DNA of 64,000 nucleotides from Ahniella affigens (GCF_003015185.1 NZ_CP027860.1:4516501-4580500); one strand, 5' to 3'. Shown: positions 1 through 64,000, numbered from the stretch's first letter. Made by a program: numbers and translations. Notes: a model not told the origin generated them from the letters alone.

Positions 1-86
1 CCTTGGCCTTGGTGGTCTGATTCGGGCGCAGGCCAGACCTGCCATCTGCTGGGCAGATGTACGGATCACGTCACTTGGGAGTAAGT

Positions 87-2156
87 ATGAGCACTGCCGA
101 CACGGGCGCTCTCGCATCATCGATGCCGAGTCCAACGCGCCCCAATATCCTGATGATCATGGTAGACCAGCTGTATTACCCAAATTTCGGGTATGGCAAC
201 GCTGGCTTTCACAACGACCTGAAAGTCATTCTGAGCTTTCTTGGTAGCCTCGAAGGCAACGAGTACGCGCAGTATTTTCCGGGGTTCTGCAAACTGCGGC
301 AGCACGCCATGGTGTTTGCCGACCACACGATTGCTGAATCGGCTTGCATCCCAAGCCGGGCCAGCATCATGACGGGCCAATACGGCCCTCGCACTGGTGT
401 CACGCAGACCGACGGGCTGTTCAAGAGCGGCGACGCCCAGAACTTTCCCTGGTTGAAGTTTGATGGCGCGCCGACCATGGGCGACTACTTCCGCGAGCTT
501 GGTTACAGCACGCACTATTTCGGCAAGTGGCATGTCAGCGAGCCACCGGAGCATACGCTCGAAGGCTTTGGCTTTGGTGATTGGGAATTGTCGTGGCCCG
601 AACCGCATGGCGCGTCGGTTAACAACCTGGGCACCTATCGCGATTACCAATTTGCCGATCTGGCCTGCACGTTTCTTCGGGGCCGCGCGCTCGGCGTGCC
701 ATACAACCGCGCGCTGTCGCAGCAGAATGTCAGTACGCCGCTCGACCCTCGAACGCCCGAGATCAAGCCGTTCTTCGCCGTCTGTTCGTTCACGAACCCG
801 CACGACATTGCCACCTACCCGACCTTGCCGCGGGCCATGCAAACCCCGGCCGGTACGCAGCCGGTGTTCGGGCATGGCGGCTCGGTGGTCATTCCACCGC
901 AAGGCAGTGTCAGTGCCACGCCCACCGATGGCACGTTCCAGGTGCCCCTGAATCCGCTCGGCCTGCCGCAACATTGCGCCACCGCGTCACCGACGCAGAG
1001 CGAAGACCTGCTCGCCAACAACAAACCGCGCGCGCAGTTCGACACGTCGTACAAGGTCGCGCTCGGTCTGGCGGCCAAGACGGGCCTCAGTTTTGCTCAG
1101 GGCCAGGCCAAAGCACAAGGCATCACCGATCCGGCGACCATTCTTGCCAACGCGGTCAAGGCCACACTCGGCATCGCGATTCCGTTCCAGCTGCAAGACC
1201 GCCCTGAGTTGGCCGCGACAGGGTTCCTGCAATATTACGCCTACATGATTTCGATGGTCGATCGGCATATCGACCGCGTGTTGACCACGCTGGATGACAC
1301 CGGCCTGCGTGCGAATACGATCGTCGTGTTTGCCTCCGATCATGGCGAATATGGCGCGGCGCATGGCATGCAGATCGAGAAATGGCATGGCGCCTATCAG
1401 GAAGTCGTGCATGTGCCTTTCCTGATCTCCTCGCGCGAACACCAGGCCGATCGCGACACTCCGCGCGCCATTCGAGCCCAGACCAGCCATATCGACATCC
1501 TGCCGACCCTGCTCCGCCTGACGGGCGCTTGCGACGATGAGATCGAACGTGCCCGTCATCGCCTTTCGAAGACTCACACCGCCGCACCACTGCCCGGAGC
1601 CAATCTGATCCCGGTCATGCTCAAAGGCGAAGGTCCGGTTGTTGGTCCGGATGGGCAGGAGCGCACCGGCCTGCTGTTTGCGACCGACGATCTGATCACC
1701 GAGCCGCTGCCCCGCGATGACGATCCGCACAATGTGCAATCACGGGAACAATATGCAGTGTTTGTCGCCACCGTCGAACTGCTGCGCTCACCGCCCGCCG
1801 AAGGTCAGCCGGATCATCCCTATGTCCCAGGCTTGTCCGCCGGCCCCGTGCCACAACCCGCGCATGTGCGGGCGATCCGATCCGGACCGTGGAAACTGGT
1901 TCGTTACTGCGACCCATGGAGCACGGTGCCAGCACCGGATCAATGGGAGCTCTATCACCTGGAGCATGACCGCATCGAGGCGACCAATCTGCTCGTGCAC
2001 GACGCGCCCTTCCCCACGGTGATCCGCAGCCTGCCGGAACCGTTTGAGGGCCATGCGGTGGCGGCCAAGGCCGAGGAACTGCGGCGCGAGCTCGCCAAGC
2101 TCGAAGCCGCGCATCTGTCGCCGTATCCCAGCGCGCATCCGAGCAGCGCGGTTTAG
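87..2156 (+). CDS. Sulfatase (formylglycine-dependent, Cys type)
   Basis: Predicted alkaline-phosphatase-superfamily sulfatase of 689 aa that hydrolyses a sulfate ester; the substrate is unknown. The modification motif CIPSR (about residues 87-91, followed by ASIMTGQ) carries the Cys that formylglycine-generating enzyme would convert. An N-terminal metal segment NILMIMVDQ contains one Asp where many sulfatases have two, and the distal motif SDHGEYGAAHG near residue 418 is followed by KWHGAYQEVVHVPF, as is usual. A long insertion of about 100 aa lies between these halves. I chose the ATG at 87 because GGGAG lies 5 nt upstream; the in-frame ATG at 57 has no such site. There is no signal peptide, so the protein looks cytoplasmic, which is uncommon for sulfatases. 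No partner gene is adjacent. Confidence 0.9.
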   Translation: MSTADTGALASSMPSPTRPNILMIMVDQLYYPNFGYGNAGFHNDLKVILSFLGSLEGNEYAQYFPGFCKLRQHAMVFADHTIAESACIPSRASIMTGQYGPRTGVTQTDGLFKSGDAQNFPWLKFDGAPTMGDYFRELGYSTHYFGKWHVSEPPEHTLEGFGFGDWELSWPEPHGASVNNLGTYRDYQFADLACTFLRGRALGVPYNRALSQQNVSTPLDPRTPEIKPFFAVCSFTNPHDIATYPTLPRAMQTPAGTQPVFGHGGSVVIPPQGSVSATPTDGTFQVPLNPLGLPQHCATASPTQSEDLLANNKPRAQFDTSYKVALGLAAKTGLSFAQGQAKAQGITDPATILANAVKATLGIAIPFQLQDRPELAATGFLQYYAYMISMVDRHIDRVLTTLDDTGLRANTIVVFASDHGEYGAAHGMQIEKWHGAYQEVVHVPFLISSREHQADRDTPRAIRAQTSHIDILPTLLRLTGACDDEIERARHRLSKTHTAAPLPGANLIPVMLKGEGPVVGPDGQERTGLLFATDDLITEPLPRDDDPHNVQSREQYAVFVATVELLRSPPAEGQPDHPYVPGLSAGPVPQPAHVRAIRSGPWKLVRYCDPWSTVPAPDQWELYHLEHDRIEATNLLVHDAPFPTVIRSLPEPFEGHAVAAKAEELRRELAKLEAAHLSPYPSAHPSSAV

Positions 2157-2645
2157 TTGGTGCAGCTGATCGCAAGTACCCCCGCCCCGAGCGCTCCCCC
2201 GCGATCGCTGGGGACGGAGCGCTCCCTCTCCCACGCGAGTGGGAGAGGGCTGGGGAGCGGGCTACTTGCGACACTGCGGCGTCTTCAAAGGCTCGCAACG
2301 TTTCCAACCAACTGGCGCACGAATTGGCAGCGTCGCTTCCAACTCGAACTACTTCAACAACCGAGCGCGCCTCGTCAGCCCTGACTCAATTCGGGCCGGA
2401 GTTCACGCTCGCAAATGCATTTCATCGCTCTGCCGCAGCCCCGAACTGCCGAAAGCCCCGCTGAATTCGTTTGCGCACCCCGGACAATTCCGGAGCCATC
2501 GCCACAAATCCCTTGCCGAGCCGACGTGCGTTGGACATGATGGCGGTCTTGTCTGGCCGGAGCCTTCGCACCGCAATCAAACGCGCGTTTGCCTGGGAAT
2601 CTTTCCGAGACCAGCTCTGAATCGAACCATCATGCAGGAGCAACT
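2157..2645. other. Intergenic region with palindromic repeat
   Basis: This gap of 489 bp between the sulfatase and pgk holds one copy of the dispersed CGCAAGTA-ended palindrome (2171-2270). The remaining 375 bp contain no convincing gene or promoter that I can see. The pgk ribosome binding site AGGAG is at 2636-2640. Confidence 0.6.
2171..2270. repeat. Dispersed palindromic element, copy 1
   Basis: A 100-bp element bounded by CGCAAGTA (2171-2178) and its inverse TACTTGCG (2263-2270). Inside is a hairpin with an 11-bp stem, CCCTCTCCCAC/GTGGGAGAGGG, around 2223-2248. The same ends and core recur at 6.6 kb and 43.2 kb, so it is a REP- or MITE-like repeat without coding capacity. Confidence 0.85.
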
Positions 2646-3824
2646 ATGGATTTTGTGCGCATGGCGGACCTGGACCTCGCGGGCAAGCGGGTCCTGATTC
2701 GCGAAGACTTGAACGTCCCGATTGAAAACGGCGAGGTAGCGGCTGAGCAGCGCATTGTTGCCGCGCTGCCAACCATCAAACTCGCGCTCGCCAAGGGCGC
2801 TGCGGTCATGGTGACCTCGCACCTCGGACGTCCGAAGGAAGGTCAGTGGAGTGCGGAGGATTCGCTCGCACCAGTGGCGCGTCGCCTGTCGCAGCATCTC
2901 GGTGTGGATGTGCCGCTGATCCGCGATTGGATTGGTGGCGTTGATGTCCAGGCAGGACAATTGGTGTTGCTTGAGAACTGCCGCATGAACATCGGCGAGG
3001 CCAAGGACGACGAGACCCTGTCACGACAATATGCGGCATTGTGCGATGTGTATGTCATGGATGCCTTTGGCACCGCACATCGTGCGCAAGCATCCACACA
3101 TGGCGCGTTGCGATTCGCAAGAATCGCTGCCGCGGGTCCGCTGCTGTGCACCGAACTCGATGCGCTGGCGCAAGCATTCAAGAGTCCGGCCCGACCGATG
3201 CTGGCGATCGTCGCGGGGTCCAAGGTGTCGACCAAGCTCGCGCTGCTCGAAAGCCTGGTCGAAAAGGTGGATCAGCTGATCGTTGGTGGCGGCATTGCGA
3301 ACACCTTCCTGGCGGCTCAAGGCTTGCCGGTCGGCAAGTCATTGTATGAGCCGGACCTGATCGATACGGCCAAGCGCATCATGAAGCGTGCTGCCGAGCG
3401 CGGCGCGTCGATTCCATTGCCGACCGATGTGGTCGTCGGCGATCGCTTCGCGGCCGACGCCATCGCACGCACGATTGCGGTGGCGGACGTGCTGGCTGAA
3501 GACATGATCTTCGACATCGGCCCAGACACGGCCAAGCGCTATGCCGAGATCATCGGTCAGGCACGTTCCATCGTCTGGAACGGCCCGGTCGGCGTGTTCG
3601 AATTCGACGCGTTTGCGGGCGGTACCGGCGCGGTGGCAAAAGCCATTGCCGCGTCGACCGGGTTCTCGGTGGCGGGTGGTGGCGACACACTCGCAGCGAT
3701 TGAAAAGTTCGATGTCGAATCTGGCATCTCCTACATTTCCACAGGCGGCGGTGCCTTCCTCGAATTCCTCGAAGGTAAGGAACTGCCGGCCGTAGCTGCC
3801 CTGGAGGCACGCGCACATGGTTGA
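2646..3824 (+). CDS. pgk: Phosphoglycerate kinase
   Basis: Phosphoglycerate kinase (392 aa, the normal family length) transfers the acyl phosphate of 1,3-bisphosphoglycerate to ADP in glycolysis, in the cytoplasm. Signatures are [10 protein letters not shown] near the N-terminus, [11 protein letters not shown], the hinge segment [23 protein letters not shown], and the nucleotide-binding [13 protein letters not shown] followed by [13 protein letters not shown]. The ATG at 2646 has AGGAG at 2636-2640, 5 nt away, and gives the usual N-terminus; a reading-frame extension to 2589 is not needed. The stop codon overlaps the start of pyk by 8 bp, so the two are co-transcribed and probably translationally coupled. 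Confidence 0.98.
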
Positions 3825-5292
3825 TCGTACCGGCGTTCTTCGTCGTACCCGCATTATTGCCACCCTCGGCCCGGCCACCGACGCCGATGGCGTGCTCGAA
3901 GACATCATCCGCGCTGGCGTCGACGTAGTACGCCTGAATTTTTCGCACGGCGCGCCAGAGCAGCACGCGGCACGTGCGGCAGCCGTGCGCAACATCGCGC
4001 ATCGGCTTGGCAAAGAAGTCGGCGTGCTGGTTGATCTGCAAGGCCCGAAGATTCGTATTGAGAAGTTCGCCGAAGGCCGGGTCGTGTTGAAAGCGGGCCA
4101 AGCCTTCGCGCTGGTCTGCAAAGCTGATGCCCCGCCTGGCGATATCAACCAAGTGCCGATGAGCTATCTTGGCCTGGTCAACGACGTCGTCGTCGGCGAC
4201 ACGCTGCTGCTTGATGATGGCCTGGTGGCGTTGCGCGTGGAGCGCATCGAGGACCAGACCATTCATACGACGGTTCTGACCGACGGTGCCTTGTCGAATC
4301 GCAAGGGTCTGAACCGCCTTGGCGGTGGTTTGTCGCTCGGCGCGCTGACTGATCAAGACCGCGAACACATCAAACATGCCGCAGCGATCGACGCCGACTT
4401 TCTCGCAGTGAGCTTTTGCCGCTCTGCGGCCGATATGGAAGAAGCCCGCGCGTTGGCCCTGGCTGCTGGCGCCAAGCCGCACTTGGTCGCGAAGATCGAA
4501 CGCACCGAAGCAATCGCTGCGCTCGGCGAAATCATCGACGCATCCGATGCCGTAATGGTTGCGCGCGGCGACTTGGGCGTCGAAATCGGCGACGCCGAAT
4601 TGCCAGGCTTGCAGAAGAAGATCATCCGCGAAGCACTCGATCGCAACAAAGTGGTGATCACTGCGACCCAGATGCTGCAGTCCATGGTCGACAATCCGAT
4701 TCCGACCCGCGCCGAAGTACTCGACGTCGCGAACGCGGTCATTGATGGCACCGATGCGGTGATGTTGTCGCAGGAATCCGCCTCTGGTCAGTTTCCGGTC
4801 AAAGCAGTCGAATCGATGGTCCGCATTTGTCTTGGCGCCGAACGCCAATTCGAAATGGATACCGATTTCGAAAAAGCGCCGCGCAACCTGCAGCGCGTGG
4901 ATCAGGCGATCGCGATGGCGTCGATGTTTCTCGCCGAGCACATCAAAGTCCGCGCGATCATCGCATTGACCGAATCCGGCGGCACCGCCCGCTACCTGTC
5001 CCGATTCCGCGCGTCCGTACCGATCTTCGCCCTGTCCCGCCACGAACCCTCGCGCCGACGCATGGCGATGATGCGCGACGTTGTGCCAATCAACTTCGAC
5101 AGCCGCGGCCTGCCCGGCCGCCAAGCCGCTCGCGAAGCCATCAAGCACCTGTTCGGATTAGGCCTGTTGGCCGATGGTGATCGCGTGTTGATCACGAGCG
5201 GCGATCACATGGAACAGCATGGCGCAACGAATACGTTGCGGCTGCTCGAAGTGGGCCAAGGCGGCCAGGCCGAAGGGCTGGGCGTGCTGTAA
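3817..5292 (+). CDS. pyk: Pyruvate kinase
   Basis: Pyruvate kinase (491 aa) makes pyruvate and ATP from phosphoenolpyruvate and ADP. The N-terminus [14 protein letters not shown] and VVRLNFSHG, the active-site stretch [11 protein letters not shown] followed by KKIIREAL, and the [19 protein letters not shown] segment are all typical, as is the C-terminal regulatory domain ending near [19 protein letters not shown]. The start at 3817 has GGAGG at 3803-3807 and overlaps the end of pgk. The pgk-pyk pairing places two ATP-yielding steps of lower glycolysis in one transcript. No fructose-bisphosphate aldolase gene follows; the next gene is convergent. Confidence 0.98.
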
Positions 5293-5320
5293 TCCAGTTG
5301 ACAGCCCCACAAATTCGTAG

Positions 5321-5414
5321 GGCGCAATAAGCGAAGCGCATTGCGCCGACGGGCTAGCCACAAGCCCGTCGCGCCGGATGATCATTGCTGACGCAACTCA
5401 GCGCCAGCAATGAT
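5321..5414. terminator. Three consecutive hairpins between convergent genes
   Basis: Three perfect inverted repeats lie in tandem between pyk and the convergent repeat-protein gene: GGCGCAAT/ATTGCGCC (5321-5328 and 5340-5347), GACGGGCT/AGCCCGTC (5348-5355 and 5363-5370) and ATCATTGCTG/CAGCAATGAT (5381-5390 and 5405-5414). No T-run follows, so classic rho-independent function is not assured. The first hairpin has the look of a dispersed repeat, but I see only this copy here. Confidence 0.5.
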
Positions 5415-5420
5415 GCTCGG

Positions 5421-6368
5421 TCAAGTCGCCAGGGTACCGACCACGCAGAAGAGGTTCTCCGCCTTTGTTGTGTCGTCTTGCGCGTACACCATGATGATCT
5501 GGCCGTCATTGGTCATGGTGACGTCATACTCAAAGGCTTGCAGGAACTTGAATGATGCGCCTTCGTCGATAGAACGGCCATCGCTGCTGAGCGTACCAAC
5601 GCGGTAGTACATGCCCCCGTTCGCCGAAGCATGGACCTGCACAACGACTCCCGAATCGTTGATATCCACCTTGGGCTCAGCGCTCAGAAAGCCGTCCGTC
5701 TCCTTGGAATCGAACCAACGAACCTGAAGTCCATCATCAACAATCCCCGGATTGTCGAAAATCCGACCCGGATAGAACTGCTTGGATTCGTGAAACTGGG
5801 CGATCGCGCGATGGTTGTTGATCGCCACGCTTGGCTTCTGGCCAACACCGAACTGGGTACTGTCTTGCTTCCAGTCGATGCCGCTGCCCGACAGCTTTCC
5901 AACCAATGACCACATCGACTCGGAGACGTTCGCACGGTGCACTTCGACGAGCAAACCGTCATTGTCCAAGTCAACGGTGGTCGAAATGCCCGTCGTGTAG
6001 AAGGTGCCGCTACCGCTATTGTTCCAGTCGATCGTCGTATCGTTGATTGTGCCCGTGTTGTAGAACAAGGATTGCCCACCGTTGTTCTCTTGGTGCGTGC
6101 TGACCACCTGACCGGAGTCATTGATCCCCACTGACGGGAACGAGCCAATGTCGAACTTGGACTCGTCGTACCAGGTCACCACGCCATTGTTGAGCTGGCC
6201 CACCTTTGCATGGAGCTCAGGTCGCGGGCTCCAAATACTGGTCGCATAGATCAAGACGACTTGACCGAGGTTATTCACCGATACCGTCGGACTGCGGCCA
6301 CGGGCAATGGGGCCATAGGGCTCGGACCAGTTTATAGACAAATCATTCGGCAGCGGCAAAGACGTCAT
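5421..6368 (-). CDS. Six-repeat beta-propeller-like protein
   Basis: A 315-aa protein of unknown function built from six degenerate repeats of about 48 residues. Each has a core like PSVGINDSGQVVSTH followed by a WxxxG- or YxxG-type strand and a short I/LDWxxS segment. The pattern suggests a propeller of six blades, as in tachylectin- or lectin-like folds; this is inferred from repeat spacing only. There is no signal peptide. I chose the ATG at 6368, which follows GGAGG by 5 nt; the open frame begins at a TTG at 6380. It is convergent with pyk and otherwise isolated. It could bind carbohydrate, but no catalytic motif is visible. Confidence 0.8.
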   Translation of the reverse strand: MTSLPLPNDLSINWSEPYGPIARGRSPTVSVNNLGQVVLIYATSIWSPRPELHAKVGQLNNGVVTWYDESKFDIGSFPSVGINDSGQVVSTHQENNGGQSLFYNTGTINDTTIDWNNSGSGTFYTTGISTTVDLDNDGLLVEVHRANVSESMWSLVGKLSGSGIDWKQDSTQFGVGQKPSVAINNHRAIAQFHESKQFYPGRIFDNPGIVDDGLQVRWFDSKETDGFLSAEPKVDINDSGVVVQVHASANGGMYYRVGTLSSDGRSIDEGASFKFLQAFEYDVTMTNDGQIIMVYAQDDTTKAENLFCVVGTLAT

Positions 6369-6789
6369 CGAATCCTCCAAGTAGGCAAAACCAAACGGAC
6401 CGCAGTGGCGGTGTCTGGACGGTTGTTGGCCCGGAGGAACTTAAACCTGACGCGAAGAAGCATAAGGCCCGCATTACGGCCGGTCAACGTTCGCGCCTGA
6501 AGCGCACTGCGAGGCTGTCGAGCCAACTGGAGCAATGGCCGCACCGATAGGGCGATTGTTAGCACTTCAGAGGCCCGGTGACGGTGCGCGACTCTTACGA
6601 TGGCGCAATGTCGCAAGTAGCCCTCTCCCCAGCCCTCTCCCACTCGCGTGGGAGAGGGAGTCGACTCCCTCCCCAGCGAGCGCGGGGGAGGAGACTACTT
6701 GCGATTGGGATGGGCAGCACACACAGAAAGTACGTGCCATATCAACCAATAGGTTATCGTGTTTGTGATGACAGGTAGTTGAACTTCTT
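6369..6789. other. Intergenic region with palindromic repeat
   Basis: This 421-bp gap separates two divergently transcribed genes, so it must hold the promoters of both. About 130 bp are occupied by the second copy of the palindromic element. I see no clear -35/-10 pair and no further gene. Confidence 0.5.
6575..6703. repeat. Dispersed palindromic element, copy 2
   Basis: The palindromic part runs from CGCAAGTA (6612-6619) to TACTTGCG (6696-6703), with the same CCCTCTCCCAC hairpin as at 2.2 kb. The left flank 6575-6611 also matches, in reverse complement, the right flank of the 43.2-kb copy. The repeat unit is therefore about 130 bp, and this copy is in the opposite orientation. Confidence 0.8.
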
Positions 6790-7581
6790 GTGCCACGAGT
6801 TTCGCTTCAAGTACGCCGAATGTTTCGACTTGACAGCAGGCTGCTCTCAGCGAATGCTGTTGCCATGAATGCCGGGATCACCACTACAGAATCGAACGCG
6901 CGCCGCATCTGGAATGCGGTCCCGGACGCTGTGCTGGCGGTCTTGTTTCTGATCATCACCTGGTCGATTTGGTACCAGGTTCCAATCAGTGGGTTCTGGC
7001 TGGGCGACGGCACGCAACTCCTGGACATGAACCACCCAATGGTCTTGGTGATCCTCGCGATTGAAGCGGGCTTTTTGTTGCCGCAACTCACGCTGACTGA
7101 CGTTGCCACACGCATTCGGAAGCGGCCGCCTTGGTGGCTCATTCCACCTTTGGCGATCGGGCTCATCGTGTTGGCCCCAGGCGGCATGGAGTTCGTAAAG
7201 GTGCTGCTCAGTAACCAGCCGCTGCTCTTGGTGCCGGCACTCTGGTCGGTGTTCCATCGTGCGCGCCAACTTTGGGAGTTGCCCGGAACCCCCGCTTTGA
7301 CCCGCATGCGGGTGCGTGCGTTGGTCAATGGGCGCGCCAATGTGGGCGGTGTCATGATCATCGTGATGCTCGCACTATCGATCGCAAACACGTCGGGCTG
7401 GCCGTTTGCCAGTACCCTGACGCAGTCGAATGTGCACATGGCCGTGATGGCAATGCTCTACTTTGCTGCGACCGCATTCGATAGCTGGCGGGTCGGTGGT
7501 GCGGGCTTCGCGCGGTCACCTAAGCCGTTGCTGAAGCTGGACATCATTGGCGTGCGCGATACCGATTCGCTGGTGTTGTAA
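6790..7581 (+). CDS. Multi-pass membrane protein of unknown function
   Basis: Up to 263 aa with about five predicted membrane segments: AVLAVLFLIITWSIW, MVLVILAIEAGFLLP, WLIPPLAIGLIVLAP, GGVMIIVMLALSIANT and VHMAVMAMLYFAATAF. I recognise no family motif. The open frame begins at a GTG (6790); ATGs at 6820 and 6865 are alternative starts, and none has a good ribosome binding site. The start is therefore uncertain, and 6865 would remove an Arg-rich stretch before the first helix. It stands alone between a palindromic repeat and the lipase gene. Confidence 0.7.
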   Translation: MPRVSLQVRRMFRLDSRLLSANAVAMNAGITTTESNARRIWNAVPDAVLAVLFLIITWSIWYQVPISGFWLGDGTQLLDMNHPMVLVILAIEAGFLLPQLTLTDVATRIRKRPPWWLIPPLAIGLIVLAPGGMEFVKVLLSNQPLLLVPALWSVFHRARQLWELPGTPALTRMRVRALVNGRANVGGVMIIVMLALSIANTSGWPFASTLTQSNVHMAVMAMLYFAATAFDSWRVGGAGFARSPKPLLKLDIIGVRDTDSLVL

Positions 7582-7737
7582 CTGTGCCGAGCCAGGGCCT
7601 CTGAGCGATGGGCTGGGCAGCTTGCTGCGGCCCTGGCGCGCAGCCTGGAATTGGAGCAATCGTTCGCGCCGCTTCTGTGATAATCCTATCGCCGCGCGTG
7701 GCGGCAATTGGCCATGCACCACTTGGAGGACACCACG

Positions 7738-8745
7738 ATGCCTGCGTTCGAGAAGGAACCCGCCAATCCGTTTGCGTTGATTCCGCCCTCTCGGCGTGAG
7801 TCGTTCAAGCATCGCGACGAAGTGCCGTTTCGACGTGTAGTGGCGGGCCCAAGCAAGGCCGATGCATACTGGATGGCCGAAGCCGCATTGCTGGCCTACG
7901 CCCGACCAGAGGGCAACCGGTGGTTCGCGCATGCGAGCAAGGCATTCAAGACCGCCTTCTCGGCGCCATTGGCGGACGCGACCAAGGTTTCGGTTCGGCA
8001 CGGCGCCGGCCGCAAGCGCGGCACCAACTGGTACTTGATCAGCGCGAACGAGTTCAACCTGTTGGTATTTCGAGGCTCGGAAGTGCCGGGACAGATCAAC
8101 GATCTGCCGCAACTCGGACAGGTGCTGCGCGATTGGGTGGTGACAAATGCACAGTTCTTGCCGAGCCATCTCGGCAACGGCGCCCGCGCGCATGAAGGGT
8201 TTACCGAGGCTTATGCCGAAGTGGCTCCGGCAATCGACAAGGCCTTGCGCGAATCCGTAAATCCCAATGCGCGCCTCTTCATCACCGGACACAGCTTGGG
8301 TGGCGCTATGGCAGTTCTCGCCGCCGCCAGTCTCCAGAATTTCTTTGGCACGATCACCTGCTACACCTTCGGTGCGCCTCGCGTTGGTGACCGCGGATTC
8401 GCGCGCATGTTGGCGAACGTGGCGATGTTCCGTTACGAACTCGGCGATGATCTGGTCACCCGCGTACCGCCGCGAGCGTTCGGCTATCAGCATGTACCGA
8501 TGACGGCGATTCACTACAACTCGGTCGACAGCGGTTCGACCACACGCTGGGACATTCCCTTGTCGGATACGTGGTATTCGCTGTCGCTTGGGTACATGCA
8601 ATTGAAGTCGGCCTCCGGCACGATTCTGGATCAGGTTGCCGACAAGCAATTGAGCAAGGCTGCGCTGTCTGCACTGCGGCCACTGGTGGATCATGCGCCC
8701 GTGTTGTATGCCATCGCGGCTTACAATGATTGGGTGCGGGGTTAG
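7738..8745 (+). CDS. Class 3 lipase
   Basis: A 335-aa alpha/beta hydrolase of the fungal-lipase-like class 3 family, expected to cleave triglyceride or other lipid esters. The nucleophile elbow is GHSLGG with Ser at about residue 186, preceded by the family strand FNLLVFRGSE and followed by the TFGAPRVGDRGFA motif that is highly typical of class 3 lipases. The likely acid is in ELGDDLVTRVPP and the His in the GYQHVPM segment. The ATG at 7738 has GGAGGA at 7725-7730. No signal peptide is visible, so either the enzyme is intracellular or it leaves by a non-Sec route. The preceding gene ends 156 bp upstream. Confidence 0.9.
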   Translation: MPAFEKEPANPFALIPPSRRESFKHRDEVPFRRVVAGPSKADAYWMAEAALLAYARPEGNRWFAHASKAFKTAFSAPLADATKVSVRHGAGRKRGTNWYLISANEFNLLVFRGSEVPGQINDLPQLGQVLRDWVVTNAQFLPSHLGNGARAHEGFTEAYAEVAPAIDKALRESVNPNARLFITGHSLGGAMAVLAAASLQNFFGTITCYTFGAPRVGDRGFARMLANVAMFRYELGDDLVTRVPPRAFGYQHVPMTAIHYNSVDSGSTTRWDIPLSDTWYSLSLGYMQLKSASGTILDQVADKQLSKAALSALRPLVDHAPVLYAIAAYNDWVRG

Positions 8746-8889
8746 GCGCACGATTGTTGTACGCCAGGCGACGCTGCAGGGCGTGCGGCATCCGAACGGA
8801 TGGCATCGGCCATCGCGGCGCGGTTGACCCGGGTCTTTAGCTCCCCTAGATTCGGGACCACAGGTGGAACCCCGTATCAGGAGCAATTT

Positions 8890-10722
8890 GTGCTGATGCC
8901 ATGCTTGCGCGCTGCGGTTTTTGTGGTGCTCTGGTGTCATTGTTGCATTGCCGCTTCGGCTGGCGACGACACTCGCTCTGTCAGTCGTGAAGGCCGAGTG
9001 AACAGTGCCCACGTGGCGCATGGCCCGAGTTCGTTGTTTCCGCCCTTCTTTGACGTTCGCGAGTCACCGGAGCGCGAATCGATCAAAGAGCAGAGCGGCC
9101 CGTCGCTTCCGCAACTGGATTTGCCAATCCGGCACAGCGGCAACGCCCCATCGAGCAGTCACGATCTGGGTGGCGTGCGCGCACCGGGGACCTTCAATCT
9201 GATTCGGCGGACCTTGCTCTCGCCCATATCGATGAACAGCACCATCGCCGAGCCGAGTCTGGCTGGGCAAGGCCGGGCGATTCTGGAAACGTACAATACC
9301 TATGCGGCGATCACGTCTGACAACGGCCAGACACGGAGCTACATCGATCCGGACAACACGTTCCCGCTGACGCCGGTCGAATTCTCCAACGGCGTGTGCT
9401 GCGATCAGCGGGTGGCGCAAGACCCGACGCGCGATCTCGTCTTTTGGTACATGCAATACCGTCAGACGTTTGGGGGCATCAACGGCGTTCGCCTGGCGAT
9501 GGCGCAAGGCAGCGCAGGACTAGAGACCAATACTTGGTCCTACTGGAATTTCGTGCCGTCGCAGTTTGGGCTCACTGATGTCTGGATCGACTTTCCGCAT
9601 CTGCAAGTTGGTGCCAATTTTCTGTATTTCACGAGCAATCTGTTTCGGATCAGCGACGACACGTTTTATGGGTCGGTCATTGTCCGAATTTCACTGGATG
9701 AACTGGCAGCGAGCGGCCCGATCAATTTTCGCTATCTGGTCAGCGGGCGCGGCAGTGTGATGATCATTCCTGGCTATGGTTCAATAGGGAGTCGTCCCGG
9801 CACCAACTTCATGAATTTCGCCAACGTGCTGACGTCGAACTCGATTGAGGTCACGGCCTGGCCCGAGGGCTCGAACGATCTCAATCATCGAACGATCACT
9901 GGGCTCTCGACCACGCAACTCACGGGCTTTACGTGCCTGGCACCGAATGGCAGCAACCCGTGCGCGCGCAGCAACGCTCGCATGCAGAGCGGCTGGTTGA
10001 CCGATACCGAAATCGGCCTCGCTTGGCACTCGGCTGCCGTGGGAGGCCGAACCAAGCCTTTTACGCGAGTCCTGGTACTGAACCGTACCAACCTAACCGT
10101 TCTGTCCGAACTCGATATCTGGAGCAACGACATTGCCTGGCTCTATCCCGCATTCGCGGTCAATGCGCGCGGGCATGTTGCCGGCACCATCAATCTGCTC
10201 GGTGGCACTGTACACAACTCATTGATCAGTGTGATTCGCGACGACTACACCCCTGACATTGCCGCCAACGGCTGGGAGGGTTATACGATCTGGACGGGCG
10301 ACGACTCCCTGAACAGCTGGGGCGACTACAACGGCGCCATGGCCCATGAACGCTACAGCAATACTTGGTTGGGAATGGGGCACAGCAAGAGTTTTGGCCT
10401 TGCCAACCCGGTGAGTTTTTGGGTGGGCCGCGAGCGTGATGTGCTGTTGCCGCTGACCGTGACCCGAAGCGGCAACGCCGCATCGCTTGGTACGGTTCAG
10501 ACTGATTTCGGTGGCATTGTCTGCGGTAGTCAATGCAGCACCAACGTGCTCGTGGGTACCGTGGTGACCTTGAGCGTCTCCGCACCCGCAGACGTGGGCT
10601 TTGCCGGATGGTCTGGCGGTTGTACGGGAACCAACGCCTGTCAGTTAGACATGGCCAGCAGCGCAACCGTCAACGCCGAATTCGTGATGCTGCCGCCACT
10701 CCTGGTGGATGGCTTTGAATAG
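8890..10722 (+). CDS. Secreted protein with C-terminal DGFE tail
   Basis: About 610 aa. A GTG at 8890 with AGGAG 6 nt upstream gives a short N-terminus followed by the hydrophobic segment LRAAVFVVLWCHCCIAASA, a Sec signal peptide. The central 400 residues are beta-rich without a motif I recognise and repeatedly contain Trp/Gly/Asn-rich strands. Near the C-terminus is one bacterial-repeat module (GTVVTLSVSAPADVGFAGWS, with paired Cys in CGSQC and CTGTNAC), a kind of module often found in secreted surface proteins. The protein ends in LLVDGFE, a tail type shared with two other secreted proteins in this window. Function unknown; likely secreted or surface-displayed. Confidence 0.8.
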   Translation: MLMPCLRAAVFVVLWCHCCIAASAGDDTRSVSREGRVNSAHVAHGPSSLFPPFFDVRESPERESIKEQSGPSLPQLDLPIRHSGNAPSSSHDLGGVRAPGTFNLIRRTLLSPISMNSTIAEPSLAGQGRAILETYNTYAAITSDNGQTRSYIDPDNTFPLTPVEFSNGVCCDQRVAQDPTRDLVFWYMQYRQTFGGINGVRLAMAQGSAGLETNTWSYWNFVPSQFGLTDVWIDFPHLQVGANFLYFTSNLFRISDDTFYGSVIVRISLDELAASGPINFRYLVSGRGSVMIIPGYGSIGSRPGTNFMNFANVLTSNSIEVTAWPEGSNDLNHRTITGLSTTQLTGFTCLAPNGSNPCARSNARMQSGWLTDTEIGLAWHSAAVGGRTKPFTRVLVLNRTNLTVLSELDIWSNDIAWLYPAFAVNARGHVAGTINLLGGTVHNSLISVIRDDYTPDIAANGWEGYTIWTGDDSLNSWGDYNGAMAHERYSNTWLGMGHSKSFGLANPVSFWVGRERDVLLPLTVTRSGNAASLGTVQTDFGGIVCGSQCSTNVLVGTVVTLSVSAPADVGFAGWSGGCTGTNACQLDMASSATVNAEFVMLPPLLVDGFE

Positions 10723-10751
10723 GACACAAGGCGTCTTGATCGGGCAGCAGG

Positions 10752-13283
10752 CTACTGCCGCCGAAGGCGCGCCAACTCGATCTGCCATTGCTGCCGCAGC
10801 GGTTCGTAGTCCGGGTTGTCACCTACGATGTGAAGCGCTTGGCTGAGCAGTGCTTCGGCACGGGGGGCATCGCGCTCGGCGCTGGCGATCGTTGCGCCCA
10901 CCGCCAAGAATTCCGCATACAGCACACTGCTCTGATCCTCGTTAGCCAAGGCGTCGACCGCGAGTTGATAGCTGGCCTTGGCGGCATCCAGCGCGCCCGT
11001 CGCAAGCTGACAGCTGGCCAGTTCGACATAGAGCCGCTTGCTGACGGGCGCACGCAACACTTCGGGCTGACGCCAAACGCGCTCGACCTCGACATACATC
11101 GGCAGCGCCTCGTCGCACTGTCCATGCACACGCAGCAGCCCCGCGGCGGTGAACAGCGCGCCGATCCCGATCCCTGGGCTTGCCGCTTCCCGATATACCT
11201 GACTCGATTCTTGATACGCAGCAACCGCGTCCCGCCAGCGGCCAGGGATCGTCAAATAGATGTTGCCGCGGTTGTAGAGGTTGCGCGCCCATTCCTGGCT
11301 GTTGGCGCCGAATACTTCAATGACTTGCTGCCCCGCAGGTTCCAGAATCGCAAGACCTTTCTCATAGTCGCCGCGACTGGCGTAATGCCAACCCAGGGCT
11401 TGCTTCGCCTTGAGGGTCGCGGCATGTTTCTCGCCCCAAAGACGCGTGCCGAGCGCCACCGCAGCCAATAGATCGCGCTCGCCATCCAGAAATCGCTCGA
11501 GATCGGTCGCTGACGTGCCGCGTCGGACCAGCGCCTTCTGCATCAGCGTATCGCGAACGGCAGGTGACGCACGTTCGGCATTGCGGACCGACGCCTCGGC
11601 CACTTCAAAGCACTCGGCCGCGCGTGCCTCGGAACGCAGGATCTGCCATTGCGTGAACAGCAACCCATCACGCACCGTCGCGTGCTCATCCGATGCACTC
11701 ACCGCGAGTGGTTCGGCTTCGGCGACCAACTGCTTTGCCGCGTCGGCATTGCCATTCCAATACATTGCCAACGCACCCCGTTCCAGCGCCTGCAAGTACT
11801 GAGTACCGTGTTCACCGCGGGTGCGGAAGTCATCAATGGCCTGCTGATAGAGCGGTGCCGCGCGGGCAGGCAAACCCATGCTGGTAAACGCATCGGCCAC
11901 TTGCATCAAGACGCCGGCGCGCAAGTCCGGGTGATGATCCAGTCGCTGCATCACATCCTTCGCGGCGACATCAAGCAAGTCCTCCAGTGAGCGGCGGCCG
12001 CCATGACCGGCGTTGACATCGGCGGCCTGGAACACGCTGTTGAGCAGCGCCACTGACGCATGCAGGCGTTCGGCTTCGCTGCGTGCCTGATGCGCCTGCA
12101 CCACCGCCACTGCGGTCGCGACCGCCAATCCGAGTGCCGCGGATGTGGTCGCAATCACTGCCCAGCGATGCCTCGTGATAAACCGACCCAGGCGATACAG
12201 CGCGCCGCCGTGCCGGGCGACGACCGGACGGCCGTCCAAGAACGCTTCGAGATCCGCGATCAACGCGTGCATCGAGCCATAGCGTTGGTTAGGTTCCTTC
12301 ATCAGCGCCATTTGCACGATTGCGTCGAGATCGCGATTGGCGCGACGCTGGCGTCGCCCGACTGCGAGGTCTGCCGCTGGTGCGGGCGCCGACACTTGGC
12401 TCCGGATCCGTGCTTTGCTGAGCGTCAATGGCTCTTCTTCGATGACCGCGCGAGCCCATGCAACCAGATCGTTCGTCGGCGTGTCGTAAGGCAGACCACC
12501 ACTCAGTAGCCAGAACATCAGCACGCCAAATTGATAGATGTCCGTCGCCACCGTGATGGGCTCAGCGCGAAATTGCTCGGGCGCCGCATACGTGGGCGTC
12601 ATCGGCCCCAATGTTTGCTGCGTCAGGTCGCGGTCCTGCTGTCCGCCAAACAACTTCGCAATACCGAAGTCAAGCAGTTTGGGGCGCCCGTCGGCGCGAT
12701 TGACGAGAATATTGGTGGGCTTGATGTCGCGATGAATGACCAGGTTCCGGTGTGCGTGCGCCAGCGCATCGGCGATCTTCAGCAGCATGCGGAGGCGGGC
12801 TTTGGTGTCGAGGCCGCGTTGATTGCAGTACTCGTCCAGCGGCATGCCATCGACATATTCCATCGCCAAGTACAGGCTGCCGTCCGCAGTCTCGCCGCCA
12901 TCCACCAACTGAGCAATGTTTGGGTGCCTGAGCCCTGCAAGGATCTCGCGCTCGACGCGAAACCGTTCGAGCGTCGTCGGATTGCGGCCCAGAATGAGTT
13001 TGATCGCAACGGTCTGTTCGAAGCCACCACTGATGCGCTCGGCGCGGAACACGGCGCCCATGCCACCGCTGCCGATCTGTTCCCGCACCTCAAATGCGCC
13101 AATGCGCGTTCCGGGCTCAGCGGTCTGCGGCGCTGCCAAAAACTCCCTCAGCAACCGCCCCTTGAACGCACCGCCGGTCGCGAAGCGCATGGTCGGGTCC
13201 TCGCCCGTGTGGGCGCCCGAGGTGGCATCGTCTGGTGGACTGGTCTTGAATTCGTTCATGGGGGTCCGGGAGCGCTCGATCAT
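10752..13283 (-). CDS. Ser/Thr protein kinase with TPR C-terminus
   Basis: A Hanks-type kinase of 843 aa. Kinase features are intact: glycine loop GSGGMG (about 71-76), catalytic Lys in VAIK (95), HRDIKPTN (184-191), DFG (205-207) and APEQ. A single membrane segment follows at about 374-396, then some 440 residues of tetratricopeptide-like helical repeats, which would be periplasmic. Such kinase-TM-TPR proteins are common in Lysobacterales and are often next to ECF sigma factor genes; none is present here. The start is uncertain: ATG 13283 or ATG 13259, neither with a good ribosome binding site. It converges on the DGFE protein with a 29-bp gap. Confidence 0.92.
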   Translation of the reverse strand: MIERSRTPMNEFKTSPPDDATSGAHTGEDPTMRFATGGAFKGRLLREFLAAPQTAEPGTRIGAFEVREQIGSGGMGAVFRAERISGGFEQTVAIKLILGRNPTTLERFRVEREILAGLRHPNIAQLVDGGETADGSLYLAMEYVDGMPLDEYCNQRGLDTKARLRMLLKIADALAHAHRNLVIHRDIKPTNILVNRADGRPKLLDFGIAKLFGGQQDRDLTQQTLGPMTPTYAAPEQFRAEPITVATDIYQFGVLMFWLLSGGLPYDTPTNDLVAWARAVIEEEPLTLSKARIRSQVSAPAPAADLAVGRRQRRANRDLDAIVQMALMKEPNQRYGSMHALIADLEAFLDGRPVVARHGGALYRLGRFITRHRWAVIATTSAALGLAVATAVAVVQAHQARSEAERLHASVALLNSVFQAADVNAGHGGRRSLEDLLDVAAKDVMQRLDHHPDLRAGVLMQVADAFTSMGLPARAAPLYQQAIDDFRTRGEHGTQYLQALERGALAMYWNGNADAAKQLVAEAEPLAVSASDEHATVRDGLLFTQWQILRSEARAAECFEVAEASVRNAERASPAVRDTLMQKALVRRGTSATDLERFLDGERDLLAAVALGTRLWGEKHAATLKAKQALGWHYASRGDYEKGLAILEPAGQQVIEVFGANSQEWARNLYNRGNIYLTIPGRWRDAVAAYQESSQVYREAASPGIGIGALFTAAGLLRVHGQCDEALPMYVEVERVWRQPEVLRAPVSKRLYVELASCQLATGALDAAKASYQLAVDALANEDQSSVLYAEFLAVGATIASAERDAPRAEALLSQALHIVGDNPDYEPLRQQWQIELARLRRQ

Positions 13284-13426
13284 TGTACGACCGAGACTTC
13301 AGAGCACAAACGACGACCGCAACGTGATGCGCACGGTGATCGCTGGCGGGACGACGTGTCTTTTGGTCACAGGCGATCGAGATCAGTTTCTTCGCGTGCG
13401 CGGTGTGACGCCCACACAACTCCAGG

Positions 13427-14749
13427 CTACTGAACGGCGCCCGGCAGTCTGATCGACTGTTGCGCCTGAGTGCGCGCCAGATGCCTGCCCGTGCCCGCCC
13501 AGATGACAGCGATGGCAGCGCCCATCAGGGGCGCGAGCCATGGCACGGATTCCACCGCCCGGAGCGCTGACTCCAACCAACTACTCAGGGCATCGGCCGC
13601 GCGATAGACGACGGTATCGATGAAGTTCTTCGCCTTGTATTTTTCGGCGGTTGGCACGGTCGTGAACAACATTTCCCGGCCCGGTCGGATCAATGCGTAC
13701 TCGCCGGCGCGGCGCAACACCATGACGCCGACAAACAAGCCGAAACCGGGAACGATCGCCAGACTCAGAAATCCGAGCGCCATCAACACCGGCAATGCTG
13801 TGAGCAATGCGACCACCCCCAGGGATTGGGCGATTCGGCCCGCGAGAAACATCTGCACGAGGATCGACAGCACTTGAACGACAAGATCGATGTGCGCAAA
13901 GAACTCGGTGCGGTCATTCGGATCGCTGAAATGACGTTCGACCCAACGTGCCTGATCGACGTAAAGAAACGTGCTGACGCTCGCGAGTAGCAACACAAAT
14001 ACCGCAATCCCGAGCAAGTACCGAGACCGCAAGACCTGCGCTGCGCCATCGAGCGGACTGCCGCCCAGCGCACGATCCGGCGAATCGGCGGCAACGCTGG
14101 TCGCGGGCTGACGCTGGCGCCAGCGAAACAACGCGAACGCTGCGGCGATGCTGCCGAACAGGCAGCACGCGGCACACACTAAAATCCCAGCCAAACCGAG
14201 GTGCGCCACCTGCAACGCCACGATGGGGCCGACGATGCCGCCCGCACTCGCGCCCGCGGCAATCAGGCCGAATAGTCGCTTGGCCTGGTCCAGAACCAGG
14301 ACATCGGCCAGAACGCTCCAGATCAGTGAGGCCGCCATCAGATTGAACACTGAGAGCCACACGTAGAAGCTCCGTGCTACCCAGACCTGATGCGGATCAC
14401 GCGCGATCAGCACCGCAAACACGAGCAGGTTCAAGGCGAATAGCGAGAAGAGACCAGCCAGCAACCGATGCCGGGACATGCGCCGCGCCAGATAGCCGAA
14501 TACCGGCATCGCAAGCAGCGTCGCCACAAAGGTCCCGGTAAAGAGCCAGGGCAGGTTGCGCACCCCGCCCGCAACGCCCATCGTTTCGCGGACCGGCCGC
14601 ATGCTCATGATGGCGGTGAACAGGCACAGAAACATCAACATGCCAAGCATGGCGGGTACGAGTTCGGCATCGCGAATCCCGAGGCTTCTGGCCAGCAGAT
14701 GTTTGAATCGGCTGGTCAAGCCTTGGGCAATGATGGGATCGGCTGGCAT
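13427..14749 (-). CDS. NTP/NDP exchanger-like membrane transporter
   Basis: About 440 aa with roughly 11-12 hydrophobic segments. The N-terminal stretch MSMRPVRETMGVAGG and the C-terminal AEKYKAKNFIDTVVYR are characteristic of the proteobacterial branch related to ADP/ATP translocases, often annotated only as MFS transporter. Substrate unknown; nucleotide exchange is an inference from distant relatives. I prefer the ATG at 14749 (GAGA about 8 nt upstream) to the longer frame starting at 14860, because the extra residues are Arg/Pro-rich and unlike the family. It is 143 bp downstream of the divergently unrelated kinase gene start on the same strand. Confidence 0.8.
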   Translation of the reverse strand: MPADPIIAQGLTSRFKHLLARSLGIRDAELVPAMLGMLMFLCLFTAIMSMRPVRETMGVAGGVRNLPWLFTGTFVATLLAMPVFGYLARRMSRHRLLAGLFSLFALNLLVFAVLIARDPHQVWVARSFYVWLSVFNLMAASLIWSVLADVLVLDQAKRLFGLIAAGASAGGIVGPIVALQVAHLGLAGILVCAACCLFGSIAAAFALFRWRQRQPATSVAADSPDRALGGSPLDGAAQVLRSRYLLGIAVFVLLLASVSTFLYVDQARWVERHFSDPNDRTEFFAHIDLVVQVLSILVQMFLAGRIAQSLGVVALLTALPVLMALGFLSLAIVPGFGLFVGVMVLRRAGEYALIRPGREMLFTTVPTAEKYKAKNFIDTVVYRAADALSSWLESALRAVESVPWLAPLMGAAIAVIWAGTGRHLARTQAQQSIRLPGAVQ

Positions 14750-15001
14750 GCAGCGGTCTCGTTGGCGGTTCGGTCTGCGATGATTCATCAAAGCTGACCC
14801 GGGTCCCCGTGTCGGTCGGCATGGTCGTGACTTATGGCTTTCCGCCAACAGTGCCTGCACTGCTGGCGGGATCTGCGGGAAGCGCCACGATGATTTCCCT
14901 TGTCGTCATTTCTGGCGCAACAAACGGTTTAATAGTCGCTCGAGCAAGATTATTGTTGTTGTGTCAGCGCGGTCTTTGTCTGACTGCGGGGACACCAAAC
15001 T

Positions 15002-15139
15002 CACCCCGGATCAAGTCCGGGGTGACGAGAGGTGGGATTGAGCGTCTTCTGGAAACCGCTCCTGCCTTACATTTGGAGTAGCGGTTCTGCCGCGACAGAC
15101 GCTCTCGCGATTCGTCGCCCCGGACTTGATCCGGGGCGG
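15002..15139. repeat. Long imperfect inverted-repeat element (138 bp)
   Basis: The outer arms 15002-15028 and 15113-15139 are complementary at about 25 of 27 positions, and each arm is itself a hairpin (CACCCCGGA/TCCGGGGTG and CGCCCCGGA/TCCGGGGCG). Inner arms GAGCGTCT/AGACGCTC (15040-15047 and 15097-15104) and AACCGCT/AGCGGTT extend the palindrome. This is a BIME- or MITE-like element with no coding capacity. Confidence 0.75.
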
Positions 15140-15466
15140 GTTTCAAGCTCGCGGAAAGCTCACCTATCGCACGCCGCCGCCTTTCAAGCTGCAGCGTCCG
15201 GTCAGCCGCAACCGCGTGCAGGCTGAGCCAGCCGTCGCCACGCTTGCAGTTATTGTCTTGTCCGAACGCGATTGCGTGGGCTGCTCGCTGGGGTCGCTTG
15301 ACGTTTTCACCCAGTCTGGAAGGCCGGAATCCAGGACGCCCTGGCGGCGCGCTCGCATTCGGGACATTGGGAAAGCAGAGCAAGGGGCCAATTTTCCCAA
15401 GCGCCGAATCGACGCCACGGTGACCGCCATCGGCGTCGTGGCCCATCAGACACAACGCCCAAAACG

Positions 15467-15495
15467 AACACGGCCCGGACAAGCCGGGCCGTGTT
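15467..15495 (-). terminator. Rho-independent terminator of the CsgG-like gene
   Basis: A perfect 12-bp stem AACACGGCCCGG/CCGGGCCGTGTT with a 5-nt loop, followed on the minus strand by the T-rich TTCGTTTTGGG. It lies 25 bp beyond the stop codon of the gene at 15520-16236. Confidence 0.85.
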
Positions 15496-15519
15496 GGTTG
15501 TTCTCAAGCGAGCAGTCGA

Positions 15520-16236
15520 TCAGTCATCCAGATCAATCGCGCCGCGGGTTTTTTCGCGGCGGCGATCGTCGGCCGCGTCGAAGTCAGCTTCGCAGCCGTT
15601 GCGGTCGACCATCACACATTCCAGATAGTCCGAGCTCAACACCAAAGCCGCGCGGATGGCCTTGCCAGCAGGCGTGTTCTTCTGATTCGACAGGCTGCCA
15701 CCGAAGCCGCCTTTCGACAGACCAATGCTCATGCCGCCGCCCTTCGCGTTGCCTTCAATGGTGCGCGTGTAAGCAATTTCGCCGGTCGTCGCGTTGATCA
15801 CGCGCAGATCGACAGCCAAGTACGCATTCGACTTGTTGCCGCCGAGCGACACGCCACCAAAGCTGATGCCGCCGCCCGTGCTGGCGGTGTCTTCCTCATA
15901 CGCGCTGACCGTGCCGGTCACCAGGTATTGGGCACCCAACAGCTTGCCGATCTTGGCGCCTGTACCACCTTGAACGCGGCCGGAAGCGGCCAGGTTCTGC
16001 TCCGAGAGCACCGCTTCGATCTTGCTGCGCTCGAGCATGCGGAAGGCCTTGGTTGCGGCCATTTCGTTGGTCAACATGCCGGACAGTTCCCAGCCCACGC
16101 CACCACGCCACCATGCCGCGCCGGATTCATTGGTGAACTCAAGCACCGCGACGGACGGCTTGTCGCCACCCGCCATGGCCGACATCGACAGGACCGAACT
16201 GGCCGCCAGGGCCACACCGACGATCATCTTTTTCAT
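15520..16236 (-). CDS. CsgG/HfaB-like secreted protein
   Basis: A 238-aa protein of the CsgG-like group. The ATG at 16236 follows AGGGAG by 6 nt and gives a clear Sec signal peptide (MKKMIVGVALAASSVLSMSA). The mature part begins KPSVAVLEFTNES and contains TNEMAATKAFRMLERSKIEAVLSEQNL and GAQYLVTGTVSAYEE, the pattern of the CsgG/HfaB family of outer-membrane or periplasmic proteins. No lipobox Cys is present, so it is not an obvious lipoprotein like CsgG, and no csgE, csgF or curli subunit gene is nearby. A role in curli export is therefore unlikely; a generic envelope role is more reasonable. Confidence 0.85.
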   Translation of the reverse strand: MKKMIVGVALAASSVLSMSAMAGGDKPSVAVLEFTNESGAAWWRGGVGWELSGMLTNEMAATKAFRMLERSKIEAVLSEQNLAASGRVQGGTGAKIGKLLGAQYLVTGTVSAYEEDTASTGGGISFGGVSLGGNKSNAYLAVDLRVINATTGEIAYTRTIEGNAKGGGMSIGLSKGGFGGSLSNQKNTPAGKAIRAALVLSSDYLECVMVDRNGCEADFDAADDRRREKTRGAIDLDD

Positions 16237-16466
16237 TGCAATCTCCCTTTCCAAATCACGTCCGGTCAAGCCGCCGGACAAAGCAAGAACCGCACGGTCG
16301 ATCATAGCGCCAGCAGCGCCCGCTGCCGAATCGGCACGGGGCGATCGACCAGTCCATGAGAGTCATAACGCAAAAAGGCGGCAAATCGGTCACTCGCGCG
16401 CGGCAATTTTGATTCTGAGCGTTCAGATTCGCGGCAGCGTTCGCCATTTTGGCCCAGAAATGCAAA

Positions 16467-16492
16467 GCCCCCGCCTGAATCAGGACAGGGGC
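16467..16492 (-). terminator. Rho-independent terminator of the 16515-16919 gene
   Basis: A GC-rich hairpin (GCCCC..CCTG / CAGG..GGGGC) followed on the minus strand by TTTGCATTT. It sits 22 bp past the stop codon of the small secreted-protein gene. Confidence 0.7.
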
Positions 16493-16514
16493 TGGCACGC
16501 GTTCGTCCGGTACT

Positions 16515-16919
16515 TCAGCGCTTGGCGCTGGCCCGGGCGGCCTTGAGCTGATTCACGTCCATGACGCGAATGTCTTTGATCAGGCAAGGAGCGCCGTTGA
16601 TCGAGATGCGATCTTCCGGATACAGGCGAAATGTCGAAGTGCGCTCGATGACCATCGGGTCCTGCAGGGTGTAACGCCGGCAAATCGAGTTGAAGGTCAG
16701 CAGATAGGCATTCTTGCGGGAGGCGTAGACCACCATGTGGTAGTCGTCCACATGATCGAAGCGATCGATATTGCGCTGTTCGATAAACGCCACGGTCGGT
16801 CCGGCCAGGGACTCGTAGTCGATATCGGTGTTCGGGCGCTTGGCGTTCGCCACCCCGGCAGCGAACACCGCTGCACTCAAGGCCAGGGACAGTAACAAGG
16901 GTCGATGTTTGAGTTTCAT
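16515..16919 (-). CDS. Small secreted protein, DUF6491-like
   Basis: A 134-aa protein with a Sec signal peptide (LLLSLALSAAVFAAGVANA). The mature 110 residues contain VVYASRKNAYLLTFNSICRRYTL and a C-terminal pair of Cys, and resemble small periplasmic proteins annotated as DUF6491 in Lysobacterales; that assignment is from memory and moderate. The ATG at 16919 has GGAGG 4 nt upstream. It lies behind the CsgG-like gene on the same strand, but each has its own terminator, so they are separate transcripts. Confidence 0.75.
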   Translation of the reverse strand: MKLKHRPLLLSLALSAAVFAAGVANAKRPNTDIDYESLAGPTVAFIEQRNIDRFDHVDDYHMVVYASRKNAYLLTFNSICRRYTLQDPMVIERTSTFRLYPEDRISINGAPCLIKDIRVMDVNQLKAARASAKR

Positions 16920-17425
16920 GATTCCTCCAGGGTGGGGAGACTCGATTTGGCGCCCGGCCAGCTGAACTGATCGCGAACCAAACCGATGAACGCGCGTGAA
17001 TCGTGTCGTCGAGATCATGCCATGGCGCCCGGGTGGTCGTGATCAATCCAAGGCTACGGCGGTCGCGTTCAAACGGTTGTTCGCACGCAGAGCCAGGAAA
17101 GAGCCGGCCAGCCCAGTCCATCCGGACCTCGTTCAGCCTGCGTTCGGGCCCACTTTCATCTTGGGATTCGTGATATTATTCAAACACTTGGGAAACTGCG
17201 TCAGCGTTTCTGTGGCGTCTTTCAGACAGCGACACAGAAGAACACAATAAGCATGATCGATTTGCCCTTGACAGCACGTTTATACTGGAGGGCCGATCTA
17301 AGCTGGCATCTGCTGTAGCCCCAACTTAATCCCGTGATTCGCGCCCTGGCTTTTGGCGCGTCCGGCGGTTTTGTCCGTTTTGATCGCCGAATTCCGTTTC
17401 TAAGTTTGTATCAAAGGAGCATTGC
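16920..17425. other. rpoD upstream region
   Basis: This 506-bp gap between divergent genes should hold the rpoD promoter. Around 17268-17286 there is TTGACA and, 7 bp later, TATACT, but the spacing excludes them as one promoter. I cannot place the promoter with confidence. AT content rises near 17160-17290. Confidence 0.4.
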
Positions 17426-19279
17426 ATGGCCGGTGAGTTCGAACCCCGCGACCAACAGTCTGAAATCAAGCAGCTGATCACCAAAGGCAAGGAACAAGGC
17501 TACTTGACCTATGCCGAAGTCAACGATCACCTGCCGGACGACGTGGTCGATCCGGAGCAGATCGAAGACATCATTGGCATGATCAATGACATGGGCATCG
17601 AAGTGCACGAAGTGGCACCCGATACCGAAACGCTGATTCTGCAGGAAACGCCGGCCGCCCAGGACGACGAGACGGCCACCGAAGAAGCCATCCAGGCGTT
17701 GTCGGCGGTCGAAGAGACTGGCCGCACCACCGACCCGGTCCGCATGTACATGCGCGAGATGGGCACGGTCGAACTGCTGACCCGCGAAGGCGAAATCGCA
17801 ATCGCGAAGCGCATCGAGGAAGGTCTGGCCCAAGTGCAGACGGCGCTGTCGCAATTCCCATGGACGATCAGCCTGCTGTTGGAGGAATACGCCTCGCACC
17901 TGGACGGCAAGAAGCGTATGAGCGAATTCCTGACGGGCTTCTATGATCTGGAAGCCGAGCAGGCCGCGATTACCGAGGAAATGCTCGAGTCCGAATCAGA
18001 AGTCGCTGCCGCGGAAGATGACAACGACAACGGTGACGGCGAAGAAGCCGGCCCTGGCGAGTCCGGTCCCGATCCGGCCGAAGTCAAGCGCCGCATGGAA
18101 CTGTTTGCCGATACCTACGAGAAATTCAAAGCCGGCCACAGCAAGGTTGGTGGCGAGGACAAGAAGGTCCAGAAGCTGAAGCAGCAGATCCAGGAAGAAT
18201 TCCTGAAGCTGAAGCTGCCATCGATCATGATCGACGGCATGGTCAAGCGCGTGCGGGAGCGCGTCAACGTGCTGCGTCATCACGAGCGCGTGATCCTCGA
18301 TATCGTCACGCGCCACGGCAAGATGCCGCGCAAGGACTTTTTGAAACTGTTCCCGGGCAAGGAAACGAATCTGCGCTGGATCGACAATGAGTCGCGCAAG
18401 GCCGTGAAGTGGGCCAGCACGCTGAAGACCTGCAAGGACGCCGTGGTCGCCGAGCAGGAAAAACTGATCGGCCATGAAGGCTTGCTGTTCCTGACGCTGC
18501 CGGAGATCAAAGAAATCCATCGCGCCATGTCGATTGGCGAAGCCAAGGCTCGCCGCGCGAAGAAGGAAATGGTCGAGGCCAACTTGCGTCTCGTGATCTC
18601 GATCGCGAAGAAGTACACGAACCGTGGTCTGCAGTTCCTCGATTTGATTCAGGAAGGCAACATTGGCCTGATGAAAGCGGTCGACAAATTCGAATACCGC
18701 CGCGGCTACAAGTTCTCGACGTACGCCACGTGGTGGATTCGCCAAGCCATCACCCGCTCGATTGCCGATCAGGCCCGCACCATCCGCATTCCGGTGCACA
18801 TGATCGAAACGATCAACAAGCTGAACCGCATCAGCCGTCAGATGCTGCAGGAGATGGGCCGTGAGCCGTCGCCTGAGGAATTGGCGAAGAAGATGGACAT
18901 GCCGGAAGACAAGATCCGCAAAGTCCTGAAGATCGCCAAGGAACCGATCTCGATGGAAACGCCAATCGGCGACGACGAGGACTCGCACCTCGGCGACTTC
19001 ATCGAAGACACCAATGTCGAATCGCCGGTCGATTCGGCCACGACCACCGGTCTGCAGGAAACCGTGCACGATGTGCTTGCCTCGCTGACGCCACGTGAGT
19101 CGAAGGTGCTGCGCATGCGCTTTGGTATCGACATGAACACCGACCATACGCTGGAAGAGGTCGGCAAGCAGTTTGACGTGACCCGCGAACGCATTCGCCA
19201 GATCGAAGCGAAGGCCTTGCGCAAACTGCGTCATCCAAGCCGGTCGGAACAACTGCGGTCGTTCCTCGACTTGGATTGA
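17426..19279 (+). CDS. rpoD: RNA polymerase primary sigma factor (sigma-70)
   Basis: The housekeeping sigma factor, 617 aa, with all regions: 1.1 (residues 1-80, [25 protein letters not shown]), 1.2 ([21 protein letters not shown]), an acidic non-conserved region rich in Glu/Asp, region 2 (about 380-450, including [19 protein letters not shown] and [19 protein letters not shown]), region 3, and region 4 with the helix-turn-helix [20 protein letters not shown]. The ATG at 17426 follows AAAGGAG. In E. coli rpoD sits behind rpsU-dnaG; here the upstream neighbour is an unrelated divergent gene. A strong terminator follows directly. Confidence 0.98.
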
Positions 19280-19301
19280 TGGTTTGCGCTTGATGTCGAA
19301 A

Positions 19302-19326
19302 AACCCGCCTGCGTGGCGGGTTTTTT
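19302..19326 (+). terminator. Rho-independent terminator of rpoD
   Basis: The stem AACCCGCC/GGCGGGTT with a 5-nt loop is followed by a run of six T. It begins 22 bp after the rpoD stop codon. Confidence 0.92.
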
Positions 19327-19391
19327 GTTGCTTTCGTTTGGGTGGCAAGTCGCGAGATTGCCCCAGCGCTTACTTGCCATAAGCGCCGACG

Positions 19392-20741
19392 TCAATTCGT
19401 CCCCGCGGGCAACACCAGACTCACGGCCATTCCACCTCCGTCGCGCAAACTGAGGCTGATATGCCCGCCGTGCGCCTCGACAATCTCGCGTGCCAACGCG
19501 AGGCCCAAGCCGGTGCCGCCACGCTTCGTCGAATAGAACGGCATCAGCGCCTGCGCCATCACGGTCTCGGTCATGCCCGGCCCGCGGTCGAGCACGTCAA
19601 TCCGCACGCCGTCGGCGAGTTCAGTCAACTCCAGCGCCACTGACTCGGCGGCGCTGCCCGATTCATGGGCGTTCTTCAGCAAGTTGATCAGTGCCTGCTC
19701 CAACTGCCCTGCATCAAACAACCCAGGTCGACTCGGGAACCGCGTCGGCATTTGAAAGCGCACTTGGGCCGAAAGCTGCTGGACAAATTCCGGCCATTCC
19801 ACTGCCGATTTGATCGGCGTCGGCAACTTGGCAAACGTGGCGTAGCCGCGTATGAACTGATCCAGATGCTGCGCGCGCTGCCCGATGGCCTGGAAGACCT
19901 CGGGCAAGCGGTCCAGTTGCTGTCGACGAACCAACTCACTGCCGGTATGGGTCAGCGACGCGATGGGTGCCAGCGAATTGTTGAGCTCATGGCTGATGAC
20001 GCGGATGACCCGCTTCCAAACACTCACCTCCTGACGCCTGAGCTCCTGGGTGAGCTGGCGAATCAGGTACAGCTCATGCGGACGCGAGTTCAGCGCAAAA
20101 CGCTTGCGTGCCAGATGGTAGATTTCCTCGGCGTCTTCGCGACCGACGGTAAACAGGCCATTGCCGCCCCGTTCGATGGCCTGCCTGAGTGCTGGCTCGG
20201 CGCGGGCCAGCAATTCGTCCAGATGCTCGCCTTCGAGTTTGCGACCGTCACCGAGCAACCGACGCGCCGCGAGATTGGAGAACACCACCGGATAGCGGCT
20301 CGCGCCATCCAGCCGCACCTCGGCCACCAGCAGCATCGCCACGGGCGTGTGCTGCAGCATGGTGTCGAGCAACAACTCGCGCTGCGCCAGTGATTGTCGC
20401 TGGTCGCGCAACACATCGGCCAGCGCGTTGTGGCTCGCGACCAGTTCGGCCAGCTCATCGACCCGGTCAAAGCGCAGGCCGAAGCTGAAGTCGTTGTCAC
20501 GAAAGCTCGCGACCGAGCCGCTCAGCGCTCGGAACAAGCTGAGAATCGGGCCGATCCACCAGCGCATCAGCAAGATGCCCCAGAGCAGTGCGAAGAGGCT
20601 GCCACCGGCGAATTGCAGCCAGGGCGACTGTAGTTTTGGCCCGACAAAGGCCACCAGCGCAATGGGGGGCAACACCGACAACAACAAAATACCGAGTAGC
20701 TGCCCGGCGATCGAAAACGGGGCGCGCGGCTTACTTGGCAC
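19392..20741 (-). CDS. Sensor histidine kinase (NtrY-like)
   Basis: About 449 aa. Two N-terminal membrane helices (about 12-60) and a HAMP/PAS-like linker precede the phosphoacceptor segment VISHELNNSLAPI and the ATPase domain with LLKNAHES (N box), LDRGPGM (G1) and GGTGLGLAL (G2). The GTG at 20741 overlaps the end of the response-regulator gene by 11 bp, consistent with translational coupling; the longer frame start at 20816 lies well inside that gene. The kinase would phosphorylate the adjacent NtrC-type regulator. The signal it senses is not evident. Confidence 0.92.
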   Translation of the reverse strand: MPSKPRAPFSIAGQLLGILLLSVLPPIALVAFVGPKLQSPWLQFAGGSLFALLWGILLMRWWIGPILSLFRALSGSVASFRDNDFSFGLRFDRVDELAELVASHNALADVLRDQRQSLAQRELLLDTMLQHTPVAMLLVAEVRLDGASRYPVVFSNLAARRLLGDGRKLEGEHLDELLARAEPALRQAIERGGNGLFTVGREDAEEIYHLARKRFALNSRPHELYLIRQLTQELRRQEVSVWKRVIRVISHELNNSLAPIASLTHTGSELVRRQQLDRLPEVFQAIGQRAQHLDQFIRGYATFAKLPTPIKSAVEWPEFVQQLSAQVRFQMPTRFPSRPGLFDAGQLEQALINLLKNAHESGSAAESVALELTELADGVRIDVLDRGPGMTETVMAQALMPFYSTKRGGTGLGLALAREIVEAHGGHISLSLRDGGGMAVSLVLPAGTN

Positions 20742-22071
20742 GTGGAATGCCGAAGCGATCCATCCGCCGATACAACGCCTGGCGGGACAATCCGAGTTCG
20801 GCAGCGGCCTGCGCAATCACGCCATGAGCGCGCTGGATGGCGGCCTCAATACTTTCACGATCAAGTTCGATTTCCTCGCCAGGTGTACGCGCACCCAGGT
20901 CGCGCAGCCCCAGATCCACCGCCTGCACCGTGTCGCCCTGGGTCAACAGGCCAGCGCGCGCCATGACGTTCTTCAGTTCGCGCACGTTGCCCGGCCAACT
21001 GTATTGTTTCAGCGCGTGGATGGCTCCCTCGGCCAACTGCTTGCCGGGACCCAAGAAACTCCGGGCCAGCGGCAGAATGTCACGTGGCCGATCGGCCAGC
21101 GGTGGCAGTCGGAGTTCGAGCACATTCAGACGGTAGTACAAATCTTCGCGAAAGCTGCCCTGCCGGATCATTGCCGGCAGGTCGGCATTGGTCGCCGAGA
21201 TCACACGCACTTTGACCTGGCGCTCGCGGTTGGAACCGAGGCGCGCGAAACGGCCAGTTTCCAGCACGCGGAGCAGCTTCATTTGTCCAGGGCCCGGCAG
21301 ATTGCCGATTTCATCGAGAAACAGTGTGCCGCCATCGGCGGCCTCGAACTTGCCCTCCCGCGCTTTGTTGGCGCCGGTGTAGGCCCCCGCCTCGGCGCCG
21401 AAGAGCTCGGCTTCGATCAGATCAGCCGGCAAGGCCCCGCAATTCAAAGTGACAAATGGCCCGTTACGCACCAGCGAGTTTGCGCGCACGATTTCCGCAA
21501 TGCGTTCTTTGCCAGCACCGTTCGGGCCGGTAATGAGGATCGGCAGGTCCGAGCGCGCCACCTGGGTCGCCAACGTCAGCACGCGTTCGGTCGCCGGATC
21601 ATCGTAGACGAATCCACAGAGGTCTGATCGCTGCGCCAATGACTCGCGCTCGCGGCGCTCACGAACCCGCACCTGCTGCAGCTGCCGATTGGCCTGACCG
21701 AGTTCGAGCAGATTCGCAATGCTGGCTACGAGCTTATGATCGTCCCAAGGTTTGGCCAGGTAATCGCACGCGCCCGCTTTGACCAACTCGACCGCGCTGT
21801 GCAAATGCGTCCAGGCCGTCATCAGGATGACCGGCAAGTCCGGGTAACGGGCGCGAATATCGCGGAACAAGGCCACGCCCTCTTCACCCGACGTGGTATC
21901 GGCCGTGAAGTTCATGTCCTGCACCACCAAGTCGACGTGCTGGCTGGCCAACATGGTCAAGCCCTGCTCCGGACTTTCGGCATGCAGGGTGCGCCAGCCT
22001 TCAAGCGAAAACAGCAAGTCCAATGCCTGCGCGACGCCGGCGTTGTCGTCGATGACCAGAATCAGAGACAT
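20731..22071 (-). CDS. NtrC-family sigma-54 response regulator
   Basis: A 446-aa regulator: receiver domain (acidic pair D8-D9, phosphoacceptor Asp52 in VVQDMNF, Lys107 in YLAKPW), AAA+ domain with Walker A GPNGAGKE (about 182-189, an unusual form of GESGTGKE), GAYTGA in the sigma-54 contact loop, Walker B GTLFLDEIGNLP, and a FIS-type helix-turn-helix at the C-terminus (AAELGLSRQALYRRMDRF). It should activate sigma-54 promoters once phosphorylated by the kinase encoded by the overlapping downstream gene. The next upstream gene on this strand, a cyclic-di-GMP protein, ends 5 bp before its start, so the three may form one transcript. Confidence 0.95.
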   Translation of the reverse strand: MSLILVIDDNAGVAQALDLLFSLEGWRTLHAESPEQGLTMLASQHVDLVVQDMNFTADTTSGEEGVALFRDIRARYPDLPVILMTAWTHLHSAVELVKAGACDYLAKPWDDHKLVASIANLLELGQANRQLQQVRVRERRERESLAQRSDLCGFVYDDPATERVLTLATQVARSDLPILITGPNGAGKERIAEIVRANSLVRNGPFVTLNCGALPADLIEAELFGAEAGAYTGANKAREGKFEAADGGTLFLDEIGNLPGPGQMKLLRVLETGRFARLGSNRERQVKVRVISATNADLPAMIRQGSFREDLYYRLNVLELRLPPLADRPRDILPLARSFLGPGKQLAEGAIHALKQYSWPGNVRELKNVMARAGLLTQGDTVQAVDLGLRDLGARTPGEEIELDRESIEAAIQRAHGVIAQAAAELGLSRQALYRRMDRFGIPRAK

Positions 22072-22076
22072 GTTGG

Positions 22077-24035
22077 TCAGAGCAGAGATTGCGCGAGGAC
22101 TTGGTCGATCGGTCGCGGCTTGGCGTACAGGAACCCTTGCCCTTGCGTGCAGCCGAGGGCGAGCAGCGCGTCACGTTGACCTTCGCTTTCGATGCCTTCG
22201 GCGATCACTTCCACGCCGAGCGACTGCGCGAGCGACAGGACCGCTTCCACCACCGCTTGCGAGCCACCGGAGTCAGTATCGGTCTGTGTGAGCCCGTTGA
22301 CGAACGAGCGATCGATCTTCAGAGCGTGGATCGGGAACTGATGCAAGTAGGAGAGCGACGAATAGCCCGTGCCAAAATCGTCCAGCAGTGCCACCAGGCC
22401 ACCATCGCGAAGCTCTTCGAGCATGACCCGCGCACGCGCTGGGTCGTGGAGCAACGATCCCTCGGTGATCTCCAGGCGCAAGCGGTCGGTTGGCACCTCG
22501 TGCTGGGCAACCAGGGTCAGCAGCTTGTTGGCCAATTGCGGATCGCGGAAATGGCGCGGCGACAAGTTGATGCTGACATAGCACTCTTCGGGCATGCGCT
22601 TCAGATCTTCAAAGACGATCTCGTAAAGCTCCATGTCGATCGCTTCAGCCAAGCCGACTTCCTCCGCCACGCTCAGAAACTCATGCGGCGCCAAAAAGCC
22701 CCGCTGCGGGTGTTTCCAGCGCAAGAGCGCCTCGTAGCCGAGTTTGCCACCATCGCGCAGATCGACAATCGGCTGATAGAACGGCACGAACTCGTTCTTG
22801 CCCACGGCCCGGCGCAGCTCGTTTTCCAGATCGAGCAGTTTCATGGCCTGCTCAAGCAAGGTCTCGTCGAATACTTCGAAGCGCTTGCGGCCGCGCGATT
22901 TCGCGCGGTACATCGCCGCATCGGCGTCGCGCAGCAGTTCGTCCGGCTTACGATAGCGCGGATGACTGAGCGCGATGCCCACGCTGGTCGACGTGAACAG
23001 TTCCTTGCCCTCGGCATAGACCGGCTGGGCGAATGCGGCGATCAGGCGGTTGGCGACCACAGCCGCATCGGAGGCGGTGTAGACGCCGGGCAGCAGCACT
23101 GCGAATTCGTCGCCGCCCATGCGGGCAACCGTATCCACTTCGCGCACGCCCCGGCTGATCCGGCGCGACGCCTCGATCAGCAGCGCGTCGCCAATGGCAT
23201 GCCCCATGCTGTCGTTGATGACCTTGAAGCGATCCAGGTCGAGATACAGCACGGCGAAGCTCTGCGAATTGTCGCGCCGATACCGGGCGAGCGACTGCTC
23301 CAGGCGATCGAGGATCAGGACTCGGTTCGGCAGCCCCGTCAGCGCGTCGTGCAGCGCGTCGTATTTGAGTTTTTCCTCAATGCGCTCGCGTTCCTGCATT
23401 TGCCGACGCAGTTCGTTGTTGGTTTCGCCCAATTCGCGCGTGCGCTCAGACACGCGCCGCTCGAGTTCGGCCGACACCAGCTTGATGGAATCCTGGGCGC
23501 GGCGACGCGCCAGCGCCAGAACCATCTGATGCGCGGCAAAGCGCAGGAGCATCAAATCCTGGGTTTTGCTCGCCAGTTCGGTGTTGAATCCAAACAGCGC
23601 CGCGATGCCGATCAGGCCATTTTCATCGCGCAAACCAGCGACCAGCGCATTGGTCGCCAGCGGCAGGCCGCTGAGGTCTAACCCTTGCGTCATCTCGTAA
23701 AGGTCTTCGCCCCGCAGCGCCAAGTAGTGGCCGCGAATCGCAAACCGCGATACCAGTTGCTTGGTCAGCGCCCGGGTCAGGCGCTGCGCCTTCAGCGCGT
23801 CAGTGCCGCCACTGTGCGGAAAGCTGACATCGTCGCGGGCGGCGTTGAACAGGGCGACTGCCCAGCCATCGCAGCCCATGCCCTCGGTGATACGGCGGTC
23901 CAGCAGCCCAAATACATCGAGCGGATGCTGGGAAGTGGCCGTGGCTTCGGCCAGACTCAGCCAGGATTGCAGCATGGCCAGCGCTTCGGCATTGCTGCGC
24001 GCCTGCAGGGCCTGGGTTTGTGGATCGGTCGCCAT
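22077..24035 (-). CDS. GAF-GGDEF-EAL cyclic-di-GMP protein
   Basis: A 652-aa protein with an N-terminal GAF-like sensor region (about 1-190), a coiled-coil linker, a GGDEF domain with an intact active site (MGGDEFAVLL near residue 306) and an EAL domain (EALLRW near 435, then EITEGSL, DDFGTGYSSLSYL, KIDRSF and AEGIE). Both catalytic centres look intact, so it could make or degrade cyclic di-GMP. There is no membrane segment, so it is cytoplasmic. It ends 5 bp before the start of the NtrC-type regulator gene, suggesting a common transcript and a link between that two-component system and cyclic-di-GMP. Confidence 0.95.
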   Translation of the reverse strand: MATDPQTQALQARSNAEALAMLQSWLSLAEATATSQHPLDVFGLLDRRITEGMGCDGWAVALFNAARDDVSFPHSGGTDALKAQRLTRALTKQLVSRFAIRGHYLALRGEDLYEMTQGLDLSGLPLATNALVAGLRDENGLIGIAALFGFNTELASKTQDLMLLRFAAHQMVLALARRRAQDSIKLVSAELERRVSERTRELGETNNELRRQMQERERIEEKLKYDALHDALTGLPNRVLILDRLEQSLARYRRDNSQSFAVLYLDLDRFKVINDSMGHAIGDALLIEASRRISRGVREVDTVARMGGDEFAVLLPGVYTASDAAVVANRLIAAFAQPVYAEGKELFTSTSVGIALSHPRYRKPDELLRDADAAMYRAKSRGRKRFEVFDETLLEQAMKLLDLENELRRAVGKNEFVPFYQPIVDLRDGGKLGYEALLRWKHPQRGFLAPHEFLSVAEEVGLAEAIDMELYEIVFEDLKRMPEECYVSINLSPRHFRDPQLANKLLTLVAQHEVPTDRLRLEITEGSLLHDPARARVMLEELRDGGLVALLDDFGTGYSSLSYLHQFPIHALKIDRSFVNGLTQTDTDSGGSQAVVEAVLSLAQSLGVEVIAEGIESEGQRDALLALGCTQGQGFLYAKPRPIDQVLAQSLL

Positions 24036-24380
24036 TCCAAAAGTCTACCAGTTTGTTGAGTCAGGACTGCGGAGGCCAAGCGCGACAAACCGTGTCGGCT
24101 GCTGCACCGAAGTCGTCCCATAGGTGGCCATCCCCAAGGGAAGGTCAGCGCCTGTCCGGATCAATTCAGGCGCCAACTTGGCTGATCTGGCACGAACCGG
24201 ATTAGCCTGACGTGAAACAACGACTGGCGTCATTGCGCACGGCTTGGCGGGCAGTTGTACAACAGCGTAGCAACCAAAACCCGGGCCGGGCACACAAATC
24301 GGGGGGCCTGAGGGATTTCCCCTGGCCGTCAGCCAGTGCGCACGGGTTCCGTGCACGCCCGCAGGCGCTCGCGTCCGCCG
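24036..24380. other. Intergenic region between two GGDEF-EAL genes
   Basis: This 345-bp gap must contain the promoter for the operon that starts at 24035. I see a short hairpin (GTGC..GCAC type) near 24336-24356 and nothing else; no cyclic-di-GMP riboswitch consensus is visible. Confidence 0.4.
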
Positions 24381-27300
24381 TCAACCGTTCGACGCCGCCG
24401 CTTGCTGAAACCGGGAGAGCGGCTGCGGGTGTGCATACCAGAATCCCTGTCCCATTGAGCACCCCAGTTCCCGTAACGCATCCCGCTGTTCTTCTTTCTC
24501 AATGCCCTCGGCAATGACTTTGACGCCGAGCGTGCCAGCCAGCGCGAGAATCGCGCGCACCACGGCGACGTTGCCACCGCTGCCACCGGGCTTCAGGTCG
24601 CGCACAAAGCTCTTGTCGATCTTCAGCGCATCCATCGGGAACTGGTGCAGGTACGACAGGGAGGAGTAGCCAGTGCCGAAATCATCCAACAGCGCGTGCA
24701 GACCCCGGTCGCGCATCTGATTCAGGGTATGGCGGATCTGCTCGGGATTTTCGAGCAGCGCGCCTTCCGTGACCTCCACCCGGACTTGCTCGGGCTTCAC
24801 CCGGTTGAGTTCCAGCAAGCGGAAGAATTCCTCGTGCCAGTGCGGGTCGCGCAAATGCCTGGCCGATACATTGACGCTGACATAGCGCCCCATGACCGCG
24901 AGCCTTGGCACCGCCCGCATGGCCTGCTCAAACAGCTGCCAGTCGATGATTTCGGCACTGCCGTTGTCCTCGGCGACCGACAGAAAGTCAGAGGGCAACA
25001 AGAGCCCGCGATCCGGGTGGTTCCAGCGCAGCAGCGCCTCGTACCCGACGATGCGATCATGATCGATATCGATGATCGGCTGGAAGAACGGCTCGAACTC
25101 GCTGCGTGCAATGGCGCGTCGGAGATCACTCTCCAGTGTCAGCAGGTTGAGCGCCTCCTGATGCAGGGTTTCGTCGAACACCTCGAACCGCTGCCGGCCC
25201 TTGGCCTTGGCGCGATACATCGCGACGTCGGCATCGCGCAACAGCTCTTCCGGCGCATTGTAACGGGACTCCCCCATCGCGATGCCGATGCTCGCTGACG
25301 TGAACAGTTCCTTGCCCGCCACGCGGATCGGTTCGTTGAGCGCCGTGATCACCCGGCGCGCGACACGCCGCGTATCTTCAATGTCGCTGACATCCTCAAT
25401 CAATATTGCGAACTCATCGCCGCCCAGGCGCGCGACCGTGTCGGGTTCACGTACGCAAGCCTGCAGTCGGCGGCTCGCCTCCTTCAACAACTCGTCGCCA
25501 ATCAAATGCCCGACCGAGTCGTTGATCACCTTGAAGCGATCGAGATCGAGAAACAGTACGGCAAAGTGGCGGCGCACGTCACGCCGCAGGCGGTTCAGAC
25601 ACTGGCTCATGCGGTCAAGCAGCAGCGAGCGGTTTGGCAACCCGGTCAGCGCATCGTGCAGGGCTTCGTGCTTCAGCCGCATTTCGATCTGCTGCCGGAC
25701 CTTGATCTGGTCCCGGAGTTGCAGGTTGCTTTCGGCCAGCTCGCGCGTGCGCTCCTCGACGCGCTTCTCGAGCTCCTCCTTGGCGGCGCGAATCGCGTCC
25801 TGCGCTCGCTTGCGCTCGATCGCCAAGGCAATGTGATTCGCGACGAATGTCAGCACTTCCTGATCGGTCGCGTCATAGACGACCTCGGGCGAATAGCTCT
25901 GCACAGCCATGACGCCGAGTGGGCCGGTTTCGCCTCGCAGCGGCACGCCGAGCCAGCATACCGATGGCGAACCCACCGTCTTGACAACACCCCGCTCGTT
26001 CAATTGATCGAGTTGCTCGCGATCGGCGAGCAGCGGTTTCTGCGTTCGGAGCACATGATCCGTGAGGCTGAGGCCAGGGCGCCGCGATTCAAACCGGGCG
26101 GACGGATCGCGCTCATCCACCGCATAGGGAAACACGATCCACTCGCCCTCGAGCAACGCAATGAAGAAATTCTTCGCATACAGCAACTCGCCCACAACGC
26201 CATGCACCGCGGTGTAGAACTGGTCGATCGTTTCGGTACTGCTCGTGAGTTCGGCAATCCGTTGGAACGCCGCCTGCAAGCGCTCACGACGCTTGCGCAC
26301 CTCGATCTGCTCGACCAGTTCGCGCGTGCGCTCCTCCACGCGGCGCTCCAACTCGGCATGCGCTTGCTTCCGCTGCACCGCCGTCAGCACATGCTGTCCC
26401 ACATAGCTCAGCAGTGCGCGATCAGTCTCGGTATAGCGTACCGACGCATCGTAGCTCTGCACCACCAAGGCGCCGCAGACCACGCCAGATGTGATCAATG
26501 GGATACCCAGCCAATCTTCGGCGTCGGGCCCGAATGACGCATCGCGGGTCACGCCCAGCAGGTTGCGAATCGTCATGGATGGCCCCATCAGGGGCTTGCC
26601 ATGTCGCATCAGCGCCAGCGTCAAACTGTTCTTCAGGTCGTCTTCGGTAAACGCCTGATCAGGCAGCGTGGGATCGGGGTCCACGCTGTCGGCAAAATAG
26701 ATGAAGCGGAAGATTCGGAGATCCCGATCGAACAGGCCGATATAGAAATTCTCGGCATAGGTCAGATCACCAATGATCTCGTGGATGCCAGAGAGCATAT
26801 CCGGCATTTCCATGTCACTGCTCGCCAAGTCGGCAATGGCGTACAACGCGCGCTGGATCCGTTCGGCGGTTTCCAATCGATCGACTGCCTGCTTGAGCCG
26901 GGAAGTCTGCAGCAGCTCTTGTGCCCGGGCCGCAATCAGATTCAGGGTATCGGCCGCCAATTCGGCGCCACTGGTCGATTGTTTCAGGCACAACACGGCG
27001 CGCGCCGAGGTACCGCTGCCGGCAATGATCGGCAATGCCAGTTCGACCCCGTCGGGGGTGAGTTTGCTCGCGCTCCGGCCCTGATCCCAGGCTTGTTCGA
27101 ACAGCTCGACGGCAACAATGGTCCGCTCGCCAAGCGCGACCGGCGCACTCTGCCTTGGACTTGGTCCGGACGCGCTGAACCCCTCCGACCAGTGCAACTG
27201 CGTGGCGGTCGCCTGCAGCGCTTCCCGAGCATATTGGTGGAGGCAATCGGCAAGCGCCGGCAACGTTTGGGCGTGCAACAACTCGAGCGCCAGGGCACGC

Positions 27301-27488
27301 CCATCCGCCTGGGCGCGAATAGGGCCCCCGGAGCTTCGGTCAGCAAATGGCGCCGGTTGGATCACGTGCCGAGTCTGCACCGATGCGGCCTTGCAGGCAA
27401 TGGTTGGCAAGGGTGGTGTCGGACCGGAATCGACGCGCCGGTGGGCAGTGCGCCTTGTGATCGACACGAAATGTCCCAATCGTTGCAC
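24381..27488 (-). CDS. Tandem-GAF GGDEF-EAL cyclic-di-GMP protein
   Basis: About 1035 aa: a variable N-terminal sensor, two GAF-like modules each ending in a parallel coiled coil (ERRVEERTRELVEQIEVRKR and EKRVEERTRELAESNLQLRD), a GGDEF domain (LGGDEFAILI near 690) and an EAL domain (EALLRW near 815, EVTEGALL, DDFGTGYSSLSYL, KIDKSF). Both catalytic motifs are intact. The open frame starts at a GTG only 44 bp from the divergent gene at 27533, leaving little promoter space; a start at the GTG at 27380 is possible. It is closely related in its GGDEF-EAL half to the neighbouring 652-aa protein, so the pair may be paralogues. Confidence 0.93.
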   Translation of the reverse strand: MQRLGHFVSITRRTAHRRVDSGPTPPLPTIACKAASVQTRHVIQPAPFADRSSGGPIRAQADGRALALELLHAQTLPALADCLHQYAREALQATATQLHWSEGFSASGPSPRQSAPVALGERTIVAVELFEQAWDQGRSASKLTPDGVELALPIIAGSGTSARAVLCLKQSTSGAELAADTLNLIAARAQELLQTSRLKQAVDRLETAERIQRALYAIADLASSDMEMPDMLSGIHEIIGDLTYAENFYIGLFDRDLRIFRFIYFADSVDPDPTLPDQAFTEDDLKNSLTLALMRHGKPLMGPSMTIRNLLGVTRDASFGPDAEDWLGIPLITSGVVCGALVVQSYDASVRYTETDRALLSYVGQHVLTAVQRKQAHAELERRVEERTRELVEQIEVRKRRERLQAAFQRIAELTSSTETIDQFYTAVHGVVGELLYAKNFFIALLEGEWIVFPYAVDERDPSARFESRRPGLSLTDHVLRTQKPLLADREQLDQLNERGVVKTVGSPSVCWLGVPLRGETGPLGVMAVQSYSPEVVYDATDQEVLTFVANHIALAIERKRAQDAIRAAKEELEKRVEERTRELAESNLQLRDQIKVRQQIEMRLKHEALHDALTGLPNRSLLLDRMSQCLNRLRRDVRRHFAVLFLDLDRFKVINDSVGHLIGDELLKEASRRLQACVREPDTVARLGGDEFAILIEDVSDIEDTRRVARRVITALNEPIRVAGKELFTSASIGIAMGESRYNAPEELLRDADVAMYRAKAKGRQRFEVFDETLHQEALNLLTLESDLRRAIARSEFEPFFQPIIDIDHDRIVGYEALLRWNHPDRGLLLPSDFLSVAEDNGSAEIIDWQLFEQAMRAVPRLAVMGRYVSVNVSARHLRDPHWHEEFFRLLELNRVKPEQVRVEVTEGALLENPEQIRHTLNQMRDRGLHALLDDFGTGYSSLSYLHQFPMDALKIDKSFVRDLKPGGSGGNVAVVRAILALAGTLGVKVIAEGIEKEEQRDALRELGCSMGQGFWYAHPQPLSRFQQAAASNG

Positions 27489-27532
27489 CGGTTTCGTACC
27501 CCCAGATACCTACCCGAGACGGAAACGCAAAA

Positions 27533-28858
27533 ATGAACTTGTTCTGGCTGTCTAAACTTACCCTTCGCGGCGCACTGATGGTTTGCGCCGTGTCCTTCAG
27601 TTTGCTGGCACCGAAGGCGCAAGCTGCACCGGGCGATCTCGATCCGAGCTTCGGCGCGTTGGGCGGGTTCACCCGCACGGCCACGTCGGCGCCCGGCAAC
27701 ATATCCGGCAGCATGCTCCAAGACACCAGCGGGCGCTTCTGGGCCGCCGGCATGAACGCGTTGAACACCAGCCAGCACCAGCCCATCTTGGTGCGCTATT
27801 TGAGTAATGGGGCACTTGACGGAAGCTTTGGCAACGCCGGAATCTTGACCCCAGCCAACAGTATCGTGCCGCCAATCGGCACCATTCGTGTTCTGCGCTC
27901 GGGCAGCACCTTCTACCTCCTCTGCGCCGGAGCCAGCCAGATCGACCTGTTTGCGCTGAACGCCAGCGGCGGGGCCGTTGCCAGTTTCGGCACGAACGGC
28001 CGACTGACCATCAGCGTGACCGGCGCCTATGGACTGATTGGCGCAGCCTTGCAAGGCAGCAGCATTGTCATCGCCGGCAACGATCGCCACCCAACGACGA
28101 ACAACAGCGACTTCCTGCTGGTGCGTGTGCTGAGCAATGGCACCCTGGACCCGAGCTTTGGGACCGGCGGACGGGCCTGGTCACGGGTCTACAGCGGCGT
28201 CAGCGCGTTCAACCGGCTGACCGATGTGGTCATTCAACCCGATAACAAGATTCTGGCGGTCGGTCGAATGGGCCCGAATTCGAGCAACTCCAACGCCGTG
28301 GTGGCTCGGTTTCTCGCAACGACGGGTGCGCCCGACACGAGTTTTGCCGGAACCGGATTTTCGGAGTGGAGCTGGGGCGGATTGGATCGCGGCCGCGAGA
28401 TTGCCCTGCAATCTGACGGCAAAGTCGTGTTCGCCGGCACGTCCTGCGCGTTCGATGGCTCCAATTGCCAGGTTCGCGTGGCGCGCCTCCAAAGCAACGG
28501 CAGCCTCGATACCAGTTTCGCCAATGCCGGTCTGTTTGCCGGCAACTACAACTATGGCAGCCAGTTCAACGACCTGATGATTGATGCCAACAACCGCGCC
28601 ATTGCGGTGGGCACGATGACAATGGGAGACGGGTCCATTTTGGCGATGGTGCTGCGCCTCCAGGGGAATGGCGCGCCCGACACCAGCTTCGCCGCCACCG
28701 GCGTGCGGCGCTACAACTTCACCAGCTACAGTGGCCTGTACCAGAATAGCGCGACGGCCGTCATGACCGACTCCAGTGGCATCGTACTTGCCGGCCACAT
28801 CGGCAATACCACCTGGAGTCCGAACGCCTACTGGCTGATTGCGCGCGTGCAACCCTGA
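27533..28858 (+). CDS. Secreted delta-60 repeat protein
   Basis: A 441-aa protein with a Sec signal peptide (ALMVCAVSFSLLAPKAQA) and seven copies of the delta-60 motif of the form NGxLDxSFGxxG at 50-60 residue spacing (for example NGTLDPSFGTGGRAW and NGAPDTSFAATGVRR). Delta-60 repeat proteins are predicted beta-propellers of unknown function found in secreted and surface proteins. It starts immediately after a divergent cyclic-di-GMP gene. Unlike the other secreted proteins in this window it does not end in GFE; the C-terminus is IARVQP. Confidence 0.85.
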   Translation: MNLFWLSKLTLRGALMVCAVSFSLLAPKAQAAPGDLDPSFGALGGFTRTATSAPGNISGSMLQDTSGRFWAAGMNALNTSQHQPILVRYLSNGALDGSFGNAGILTPANSIVPPIGTIRVLRSGSTFYLLCAGASQIDLFALNASGGAVASFGTNGRLTISVTGAYGLIGAALQGSSIVIAGNDRHPTTNNSDFLLVRVLSNGTLDPSFGTGGRAWSRVYSGVSAFNRLTDVVIQPDNKILAVGRMGPNSSNSNAVVARFLATTGAPDTSFAGTGFSEWSWGGLDRGREIALQSDGKVVFAGTSCAFDGSNCQVRVARLQSNGSLDTSFANAGLFAGNYNYGSQFNDLMIDANNRAIAVGTMTMGDGSILAMVLRLQGNGAPDTSFAATGVRRYNFTSYSGLYQNSATAVMTDSSGIVLAGHIGNTTWSPNAYWLIARVQP

Positions 28859-28876
28859 GCCGGATCGCAGACCAAC

Positions 28877-29386
28877 TCAAGCCTGCCAGACGTACAGGGC
28901 AATATCGCGTTCCTCGCCAGGAACGCGATAGGGCCCGCGATAGACAAACCCCAGCCGGACCAACACCGAAATCGAGCGCTGGTTGTCGCTGTTGACGATC
29001 GCCAGCACTTGGTTGCGGCCCAGGTGATCGCGGGCATAGTCCAGGCACGCCCGAGCGACTTCCTGAACATAGCCGCGGCCTCGGAACTCTGGCAGCAGGG
29101 CATAACCGAGGTCGATTTCGGGCAGGGTATCGCGCTGGATCAAACCACATAGCCCGACCAAGTTGGACGTCTGTTTCTCAAGCACGGCGCAAAAGCCGTA
29201 TCCGTGCTCGCGATGGTGGACGTCATAGCGCTCTTCGATCTGCCGGACGGCATCGTCGACCGTGCGAATGCCGCGATCGCCAATGAAGCGCAACCAATCC
29301 GGATCGTTCATCAACCGAAACAGTTCCGGCGCATGCTGCTGCTCGAAACGGACCAGGCGCAGGCGTTCGGTTTCGATCTCCATCAT
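28877..29386 (-). CDS. GNAT-family N-acetyltransferase (RimJ-like)
   Basis: A 169-aa GNAT acetyltransferase. It has the opening [20 protein letters not shown], typical of the RimJ/RimL-like branch, the acetyl-CoA loop [12 protein letters not shown], and the downstream [16 protein letters not shown]. The substrate cannot be predicted. Its ATG (29386) overlaps the TGA of cyoE as ATGA, so it is translationally coupled to the oxidase assembly gene, although no functional link is known. Confidence 0.9.
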
Positions 29387-30309
29387 GCCGACTTGAACTC
29401 CAGCAGCTGCGGCGGATGGGATTGCAGCAATGCCGGTGACGACACGTAGTGATCGACCAGCAGGAACGCAAACAGCGCCATCAGATACAGCACCGAATAG
29501 CTGAATGTTTCCATCGCAAACCGCTCATTCGGTGGATTCTGCAAACGGATCGCGTAGTACAGAAATCCCAGGCCAAGCACGACCGCGCCGCCCAGATACA
29601 AGTAGCCGCTCATGCCGGTGAGCCATGGCAACAAGGTCACGAGGAACAGCAGAATCGTGTAGTACAGCACATGGGCGCGGGTGTATTCGACGCCATGGGT
29701 GATTGGCAACATCGGGATGGCGGCGCGCGCGTAGTCTTCTCGGCGGAAGATTGCGAGCGCCCAGAAATGCGGCGGCGTCCAGATGAAAATAATCAGGAAC
29801 ATCAGCAGCGCATACGGATGCACGGAGTTGTCGATGGCGGCCCAGCCAAGCACCGGCGGCGCTGCGCCGGCGGCACCACCCAGCACGATGTTCTGGGGCG
29901 TCGCGCGCTTCAGATACACGGTATAGATGACGGCATAGCCGATCAGCGCAAAGAACGTCAGCACGGCCGTTAGCACGTTGACCTGCCAGACGAGCAGGAT
30001 CATCGACAAGGCCCCAAGACTCAGCGCGAACCAAAGAACCTGGCGCGAACTGAGCTGCCCGGTCGGCAACGGTCGGTTGGCTGTGCGCGCCATGATGGCG
30101 TCGATCCGGGCGTCGAGCAGGTGGTTGATGGCCGCCGCACTCGACGCAGCAAGCCAGATCCCGACGTTGGCGACCAGCACCAGCCACCAGTTAGGCAATC
30201 CCGGCGTGGCCAACAGCATGCCCACGAACGCCGTGAACACGATCAGGGCAACGACTTTGGGTTTGGTCAGCGCAAAATACTGTGCGGCTGTGTGAGTGAG
30301 TGCGGTCAT
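29383..30309 (-). CDS. cyoE: Protoheme IX farnesyltransferase (heme O synthase)
   Basis: A UbiA-type prenyltransferase of 308 aa with about nine membrane segments that adds a farnesyl group to heme b to give heme O for cytochrome oxidases. The first Asp-rich motif [20 protein letters not shown] matches the CyoE/CtaB family exactly in pattern, with the second motif region around [17 protein letters not shown]. It lies downstream of SURF1 and a small hypothetical gene on the same strand, the usual assembly-gene order, except that ctaA (heme A synthase), normally directly before cyoE, is absent. Confidence 0.96.
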
Positions 30310-30331
30310 CGGTCTAGTTTAGCAGGGCCGC

Positions 30332-30910
30332 TCAGAGCACCAGTTTGCCCAGGTCCCGGCGCACGGGCTTCAGCTCAGCGTGCTCCGGAAAGCGCATGAC
30401 AAAATAGCCGCTGGGGTCGACCAGACCAAGCCGCAAATCCGTTTCCGGTTGCGGCAACCCGGTATTCAGCTCGGCCGGAAACTGCTGCAGGTAGTAAACC
30501 CCTCGGAGGCCGGCAAAGGCAGTGACCCCGGGGGGCAACGGGTCGAGGATCGCAAAACGGAGTTTTTCGGCGCGGCGGTTCAGTGTCTCCCGGAGATTCG
30601 GGATCAGATTGAGGCGCTCCACACACGTGGCGTCGCAGGTTTTTGGCACGCGCACGACCATGGTCCAGAACCACTGCGGCGTCGCCAGCGGAAAAGCTTG
30701 CCCGTCAACGGTGATCGCGGTTTCCGGCAGGGGCTTGGCCGGCGTCAACACCTCGCCATAGGCCTTGCGGCCCTCCGGCATGTAACCGATCGCGGCCAGC
30801 ACGCCAGCAATCAGCATGGGCAGCGCGAACAGGCCAACAATCAACAGCAATTGGCGGCGACCGCCGCCGGGCGCCGCTGGATGGGGATGAGAGCTCGGGG
30901 AATCAGTCAC
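30332..30910 (-). CDS. Cytochrome oxidase assembly-associated membrane protein
   Basis: A 192-aa protein with one N-terminal membrane helix (LLLIVGLFALPMLIAGVLAAI) and a periplasmic domain of about 150 residues. It has the two Cys of CDATC, as in thioredoxin-like or SCO-type copper proteins, but I see no complete CxxxC-plus-His pattern and would not call it SCO1. The GTG at 30910 overlaps the SURF1 stop by 8 bp. In gammaproteobacteria a small membrane protein of this kind sits between surf1 and ctaA or cyoE, which supports an oxidase assembly role. Confidence 0.8.
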   Translation of the reverse strand: MTDSPSSHPHPAAPGGGRRQLLLIVGLFALPMLIAGVLAAIGYMPEGRKAYGEVLTPAKPLPETAITVDGQAFPLATPQWFWTMVVRVPKTCDATCVERLNLIPNLRETLNRRAEKLRFAILDPLPPGVTAFAGLRGVYYLQQFPAELNTGLPQPETDLRLGLVDPSGYFVMRFPEHAELKPVRRDLGKLVL

Positions 30911-31604
30911 GGGTCGAAGGCCGATGGAGATAGAGAAACAGGATGATTGCGGCAATGGCGAAGCTGAACCATTGCAAGGCGTAGCCTCGGTGGCGCTCGG
31001 CGCCAATACCAGGGGGGTGCCACGCACGCTGGAAGCCAGAACTCGCGTCTGCCTTTGGCCAGAACACCTGGCTGAGCACCGAATACCCCAGCGTCTCGGC
31101 GACGCTGGCAGGCTCCACGCTCATCAGCACCCGCGGATACGGGCCCTGGCCGACGCTGTCGGCAATCACGCCCGGCGCCGGTGGCGGCGCCAGAATACCG
31201 ACCGAGTCAAAGTTGGCCGGGATTGGCGGTATTGCAACCGGTTGCTCGCGATTCGGCCAGGCCACCCAACCGAGCTGAACCAGCACGTGGCGGCCAGTAT
31301 CGGTCTGTAGCGGCGCAAACACCTGGACTCCCACCCGCCCGTCCTGGACTTGGTTGTCGAGCAGCAACAGGTGCGCCTGGTCGAATTGCCCGCGCAGGTG
31401 CACGGTCTGGTACGCCCCGGGCAGGGGCGCCGCCAGCGCCGCGTCCAAGGTTGGCGCGTCGCGCACCGCCAGGGCCGCTGCAAACTCGCGTGCCAGTTGG
31501 TCTTTGTACTGGGCGCGCCCGTACTGCCAGTTGGCGGCGCTGAGAAAGATCGTCAGGCCAACCACCAGCAGCAGCCAGCTCTTCAGTGCGGGTTTGCGGA
31601 GCAT
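30903..31604 (-). CDS. SURF1-family cytochrome oxidase assembly protein
   Basis: A 233-aa SURF1 homologue that assists biogenesis or heme insertion of aa3-type oxidase. Two membrane helices flank a periplasmic domain: LLLVVGLTIFLSAANWQ near the start and the YALQWFSFAIAAIILFLYL helix near the end. Family features are WQYGRAQYK after helix 1, TVHLRGQFD, LLLDNQVQDGRVGV and VLVQLGWVAW. I used the ATG at 31604; the frame extends to 31700 but would overlap the promoter space of the divergent DUF2909 gene. It overlaps the downstream gene. Confidence 0.93.
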   Translation of the reverse strand: MLRKPALKSWLLLVVGLTIFLSAANWQYGRAQYKDQLAREFAAALAVRDAPTLDAALAAPLPGAYQTVHLRGQFDQAHLLLLDNQVQDGRVGVQVFAPLQTDTGRHVLVQLGWVAWPNREQPVAIPPIPANFDSVGILAPPPAPGVIADSVGQGPYPRVLMSVEPASVAETLGYSVLSQVFWPKADASSGFQRAWHPPGIGAERHRGYALQWFSFAIAAIILFLYLHRPSTRD

Positions 31605-31698
31605 TGGGTCAGTAAGTTGGAAAGCTGGGCCATCCGGCCCTGCCGGGAATGACGGCCCGGCTTTATACTGTGGGACTGCTGAAGTGTGAATCAAAATC

Positions 31699-31935
31699 AT
31701 GCAAGGAATTCAGAAACTGCTGGTGATCGCCATTTTCCTGGTGATCGTCTACAACCTCGGCTCGGCGCTCTGGTACATGCTGCACAAACCGGAAGTTCAG
31801 GACGAGGCCAGCCGGACGCGGGTTGTCCGCGCTTTGACGCGACGAATTGGCATCTCGATCGGCCTGATTCTGCTGGTGGCCATCGCACTGTACACCGGGA
31901 TCTTGCAGTCACACGGGATTCGCGTCGGGCACTAA
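31699..31935 (+). CDS. DUF2909 twin-transmembrane protein
   Basis: A 78-aa protein with two membrane helices (LLVIAIFLVIVYNLGSALWYM and GISIGLILLVAIALYTGIL) joined by a short charged loop (KPEVQDEASRTRVVRALTRR), the DUF2909 pattern. In many gammaproteobacteria this gene accompanies the cox and surf1 genes, often divergently as here. Its exact job is unknown. The start at 31699 has no strong ribosome binding site. Confidence 0.85.
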   Translation: MQGIQKLLVIAIFLVIVYNLGSALWYMLHKPEVQDEASRTRVVRALTRRIGISIGLILLVAIALYTGILQSHGIRVGH

Positions 31936-31966
31936 GCACTCCGGACACATCCCGGTCAGGCGATCT

Positions 31967-32812
31967 TCAAGGTTGCGCCGGAGGTGCAAACAGCAACCGC
32001 AAACCGGCGAGTGCTGCCGGGTGATAGATGGTCTGATGCGTTTCATCGGGAAACGCCCGGTACTCCAGTTGGCGCAATGCATCCGGTTGGGTCTTGAGTA
32101 TGGTGTACGCCGTCTCGGTCAATGCCGCGATTTCTGACTGGCTCCCATGCGCCAGATACAGGCGCTTTTGCTGCCAGGCTTTCGGCAGCGGCTCATTCTG
32201 AAAGCGATTGACCAGCACACTGTGGTTCCACCAAAGGCTAGGGTCGAGCGCCAGATAGCTGTCGAACATCGACGGTGCTTTGAGCATCGTTTCCACAACA
32301 AACAAGCCCGCGAACGACTCACCGATCAACGCGCGCTCGTGCGTCACGCGGTAGCGGGCTTCGACCGCGGGAAACAATTCCTGGCGGATGAACTGCCGGA
32401 ACGCGCGCGAGCCGCCAATCACCGGCGCCACTGCCTGATCCTGCGGATCGGTGCTCGGCCCGGTCAGATCGCGCCTGCGCTGTGTGTTCTCGATACCGAC
32501 CAGCATGAATGGCCGTATGCCGCCGTTCAGGCTCAGAATCTGCACGAGGCCAGCGACATGCAGAAAGTCTTCTTGAATCCCGCCATCCGGCATGTACAAC
32601 ACCGGTAGCGGCTGATCGGTCGGCACGTTGGGTCGATAGACATTGATTCGCCGAATCTCACCGAGCACCGTTGATTCGAGCGTCCAGGTATCGCCGATAC
32701 CAAGCGCCTCGTTCTTGGGTTTGCTGCGGTCTGATCGCGCCAGTACTGACGTCGCGATCAGCAGCAGGATCAGGACAGTCAGCAACTGCTGGAACAATCG
32801 GTCAGAGCGCAT
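31967..32812 (-). CDS. Alpha/beta-hydrolase esterase (Fes/YbbA-like), secreted
   Basis: A 281-aa esterase with a signal peptide or N-terminal anchor (LLTVLILLLIATSVLA). The nucleophile motif is GESFAG, preceded by VTHERALI and followed by LFVVETML; the late DETHQTIYH contains the likely His. The order VYRPNVPTDQPLPVLYMPDGG is typical of the PF00756-type esterases that include enterochelin and carbohydrate esterases. The ATG at 32812 was chosen because it exposes the signal peptide. The substrate is unknown; siderophore or acetyl esters are possible. Confidence 0.85.
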   Translation of the reverse strand: MRSDRLFQQLLTVLILLLIATSVLARSDRSKPKNEALGIGDTWTLESTVLGEIRRINVYRPNVPTDQPLPVLYMPDGGIQEDFLHVAGLVQILSLNGGIRPFMLVGIENTQRRRDLTGPSTDPQDQAVAPVIGGSRAFRQFIRQELFPAVEARYRVTHERALIGESFAGLFVVETMLKAPSMFDSYLALDPSLWWNHSVLVNRFQNEPLPKAWQQKRLYLAHGSQSEIAALTETAYTILKTQPDALRQLEYRAFPDETHQTIYHPAALAGLRLLFAPPAQP

Positions 32813-32900
32813 CGGTACGAATCCAAGGGGTGCCCTGCAGACTGCCAGCTGCGCGCGCTGGCGCCCATGTGCCAAAGCGCACAGGCCGATCTGACGCCAC

Positions 32901-34577
32901 TTAAGCGTAGATGTCGCTCGCGAGCATGCGGGCTTCGTTTCCGGTCGGCACGGCCAGACGAATCGTTCCAAGCCGGGCATAGCGCTTGGCAGCGGCCAGG
33001 GCGCGCGGGTCATTTTCGGCGCGGAAACTCCATTCGGCGTGGCGGGCAAGAACCGCCAGCGCCAAGGTGCGCGCCAGGGTCATGGCCAGGCCACGGGCGC
33101 CAGCAGGCAATTCGTCTTTCGTCGAGGAGCGCTTCTGCAGCCATTCGGCCACCGCGGTCGCGGACTCGCGGATCTGCTTCACCACCGGCTCCATATCCGG
33201 CAGCGTGATTTGCGCGGTCAGGCTGCGAATCGCGGTCAGCCAGTGCTGCAGCCCGCCGACTTGCCGGAGCGCCTTGAGCACATCGAGCGCCAGGACATTC
33301 GTCGTGCCTTCCCAAATGGGCATGACCTGCGCATCGCGAAGCAACGCGGGCAACCCCGAATCCTCGCAATAGCCGACGCCGCCCATTGCCTCCAGGCACT
33401 CGGAGACTCCGGCCACCGCGAGCTTGCCGGTGAACAACTTGAGCGCTGGCGTCAGGAGCCGGACGAGCGCATGCGACGGGTCCTCCGCGCTGGTGTACTC
33501 GCTTCGACCCAGGTGTTCGATCACGTAAAACGTCAGGTGGAACGCCGCTTCCAGTTCTGCCTGGACATCGGCCAGCGTTTCCTGATGCAGGGCATGATCC
33601 AAGAGCGGCATGCCAAACACCACGCGCCGCGCCGCGTAGTCGCGAGCGATCGACAGCGCGCGCCGCAGGGTGCTGATTGCGCAGACCGAATTCCACACTC
33701 GAGTCGTATTCAGCACCGGCGTGATCATCTTCACGCCGCCTTTGATGTCACCGACCAACTCCGCTGGCGTGTTGTTCAACCGGATTTCGGCCGTCGGCAG
33801 CTTGCGCGTACCGAGTTTGTCCTTGAGCCGGTCAATTTCGATATTGCGCAACCGGCCGTCGGCTTTCCAAGGCTCGACGTAAAACAACGCAAGTTGATCG
33901 GCACCGTGGCCATTGCCCTCCGGTCGCGCGAGCACCATCGCCATGTCGGCCGTGATCGCCGACGTGAACCACTTCCGCCCAGTGAGCCGCCAGCGACCGC
34001 GCTGATCCTGCTTCGCGGTGGTTTCAGTACCACCGACATCGGAGCCACCACTGGTTTCGGTCATCCACTGACCGCTGATCCACAACTCTTTCGGGTCGGT
34101 GGCGAGCAGGTGTGGCAATGCGCGCTCAATCAGCGCCGAGTTGCCGGATTCCTGCAGACAACGCGCGGCCCCATCGCTCATCGCCAGCGGGCAGGTAAAA
34201 AACTCGCTGGATGGATGGAACAGGTACACCCGCGCGAACTGATGCAGCCGGGCATGCTGGACCAAACGCTTGTCGTAGCCCGTGCTGACCAGGCCCCAGC
34301 GCGTCGCAAACTGCTTGGCCTCACGCCAGAAGCCAGACAGCTGCAACTGGTCGATCCGATTCCCGAAGACATCGAAGTGATTGAGGCTCGGTTCGAACCG
34401 GTACTCCTTGTGAATCCGGGGCTCCAACTCGCCGACGACCGCATCGCCCAGATCAGTCAGGGTCTGTTCGAGCTCGCCCAACTGATTCGGCGGACAAACG
34501 CGCTTCAACAGCGAGCGCAACATGCGATCGTCGAGATACGGGTTCGCCAGCACAGGGGCAGCTTGGGTGAATGCCAT
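32901..34577 (-). CDS. Acyl-CoA dehydrogenase, AidB-like
   Basis: A 558-aa flavoprotein of the acyl-CoA dehydrogenase family, of the long AidB/isovaleryl type. Motifs: WMTETSGGSDVGGTETTA in the middle (AidB has WMTEKxGGSDV), KWFTSAITADMAMVLARP, MPIWEGTTNVLALDVLKAL and AMGGVGYCEDSGLP. FAD-dependent oxidation of an acyl-CoA, or the poorly understood AidB role in alkylation response, are both possible. The ATG at 34577 is used. The next gene on the same strand, the esterase, starts 88 bp after its stop. Confidence 0.92.
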   Translation of the reverse strand: MAFTQAAPVLANPYLDDRMLRSLLKRVCPPNQLGELEQTLTDLGDAVVGELEPRIHKEYRFEPSLNHFDVFGNRIDQLQLSGFWREAKQFATRWGLVSTGYDKRLVQHARLHQFARVYLFHPSSEFFTCPLAMSDGAARCLQESGNSALIERALPHLLATDPKELWISGQWMTETSGGSDVGGTETTAKQDQRGRWRLTGRKWFTSAITADMAMVLARPEGNGHGADQLALFYVEPWKADGRLRNIEIDRLKDKLGTRKLPTAEIRLNNTPAELVGDIKGGVKMITPVLNTTRVWNSVCAISTLRRALSIARDYAARRVVFGMPLLDHALHQETLADVQAELEAAFHLTFYVIEHLGRSEYTSAEDPSHALVRLLTPALKLFTGKLAVAGVSECLEAMGGVGYCEDSGLPALLRDAQVMPIWEGTTNVLALDVLKALRQVGGLQHWLTAIRSLTAQITLPDMEPVVKQIRESATAVAEWLQKRSSTKDELPAGARGLAMTLARTLALAVLARHAEWSFRAENDPRALAAAKRYARLGTIRLAVPTGNEARMLASDIYA

Positions 34578-34816
34578 CGGGTTGTTCCGGAAACAAGACG
34601 GGGGAACTTATCGGGAAGCCCCGTTTTGAACAAGCTGCCACTGCCGTTTGCCGGAAAGCTGGTCAATTGCGCGGCACGGGCGGCGAATCTGATGATGCGG
34701 TGCGGGTTCGCGTCGCCGCTGCACCGCACCATTCGAGCCGCCTGCTCTTATTTCGATGAAATCGCGATGTCTGATCCGGCCGCCATTTTGCGTTCTGATA
34801 TTGTGTGACGACAATC

Positions 34817-35122
34817 ATGCCCTTATCCCCGCGCCAACCGCCCGACGATGCCTTGAGCAAGGTGATCCACGATTACCTGGTGGAAATGCTCGATGCCCGA
34901 CTGGGAGACGCGAGCATTTGTCCGAGCGAGACCGCGCGGCTGCTCGGCGAGGACCTGCGCGTCGAGTGGCGAGACCTGATGCGGCCGATTCGCGAAGTCA
35001 CCGCCCGCCTGGCCGATCAGGGCCGGATTGAAGTGCTGCAATCCGGCCGGCCGGTGAACATCCGCGAAGCCCGCGGGCCCGTGCGGATTCGCCGCAAGGG
35101 CTGGATGCGGCCAGCGGACTAG
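34817..35122 (+). CDS. DUF3253 family protein
   Basis: A 101-aa cytoplasmic protein matching DUF3253: CPSETARLLGEDLRVEWRDLM, then TARLADQGRIEVLQSG and ARGPVRIRRK. The architecture suggests a small winged-helix fold, but its function is unknown. The ATG at 34817 is preferred to the GTG at 34805. It is divergent from the acyl-CoA dehydrogenase and convergent with plsB. Confidence 0.85.
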   Translation: MPLSPRQPPDDALSKVIHDYLVEMLDARLGDASICPSETARLLGEDLRVEWRDLMRPIREVTARLADQGRIEVLQSGRPVNIREARGPVRIRRKGWMRPAD

Positions 35123-35178
35123 GCACGCCGCAGGCAGCGCCCGCACGGGGCGCTTGGTGCGTGCCGGACCATGCCGCG

Positions 35179-37710
35179 TTAACTCGCTTTCTTGACCGCC
35201 GTCAGGTCAACCGAGTGCGACTCATTCGCGAGCTTCAGAATCGAGTGGCGGAGCTCGCGCGACAGAATCAGCTTGGCGTCACTTGCCATCGTGTCGAGTT
35301 CGTGGCCGAAGTCGAGCTTGGCGTGCTCATCCAGCCAGACAATTCGGCGCTCGCGCAACGTCGAGATGAACCCGCGGAACAGCGATTTGTCGAAGAACTC
35401 GGGCGCAGCCTGGGTGTGCAGCAAGGACAACCGCTGCGCCGTCAGGTGGCAAAGGTTCTCAAGCTCGCCGGTCGACAAGCGCTTCGCGCCCTTTTTCACC
35501 AGCAACGCAATCGCAATGTAGTAACGCTCGAACGCCTGCTGCAGGCTGGTCGCAATAATCCGGAGCTGGAACGCCTCGTCAGTCTGACCAATTTTTCGCC
35601 GCAGCAGTTTGCCATCCTCGCCATCGCATTCCAACAGACCGAGGCGGACGAAGCCATCCACGCGTGCCTGCAAGTGCTCGCCGAACTGATCTTCCGTCCA
35701 GGGCAGGAACAACTCGCTTTGGATGAACGGATAGATGAACCGACCCAGCCGTTCGACACTGGCGCGTTGCAAACGCCGGTTGTTCAGGAAGCAGCATGCC
35801 ACCCAGGCTGAGCTCGCAAACAAGTGCAGGACGTTATTGCGGAAGTAAGACAGCATCACGCCCATATCGCCCGGTGCTTCGAGCACATCGCCGAGCGGAT
35901 GTTTGACGCGCACGATCGCTTTCATCTGCTCGCCGTACTGGATGATCTCGGCCGCGGTCAATTCCGTCACCGAGACGCGATCGGAGTAAGGCTGATCGGA
36001 CAGCAGGCGACGGAACAGTTCGATCTGACGAATCAGATCGTCCTCGGCCATCGCATGCTTTGGCGTCGCCAATATGGCTAGCGCCAGCAAATTGATCGGG
36101 TTGACGTCGGCCGAGCGGTTGATGTTGACCATCACCCGATGGGCGAGGCTTTCGACCGCGCCATTGAACCAAGGCTGCTTGTCGGCTTTTGCCTCGGCGC
36201 GCCACGTCGGCACCTCGCGATCCAAATGCTCGGCCAGATAGATCGGTTCACCAAAGCTGACGCTCACCTTGCCGTACTTCTCGCGCAGCAGGCGCAGCGA
36301 GCGGAGCAGGCCCCACAACGATTCCTTCTCTTTTGGCTTGCCGGACAGCTCGCCTGTGTAAGCCTTGCCTTCGAGCAAGCGTTCGTAGCCGATGTACACG
36401 GGCTGGAACACCACAGGCCGCTGCGACTCCCGCAAATAGCTCCGGACGGTCATGGCGAGCATGCCCGCACGCGGTTCGATGAGTCGGCCGGTGCGGCTGC
36501 GGCCGCCTTCGATGAAGTACTCCATCGACACGCCCCGCTTGAACAACTGCGCCACATATTCGGCGAACACTGCCGAGTACAACGCGTTGGCGCGGAAGCT
36601 GCGCCGCAGGAAAAACGCGCCACCTTTGCGGAGCAGCGAACCGACAACCGGGAGATTCAGATTGACGCCTGCCGCAATGTGCGGCGGCACGACGCCATTC
36701 ACATACAGCAGATACGAAATCAGCAGGTAGTCGATATGACTGCGATGGCACGGCACGTAGATCACTTCGTGCCCAGGCGCCGCCTGTTTCAGCGTGTCGA
36801 AATTGAAGGTTCGGATGCCGCCATACAGCTTGTTCCAGAACGGCTGCAACAAGAACGACGCCGAACGCACCACCGTGTGCGAATAGTCGGCCGCGATTTC
36901 CCAAGCAAACGAGCGCGCCCGCGCTTCGGCCTGTTCGATTCTGATGCGCTCCTTGCTCGCGAGCGTATTGATCGCGTCGCGCACGCCTTCGGCATTGATC
37001 ACGGCGTCGATCGCGGTGCGCCGATGTGACAGATCAGGACCGATGACGGCAGTTCGAATCCGGCGGAAGTGCGCGCGCATGACCCGGCTGGCCTTGCGCA
37101 CCGTACGCTCAATGTCGAGCCCGTCTTCGAGCACAGTGCGCAGGCTGACGGGCGGCGAGAACTGCACGATCGTGTCACGCCCATTGAGCAGCACGCCGAG
37201 CAACCGCCGGAAACGGCCGACCATGTTCCAGGTTTCGGCAAACAGCACGCGGAACCAACCCGACTCACTGGCCGGCGCACGGCCGACGAAAATCGAGACC
37301 GGAATAACCTGCACGTCCAGGGTCGGGTCGGCACGCATGGCCGCCACGATTTGCGAGAGACCAGTGGAATGGGTGCGGTTCCGCGGCCGACGGAACATCA
37401 ACCCGTCGCGCCGCGACAATGCCAGCAACGCGCGCGACTTGTTCATGAACCCGCCCGGCATGGGCATCAGTGGCGGCGGCAGACCATGCTCGCGGCAAGC
37501 CTCCTCCAGGATCACCGCATTCGAAATGCCGTAACGCTCCAGCAGGTAGACCACCGGGACCTGCCTCGCTTTCAAAAGCATGGCCGGTTCTGGTGGTTCG
37601 GTTCGGATTCGAAGCCAAGGCCGCGTCAACGCACCGAGCACCCGCCAGATCCAGGGTGCCCGTTCCGTGCCTTGAGAAGTGCCCGACAAGGCGATTCGCT
37701 CGGTGGCCAT
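35179..37710 (-). CDS. plsB: Glycerol-3-phosphate acyltransferase
   Basis: PlsB acylates the sn-1 position of glycerol-3-phosphate with acyl-CoA or acyl-ACP at the inner membrane, the first step of phospholipid synthesis. At about 843 aa it has the typical length. The catalytic HRSHIDYLL (HX4D), GGRSRTGR and FQPVYIGYERLLEG blocks are intact. The ATG at 37710 gives a normal start; a TTG at 37731, right after the preceding gene's stop with AAGG upstream, is an alternative. It follows a lipoprotein gene with almost no gap, so they probably share a transcript. Confidence 0.95.
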   Translation of the reverse strand: MATERIALSGTSQGTERAPWIWRVLGALTRPWLRIRTEPPEPAMLLKARQVPVVYLLERYGISNAVILEEACREHGLPPPLMPMPGGFMNKSRALLALSRRDGLMFRRPRNRTHSTGLSQIVAAMRADPTLDVQVIPVSIFVGRAPASESGWFRVLFAETWNMVGRFRRLLGVLLNGRDTIVQFSPPVSLRTVLEDGLDIERTVRKASRVMRAHFRRIRTAVIGPDLSHRRTAIDAVINAEGVRDAINTLASKERIRIEQAEARARSFAWEIAADYSHTVVRSASFLLQPFWNKLYGGIRTFNFDTLKQAAPGHEVIYVPCHRSHIDYLLISYLLYVNGVVPPHIAAGVNLNLPVVGSLLRKGGAFFLRRSFRANALYSAVFAEYVAQLFKRGVSMEYFIEGGRSRTGRLIEPRAGMLAMTVRSYLRESQRPVVFQPVYIGYERLLEGKAYTGELSGKPKEKESLWGLLRSLRLLREKYGKVSVSFGEPIYLAEHLDREVPTWRAEAKADKQPWFNGAVESLAHRVMVNINRSADVNPINLLALAILATPKHAMAEDDLIRQIELFRRLLSDQPYSDRVSVTELTAAEIIQYGEQMKAIVRVKHPLGDVLEAPGDMGVMLSYFRNNVLHLFASSAWVACCFLNNRRLQRASVERLGRFIYPFIQSELFLPWTEDQFGEHLQARVDGFVRLGLLECDGEDGKLLRRKIGQTDEAFQLRIIATSLQQAFERYYIAIALLVKKGAKRLSTGELENLCHLTAQRLSLLHTQAAPEFFDKSLFRGFISTLRERRIVWLDEHAKLDFGHELDTMASDAKLILSRELRHSILKLANESHSVDLTAVKKAS

Positions 37711-37732
37711 CGACGCGCCGCGTCCGCTCAAA

Positions 37733-38680
37733 TCAACCTTCCGCCGACTCGTCGCTGCCCTCGGCAGCGTCCGCGTCCGGACTCGGTTCGCTGTTGGCGC
37801 TGCCGTTCATCTCGGCGCGAATCTTCTCGACCGATTCTTTGCTGTACCAGCCGCCTTCGAGCTTGACCAAGTCCGACTCGACTTCGAGCGGCGTGCCGAA
37901 CATTTGATAGGTGACCTTGACCTTGGCGGTGTCACCGTTCTGGGCGATGACTTCCGACTTCAGCGACTTCAACACGTCATTGGTCGGAAAACCATAGTTG
38001 TCGAGCAAATCGCGGGTGGCCTTGAACGCGATATTGCCCTTTTCCAGCGCCTCATCGAACGGCATGGCACGGGCTTGGTCCAGGCTTTCGAGCTTCATCT
38101 CGCGGGCGGCGTGACACACGATGCCAATCGATTTCTGCGCGAGGTCGGCATCCAGGAACTTGGCCGAGCTGGCCCACGTTCCGAAGGCACCGATGCCAGC
38201 CTTGGCCTGCGTTTTCTGCGCTTCGGTCAGATCCTCATTGCCGTCAACCATCGAACCGAGCATGCCCTGCCCGATCCCGATATACATGGGCATCTGGAAT
38301 TGCGCTTCCTTCTGCCATTCGGCGAATTTGGGCTGCACGTCGGTCCAGATCTTCTGCTCGGCACCGGGAGCGGTCAGCATCGTGAGCGCTTCGGCGAACT
38401 TGGCCCGATCTTCTTCGGTGATCGGATCTTGATTCATTTCCGATTTCCACTTGGCCCGCAGGTGCTCAGTCATGCTGGGCGGCACGGAGCTCAAAACCAG
38501 CGCCTTCAAGTCATTGTTTTTTAAGGCTTCAATGTTCGCATCGACGGCCGCGAGCGGGCTTTCGGCAACTTTCACGCCGCTCTTGGCGGACCCGACCCCA
38601 GCGGACTCTTCATCTTTGCAGGCGGTCAAAGCCAGGCAGGACAGCGCCACAAAAGCCAGAGGTTTCAGGGTCAAACGCAT
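37733..38680 (-). CDS. Lipoprotein of unknown function
   Basis: A 315-aa predicted lipoprotein: the signal peptide ends in the lipobox LTAC (Cys21). The mature part is helical and charged, with KDEESAGVGSAKSG at the start and the acidic tail SPDADAAEGSDESAEG. A good AAGGAG ribosome binding site precedes the ATG at 38680. I recognise no domain. It is directly followed by plsB on the same strand. Confidence 0.8.
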   Translation of the reverse strand: MRLTLKPLAFVALSCLALTACKDEESAGVGSAKSGVKVAESPLAAVDANIEALKNNDLKALVLSSVPPSMTEHLRAKWKSEMNQDPITEEDRAKFAEALTMLTAPGAEQKIWTDVQPKFAEWQKEAQFQMPMYIGIGQGMLGSMVDGNEDLTEAQKTQAKAGIGAFGTWASSAKFLDADLAQKSIGIVCHAAREMKLESLDQARAMPFDEALEKGNIAFKATRDLLDNYGFPTNDVLKSLKSEVIAQNGDTAKVKVTYQMFGTPLEVESDLVKLEGGWYSKESVEKIRAEMNGSANSEPSPDADAAEGSDESAEG

Positions 38681-39025
38681 AACAATCTCCTTGCTCGGCC
38701 GAATCTGGCCGGAATTTTTGGGGGCGCAATGGTGCTGAGCCTAGACCGAATTGGCAAGCACTAAAGGCCCTGGACTGCCAGATCAACACAAGAAATGTTA
38801 GAAAGTCGTGAGGTTCCAGGTATTCACGCGCCCGCACCGTTCAGTTGGGTCTCTATCAGTCCGTCCTGGACTTTCAGACCCGCGCTGATCCTGGACGCGC
38901 CATCCATTGCCCGCATCGGCCTTGAACCTATTCTGGGGCTCTTTTGCTGGTTCGCGATCGGATTCACGACAAAGCACGGGCGAGCTGCGTAACATCGCGG
39001 TCCCTTCTAGACCGGAAACGTGCCC
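38681..39025. other. Intergenic region upstream of the sugar dehydrogenase
   Basis: A 345-bp divergent promoter region between the lipoprotein gene and the PQQ-type dehydrogenase gene. I see no repeats or strong promoter boxes. Confidence 0.4.
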
Positions 39026-40360
39026 ATGAACCGTCTTGCCGCCCCGTTCGCCCTGATTTTCGGGGCTCTGGCGCTGTTGTCTGCTGGATCCGGCACCGCT
39101 CAGACCGTTCCGGCCGATCTGACCATGACCGACATCGGCGCAGCTGGCCTGAGCGCCCCGATTGCGGTGCGCTCGCCGAATGATGGCTCCGGCCGCACGT
39201 TTATCGTCACCCGTGGCGGCACGATCCGGATCTGGCAGAACGGCGCCCTGCTGCCGACCCCGTTCCTGGCCATCTCCGTCTGCCAGAGTGGCGAGCAGGG
39301 TCTCCTTGGGCTGGCGTTTCACCCGCAGTTCGCGACCAACGGCAAGTTCTATCTGCAATTGTCGCGATTCAACGCGGCGAGTTGTACGAGCCCGATGGCC
39401 GACCAGGTCACGATGGAATACACCGTTTCCGTTGGCGACCCCAATGTGGCCGACCCCGCCAGCGCGCGCGAAATCCTGACGGTCAAAGACGTCGCCAGTA
39501 ACCATAACGGCGGCGACCTGCACTTTGGCGCCGACGGCTTCCTGTACATCTCCATGGGTGACGGCGGCCCCCAGAACAATCCGCACGGGTTCGCCGAGTG
39601 CCAGTGGTGGAAGACCGCCAACAACAATCCGGCGAGTTGCCTGAGCAGCAACCCGGCAGGCACCGGTTTCGCGATGCTCGGCAAGATCCTCCGCATCGAC
39701 ATCAATGGCACCACGAGCAGCCCAAGCACCGAGCTTTGCGGCAATACCGCCGGCAACCCGGCCCGCTATCGGATTCCCGTCGATAATCCAAACGTCGGCA
39801 CGTCCAGCACCTGTGACGAGATCTATCACTACGGCCTCCGGAATCCGTTCCGCTTCAGTTTCGACCGCAGCAACAACGACATGGTCATCGGTGACGTCGG
39901 CCAAGGCACTTGGGAAGAAGTCGATCTGATCACCAACGGCAGCGGGCCGCAGAATCTGGGTTGGAGCACGTGCGAGGGTCGGCAGCTATTTGGCTCCAGC
40001 ACCACCTGCAATTTCGGCCTGTTGCCCATTCTGAACTACCAGCACACCGGCGGGCGCTGCTCCATTACGGGCGGCTATCGGTACCGCGGCCCGATCACCC
40101 AATTGAACGGCATGTTTATCTTCGCCGACTACTGCTCGCGCGAGGTGTTCTTCGGACTGCCGGACGGTGGTTCGCCGTCGGGCTTCAGTGCAACGCGTTG
40201 GGAAAGCGCGCCGGGCGTCGCAGTGTTGGTGCCGTCGAACCCCATTGGCTTTGGCGAGGATGCGTTCGGAAACCTCTATGTGACAGGCCAGGGTGGCAGT
40301 GTCTACCGCTTCGATAGCGTGAGCGGCAATTCCTTCCTGTTCGGCAACGGATTTGAATAA
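39026..40360 (+). CDS. PQQ-dependent sugar dehydrogenase family, secreted
   Basis: A 444-aa secreted protein of the soluble glucose/sorbosone dehydrogenase beta-propeller family. A Sec signal peptide (LIFGALALLSAGSGTAQ) is followed by the family signatures QGLLGLAFHPQF, NHNGGDLHFGADGFLYIS, GMDGG-like MGDGG, LGKILRIDING and YGLRNPFRFSFD. Such enzymes oxidise sugars or related compounds in the periplasm using PQQ and calcium; PQQ binding here is inferred from the family, as eukaryotic HHIP-like relatives lack it. The C-terminus is FLFGNGFE, the same tail type as in two other secreted proteins in this window. I chose ATG 39026 over the GTG at 39020. Confidence 0.87.
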   Translation: MNRLAAPFALIFGALALLSAGSGTAQTVPADLTMTDIGAAGLSAPIAVRSPNDGSGRTFIVTRGGTIRIWQNGALLPTPFLAISVCQSGEQGLLGLAFHPQFATNGKFYLQLSRFNAASCTSPMADQVTMEYTVSVGDPNVADPASAREILTVKDVASNHNGGDLHFGADGFLYISMGDGGPQNNPHGFAECQWWKTANNNPASCLSSNPAGTGFAMLGKILRIDINGTTSSPSTELCGNTAGNPARYRIPVDNPNVGTSSTCDEIYHYGLRNPFRFSFDRSNNDMVIGDVGQGTWEEVDLITNGSGPQNLGWSTCEGRQLFGSSTTCNFGLLPILNYQHTGGRCSITGGYRYRGPITQLNGMFIFADYCSREVFFGLPDGGSPSGFSATRWESAPGVAVLVPSNPIGFGEDAFGNLYVTGQGGSVYRFDSVSGNSFLFGNGFE

Positions 40361-40394
40361 GCTCAGGCCGGCACGCAACGTTGAGACCGAATCC

Positions 40395-40601
40395 ATGGCT
40401 GACCAACCGAAAATCCAAGGACCGGCTTCGTACTTTCCGTCGATCGAGAAGAAGTATGGGCAGCCAATTGAGCATTGGATGACAGTGCTCCGCGCCGCTG
40501 GCCCGAAGAAACACATGGAGCTCGTGGCCATGCTGAAGGCCGATCACGGCCTGGGCCATGGCCACGCCAACGCCTTGGTGGCCTGGCACCTGAAGGACTG
40601 A
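40395..40601 (+). CDS. DUF4287 domain protein
   Basis: A 68-aa protein consisting of a DUF4287 domain (GPASYFPSIEKKYGQPIEHW, then KHMELVAMLKADHGLGHGHANALVA). The domain is widespread and often stands alone; the function is unknown. The ATG at 40395 follows the sugar dehydrogenase gene by 34 bp, on the same strand. Confidence 0.88.
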   Translation: MADQPKIQGPASYFPSIEKKYGQPIEHWMTVLRAAGPKKHMELVAMLKADHGLGHGHANALVAWHLKD

Positions 40602-40641
40602 GTCCGTCCTGCTATCCGGCCCAAAGTCATACCCAAAACAA

Positions 40642-40667
40642 AACGGCCCGGAGCAATCCGGGCCGTT
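40642..40667. terminator. Bidirectional terminator
   Basis: A perfect 10-bp stem AACGGCCCGG/CCGGGCCGTT with a 6-nt loop, flanked by an A-rich left side and a T-rich right side. It can terminate both the DUF4287 gene (plus) and the small secreted-protein gene (minus). Confidence 0.85.
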
Positions 40668-40699
40668 CGTTTTGGAGCAAGCTTTGGCCTGACGAGCAC

Positions 40700-41137
40700 T
40701 TACCAACGGCGGTCGTAGCGGTCGTGCCGGTAGCCACGCCCGTCACGGTGACCATTCCGATAGCCGCGGCCGTAGTGACGGTCGTCGTCCCAGTTGCGGT
40801 AGTAGCGGCCGTCGTCGTAATCGCGATGATGGCGGTCGTCACGGTAGCCATGATGGTGATTCAGTCGGTGGGTCGGGCACCACGGCGCCCGCACCACGTA
40901 ATTTCTCGGGTCCGGATAAACACCGTATGCGCGATAGCCATAACGGCCGGGTCGCAGGTAGTCAGGATGGATGTAGCCGCCAGACGTGAAACTCAGGCCG
41001 TAGCTCGGGCCATGGTAGCCCCCATTCGAGTAGCTGATCGACCAGCGATCGTGACCCGCTTCGGCGCGACCCGAACTCAACACAGCGAACATCACCGTCG
41101 CCACCAACACCAGCATTGACTTGCTCAGAACATTCAT
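40700..41137 (-). CDS. Small secreted Tyr/Arg/His/Asp-rich protein
   Basis: A 145-aa protein with a Sec signal peptide (LVLVATVMFAVLSSGRAEA). The C-terminal 60 residues are a low-complexity tract of repeated HHGYRDDRHHRDYDDGRYYR type, ending YDRRW. Such tracts can bind metals or be disordered; I know no named family. GGAGG lies 5 nt before the ATG at 41137. Its terminator is the bidirectional hairpin at 40.65 kb. Confidence 0.8.
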   Translation of the reverse strand: MNVLSKSMLVLVATVMFAVLSSGRAEAGHDRWSISYSNGGYHGPSYGLSFTSGGYIHPDYLRPGRYGYRAYGVYPDPRNYVVRAPWCPTHRLNHHHGYRDDRHHRDYDDGRYYRNWDDDRHYGRGYRNGHRDGRGYRHDRYDRRW

Positions 41138-41338
41138 AGCCACCTCCAGTAGGGGTGCGTCCATTCTGAGCTTGGGGGATGAATCGTCGCTTAAGTTTCC
41201 GGGCCATCAGTTGCAGCATTCAGCCAGCTTGCAGCCTGTGGCAGACTGGTTCAGCGCGAGTTGGCTTGCGTCAAGACGATGTGAACCGCCGCAGCACCCT
41301 CAAACTTCATATCGGTAGCGAACGAGTTGGGCGTAGAC

Positions 41339-41713
41339 ATGGACACGAATGCCGTATTGGAACGCTTCTGGGCACTGATGGCCAGCAATGACTTCGCCAG
41401 CGTGGCCGAAGTGCTGCATCCAGACTTCTGCTTGCACTGGCCGCAGTCCGGTGAACGGATTCGAGGTGCCACGAATTTTGCGGGAATGAACCAACATTAC
41501 CCCGCGCATGGGCCGTGGCAGTTCGAGCTCAGGCGACTGCTGGTTGACGGCACGCGCGGCGTCACCGAAGTGGCGGTGACCGATGGGGTCCAACGTGGAC
41601 TGGCGTTGAGCTTTTTCGAATTGGCGGATGGACTGATTCGGGACGTGACCGAGTACTGGCCCGAGCCCTTTCCGGCACCGCCCGAGCGCGCCCGCTGGGT
41701 GGAATCGACTTGA
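41339..41713 (+). CDS. NTF2/SnoaL-like protein
   Basis: A 124-aa protein of the NTF2 fold: NAVLERFWALMASNDFASV, LHPDFCLHWPQSGERIRG and the final DGLIRDVTEYWPEPF. The fold is used by ketosteroid isomerases and polyketide cyclases, but most members have no known function. The ATG at 41339 is used; the frame extends to a TTG at 41327. Its stop overlaps the start of the next gene. Confidence 0.85.
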   Translation: MDTNAVLERFWALMASNDFASVAEVLHPDFCLHWPQSGERIRGATNFAGMNQHYPAHGPWQFELRRLLVDGTRGVTEVAVTDGVQRGLALSFFELADGLIRDVTEYWPEPFPAPPERARWVEST

Positions 41714-42231
41714 ACCGCGCGCAGAGTTTTCCGCCCCTGGCGAGACCCGACGCAACCCGCCTGATTCTGGGCAGCATGCCAGGCGTAGCCTCGCTCAAAG
41801 CCCAGGCGTATTACGCGCATCCGCGCAATGCGTTCTGGCCGATCATGGCGCGTCTGTTCGGATTTTCGAGCGCGTTGCCCTACGACGCGCGCGTGCGCGC
41901 ACTGCTCGAAGCCCACGTGGCAGTCTGGGATGTGCTCCGCCAGTGCGTGCGTCCCGGCAGCCTGGACAGCGCCATCAGCGACGCGGAACCGAACGACTTT
42001 GGGCAATTCCTGGCAGATCACCCGGCAATCCGGCACATCGTGTTCAACGGCGTGGCCGCCGAACAGTGGTTTCGCCGACTGGTCGCGGCGCCTGACCTGC
42101 CAGCGGGGCTGATTCTGCTCAGGGCACCATCAACCAGTCCGGCACACGCGGGCCAGACGATCGACATGAAAGCCGCCCAGTGGTCTGCCGCACTCGGACT
42201 CGATGGCGGCATCGTCTTCACACCGTCCTGA
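41710..42231 (+). CDS. DNA-deoxyinosine glycosylase (UDG superfamily)
   Basis: A 173-aa member of the hypoxanthine-DNA glycosylase family (family 6 UDG superfamily), which removes hypoxanthine from DNA. The N-terminal motif LILGSMPGVASLKAQAYYAH and the following PRNAFWPIM are diagnostic, and the C-terminal segment APSTSPAHAG contains the catalytic-loop-like SPAHAG. The start is a TTG at 41710 that shares 4 bp with the TGA of the NTF2-like gene, so the two are likely coupled. Confidence 0.9.
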   Translation: MNRAQSFPPLARPDATRLILGSMPGVASLKAQAYYAHPRNAFWPIMARLFGFSSALPYDARVRALLEAHVAVWDVLRQCVRPGSLDSAISDAEPNDFGQFLADHPAIRHIVFNGVAAEQWFRRLVAAPDLPAGLILLRAPSTSPAHAGQTIDMKAAQWSAALGLDGGIVFTPS

Positions 42232-42250
42232 CAATTCGGGCCGAGCGTTC

Positions 42251-42284
42251 CCGGTCTGCCAGCCTTTGCGCACAGGCAGACCGG
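42251..42284. terminator. Hairpin between glycosylase and sodB
   Basis: A perfect 10-bp inverted repeat CCGGTCTGCC/GGCAGACCGG with a 14-nt loop, 20 bp after the glycosylase stop. There is no T-run, so its terminator role is tentative. Confidence 0.45.
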
Positions 42285-42442
42285 AACGAGGCTGCTATCC
42301 TTGCCTGCCGGCTTGGCGGATCGCCCTGACCACGCTGTAACAAAACAGCCTGGTCGGCACCGTTGGCGGTGTCCGGCAGCCTTGAAGCGACGATGGCTGC
42401 CCCCATCGCTATGCCTCCCCTGAACCACTTGAAGGATCTCTC

Positions 42443-43021
42443 ATGGCCATCGAACTCCCAGCCCTGCCCTACGCCCGCGATGCGCTCGCGCCGCATATCT
42501 CTGCCGAGACGATTGATTTCCACTACGGCAAGCATCACCAGACCTACGTGACCAATCTGAACAACCAGATCAAGGGCACCGAATTCGAAAATCTGAGCCT
42601 GGAAGAGATCATCCGCAAATCGTCTGGCGGCATGTTCAACAATGCAGCACAAATCTGGAACCACACGTTCTACTGGAACTGCATGAAGCCAAGCGGCGGC
42701 GGTGAGCCGACCGGCAAGCTCGCCGATGCCATCAATAAGTCGTTCGGCTCGTTCCAGGCGTTCAAGGATCAATTCACGCAGACCGCGCTGACCACGTTCG
42801 GCTCCGGCTGGGCCTGGCTCGTTCAGCGCGCGGACGGCAGTCTGGCGCTCGTCAGCACGTCGAACGCTGCGACCCCGCTGACCGGCCCCGATCGCGCCCT
42901 GCTGACCTGCGATGTATGGGAACACGCGTACTACATCGATTTCCGTAACGCCCGCGCCAAGTACGTGGAAACGTTCTGGAATCTGGTGAACTGGGACTAC
43001 GTCTCGGCGCAGATGGCCTGA
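42443..43021 (+). CDS. sodB: Iron superoxide dismutase
   Basis: A 192-aa iron superoxide dismutase converting superoxide to peroxide and oxygen in the cytoplasm. It is very similar to the E. coli SodB pattern: [20 protein letters not shown], metal ligand His27 in [16 protein letters not shown] with a ligand His, GSGWAWLV, and [15 protein letters not shown] with ligand Asp and His. The Gln of NNAAQIWNH is the Fe-type position. The ATG at 42443 has GAAGGA upstream. Confidence 0.97.
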
Positions 43022-43138
43022 TAGCCGTTGCCCGGGCGCACGGCGCGCGCGGCGCCGGTTCGGTCTCACGCTCATCAAGCACGCCGTTACCCATTGGTTT
43101 TGCTAACCAAAAAATTGCGAGCGGTGATGATTCTGCCC

Positions 43139-43276
43139 GCAAGCAACCCCCTCCCCGGGCCCTCCCCTGCGATCGCGGGGGAGGGCGCCGACTCCCACTC
43201 CCACGCGAGTGGGAGAGGGCTGGGGAGAGGGCTACTTGCCACACTGCGCCGTCGTAAGAATCGCGCGCCGTCGCCG
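43139..43276. repeat. Dispersed palindromic element, copy 3
   Basis: The palindromic part runs 43139-43240, with the degenerate ends CGCAAGCA and TACTTGCC and the CTCCCAC/GTGGGAG hairpin of the other copies. The right extension to about 43276 matches the flank of copy 2 (6575-6611, inverted), including GTCGTAAGAATCGCGC versus GTCGTAAGAGTCGCGC-like sequence. Confidence 0.8.
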
Positions 43277-43369
43277 ACAGTTTGATGCGCGAATCAGCTC
43301 ACCTTCGGCGCGACCAGAACGCCCGCCGAACGCATCCCCGGCACAACATGGCACGTTATCTGACAACCG

Positions 43370-43422
43370 GGGCTCGGGAGATCACAAGGGCTTCGCGCCT
43401 TGATCATACCGAGCCCGTTTTT
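43370..43422 (+). terminator. Terminator-like hairpin without an upstream gene
   Basis: The outer stem GGGCTCGG (43370-43377) pairs with CCGAGCCC (43409-43416), an inner stem pairs CAAGG with CCTTG, and GTTTTTCC follows. It is about 350 bp beyond sodB, so it might end an unannotated RNA or read-through from sodB. Confidence 0.55.
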
Positions 43423-43621
43423 CCGAGTGGATTGAGGCAGGGTCGAATCCTTTCAAACAAACCGATGCGTGTGCCAAGTCCCGACGGGAAGATCGCACCG
43501 CATTGCGCGAATGACGGGGCATTGACGCCCTGACTGCGCACCTGCCGGTAAGGTGCAATGCGTGACAAGTCGCCTGCGTGGCACGATCACCCTATTTATT
43601 GATGACTTTGGAGTCCCTCTT

Positions 43622-44341
43622 GTGTTGAAGAACATTGCGCTGCTGTGCCTGATCCTGACCTTGAACGCTTGTGTGAGCGTTCCGCAAAAGGCCTTCAACA
43701 AAGGCACGCAGGACATCAAAACGATTGAAGTACTGCCCATGGCCTACACCGAAGCGCAGATCAGCTACCCGCATCCGGGCCTGAATTTTGGACTGATCGG
43801 CGGTGCCATTGCGGTCGCCGAACTGAACGCGAAAGGCAACAAGCTGCAAGATCAGCTGCAGGCAGCCGACTTTGATCACTACGCCTCATTCCAGAAGGCG
43901 TTTGACGCGGCAATGAGCGCGCGCGGTTACCAGCTGATTTGGAGCGACCCGGTGGCCGCAGCCAAGAATGACAAGGCCAAGCGCGGCGCGTGGCTGCTCC
44001 GTAAAGGTGCGCGCCCAACCGACCGGGCCGATGCCCAGATCGACATCAATCTTGTGTTCTATGGCTACGCTGCGTCTGGGGCTGGCAAGAGCTCGCCTTA
44101 CCGGCCGACGATTTCCTTGTCGGCGCAGCTGTTCGACAAGAGCGGCAAGAAGGTGTTGTTCAGCGATGTGGTGACGTATCACAACACGGCCCCGGCGCTG
44201 AAGAAAGCCATCTCGATCGAACCCGATCCGGCCTTCGCCTACCAGACTTTTGACGATCTCGAAGCGGCCGGCGCGGCTGTGGCCGAGGGCCTGGACGCCG
44301 CGATTCGCGATAGCGCCGAAGCCATGGCCAAACAGCTGTGA
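43622..44341 (+). CDS. Lipoprotein of unknown function
   Basis: A 239-aa lipoprotein: GTG at 43622, GGAG 8 nt upstream, signal peptide ALLCLILTLNAC with the lipobox Cys at about residue 17. The mature region contains SYPHPGLNFGLIGGAIAVAELNAKGN and a later NLVFYGYAASG strand; I recognise no family. The stop TGA is shared with the ATG of the next gene (TGATG), so the two are translationally coupled. Confidence 0.8.
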   Translation: MLKNIALLCLILTLNACVSVPQKAFNKGTQDIKTIEVLPMAYTEAQISYPHPGLNFGLIGGAIAVAELNAKGNKLQDQLQAADFDHYASFQKAFDAAMSARGYQLIWSDPVAAAKNDKAKRGAWLLRKGARPTDRADAQIDINLVFYGYAASGAGKSSPYRPTISLSAQLFDKSGKKVLFSDVVTYHNTAPALKKAISIEPDPAFAYQTFDDLEAAGAAVAEGLDAAIRDSAEAMAKQL

Positions 44342-44952
44342 TGCGACGTAGCGCCCTCGCGCTGGTTGCCGTGCTCGCCTGCGGCATCGGTCTGGACGCC
44401 CGGGCAGCGCGTCAGGACGCGCCACCGCCTGCCTGTGTCGAGCGGCTGGACGAACTGCCGCTGCTGGCACCGACGCCGCCTGGCAAGCGCAAACCAAAGC
44501 CCTTGCCGTTTGCGCGCCACGCCAGCTGTTTCCGGCATGGCGATGGCAGCGAGGAACCGGTGGTGCTGTTTGCACTGGATCAGGCGGCGCCGTTTGAGAT
44601 TCAAGCCAGTATCGATAATCGCCAGGGCAAGATCCTGGCGGCGCGGGTCGAGGCGCTGGATGCCCAGTTCGAACGCATCGCGGCCTATCCGTTCGACGCG
44701 TTCACTCGCCGCGGCGGCATGTACTCGCTGTCCCTGTTCAGCAATGACCCTGAGCGGCCTGTCCGCTATGTGCTGGTGACCATCGATCCAGACGCCGTCG
44801 GCCGCTTCGACCAGCGTTTGATGTCGGGGGTCGCAACCTTTCCGCTGCCGGGCGGCGCGTACAACCATGCCTATGAGTCGGCGTTGCGCAGCGAAATGTC
44901 GGATACGGGGTGGATCGCCATCGCCGTGACCCCGTTGACCGAAACCCCTTAA
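44341..44952 (+). CDS. Secreted protein coupled to the lipoprotein gene
   Basis: A 203-aa protein with a Sec signal peptide (ALALVAVLACGIGLDARA). The central PFEIQASIDNRQGKILAARV and RVEALDAQFERIAAYPFDAF segments faintly resemble MalM-type periplasmic proteins, but I would not assign that. Function unknown. Its ATG overlaps the previous stop by 1 bp. Confidence 0.75.
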   Translation: MRRSALALVAVLACGIGLDARAARQDAPPPACVERLDELPLLAPTPPGKRKPKPLPFARHASCFRHGDGSEEPVVLFALDQAAPFEIQASIDNRQGKILAARVEALDAQFERIAAYPFDAFTRRGGMYSLSLFSNDPERPVRYVLVTIDPDAVGRFDQRLMSGVATFPLPGGAYNHAYESALRSEMSDTGWIAIAVTPLTETP

Positions 44953-45124
44953 AGCCGCAACCGGCGTTGAACGCAGGCCGCCTGGGACTTGTGCCCGAGG
45001 CAAGCCGTTGGGATGCTAGGGAGACATCGAGTCCGGCCAAGTGCCGGACTCAGGGTGGGTTAGAACGCCGCAACCGAATCGGACCTTCCCCTACATTTTC
45101 CCTTGCCGTATCTGGATTGGACCC

Positions 45125-46414
45125 ATGCTTTCGAACCGATTGTCGCTGTGCCTTGCCCTGGCGCTTTTTCTGAACAGCGTCCGCGCCGAGGACACCGTCA
45201 CGCCCGCCGCCGCCCCGGCCACGGCGGCCCCAAGCTCTGAAGTCAGCGCCGAAGACATTCGCGCGTTTGTGTCGGTGTTTCGCGCCATCCAGGAAGCGTA
45301 TGTCGAGCCGGTCGATGGCAAGCGCCTGATGAATGCGGCGATTCGCGGCATGCTGAATGACCTGGACCCACACAGCGCGTATCTGGAGCCGGATCAGCTC
45401 AAGCAGTGGGATGAGGACATCTCTGGCCTATACGGTGGCCTGGGCGTCGAGGTCATTTTCATGGATGGCGCGCTGCGGGTCATTGCGACGCTCGATGACT
45501 CGCCCGCTCAGCGCGGCGGCATCAAGAGTGGCGACATCATTGCAGCGATCAATGGCGTGCCGATCGATCCGAATGATTACGATTCCGCCGATCGCCTGCG
45601 CGGCAACCCCGGCAGCAAGATCAGCCTGAGCATCGAGCGCGACAGCCAGCCGGAACCGATCGAGCTGAAGCTGGTGCGCGAGGAGATCCGCTCGCAATCG
45701 CTTCGCGCCAGGTGGTTGGAACCGGGTTTCGTGTATCTCCGGCTGTCACAGTTCCAGGAGTCCTCCCCGATGGAACTGCGTGACCGTTGGCGCAAGCTGG
45801 TCGGCAAGAAGCCGGTGTTCGGCGTGGTCTTGGACCTCAGGAACAACCCGGGCGGTGTGCTGGCGGCGGCCGTTGAGATCAGCGACGCGTTCCTCGAATC
45901 TGGCGTCATCGTCACCACCGAAGGCCGCTTCCAGGACGGCAACATGAGTTTCAGCGCCAAGGCAGGCGATCTGACCCAGGGCGCGCCGATGGCAGTGCTG
46001 ATCGATCAAGGCTCGGCGTCCGCTGCCGAGATCGTCGCGGGCGCATTGCAAGATCACCGCCGCGCGATCATCGTCGGCTACCCGAGCTTTGGCAAAGGCT
46101 CGGTGCAGAACATGTTGCCGCTCGAATCCGGTGCCGCCGTCAAACTCACCACGGCACGCTACTACACCCCGAATCATCGCTCGATTCAGGCCCACGGCAT
46201 CGACCCGGATCTGCTACTCGGCGACGTGCAACTGACCCCGGGCGATCGGGCGGCCACCTTGATCGAGTCGGAGGCGAGCCTCGACGGTCACCTGGAAGCC
46301 GAACTCGCACCAAGCGAAGATATCGACCGGGATCCTGAGCTCGATCACGACTACGCGCTGAGCCAAGCCATGGCGGCCATCAAGGCGCTGTCGTTTCAGA
46401 AGCGGGCGCCCTAG
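45125..46414 (+). CDS. S41 carboxyl-terminal processing protease
   Basis: A 429-aa secreted S41 family protease (CtpA/Prc type). A Sec signal peptide (LCLALALFLNSVRA) is followed by a PDZ domain (about 95-170, GLGVEVIFMDGALRVIATL onward) and the protease core with the catalytic Ser in DQGSASAAEIVAGAL and the Lys in SFGKGSVQNM. It should cleave C-termini of periplasmic proteins. The ATG at 45125 gives the signal peptide. It is followed by a transglutaminase-like gene and an M28 peptidase gene on the same strand. Confidence 0.93.
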   Translation: MLSNRLSLCLALALFLNSVRAEDTVTPAAAPATAAPSSEVSAEDIRAFVSVFRAIQEAYVEPVDGKRLMNAAIRGMLNDLDPHSAYLEPDQLKQWDEDISGLYGGLGVEVIFMDGALRVIATLDDSPAQRGGIKSGDIIAAINGVPIDPNDYDSADRLRGNPGSKISLSIERDSQPEPIELKLVREEIRSQSLRARWLEPGFVYLRLSQFQESSPMELRDRWRKLVGKKPVFGVVLDLRNNPGGVLAAAVEISDAFLESGVIVTTEGRFQDGNMSFSAKAGDLTQGAPMAVLIDQGSASAAEIVAGALQDHRRAIIVGYPSFGKGSVQNMLPLESGAAVKLTTARYYTPNHRSIQAHGIDPDLLLGDVQLTPGDRAATLIESEASLDGHLEAELAPSEDIDRDPELDHDYALSQAMAAIKALSFQKRAP

Positions 46415-46438
46415 CCCGTCCAAGCGCCCGGTGCTGCC

Positions 46439-46837
46439 ATGCCGAATCGCCTGCGTCTCATGGTGCTTCTGTGCTGGCTCCGCTATGGACCGCCCGTTCA
46501 GGCGCGCGTGCTCCAGGCGCTAAACGCTTCCGTTCCCGACCTGGTGAGCAAAACCGACCTGTCGGCGTTAACAGACCTGACCGCCGCAATCCGACGGGCA
46601 GCGCGTTTCGTGCCAGGCAGCCGTTGCCTGGATCAGGCACTGGCATGCTGGATCGTGGCCCAACGACTCGGATTGCCCGCCAGACTGAATCTTGGCATTC
46701 GGCGGCAACCGCAAGGCACCACCGCGCATGCCTGGATCAGCGCGGGTGATCAGCCGATTGCCGAAGACCCGGAAGCGCTGCGCCAGTTGCTGCCGCTCCT
46801 GTCGGGCGCGGTGCCGGCGATCCGCGAATTCGACTGA
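46439..46837 (+). CDS. Transglutaminase-like protein (lasso peptide B2 type)
   Basis: A 132-aa protein matching the transglutaminase-like family PF13471, which includes the lasso peptide B2 protease. The candidate catalytic residues are Cys in SRCLDQALACW, His in TTAHAWI and Asp in DQPIAEDPE, in the Cys-His-Asp order. No asparagine-synthetase-like C protein, RRE (B1) protein or precursor peptide is visible around it, so a lasso pathway is not supported. It lies 25 bp after the S41 protease gene, suggesting co-transcription. Confidence 0.82.
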   Translation: MPNRLRLMVLLCWLRYGPPVQARVLQALNASVPDLVSKTDLSALTDLTAAIRRAARFVPGSRCLDQALACWIVAQRLGLPARLNLGIRRQPQGTTAHAWISAGDQPIAEDPEALRQLLPLLSGAVPAIREFD

Positions 46838-46945
46838 TGCGCACCGAACTGCGCGCGCAGCGTCCGGTTGTTGGTCAAACTGTCGCCTCAGGCACAGGAA
46901 CTGGGCGTGGATCGGCGCGATAATGCCCGTCCCGAGGAGCCCCCA

Positions 46946-48313
46946 ATGCCCAACTGCTTGCGCCCCGTGTTGAGTGCGATGCTCAGTTTGATCGGGCCGG
47001 TGTGTGTCGCCGCGCCGATCACCGACACGGTCATTCTCGATATTCATGGTCGCGGTGCCGAGCGCGTCGCCGAGATCACGTCACAACCCTCAGTGCTCTG
47101 GTCGGCTGAGTTCGGCAATGAGCTCTTGCTCGGCGTTAGTGCCGAGTCGCGGGCGCACTGGTTGACCCGCGCGGACGCCCGTCCCGGCCCGGACGGACTC
47201 AGCCTCGATACCCTTCGGGTGCGCGATCACGTGTGCACGCTGCACGACCCGCCGCCAGCGCTCGATGTGGTCGGCGGCTACGAGATCCTGCGGGTCGAAC
47301 CGCACTGGTCGAAGCTGGCATTCCATCCCAATCTCTTGGGCGCCAAAGTACCGCCATCCGGAATCGTCTCCCGCGAGCGCGGCAACAGCGGCACTGCCAA
47401 AGCGGTACTGCCGACCGACCCGAGCGTGGTCAGTCTGCTGAGCCAGATCGACAGTGAGCGCTGGTTTCAAACCGTCAGCGACTTGGCAGAAATGAATCGG
47501 AACAGCTACAGCGCTGGACTCAATACGGCGCGCGATTACATCCAAACGCAGTTTGCGAATGCCGGCCTCAGCACCGAACTGGCGCCCTACACACTGCCTG
47601 GCGCCAACTGTCAGCCAACCAACGTCAACATTGAGCTCAGCAACGTCGTTGGCAAGAAACTCGGCAACCTATGGCCAAACGAATGGGTGGTGATTGGTGC
47701 GCACTACGATTCCCGCAATAGTGTGCGCTGCGATGGCACCGTGAACCCACAGCCCGGCGCCAACGACAACGCCAGCGGCTGTGCGGGCGTCATTGAGCTG
47801 GCGCGGGTCTTTCAGAACATTCCAACCGCGCGCACGATGGTATTTGCGTGTTTCTCTGGCGAGGAACAAGGCCTGGTCGGGAGCAACCGGTATGTGGGCG
47901 CATTGGAGGCCAGTGGCGAACTCGGCAATGTCCAACACATGATCAACCTGGACATGATGGGGCATGCCATCGACAACACCCTGAGCGCGCGCATCGAAAC
48001 TACCACCACGCATGCCAACTGGCTGACGTTCTATGGCGACCGCGCTGCCACGTATGCGCCTGAGCTGAACCTCATCACGTCGACCGCCACCCAGGCCTAC
48101 AGTGACCATTGGTACTTTCTGGACCGCGGCATACCGGCCATGTTCACGTGGGAAAACGGCGCCGGGATCTACCCGCACTATCATCAAAGCACCGACGTGC
48201 CGGCCAACATGCAGCGCGCGCAACCCTTGGCCGCCGGCATTCTGAAAATGGACGCTGCGGTGCTCGCCGATTTGGTCAATATCTACGGGGTGTTCGCCGA
48301 CCAGTTCGAATAG
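46946..48313 (+). CDS. Secreted M28 aminopeptidase with C-terminal QFE tail
   Basis: A 455-aa secreted M28 family peptidase, a zinc aminopeptidase. Signal peptide near MLSLIGPVCVAAP; zinc and catalytic residues in GAHYDSR, GANDNASG, FSGEEQGLVGSNRY, NLDMMGH and YPHYHQSTD. The N-terminal third is a propeptide-like domain. The ATG at 46946 follows GAGGAG. The protein ends VFADQFE, the third secreted protein in this window with an aromatic-acidic FE tail. Its 3' end overlaps the convergent AlkB gene by 31 bp. Confidence 0.92.
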   Translation: MPNCLRPVLSAMLSLIGPVCVAAPITDTVILDIHGRGAERVAEITSQPSVLWSAEFGNELLLGVSAESRAHWLTRADARPGPDGLSLDTLRVRDHVCTLHDPPPALDVVGGYEILRVEPHWSKLAFHPNLLGAKVPPSGIVSRERGNSGTAKAVLPTDPSVVSLLSQIDSERWFQTVSDLAEMNRNSYSAGLNTARDYIQTQFANAGLSTELAPYTLPGANCQPTNVNIELSNVVGKKLGNLWPNEWVVIGAHYDSRNSVRCDGTVNPQPGANDNASGCAGVIELARVFQNIPTARTMVFACFSGEEQGLVGSNRYVGALEASGELGNVQHMINLDMMGHAIDNTLSARIETTTTHANWLTFYGDRAATYAPELNLITSTATQAYSDHWYFLDRGIPAMFTWENGAGIYPHYHQSTDVPANMQRAQPLAAGILKMDAAVLADLVNIYGVFADQFE

Positions 48314-50541
48314 CGGTGATCGTCACGCAAGCCAGCGAGACCACTGCGCTCATTTGCAGCATCGGCCAACACACGCTCTTCGGCATTGGCATAGCGCCGG
48401 TCCCAATCCCGGAGCTTGGGCACGAGCAAGGCATGCCAAAGCGGCGGAATCAACGCGATGATGAGCGTGGTCAGATAGCCGCTGACCATCATCGGCGCAT
48501 TAGGGTACGGCCGTAAGTCGGGATACGACACTTCGCCTTCGGCATGATGATGCGAATGGCGCGTCAGGTTGAACATGGTCCATGAGCTGACGCGACGGTT
48601 GGTGTTCCACGAATGCCGCGGCGCGACGGGCGCATGCTCGGCCCGGACCAGACCATAGTGCTCCATGTAGTTGACGACTTCGAGCAGTGCCTTGCCGAAC
48701 AGCGCGCAGCCGACAAAGAACAACATCCCGACGACACCGCCGACGGCCCATGCGGCCAGAATCAGCACGAGGCTCATCGAAAACCCACGCAGCACAGCGT
48801 TGAATGGGCTGAACGTCGATCGCCCTAACTTGGCGAGACGCGCCGTTTCGATGGCCCAGGCGCTCCGATTGCCGAGCCATGTGGAACGCAGCATGTGCCA
48901 GTACACATTGCGCCCACGCGGTGCGGTAGCCGGGTCGACACGGGTCGCGACGTAGCGATGGTGACCGTAAACATGCTCAATCGAAAAACTGCTATCGACG
49001 CTGAAGGCCAGCAGCCATCGACCGATCAACAGTGATGCCCGATCCCAGGTACGATGAACGAGCTCGTGCGCCGGAATGGTGCCAATCAGACCAATCATCA
49101 ATCCCGTCAAAATGAGCCCGGCGACATGGTGCCCGACAGTGCTGTCCGCGCGCGCCGCCAGCAGGTCGTAACCACTTAACGCGCTGAGCCACTGCCCGAA
49201 TCCCATCGCGTCGGTCGGCGCCACGGACCATACCGCCGCAAACGCAATCATCGCCAACAGCGGCAGCGCGGCCCAGAGCTGCCAGGTCAACCACTTTGGT
49301 GCACGAAAGTCGGGGGTCCGGACATCATCGCCGGCTAAGGCATCGCCCAGAATGTAGACCGCGACCACGACGAGCAATCCGATCGTGGTGTACGCGCCAC
49401 CCGCGAGCAACGACAGCAGTGAGAACACGCCGATCGCATGAAACCCCAGGTACTTGGCGTAATCGAACCACCGCGCCGGCACGCGCTGATCGGGCGGCAG
49501 GTCCTGCTGCGGCGGCTCGGGCAATAGCGACGGGCCCTCGTCGAACTGATCAAACGCGACACTCGTTTGCGGTACGCCCATCGCATGCAACGTCGCCAAC
49601 ACCGAGTGAACCATCACCGGCACGCCGCAGACCCGGATCACCTGGTGGCCAGCTGCCTGATGCGCAGCGTGCCACGTATCCAAGTGATCCTGGACATGGC
49701 CGCGCAGGCCAGTCCAAGCCGCGCTCGCTTGACTCAGCACGGGCACGAATCGAACGTATTCAGGCGCCGCGTCCAACCATGGCGCGGCGAGTTGCAAATC
49801 TTCCTCACGGCGCACCCCGAACAGCACCGTCATGTCGCGCCGATCGCCCGAGCGCGCTGCGGCTTCGAGCATCGCAAGCATCGGTGCAATGCCCGTGCCG
49901 GTGGCAATCATCAGCACGGGTGATGCATCCATGGGTAGTAGCAGCTCGCCGCGCCCTGCACTCAGTTGCACCGCCTCGCCCGTGCGATCGGCCGCCTGCA
50001 GCCACGTGCTCAGTTGGCCGCCCGGTATCAACCGGATCAGAAACCGCAAGACGCGGCCATCGCCGCTCGGAATTGGGCTCAATTCGCGGACGACGCCCGG
50101 CAAGCCCGCACAAGCCATCGCCGCATGCTGACCCGCGGTTCCGGACCAAGGCGTCGCCAGTGTGACGGTCCATTCGACGACGTCGGGTGTCAACAGTCGC
50201 TGCCCGGTGACGCGCCCGGCATGCCAAGGCAGTGTCTCGGGTTCGGGATCGAATGCAATCGTCACATCTGATCGCGGCACGGTCTGGCAGGCCAGCACCA
50301 CGCCCTCTGCGCGCTCCGTTGCACTGAGCAAATAACTGGTGTCAGTGCGCTGGAACACCTGGCCGGACTGCAGTCGACACTTGCAACTGCCGCAGCCACC
50401 AACGCGGCACCGATAACGCATCGGCACGCCAGCAGCCAGCGCGGCATCCAGCACGGTCTGGTGCTTGCCAACCGTTACCAAATGTTCGTTCAGCGCGGCC
50501 GTAAAATGTGTCGTTGCAATCTTGTCAGCACGGTCGGACAT
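48283..50541 (-). CDS. Ferredoxin-reductase-AlkB fused alkane hydroxylase
   Basis: A 752-aa fusion of three domains. An N-terminal plant-type [2Fe-2S] ferredoxin has Cys at 45, 50, 53 and 85 (CRVGGCGSCKC). A FAD/NAD reductase domain follows (about 105-325, MIATGTGIAPMLAML for NAD). The C-terminal AlkB-type membrane diiron hydroxylase has all histidine boxes: HELVHR near 492, EHVYGHH near 521, NYMEHYG near 621 and RHSHHHAEG near 660, with about six membrane helices. It should hydroxylate alkanes or fatty acids without separate rubredoxin and reductase. The divergent AraC-type gene is its probable regulator. ATG 50541 is used; GTG 50544 is alternative. Confidence 0.93.
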   Translation of the reverse strand: MSDRADKIATTHFTAALNEHLVTVGKHQTVLDAALAAGVPMRYRCRVGGCGSCKCRLQSGQVFQRTDTSYLLSATERAEGVVLACQTVPRSDVTIAFDPEPETLPWHAGRVTGQRLLTPDVVEWTVTLATPWSGTAGQHAAMACAGLPGVVRELSPIPSGDGRVLRFLIRLIPGGQLSTWLQAADRTGEAVQLSAGRGELLLPMDASPVLMIATGTGIAPMLAMLEAAARSGDRRDMTVLFGVRREEDLQLAAPWLDAAPEYVRFVPVLSQASAAWTGLRGHVQDHLDTWHAAHQAAGHQVIRVCGVPVMVHSVLATLHAMGVPQTSVAFDQFDEGPSLLPEPPQQDLPPDQRVPARWFDYAKYLGFHAIGVFSLLSLLAGGAYTTIGLLVVVAVYILGDALAGDDVRTPDFRAPKWLTWQLWAALPLLAMIAFAAVWSVAPTDAMGFGQWLSALSGYDLLAARADSTVGHHVAGLILTGLMIGLIGTIPAHELVHRTWDRASLLIGRWLLAFSVDSSFSIEHVYGHHRYVATRVDPATAPRGRNVYWHMLRSTWLGNRSAWAIETARLAKLGRSTFSPFNAVLRGFSMSLVLILAAWAVGGVVGMLFFVGCALFGKALLEVVNYMEHYGLVRAEHAPVAPRHSWNTNRRVSSWTMFNLTRHSHHHAEGEVSYPDLRPYPNAPMMVSGYLTTLIIALIPPLWHALLVPKLRDWDRRYANAEERVLADAANERSGLAGLRDDHRYSNWSANTP

Positions 50542-50647
50542 CACGCGACGCTCTGGAAATCAGCTCAGGATGGGGCGAACGATACGCCCACTCATTGGCG
50601 CTTGGTGGGTCATTTTCTGCCATCATCCGACGAGCCGAGCCAAATCC
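50542..50647. promoter_or_regulatory. Divergent alkB-araC promoter region
   Basis: A 106-bp spacer between the divergent alkB fusion and the AraC regulator gene. It must carry both promoters and probably the regulator's operator; I see no clear inverted or direct repeat pair. Confidence 0.5.
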
Positions 50648-51709
50648 ATGCGCCGTTCCACTCGCCTGACCCGATTGCCCACCCTGAGCCCCGAATCCGG
50701 CTCCGCCCTGTACGCGCTGTATCTCCGCCCGATCTCCCAACAGATCGAGTACTCGGGCGTCAGTCTGGCGAGTTGCCTCGATGCGGTTGGGTTGCCGCTG
50801 AACCTGCTGGACCATGAAGCGCCCATCATCAGCGCCCGCCAGTTCCTAGGCTTGCTGCGCGAAGGCATGACGCGCGCGGACGAACCTGCGCTGGGCCTGC
50901 TGATTGGTCAACGGCTACTGCCGGAAACGCACGGGCTGCTGAGTCTCGCCGCCATGCAGAGCGGCAGCCTGCGCGAGACCGTCGCCATCCTCGAAGCGTT
51001 CCTTGCGCTTCGCACACAACTGGTTGGGTTCCGCGTCGTCACGCGTGGTCAACGCGTCATGCTGGAGATCCGCGAATCGCACCCGCTTGGCGCACTCAGC
51101 ACGCCGGTCCTGGAGGCCATTCTTCTGGCGATCAAGAACTTGTTGGACGCAGTCGCAATGGGCGAAACGGGCGTGATCGCCGTGCATTGCCCGTTTCCCG
51201 CCCCGCCTTACGACGCACTGGCGCAGGACTTGTTTTCGTGCCCGGTGCGCTATCGCAGCCGGACTGCCGCCTTGGTGTTGGACGCGGCCGTGCTGGATCG
51301 CCCGCTGAGAGCCGCACAGCGCGATGCGTTTTCCGCCGCCACCGCCGCGTGTCAGTCGGCGCTGCAGATCCTGGCCGAAACGCAAAGTGTGAGTGCCGAT
51401 GTGCAGCGACTCCTGATTGCGAGTCGGGGTCGGTTTCCGTCCTGGGCCGCCTGCGCACGGCTGCTGCATAAGAGTCCGCGCAGTCTGCATCGGCACTTGC
51501 AGGCCGAAGGCAGCAGCTATCGCGGGCTGATGGATCAGGTGCGCATGCAGTTTGCCCTGGACCACTTGCAGAGTGGCCGCTTTACGGTAGCGCAAACCGC
51601 AATGATGCTCGGTTACACCGATCTCGCGAATTTCCGCCGCGCGTTCAAACGGTGGCGCGGACAAACGCCCGCCAGCGTCCGGCCGCACCCGGGCAAACGA
51701 ACCGTCTAA
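50648..51709 (+). CDS. AraC-family regulator (AlkR-like)
   Basis: A 353-aa transcription regulator: an N-terminal domain of the arabinose-binding-like type found in several AraC members (SLASCLDAVGLPLNLLDHE, GLLSLAAMQSGSLRETV), and a C-terminal double helix-turn-helix (SWAACARLLHKSPRSLHRHL and VAQTAMMLGYTDLANFRRAFKRW). AraC-type proteins of this kind regulate divergent alkane hydroxylase genes in Acinetobacter and Pseudomonas, which fits its position. ATG 50648 is chosen because the upstream extension is not protein-like. Confidence 0.92.
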   Translation: MRRSTRLTRLPTLSPESGSALYALYLRPISQQIEYSGVSLASCLDAVGLPLNLLDHEAPIISARQFLGLLREGMTRADEPALGLLIGQRLLPETHGLLSLAAMQSGSLRETVAILEAFLALRTQLVGFRVVTRGQRVMLEIRESHPLGALSTPVLEAILLAIKNLLDAVAMGETGVIAVHCPFPAPPYDALAQDLFSCPVRYRSRTAALVLDAAVLDRPLRAAQRDAFSAATAACQSALQILAETQSVSADVQRLLIASRGRFPSWAACARLLHKSPRSLHRHLQAEGSSYRGLMDQVRMQFALDHLQSGRFTVAQTAMMLGYTDLANFRRAFKRWRGQTPASVRPHPGKRTV

Positions 51710-51850
51710 GCCCAATACGGACACGTGACAGGTCATCGCCCGCCCATGCAATCGGGTCACCCAATAACGGCGCTTCGCCTTGTCATGGCTTCAAAACTTG
51801 TCGCTACACTTCAAGCTTACCCCGCCTACGAATCGAAGACCGGAGCCCGC

Positions 51851-52408
51851 ATGCGCTTTCGACTGATCCTCGCCGCCCTGCCACTGCTTGGCAGCGCCAC
51901 CCTCGCCTTGGCCGAAGTGAACGAAGAGCTCGACGAAACGTATTACGAAGTGGAGCATGAGGAAGGCGATTCCCTATCAGAGGCCATTACCGCTGCCTCG
52001 CCGATCGAAGGCGGCTATCACGGTTACACCGAATGGCACGTCAAGTGGCGCTACACCTGGAGCTACGATTCGGAAAGCTGCTGGATCACCGATGTGACGG
52101 TGGATTTCAGCGCGACGCTCACACTGCCGGAACTCTATACCGACGATCCGCGCGCCGAACGGCGCTTCGACCGCTACATGACCGCGCTCCGGGAACACGA
52201 GGAGGGTCATGTCGACAACGGCCGACAGGCGGCCGAAGAGGTCGAGGAAGGCATCCTGAACATGGACGCCCGCCCCAATTGCAAAGCGCTGGAACGCGAT
52301 GCCAACGCCCTCGGCCTCATGATCGTCAAACGCGGCAATCGGCGGGACAAGGAATACGATCGCGCGACGGATCATGGCCGTACGCAAGGCGCCCGGGTGA
52401 ACGACTGA
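51851..52408 (+). CDS. DUF922 putative secreted metalloprotease
   Basis: A 185-aa protein with a signal peptide (LILAALPLLGSATLALA) and a DUF922 domain. The predicted zinc motif HEEGH lies in LREHEEGHVDNGRQAA near residue 118, and DUF922 members are predicted metal-dependent proteases. Start at the ATG 51851. It stands alone between the AraC gene and the kinase cluster. Confidence 0.85.
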   Translation: MRFRLILAALPLLGSATLALAEVNEELDETYYEVEHEEGDSLSEAITAASPIEGGYHGYTEWHVKWRYTWSYDSESCWITDVTVDFSATLTLPELYTDDPRAERRFDRYMTALREHEEGHVDNGRQAAEEVEEGILNMDARPNCKALERDANALGLMIVKRGNRRDKEYDRATDHGRTQGARVND

Positions 52409-52626
52409 CGCTTGGCAATCCGCCGCAAGCACGCCGATTCCCGGGTGCTCTTCCAGAACGCGGCACTGAACGAGCCGGGCGCACCGCAAACTGAGCAATC
52501 CTGACTTGCGCCCGACTTCCCCGGGAGCGCACCATAGGCGGATGCCCGTATGCCACTTGGGAGGTCGTCGTTGATGCCTTGCTGCCTGCCATTCAGCGCT
52601 TTGGTCCGAACTGGCGCGGGTCGGCC

Positions 52627-54822
52627 ATGAACCTGGAGCCCGTGCTGAATGACGCTGGGGTCGACGAACACACCAGCGACAGCCGTCGACTCGGCCCATT
52701 TCGCCTACTCAAGCGCATTGGCGTGGGTGGCTATGGCGCCGTCTATGAAGCGCTCGACGAGCGCCTGAATCGCACGGTCGCGATCAAGATTCTGCATGAC
52801 CCGAGCCCGGACGCGCGGCGCCGGATGTTGTCCGAGGCGCGTGCGTCGGCGGGGCTCGAACATCCGGCATTTGTAAAAGTACTGGATGTGTTTGAGAGCC
52901 ACTCCGAGTTGGCACTGGTGATGGAATTGGTGCGTGGCCAGACCCTCAGCGCCTTGCGAGAACATGGGCCATTGCCGCTTCGACGCGGCTTGCTGCTCAT
53001 CCGACAAATTGCAGTCGCCATGGCAAGTGCGCATGCGGGCGGCCGAGTCCATGCGGACTTGAAACCAGCAAACCTGATGCTCAGCGACAACGATCAAGTG
53101 CGCATCCTGGACTTCGGCTTGGCGCGCGACCTCCATCCCGACAGCGGCCCGAACCCAGATAGCCGCGACGGCAGTGGCACGCTGGCCTACATGGCGCCGG
53201 AACTGCTTCTGGGCCGCGGCCCGCACCCGGGCAGTGACATCTATGCGCTGGGCGCAATCGCCGCCGAGCTGATGGGGCAAAACCGTCCTTACGCCGAACT
53301 TGATGGCGCGCGTCTCGCGCATGAACTCATTCACGGCCGGCGGGCACCGAGCGCCCAATTGCCTGAACAGGCCGGACCGTTGCGCGCATTGATCGACCAC
53401 ATGTGTGCGCGCGTACCGGAGCAGCGCTGCGCGACCATGACCCAGGTGCTCGCGGGGATCGATGAACAACTCAATGCGCTCCGCACCGCAAGCGATGTCC
53501 GACCGCCCGCCCCGCATCGGCGCCATTGGCCCTGGTTGTTGACCGGGGTACTCGTACTGGCCGCACTATGGCTGGGCCCCTTGCTGACATCAGGCGGCAC
53601 GCGCTGGCCCGATCTTTCGATGCAAAGCGACCTGGATCGCGCCGAGCAGTTGCTGCAGGCGTTCGATCATCAGGGTCACGTTGCCGAAGCAATCGCGTTA
53701 CTGGAATCCCGGCTCACCGCCCAACCTGAGCATGCCGCGAGCGCCGCGAATCTCGCGATTGCGTACTGTCTTCGCTATGCCAGCGATGACCGCGACGAAG
53801 CGTGGTTGCAGCGCGCCAATACCGCCGCCGATATTGCCCTGCGTGCCGATCCGCAACTCGCCCGCGCCCAGGCCAGCAAGGGCTGGGCGCTGGAGTTTCA
53901 GAGCCGACCAGCCGAGGCGCTGCCGTTTTTTCAGTACGCGCTGATGCTGGACCCCGGCGACCGCTACGCCTTGCTCGGGCAAGCCCGGGCCGCAGCGCGG
54001 CTTGGCCAGGACACGCTGGCTGCAGAAACCCTTGCCAATGCGATGCAACGGCACCCAAAGGACCGCGTGTTCGTTGATGCGTTAGGTACTTGGCATTTTA
54101 GTCACGCTCGTTACGTCGAGGCCGAATCGGCGTTTCGGCAGGCGATTGCGCTGGATCCGTTGAGCGTGGTGTCGCGCAGCAACTTGAACGCCGTGCTGCT
54201 GCGACGGGATCGACCCGAAGAAGCACTGGCCGTGCTGCAGGATGGTCTGCGCTTGCGTCCTGATGGCCGGCTGTACTCAAATCTTGGCACGGTGCTGTAT
54301 GCACTCGGGCGCTATGCCGAAGCCACCGATGCCTATCGCGCCGCCGTTTCGGCGGAGCGCGGCAGCCCGAACGACTATCTGCGCTGGGCGAATCTGGCGG
54401 ATGCGCTCAGGCAGTTGCCGGGTCGCGAACAGGATGCCCTGGCAGCGTATCGCACCACCGTGTCGCTATTGGCACCACTGCTCGCACGCAATGCCGAAGA
54501 CGTGACGTTGGCGAGTCGCAGCGCCCTGTATCGGGCCAAGCTTCAGGACTGCGATGCGTCCAAGCAGACCGCCGCGACGGTTCGGGCCCAACCCAACCTT
54601 TCGGTCGATGTCCGATTTCGTTTAGCGCAAGCTGCCGAACTCTGTGGCGCGCGCGAACAAGCGCTCGCGGATCTGGTGCTGGCCAGCACTCAAGGCCTGC
54701 CGCTGAAGACCATTGCCCAGGAACCCGAACTGCTGGCGCTGCGTCGGGACCCGCGTTACCAAACCCACATCCTCGCCACATTCTCCCCGTCTGCTTCGAA
54801 TGAGGTCCGACCCAATGAGTAA
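52627..54822 (+). CDS. Ser/Thr protein kinase with TPR C-terminus (non-RD)
   Basis: A 731-aa Hanks-type kinase. The glycine loop GVGGYG (about 32-37), Lys54 in VAIK, catalytic loop HADLKPANL (142-150) and DFG (162-164) are present; note HAD instead of HRD. A single membrane helix at about 301-320 (LLTGVLVLAALWLGPLL) separates the cytoplasmic kinase from about 400 residues of TPR repeats (for example ALGRYAEATDAYRAAV). It begins a cluster that includes a sigma-54 activator with a predicted FHA domain, which could read phosphothreonine. The stop overlaps the next gene by 8 bp. Confidence 0.92.
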   Translation: MNLEPVLNDAGVDEHTSDSRRLGPFRLLKRIGVGGYGAVYEALDERLNRTVAIKILHDPSPDARRRMLSEARASAGLEHPAFVKVLDVFESHSELALVMELVRGQTLSALREHGPLPLRRGLLLIRQIAVAMASAHAGGRVHADLKPANLMLSDNDQVRILDFGLARDLHPDSGPNPDSRDGSGTLAYMAPELLLGRGPHPGSDIYALGAIAAELMGQNRPYAELDGARLAHELIHGRRAPSAQLPEQAGPLRALIDHMCARVPEQRCATMTQVLAGIDEQLNALRTASDVRPPAPHRRHWPWLLTGVLVLAALWLGPLLTSGGTRWPDLSMQSDLDRAEQLLQAFDHQGHVAEAIALLESRLTAQPEHAASAANLAIAYCLRYASDDRDEAWLQRANTAADIALRADPQLARAQASKGWALEFQSRPAEALPFFQYALMLDPGDRYALLGQARAAARLGQDTLAAETLANAMQRHPKDRVFVDALGTWHFSHARYVEAESAFRQAIALDPLSVVSRSNLNAVLLRRDRPEEALAVLQDGLRLRPDGRLYSNLGTVLYALGRYAEATDAYRAAVSAERGSPNDYLRWANLADALRQLPGREQDALAAYRTTVSLLAPLLARNAEDVTLASRSALYRAKLQDCDASKQTAATVRAQPNLSVDVRFRLAQAAELCGAREQALADLVLASTQGLPLKTIAQEPELLALRRDPRYQTHILATFSPSASNEVRPNE

Positions 54823-55345
54823 CAACACCGTCTATCTTCGTGTCAGTTTCGATGTCGACCAACTCAGCAGTGCGCTGGTCTGGCAGGCCACCGAAGGCAC
54901 GGATCAACGCAGCGCCTACCATCGTGTCGGGCGTTACGCTGGCGCCCTGCACTTCTATCAAAACGATCGCTTCACCGTAGAGCTCTTGGCCTTCGCGCCG
55001 CTCGGCGCTGTCCGCACGATCACCGTGATCGGCGCCAGCATCATTACGATCCCCCATGCGGAGGAACGGCGGCGGTCGGCGCCATCGCCTTTTGACAGCA
55101 AGCACGCGGTCGTGGAGTTGCTCGATTGGGCAAAGGCGGAAGAAGTCGCCGATCCCAATCTCGAGCGCACTGCGTTCATGACGCGGACCGAATCACCCTT
55201 GGTAGTCGAACAACTTTCGGGGCGCTGGGAACTCTCGCTGGTGGTCACCGTGCTGATTGAGTTCCAGAACGACCGATCGCCCACGCGGCGCGTGTTTTCG
55301 TTCGATCCAGAGAGCGAAGTGGGCACCGGCGGTGACCCGCCCTGA
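54815..55345 (+). CDS. Small beta-rich protein coupled to the kinase
   Basis: A 176-aa protein of unknown function, rich in alternating hydrophobic strands (YLRVSFDVDQLSSALVW, ITVIGASIITI, ELSLVVTVLIEFQ). No signal peptide. The ATG at 54815 lies inside the kinase gene with GAGG upstream, overlapping by 8 bp, so the two are co-translated. It converges on the tail-collar gene with a 31-bp gap. I found no motif to assign a function; it may be a substrate or partner of the kinase. Confidence 0.75.
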   Translation: MSNNTVYLRVSFDVDQLSSALVWQATEGTDQRSAYHRVGRYAGALHFYQNDRFTVELLAFAPLGAVRTITVIGASIITIPHAEERRRSAPSPFDSKHAVVELLDWAKAEEVADPNLERTAFMTRTESPLVVEQLSGRWELSLVVTVLIEFQNDRSPTRRVFSFDPESEVGTGGDPP

Positions 55346-55376
55346 TCGAACATGGTCAGGCGCCGCGTGCCGACCT

Positions 55377-56036
55377 TCAGCGCGCCCGAATGATGAAGTT
55401 CAACGCCATGTTGCGCGCGCGGGTCTCGTTGGCGCTGTGGCGGCCCGACGTCGGATCTTTGGTCGTGTCCGTCGCTTTCACCGCGAACGCGCCGGAGCCC
55501 TCGCCCGGGGCGGCTCCGGTGGCGGTGTCGTAGGTGTGCTGATGCGCCTGAAAAGCATCGCACTGTAATGATCCGACGCCGGCGTAACGAGTCTGTTGGC
55601 CGTCAGCGGAATAGCGTTCTGCCGTATCCGGGTCGACCCCGGCGCCGTTGTCGACCCCGCGTACAAAGGCGCCGCGCAGATCGGGCAGATTGAAGTGATC
55701 AGCATCGACAGCGCCGTAGAGGCTGCCCAGCACTTTGTGCAAACCTGGAAACGCGCGCACCAGCACACTGCGGCCATCGCACGGCAACCAGGCCGTGGCC
55801 TCGGTCAGCAGCGGCACGCCCGAATCGGTGGCATCGGCCACCGCTACGGCGTCGGCTGATGGCGTTCCGGCGTCGCTATCAGCGGGACACTTCCAGGCGG
55901 TGTTGGCCGCTGCACTCAGCGCTTGCAGATTGCCGGCATAGAGGCACACCGTGCCAATGGGCGCCTCCGGGCCCGGAGGTCTTGGCCCGGGTGGCCAAGG
56001 TCCAGCGGGCGGCATCGGCAACACGGGCCAGCGCAT
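55377..56036 (-). CDS. Phage tail-collar domain protein
   Basis: A 219-aa protein with a Pro/Gly-rich N-terminus (PPAGPWPPGPRPPGPEAPIG) and a tail-collar-like domain: ATAWLPCDGRS, GSLYGAVDADHFNLPDLRG and RGVDNGAGVDPD. The C-terminus NMALNFIIRAR is the classic end of phage tail-fibre and collar proteins (ALNYIIK-like). No other phage gene is present. The ATG overlaps the preceding stop as TGATG, so it is translated together with the 1016-aa protein. Probable role: distal tip or adhesin of an extracellular structure, by inference. Confidence 0.85.
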   Translation of the reverse strand: MRWPVLPMPPAGPWPPGPRPPGPEAPIGTVCLYAGNLQALSAAANTAWKCPADSDAGTPSADAVAVADATDSGVPLLTEATAWLPCDGRSVLVRAFPGLHKVLGSLYGAVDADHFNLPDLRGAFVRGVDNGAGVDPDTAERYSADGQQTRYAGVGSLQCDAFQAHQHTYDTATGAAPGEGSGAFAVKATDTTKDPTSGRHSANETRARNMALNFIIRAR

Positions 56037-59000
56037 CAGGGCAGCCCTCGACCGGGGAAGGTCGGCAACACGGGCCCTTCTTGCAACACGACCAGCGTCG
56101 TCGGCATGGTGACCACCCAGGGTGGCCCGACAGACTCGCGGCCACGATCGCAACGACAGCGCTCCTGCGCCTGTTTCAAGTCTTCGAGAAGATCAATGCT
56201 TGTGCTCGTGGCCATGGGGGAGAGCGGCACGGATACCGCTGGCGTCAGCGCGGGTTCGCCGGTCCAGATCACGCCCGCATCCAGATACAGCACCATCGCG
56301 CGTTCAAAGCTCGGTCGCACCGGCAGCAGCACGCGTGCCTGGGCAGCTTCCAGAAAGGCGGTCATGCTGGCATCTGCACCCGGCACGAGGCGCCGACCCG
56401 GCGGTTGCTGATCATCGAGCGCCACAACAAACTGGTGGCTCATTTCCGACCATTCCAGCGCGCGCTCCAGCCAATCCTGCAGCGCCGGCAGGAAGCGCTC
56501 GACACGCGCTTTCTCGCCCGTCTTCGCCAGTGCGACCGCAACCATGGCACGCAAGCCTGCCCGCTTCAGTTGGCGCTGGATGGTTTGCCGCGTATTCAAC
56601 GTGTTCGACTGCACACGCGCGGGCGCCTGATTCGCGGCATTGAGGTAGGCCGTCAATTGCCGCCGATACGCCGACAACAGTGCCGCGTAAAAGCCCGCCT
56701 GCCAGCGCGCTTTGGCAGCGTCCGCCCAGTCGAGTTGCACTTCGATGGCCACCGCTTGCGAGGCGGCCGTCTGATCGCCAGCCATCGTTGCCGACGCGGA
56801 CGCTGCCCAGGCGAGGCTGCCGCTCTGCATGGCCAGATCCAGGCTCTGCATGGGGGCGGTGGCACTGAGTGCGAACGGCACCTGCCCCACTTGGCCGTTC
56901 ACGGTCGCGGTGGTCGATTGCGTGGTCAGCGTCACCGACGCCTTGGTCGCTTCGTAATCGGCCGGCAACGTCAGCGTGCCGCTTTGCAGGCTCGCCAGCG
57001 TAGGTGCCGCACAGGCAATGGTCAGCCGCTCCTGGGGCGGTGTATCGAACTGCTCTAGGCCGTAAGTTGCCGCCAACGTTGCGTAGAACAATTTCGAACT
57101 CGGATCGGTCGAAACCTGCGTGAAGTCGCTCAACCCGATCGCGGCGGGAAGAATGGGTTCGGTCAACGACACACCAGCAAGATCCAACTCGGCATTCACG
57201 TAAGACCGCGCCGGATCGGGCAGCACGAGTTCCAGCACTAGGCGCTCGCCCAATGGCGCGACCCAGCATTCGTAGATCGCATTCAGCCACCGATACACCC
57301 CTCGCAGCGGCGTCTCGGCGTGGCGCCGATCAAACGTATGGCGCTCGGACCAGTCGCGCTGGTGGGTAAATTCCTGCTGCCGCAGACGGCCGATCTGCTG
57401 CTCGATCCGACGGGCCGCGCGCTGCGTAATGGAGCGGGCCAGACTGGTGCGCGTCTGATTGGTCGTCTGCGCCGGTGCCGCCGGGGCATCGGCATTGGCC
57501 GCGCCGCCTGAACCACTGGCGATTGGTCCGAATGTCCAGTAACCCGTGGCATTGCCGTCCTGCGGTGGGCCGTAGTTCACGGAGTAGTTGATCTGATAGT
57601 TCTCGAGCAACAGTTCCTGCGCGGCCAATTCAAACGCGCTGGCGTCTGCCTGCACCGACTCGCTGGTGCGCTCGGATTGCTGCTCGCGCCGCTCATCAAG
57701 CTGGCGATCGATCTGGCGCTCCGATTGAATGCGCACTTTGCGCTCGCCAGGCATCACGTTTTCGATGCTCGCCACCTCACCCGGTTCATAGCGCAGCAAG
57801 GCGCGCCGAACGATCTGCAACTGGCCCACGGCGTAGGGGCTGACCCGACTGGTCACGCCCGTCATGGGCAAATCGGCGTCGGCAGGATTGGGCGCCGTAC
57901 TGACGTCCGGGGGCAGCGGGAACACCGGCGGCGGCAACACAACGGTCGCATGACGACGTTGTTCCAATCGGCTGGGCGGCCAAACGGCTGGACTGGGTCG
58001 CGGCGTGGTCATGGGTGCTGAAGTCGGTGCGGGTAATGGTGCAGCGCCTTCATCGCGATCATCATCAGCTGGCTCGACGGGCTCGTCCACGGCCAACTCA
58101 GCACCGTCCCGTTCGGCCTCTGCGGATGGCGCCTCGGTCGGCATCACCGGGCTCATCGCGGGCGGCATCGTGGGCACGCTGTCCGCCAATGCCGTCAACA
58201 AACTGCCGATAATCAGTGTCTTCAGTAGTTCCTCGTTTTGCACCAGCGCGTAGCCAGGCACCAGCATCAACGCAAACACGTTTTGCCACGTGCGATCGAT
58301 CTGCGCGGCATAGTCGGCCGACTGCACCGCATCGTAGAGCTCAGTCCACGTCACACCCAGTTCGACCAACAACCAATCGATCAGACGATCCACACACAAG
58401 GGCTGCAAGGTTTGCAAGCCGCGCCACAACGGCGCCAGCTGTGCCGGCAAACCATCCAACGGCTGCTCACGCGTGATGCGCTCGCCCTGATACGGCGGCT
58501 GCCCGGCCAGAAAGTCCAAGCCTTGCGCGATCGACAGGTTGCGAACGTCGGTGCCGAGCTGATGAATGTTCAGCAAGTTCGCGTACAGACTGTTCGCGGT
58601 TGGCATCGATGCGTTCGGGTAGTCGACAAAATTGTCGGCGCGCACAGATGTATCGATGTTCGGCCACTGCTTCAGAAACACAAACGGAAACAGGTCATGG
58701 CATGCCGGATCGATCCGGAGCTCGACCGTCTCGGTACTCGCTCCGACTGCGGGCGGCCATGGCGTGTACGGCGGCGGTGGTGGCAGCACGCCCTCCGGGC
58801 ACAGCAGCACATGCTGCCACGAGCCCTCCGGCGTATTGAGCCACACCATTTGCAGCATGCCTTCCGCCGGGCCGTAGCGAAACTCGCCGCTGACGGAATC
58901 CGACGCTGGCGGTTCGGTGGTCACCGAAAACGTCTGCACCGGGTCGGCTTGGCTCATCGGCACCGACATGATCAACTGCCCCAGCCAGAACACCTCGACC

Positions 59001-59086
59001 GTGCAGACACGGCCAGCGCCTGGGCAGCTCCAGGTCACCCGGACGCTACCGAAATGACGGGTACCAGAGCAGTCGCCACGAGACAT
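56036..59086 (-). CDS. Large multidomain protein of unknown function (1016 aa)
   Basis: A 1016-aa protein with no signal peptide. From the N-terminus: a beta-rich region (1-170) with CPGAGRVCTVEVFWLG, a helical region (170-330), a Pro/Ala/Asp-rich linker (about 335-440), the segment VGQLQIVRRALLRYEPGEVASIE, a Glu/Arg/Gln-rich coiled coil (ERQIDRQLDERREQQSERT), a Ser/Gly linker, and a C-terminal helical region of about 350 residues. I do not recognise a catalytic motif. The ATG at 59086 follows GGGAGG and is 2 bp after the upstream gene's stop. It lies between two beta-rich proteins and the tail-collar protein; a structural role is an inference. Confidence 0.8.
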   Translation of the reverse strand: MSRGDCSGTRHFGSVRVTWSCPGAGRVCTVEVFWLGQLIMSVPMSQADPVQTFSVTTEPPASDSVSGEFRYGPAEGMLQMVWLNTPEGSWQHVLLCPEGVLPPPPPYTPWPPAVGASTETVELRIDPACHDLFPFVFLKQWPNIDTSVRADNFVDYPNASMPTANSLYANLLNIHQLGTDVRNLSIAQGLDFLAGQPPYQGERITREQPLDGLPAQLAPLWRGLQTLQPLCVDRLIDWLLVELGVTWTELYDAVQSADYAAQIDRTWQNVFALMLVPGYALVQNEELLKTLIIGSLLTALADSVPTMPPAMSPVMPTEAPSAEAERDGAELAVDEPVEPADDDRDEGAAPLPAPTSAPMTTPRPSPAVWPPSRLEQRRHATVVLPPPVFPLPPDVSTAPNPADADLPMTGVTSRVSPYAVGQLQIVRRALLRYEPGEVASIENVMPGERKVRIQSERQIDRQLDERREQQSERTSESVQADASAFELAAQELLLENYQINYSVNYGPPQDGNATGYWTFGPIASGSGGAANADAPAAPAQTTNQTRTSLARSITQRAARRIEQQIGRLRQQEFTHQRDWSERHTFDRRHAETPLRGVYRWLNAIYECWVAPLGERLVLELVLPDPARSYVNAELDLAGVSLTEPILPAAIGLSDFTQVSTDPSSKLFYATLAATYGLEQFDTPPQERLTIACAAPTLASLQSGTLTLPADYEATKASVTLTTQSTTATVNGQVGQVPFALSATAPMQSLDLAMQSGSLAWAASASATMAGDQTAASQAVAIEVQLDWADAAKARWQAGFYAALLSAYRRQLTAYLNAANQAPARVQSNTLNTRQTIQRQLKRAGLRAMVAVALAKTGEKARVERFLPALQDWLERALEWSEMSHQFVVALDDQQPPGRRLVPGADASMTAFLEAAQARVLLPVRPSFERAMVLYLDAGVIWTGEPALTPAVSVPLSPMATSTSIDLLEDLKQAQERCRCDRGRESVGPPWVVTMPTTLVVLQEGPVLPTFPGRGLP

Positions 59087-59088
59087 GA

Positions 59089-59589
59089 TCAGCCTCCCGA
59101 ATCCGAAAACAGCACGTGCATCTCGACGTAGCCACCGGGATACCGCAATCGGCGCACCGACAGCACGCCGTCGCCCGGCTTCGGTTGGTAATTGAAACTA
59201 CCAGACAGAATCGCGTTGGGATTGTCGACTTCCAGCAAACTGAAGGGCACATCGGTTCGCATCGAATTCAACTCGGTGTCGACGATCAATGGACTCGTTG
59301 AATCGCCCGCTGCCGGCGAGCCAAGACCAGTTCCGGGCGTGTACAGCAACTGCACGCGGAACTGTTTGGCGGCAAGTTGCGCCCACGCAATGTCCAGCCC
59401 CGAGTTCGGATCGGGTGTCCAGAACTGCCAGTTCAACGTGTCGCTCTCGGCAAGCGCCGCCGAAGCGGACGGTGCAAGCGGTGTCGCTGGCGATTCGGGG
59501 ATCATGGGCGCGTCAGGCGGCGCTTCTGCCGTCGCTTCAGGATCGTGCGCCGCCGCCGGGACACTCGCGGACTTGCTGTTCTTGTTCAT
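59089..59589 (-). CDS. Beta-rich protein with disordered N-terminus
   Basis: A 166-aa protein. The first 50 residues are Ala/Pro/Glu-rich and look disordered; the remaining 115 are beta-rich (TLNWQFWTPDPNSGLDIAW, NAILSGSFNYQPKPGDGVLS, YPGGYVEMHVLF). GGAGG precedes the ATG at 59589. It is cotranscribed with the 1016-aa gene, 2 bp away. No known family. Confidence 0.75.
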   Translation of the reverse strand: MNKNSKSASVPAAAHDPEATAEAPPDAPMIPESPATPLAPSASAALAESDTLNWQFWTPDPNSGLDIAWAQLAAKQFRVQLLYTPGTGLGSPAAGDSTSPLIVDTELNSMRTDVPFSLLEVDNPNAILSGSFNYQPKPGDGVLSVRRLRYPGGYVEMHVLFSDSGG

Positions 59590-59616
59590 GGAAGCCTCCA
59601 GATTTCCGGTAATGGC

Positions 59617-59699
59617 GGCGCCGTTCTGAACAAGCAGAAGCGGCGCCGAACAGATGTGTACACTAGGCGTCCGCAGCGGGTGCGGTGGCGACCCGCTGC
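59617..59699 (-). promoter_or_regulatory. Two hairpins in the operon's 130-bp intergenic gap
   Basis: Between the 202-aa and 166-aa genes lie two inverted repeats: GCAGCGGGT/ACCCGCTGC (59673-59681 and 59691-59699, perfect) and GGCGCCG-TTCTG/CAGAAGCGGCGCC (59617-59628 and 59635-59647, one bulge). No T-run follows, so they may be mRNA-stabilising or attenuating structures that alter the ratio of the first gene product. Confidence 0.5.
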
Positions 59700-59719
59700 T
59701 TTGGACTGGTGGTTGCGAC

Positions 59720-60328
59720 TCAGGCTGCGCTCAGCGAATAGCCGTTCCACATCGAGCCGGTCACGGTCAGCACGCCGCCTTCGAGCACCGCAGTTTGCGT
59801 CTGCGAGAACTCTTCCTGGACGAGCCGATCGCCCTTGCGGGTGAACTGCGCCACGACGGCCACGTAGTACGTACCGCGCACGTCTTCGATGAACAGCCCG
59901 CCCGGCCAGATCACCTGCGGCGGATAGATCGCATCGCCATTCGCGGCGATCGTGGTCAGCGCGCCCAGACCGTAGTTGTTGGTGATGCGCACTTCGTTCA
60001 GCACCAGACCATTGAACTGTTGGTTGATCACGGCACCGGTGGCGAGACGATCCTGCGAGCTGACCGAGTCGATGCTGAACGCGGCTGTCGTTTCGGCAAA
60101 CGGCACATGCGCCGTTTCGCAGTTCAGGTTGGATGGGTTCGACGGATCGGACGAGTACTGCGCGAACACCGAGAAGTCATCTGGAATCTGGATGGTTTGC
60201 TGACCACCTGGAGGCGGTGCGCAGACCTGCCAGGCAATCGTGCCCAGCGTCGGATTCAGTACCGGCGTCTTGAAAATGGCAAGCCGGACAACTTCGTTGG
60301 TGTTGTTGCGAAGGGTGATGGTGGACAT
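59720..60328 (-). CDS. Beta-rich protein, first gene of the operon
   Basis: A 202-aa protein beginning MSTITLRNNTNEVVRLAIF and continuing with PPPGGQQTIQIPDDFSVFAQ and RITNNYGLGALTTIA; a beta-sandwich is likely. No signal peptide. AGGAG precedes the ATG at 60328. A sigma-54-like promoter lies 73 bp upstream. The two hairpins after its stop separate it from the 166-aa gene, so it may be made in excess. Function unknown. Confidence 0.78.
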   Translation of the reverse strand: MSTITLRNNTNEVVRLAIFKTPVLNPTLGTIAWQVCAPPPGGQQTIQIPDDFSVFAQYSSDPSNPSNLNCETAHVPFAETTAAFSIDSVSSQDRLATGAVINQQFNGLVLNEVRITNNYGLGALTTIAANGDAIYPPQVIWPGGLFIEDVRGTYYVAVVAQFTRKGDRLVQEEFSQTQTAVLEGGVLTVTGSMWNGYSLSAA

Positions 60329-60400
60329 ACGAATGCTCCTGATTCAGTAAGGGCGGCGCTTCGGGCCGGTCACAGACGACTTGTCGTGGCGATTCGTTAG

Positions 60401-60417
60401 AACAAGGCGCGTGCCAA
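60401..60417 (-). promoter_or_regulatory. Sigma-54-like promoter of the minus-strand operon
   Basis: Read on the minus strand: TTGGCACGCGCCTTGTT. The -24 half TTGGCAC matches the consensus perfectly, and the spacing to the -12 half (TTG, then T instead of the consensus C) is correct. It lies 73 nt upstream of the ATG at 60328, giving a leader of about 60 nt. Confidence 0.65.
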
Positions 60418-60489
60418 TGATGATGTCGCTTTCAGAACAAGGCGTTACGCGATGCATGGGGCAAGTCCAGAACCGCGGATCAGCGGTCG

Positions 60490-60509
60490 CGACATGTCCG
60501 ACATGTCGG
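60490..60509. promoter_or_regulatory. Candidate activator binding site (enhancer)
   Basis: The octamer GACATGTC is repeated with 9-bp period (60491-60498 and 60500-60507), and CCGACATGTCGG (60498-60509) is a perfect 12-bp palindrome. It lies about 80-90 bp upstream of the -24 element, the usual place for an enhancer-binding protein. The 15-mer TGTCCGACATGTCGG recurs with one change at 62774. Confidence 0.65.
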
Positions 60510-60584
60510 TGGCGTCTGGCAGTGGGGCCGCTGTGGCATGGCGCAGCGGGCGATGGTGGCGGCGCCGAAGCAGTTCGATCCGCG

Positions 60585-60803
60585 CCGCGCAAGTCGAACC
60601 CCTATTGTCGTCATTTTGGCGCAGCCGGGATCCAGGGCAATCTGGCCCTGAATCAGCAATCTGTCCCTGAAACAGCAAATTGGCCGGCCCTTGCTAGATC
60701 ACCCATCGTCGCCAGATCGCCCTGGATCCCGGAACCCGCTGCGCGGCTTCCAGGATGACGACCATGGAAGCTGCCAATCTGAGGCACCTTCGCGCTGATT
60801 CGA
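60585..60803. repeat. Palindromic repeat element, copy A
   Basis: A 219-bp element whose arms (60607-60650 and 60715-60762) are complementary, starting GTCGTCAT and ending ATGACGAC. It is repeated at 60846-61045 at high identity, with an extra segment of about 20 bp (around 60660) missing from copy B. Non-coding, MITE-like. Confidence 0.8.
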
Positions 60804-60845
60804 CCAAGTACCGCTTGCGTCCTTGGCTCACCGGCGTCAGCCGCA

Positions 60846-61045
60846 CCGCGCAAGTTGAACCCCTATTGTCGTCATCCTGGCGCAGCCGGGATCCAGGGCA
60901 ATCTGGCCCTGAATCAGCAATCTGGCCGGCCCTCGTTAGATCACCCATCGTCGCCAGATCGCCCTGGATCCTGGAGCCCGCTGCGCGGCTTCCAGGATGA
61001 CGACCATGGAAGCTGCCAATCTGAGGCATCTTCGCGCTGATTCGA
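60846..61045. repeat. Palindromic repeat element, copy B
   Basis: A 200-bp direct repeat of copy A at about 90% identity by eye, with the same complementary arms. The two copies are separated by 42 bp. It ends 85 bp before the activator gene and so could influence its expression. Confidence 0.8.
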
Positions 61046-61129
61046 TCGATACAATTGCAGACGCGCCTACAATAGCGGCGACGCACGTTGGCCAATCCGG
61101 CACGCGCGCGCACACACTTGAGGGACCCC

Positions 61130-62683
61130 ATGAGCGCCCACGACCATGCGCTGACTGACGACACGCTGTCTGCACCGGCACATCGCCGACGCCTGGCCAA
61201 GCAGACTTGCCTCGGTCTGACCATTCTTTGGCATCCCGATCGCCATCGCATCGGCGCCCAAGCCGCGCTGCCTTTGGACACCAACACCGAGTTCACCGTC
61301 AACCGGCTCGCGCCCATCTTCCATGCCGCCAATCGGCAACAGAGCGAGCCATTGGCGCACCGGTCGGTGTCACGCCAGCCGCTGCTGTTTCACACCCAAC
61401 GCGACGGCGGCGTACGCATCACCGTCCCGGACAGCCGCATGCTGGTGCGGGTGCAGGGGCGGATGATCAATCACCAGATCGATCTGGACGCCGCAGCACT
61501 TACTCAAGGCGTCGTCATTGAACTGGGCGAGCAGTTGGTGTTGTGCCTGGGCACGATCCTATGCATTCCCGATCGCGAGCCGGATCTCGGCCTCATTGGC
61601 GTCAGCCATTTGATGTCGAACATTCGAAGCCTGGTCCGGCAAATGGCGCGCAGTGAGCTGCCGGTCCTGGTTCTCGGCGAGAGCGGCACCGGCAAAGAAT
61701 TGATCGCGCGTGCCTTGCACGCGAGCAGCCAGCGCCATGCCCACGCGTTGGTCAGCGTCAACATGGCAGCCCTCAGCGAACAACTGGCCGCCGCGGATTT
61801 GTTCGGCGCCATCAAAGGCGCTTACACCGGCGCCACCCAGGGCCGGCGTGGCTTTTTTGCCGAAGCCCAAGGCGGCAGCTTGTTCCTCGACGAGATCGGC
61901 GATGCGCCCGCGCTCGTGCAACCGATGCTGCTGCGCGCTCTGGAAACCGGCGAATACCGTCCGGTTGGCGCCAGTCGCAGCGAGCACAGCACGGCTCGGG
62001 TGATTGCGGCCACCGATCGCGCGCTCGCCGATGGCAGCTTCAATGTGCCGTTGCTGCGACGACTGGAGGCGCTCGTGATCCAAGTGCCGCCGCTGCGCTT
62101 GCGCCGCGAGGATCTGGGCGTACTGGTTCGTCATGTGCTCGAACAAGAGAACGCCGTCGAACCATCGCTGTTTGATGCCCGTGACCTGGCCGCGCTCGCG
62201 CTGTTCGACTGGCCTGGCAACGTGCGGCAACTGGTTCATGTGGTGCGCCGTTTGCTGCTGGCACGGCGCAGCCAAATGCCCGTGACGGTGGCGTCCGTGC
62301 TTGCTGATCTACCGAAGCCTCAGCGCCTGTCCGCGACGGCTGCGCCGACCCCGCACGCCGTCAATGAGCCAGCAGTCGAATCGACCAAAGGCCGCTCGTA
62401 TCGCGACCCGCGTTCGGTCGACGATGCGGCACTGTGCGCATCGCTCGCCGCCTGCGGGTGGTGTGTACGCGATGCAGCCGAGCAGCTCGGCGTGTCGCGC
62501 ACGTCGTTCTATGCGTTGCTGCAGAAGAGCAAACTCGTCCGCCAGCCGGCACAGATCCCGACCGACGAACTGCGCGCCGTGATGCGCCAATTTCCAGATC
62601 AATTGGACGCCTGGGCCGCGGCGCTGAAGACGCCGAAAGAGAGTTTGCGCCGCTTTGTACAACAGCTGCCGCGCGAGCATTGA
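61130..62683 (+). CDS. Sigma-54-dependent activator with FHA-like sensor
   Basis: A 517-aa enhancer-binding protein without a receiver domain. The N-terminal 140 residues (TILWHPDRHRIGAQ, RSVSRQPLLF, VIELGEQLVLCL) look like an FHA domain, as in other FHA-type sigma-54 activators. The AAA+ domain has Walker A GESGTGKE (183-190), GAYTGA in the sigma-54 loop (230-235) and SLFLDEIGD (Walker B). A C-terminal FIS-like helix-turn-helix (AAEQLGVSRTSFYALLQ) binds DNA. ATG 61130 has AGGG upstream. FHA domains read phosphothreonine, and the nearby kinase is a plausible writer. Putative target promoters lie on both sides of this gene. Confidence 0.92.
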   Translation: MSAHDHALTDDTLSAPAHRRRLAKQTCLGLTILWHPDRHRIGAQAALPLDTNTEFTVNRLAPIFHAANRQQSEPLAHRSVSRQPLLFHTQRDGGVRITVPDSRMLVRVQGRMINHQIDLDAAALTQGVVIELGEQLVLCLGTILCIPDREPDLGLIGVSHLMSNIRSLVRQMARSELPVLVLGESGTGKELIARALHASSQRHAHALVSVNMAALSEQLAAADLFGAIKGAYTGATQGRRGFFAEAQGGSLFLDEIGDAPALVQPMLLRALETGEYRPVGASRSEHSTARVIAATDRALADGSFNVPLLRRLEALVIQVPPLRLRREDLGVLVRHVLEQENAVEPSLFDARDLAALALFDWPGNVRQLVHVVRRLLLARRSQMPVTVASVLADLPKPQRLSATAAPTPHAVNEPAVESTKGRSYRDPRSVDDAALCASLAACGWCVRDAAEQLGVSRTSFYALLQKSKLVRQPAQIPTDELRAVMRQFPDQLDAWAAALKTPKESLRRFVQQLPREH

Positions 62684-62773
62684 GCAGCGTTTAGGGAGCC
62701 TCTGAGGAAGTTCAGAGCCATTGCGGGTCTGAAAGTCTAGGATCGACAAGTTCAGACCCTTTAGGCGCCGCGG

Positions 62774-62792
62774 TGTCCGACACGTCGGGACA
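62774..62792. promoter_or_regulatory. Candidate activator binding site (enhancer), second copy
   Basis: TGTCCGACACGTCGG (62774-62788) matches the site at 60495-60509 at 14 of 15 positions, and TGTCC/GGACA arms flank it. It lies 59-73 bp upstream of the sigma-54-like promoter of the hydrolase gene. Confidence 0.65.
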
Positions 62793-62846
62793 GCGTTCGA
62801 TGCACCACCGACGGCCCGCCCCCGCAACAGAAACAAACACTTGCCC

Positions 62847-62863
62847 TTGGCATCAGGTCTGCA
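62847..62863 (+). promoter_or_regulatory. Sigma-54-like promoter of the hydrolase gene
   Basis: TTGGCATCAGGTCTGCA keeps the invariant GG and GC dinucleotides at the correct spacing of the TGGCAC-N5-TTGC consensus, with two departures (T for C in the -24 half, C for T in the -12 half). It lies about 50 nt upstream of the ATG at 62912. Confidence 0.6.
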
Positions 62864-62911
62864 AACGGCCTCTGGAACCAGGCTCATCCCGAGCCGAAAC
62901 CGGAGACCGTC

Positions 62912-64000
62912 ATGTTGTCCACCCGAAACTTGCTTGCCGTGTTGCTGTATTCGATGTCGTTGCCGCTGCTGGCGTCCTGTCCCGTACCGCCCGCGTCCGC
63001 ACCCAACTTGCCCAATCCGCTGGAGGCCGGCCCTGGCACCATCTGGCCCAAAGCGGCAGATGCGCCCATGGCGTGGCCCGCGCCGGGCAAGAGCGAAGAC
63101 TGGATGGGCATGCCCGCCGGCGATCCCGAAGTTCCCGCGCTCGCCGGCATCATGACCATCTACACGCTGCCCGTTGGCAGCGGCAATTGTCAGATGATGC
63201 TGTGCCCGAATCAGAACCGCATGATCATGTTTGACTGTGGATCGACCGGTCTTGGCAATCTGGGTTGGAACCGCGCTGATGTCGGGCAGTTTATTGCCAC
63301 GCAGATCAATGATCAGACCCAGATCGCCGTATCGATCAGCCATCCGGATGCCGATCACAGCAACTATCTGCCCGATGTTCTCGCCGGACGCCCCATCAGC
63401 ACGATTGTGATGTCACGCCAGCCTGGCGATTATCCCGCCGCGGTTCGTGATTGGATGGCGAATCTGCAAGCCCAAGGCACTGGCCTTTTGTACACCGGCG
63501 GCATTTATCGGTCGCACGCGCCGGAACCGTCATTGAGCTGCTATGCGCCCGACGCTCACGGCGGCTGGAACATCGACGTGCCCGGCTACATTGTGATGAT
63601 GAATGCCGGCGCGACCGCCAATGATGCAAGCATGGTGATTGCCCAGCAATACGCCGGATTTCAAGCACTGTTCACGGGCGATATGACCGGCGCCACCGAA
63701 CAACAAGTCAATCCCGTGGCGCCGGTTGCCCTGGCCGGCACCCGCGTGATTACCGGCGCCCATCATGGCGCTGTGTCCCATGGCAGTAATTCGCAAATCT
63801 GGGCCGACGCGAATCAAGCCAGCCTGGTGATGTTCAGTTCGGGCACCCGATTCATGCATCCCCGTTGTCCGGCGGTGGGCGTGTACTGGCCTTACTTGTT
63901 CACCGACGCCGCACCGCATCAGTTCCAGTGCGGCAACAACGGTCAGTGGCAAGTCGTCAACACCCAGAACGCGGCGTTCGTGACCAACAACAATGGCCTG
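62912..64000 (+). CDS. Secreted MBL-fold hydrolase (ComEC-like), 3' end missing
   Basis: An open frame of 363 codons running off the window end. The signal peptide (LLAVLLYSMSLPLLASC) ends with LASC, a possible lipobox, so it may be a lipoprotein. The metallo-beta-lactamase fold is shown by SHPDADHSNYLPDVL (HxDxDH, the ComEC-type variant of HxHxDH), FTGDMTGATE and TGAHHGAVSHGSN. Such enzymes cleave phosphoesters, and ComEC-type ones degrade or process DNA; here the substrate is unknown. ATG 62912 follows GGAG by 6 nt. Its own sigma-54-like promoter suggests regulation by the upstream activator. Confidence 0.88.
   Translation, partial: MLSTRNLLAVLLYSMSLPLLASCPVPPASAPNLPNPLEAGPGTIWPKAADAPMAWPAPGKSEDWMGMPAGDPEVPALAGIMTIYTLPVGSGNCQMMLCPNQNRMIMFDCGSTGLGNLGWNRADVGQFIATQINDQTQIAVSISHPDADHSNYLPDVLAGRPISTIVMSRQPGDYPAAVRDWMANLQAQGTGLLYTGGIYRSHAPEPSLSCYAPDAHGGWNIDVPGYIVMMNAGATANDASMVIAQQYAGFQALFTGDMTGATEQQVNPVAPVALAGTRVITGAHHGAVSHGSNSQIWADANQASLVMFSSGTRFMHPRCPAVGVYWPYLFTDAAPHQFQCGNNGQWQVVNTQNAAFVTNNNGL

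Follow-up and report, generated by a model that had tools for sequence, protein, structure and literature searches.

Myxococcus xanthus has sigma-54 activators of the FHA type, and the activator considered here resembles them in being a sigma-54 activator, in its putative phospho-sensing N-terminus and in the Ser/Thr kinase in its neighborhood, while differing from them in having no Pfam FHA domain and missing parts of the FHA signature. In Xanthomonas citri, the transmembrane Hanks kinase of the PknS-EcfK pathway drives T6SS transcription (PMC13147305). Our locus shares with that pathway a membrane Hanks kinase, a gene set apparently aimed at other cells and probably the bacterial order, and an ECF sigma factor, as found in the PknS-EcfK pathway, adjoins the cassette in some relatives; here, however, regulation falls to a sigma-54 activator, the genes controlled do not form a T6SS and the phosphorylation link is putative. 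In eCIS and their effectors (PMC11297309) a phage-derived part is likewise reused by the cell, and one relative of our cassette lies near an eCIS_core protein, although contractile machinery was not recognized in or around the cassettes. Phage tail-collar fibers (PF07484, phrog_523) have the same collar domain, HxH motif and C-terminal fiber-tip sequence, yet the collar gene here has no recognized tail, capsid or baseplate genes alongside and is partnered instead with a family of 1000-aa proteins. Finally, the MBL domain of ComEC/Rec2 is resembled, in a weak profile match and in the MBL-type motifs HPDADH and HTHYDH, by hydrolases that, unlike ComEC/Rec2, stand alone, appear to be exported and have no channel domain.

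The window (the whole 64,000-nucleotide stretch analyzed, C1:4516501-4580500, in the 6.12-Mb, two-contig genome of Ahniella affigens) contains every gene named in a first-pass annotation of this DNA (Table 1), and Pfam matches and motifs confirmed the kinase, its coupled small gene, the four-gene operon, the collar domain, the sigma-54 activator and the MBL-fold hydrolase. The minus-strand operon, in the order 202 aa, 166 aa, 1016 aa and collar, is convergent with the kinase pair; its 1016-aa and collar genes overlap in TGATG, an arrangement indicating coupling, and 56036, rather than 56153, is the most likely start of the collar gene. Beyond the second hydrolase gene lie tRNA-Met, a gene for an RHS protein followed by a small gene, and genes for Tn7-like transposition. 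The six genes of the kinase pair and the operon recur, identically arranged, on a Lysobacteraceae MAG contig (L005), where a 202-171-1009-collar operon faces the small gene and the kinase; between window and contig the 202-aa protein is 76% identical and the 1016-aa protein 40%. Since the six-gene layout is repeated there, the grouping is more than chance. No named system matching the gene set was found in the literature searched, a body lying outside bioRxiv preprints and much of the subscription literature, and the annotation's own failure to find a match holds within the family libraries as well. These genes form a genuine cassette, undescribed within the literature and libraries searched.

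Table 1. Features of the cassette, in window coordinates.
Feature	Position	Strand	Remarks
Hanks-type Ser/Thr membrane kinase	52627..54822	+	One TM segment (by eye), C-terminal TPR repeats; Pkinase 6e-45; orthologue in L005
Small beta-rich protein	54815..55345	+	Start overlaps kinase stop; kept beside kinase in L005; no family
Phage tail-collar (fiber-tip) protein	55377..56036	-	PF07484; phrog_523 6e-23; alignment
1016-aa protein	56036..59086	-	N-terminal beta domain, helical middle, C-terminal ~600-aa core of a widespread uncharacterized family
166-aa beta-rich protein	59089..59589	-	May be a paralogue of the 1016-aa N-terminal domain (profile P=0.0014)
202-aa beta-rich protein	59720..60328	-	First gene of the operon; elsewhere also solitary or tandem
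Sigma-54-like promoter TGGCACGCGCCTTGTT	60401..60416	-	Site at 60416(-), 88 bp 5' of the 202-aa start codon
Putative upstream activator dyad TGTCGGACATGTCGCGAC	60486..60503	-	5' of operon promoter
Sigma-54 activator	61130..62683	+	Divergent N-terminal domain (weakly FHA-like), AAA+ with GAYTGA, Fis-type HTH
Putative upstream activator dyad TGTCCGACACGTCGGGAC	62774..62791	+	5' of hydrolase 1 promoter
Sigma-54-like promoter TGGCATCAGGTCTGCA	62848..62863	+	Site at 62848(+), 64 bp 5' of the hydrolase 1 start codon
Exported MBL-fold hydrolase 1	62912..64000, end at window-equivalent 64156	+	Gene runs beyond the window end
Tandem hydrolase paralogue	window-equivalent 64406-65731 (L007:2906-4231)	+	Own dyad (about 64270); own promoter (about 64343), site at L007:2843(+), 63 bp 5' of the start codon

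The proposal that the activator governs the operon and the hydrolase gains support from three pairs of promoter and dyad. Sigma-54-like -24/-12 sites precede the operon, hydrolase 1 and, just beyond the window, the second, tandem hydrolase gene. They were scored with a position matrix of the sigma-54 consensus whose weights are approximate; 14 sites per 208,000 strand-bases (overlapping stretches, with the three target sites counted in) scored at least 11.5, and about 0.02 chance sites are expected in the three 100-bp target stretches (300 bp). At its -12 element the operon promoter has TTGT, as against the preferred TTGC. A prior-free comparison of the three upstream regions returned a single common dyad, GTCSGACAYGTCGSGACA, lying upstream of the -24 box by 87 bp (operon), 74 bp (hydrolase 1) and 74 bp (hydrolase 2). 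Sigma-54 activators and their enhancers commonly show such spacing. When the 6.12-Mb genome was scanned for the dyad with up to two mismatches, the three best matches lay at these three promoters, and there were two further matches, each with two mismatches, a reversed control pattern likewise giving two matches; the dyad is essentially unique to the three promoters genome-wide. A gapped pattern combining promoter and dyad was dropped, as it missed the third promoter by one base and matched the control as often as the real sequence.

The locus thus combines the elements by which a sigma-54 regulon is recognized, namely an AAA+ activator of the GAFTGA type, -24/-12 promoters and a common upstream dyad, and the operon and the hydrolase genes are most likely both under this activator's control. 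That the dyad is bound by this very activator we infer from its adjacency to two of the three sites. The step itself, in which the activator would bind dyads about 74-87 bp 5' of three sigma-54 promoters and so switch on the operon and both exported MBL hydrolases, is well supported by the sequence, and we hold it with considerable confidence.

The activator matches PF00158 (5e-49) and keeps the GAYTGA motif of a GAFTGA-type loop. An FHA sensor had been predicted at its N-terminus and proved not to be recognizable by Pfam: PF00498 gave no match in the activator even at E<=10, and the same model picks up 13 FHA stretches elsewhere in the host genome. Profile-profile comparison with FHA gave a weak in-register match over 54 residues (P=0.012, with 1 of 200 shuffles scoring as high), in which S-R of the signature is kept in register and H and N-G are not kept; the domain may be a degenerate FHA fold. 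A search of 249 phylum genomes gave no convincing relative of this domain, and the L005 genome and plasmids gave none; the L005 contig stops short of any position where an activator would show. The sigma-54 activator was rejected as a member of the conserved core on the grounds that no N-terminal orthologue was found. Elsewhere the cassette lies beside ECF sigma factors, whose genes come before the large one in L052, L053 and L093, or beside an nSTAND1 regulator with a winged-helix domain (L047), and the activator is therefore a local adaptation outside the conserved core.

The kinase motifs VAIK, HADLKPANL, DFG and APE are all intact, and the small gene begins within the last codons of the kinase gene, with the same type of overlap in L005 (5458-5461). 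The direct link from kinase to activator that had been drawn is unsupported, given that the FHA domain is not recognizable and the activator N-terminal domain has no orthologue in the phylum genomes or the L005 genome; signaling from one to the other is plausible and unproven, and we regard the question as evenly poised. The kinase pair might also be unrelated to the rest, so that the activator, operon and hydrolases alone belong together, and it would fit such a partial chance grouping that no sigma-54-like site or dyad was found 5' of the kinase and that no kinase of this type was found in collar loci other than the window and L005. However, the L005 kinase and small gene are also convergent to the operon although the operon proteins have drifted apart to identities of 40-76%, an arrangement unlikely to arise by chance; we consider this explanation quite unlikely.

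The 1016-aa protein has no relative at meaningful scores in Pfam, NCBIfam, PHROG or PDB and no match among 50,697 phage records, and the idea of the cluster as a phage piece was rejected because this protein has no phage relatives. Relatives of its C-terminal ~600 residues occur in Actinomycetota, Bacteroidota, Alphaproteobacteria, Photobacterium and a haloarchaeon, with the family carried by about 2% of sampled genomes (8/399 in the order sample, 7/398 in the phylum sample and 7/369 in the class sample). The structure model is poor (mean pLDDT 41.6) and confident for one jelly-roll only, at about 645-815, with which Foldseek retrieved many unrelated, generic jelly-rolls; the AlphaFold model of the 202-aa protein was useless (pLDDT 33). 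Small proteins occur several per cluster, often in tandem (L047, L051, L052 and L093), and those of other clusters are like the 202-aa protein by eye in size and some motifs; we make no claim of homology at profile P values of 0.0096-0.05. The operon proteins have no recognizable signal peptides. A cytoplasmic storage, inclusion or scaffold complex of beta-rich proteins could account for the several, often tandem small proteins, the jelly-roll and the want of export signals, but leaves the fiber tip, the enzyme partners and the co-regulated exported hydrolases unexplained, and we consider it very unlikely.

The collar protein matches PF07484 at 40 bits, and its best PHROG is a tail collar fiber protein. 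When neighborhoods of family members were searched with profiles of the window genes, a collar gene was found directly downstream of the large gene in nine loci (the window, L005, L017, L046, L047, L051, L052, L053 and L093), which represent several family-level groups of Gammaproteobacteria, and the HxH motif and fiber-type C-terminus are conserved in all nine collar partners. In a tree of 31 rows the nine collar-paired members fall on one side of a single branch with support 100/100, none of the remaining 22 members has a collar gene downstream, and the collar label needs one change on the tree against a shuffled mean of 8; one of the search models (A6) was derived from collar-type members, a contig without a collar gene (L045) breaks off within the large gene, and some rows are long-branched. 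On these alignments and this tree, the 1016-aa protein represents the collar-type branch of its large family, which suggests that one branch of the family recruited a phage-type fiber tip and kept it.

Apart from the collar domain, the cluster genes carry no prophage or T6SS features, and neither sheath, tube and baseplate genes (in Pfam, PHROGs and NCBIfam) nor other phage structural genes were found among them; the collar protein alone matches PHROG tail families convincingly. One hydrolase has a PHROG tail-family match at an E-value of 0.66. In the Photobacterium collar locus (L017), eCIS_core and PatG-domain proteins lie upstream and an AAA+ ATPase nearby, and no sheath, tube or baseplate gene was recognized near this eCIS_core locus. 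This setting, together with a collar protein of phage-fiber type, would fit an alternative fiber module that attaches to a particle (tailocin, T6SS or eCIS) whose genes lie elsewhere in the genome. We judge such a module unlikely, as sheath, tube and baseplate genes were unrecognized beside the nine collar loci in a non-exhaustive scan, and the collar subfamily is spread over many families and has its own regulators.

The partners of the large protein vary among its relatives. Patatin adjoins non-collar large genes in L018 and L048, and in L019 by annotation; the collar locus L047 includes a C70/C39-type protease beside its regulator; an Ensifer member has a SIR2-domain gene alongside; and L054, L055 and L056 hold members near prophage tail genes. 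As partners and regulators both differ from locus to locus, the core is the large protein with a clade-specific partner, with regulators exchanged. PADLOC models gave generic kinase and AAA+ matches and one weak hydrolase match only, and the cassette was rejected as a known defense system on that result. An intracellular conflict cassette, anti-phage or abortive, in which the large protein and its partners respond within the cell and infection is sensed by the regulators, would be in keeping with the nearby prophage tail genes, the SIR2-domain gene, the nSTAND1 regulator and the absence of recognizable signal peptides on the operon proteins. We nevertheless find it rather unlikely, given the generic nature of the PADLOC matches and the slowness of sigma-54 control for a response to infection, and a collar fiber tip and exported hydrolases would hardly fit inside the cell.

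The hydrolase in the window had been described as secreted and ComEC-like. Export of an MBL-fold enzyme stands, with an N-terminus that is signal- or lipobox-like by eye, and to it are added a tandem paralogue and a gene that exceeds the window. The likeness to ComEC/Rec2 is weak: only the C-terminal, MBL-side part is matched, at 21-25 bits against a cut-off of 190, and the channel domain is not matched. No plasmid relatives of the hydrolase were found.

We favor an outward-acting, receptor-binding complex, at just short of an even chance, because of the fiber tip, the enzymes that partner sister branches and the co-regulation of the exported hydrolases. In this mechanism a membrane kinase with a TPR domain would sense an envelope or contact signal and act on the activator, with or without its small partner protein as an intermediary. 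A complex could then be assembled from the 1016-aa and collar proteins, with receptor binding falling to the collar and the large protein serving as shaft or as the body that delivers; the small beta-rich proteins would be accessory subunits, and the hydrolases would work in the periplasm or outer membrane. The broader proposal, of an effector or adhesin cassette driven by a sigma-54 regulon that is wired locally, is tentative and somewhat below even. Against it stand the operon proteins, which have no recognizable signal peptides and no known export route, as well as the poor 1016-aa model, the TTGT -12 box, the weak FHA link and an activator that is not conserved with the cassette. The extracellular or surface structure envisaged in the annotation was not borne out, signal-like N-termini being found on the hydrolases only.

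Most of the parts are of known kinds, and it is the function of the cassette that we infer. The conserved cassette, unnamed in the family libraries and papers searched, has at its base a large protein family that spans Bacteria and Archaea and lacks a Pfam entry, and three promoters with one nearly genome-unique candidate binding site make a concrete regulon that is open to experiment. It is possible, if doubtful, that the family represents a new conflict or attachment apparatus, with a jelly-roll family of Bacteria and Archaea as its body, clade-specific partners and interchangeable regulators, in which the collar tip, patatin or papain-like protease would set the target or activity and control would lie with a kinase plus sigma-54 activator, an ECF sigma factor or a STAND regulator. 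If it is true that the core family is an apparatus of its own kind, it would be categorically new.

Several relatives of the 1016-aa protein were found in settings of other kinds. On an Ensifer adhaerens plasmid (L020), a family member with no collar gene directly downstream is flanked by a SIR2-domain gene and by large methylase/helicase-like genes, which by eye look like those of DISARM, and on a Natronorubrum plasmid (L019) the gene adjoining the haloarchaeal member is annotated as a patatin-like phospholipase. Three contigs from a virus collection also carry family members, each adjoined on the opposite strand by prophage tail genes (Prophage_tail in L054, DUF2586 in L055, and judged by eye in L056).

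The 202-aa protein has a second copy in the Ahniella affigens genome (L014, L066; 71% identity), where it stands without the cassette, and a 64% relative adjoins an integrase on a Xanthomonas hortorum plasmid (L112). Elsewhere in the genome, three stand-alone collar-domain genes form a tandem array (L067); these differ in type from the cassette collar gene.

Within the window, a repeat (GGGATCCAGGGCAATCTGGCCCTGAATCAGCAATCTG...) occurs twice, in almost the same form, in the intergenic stretch that separates operon and activator. No connection to the cassette was found for the DUF922 protein. Beyond the hydrolase genes, on the overlapping stretch L007, the Tn7-like set comprises TniQ, a TnsC/TniB-like ATPase and an 807-aa TnsA/TnsB-like fusion protein. 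The RHS-repeat protein and the product of the 158-aa gene that follows it are likely a toxin-immunity pair.

Features around the cassette and elsewhere in the genome
Feature	Location	Remark
DUF922 protein	window 51725-52408	HEEGH motif; directly upstream of kinase gene
Repeat	window 60640-60990	
tRNA-Met	L007:4533-4608	adjoins RHS gene pair
RHS-repeat protein (1670 aa), then 158-aa gene	L007:5065-10566	window-equivalent 66565-72066
DDE transposase (DUF772-type) and Tn7-like set	L007:11588-18093	adjoining
202-aa protein, copy 2	G000:C1:5091773-5092372	
Collar-domain array	G000:C1:5852619-5853828
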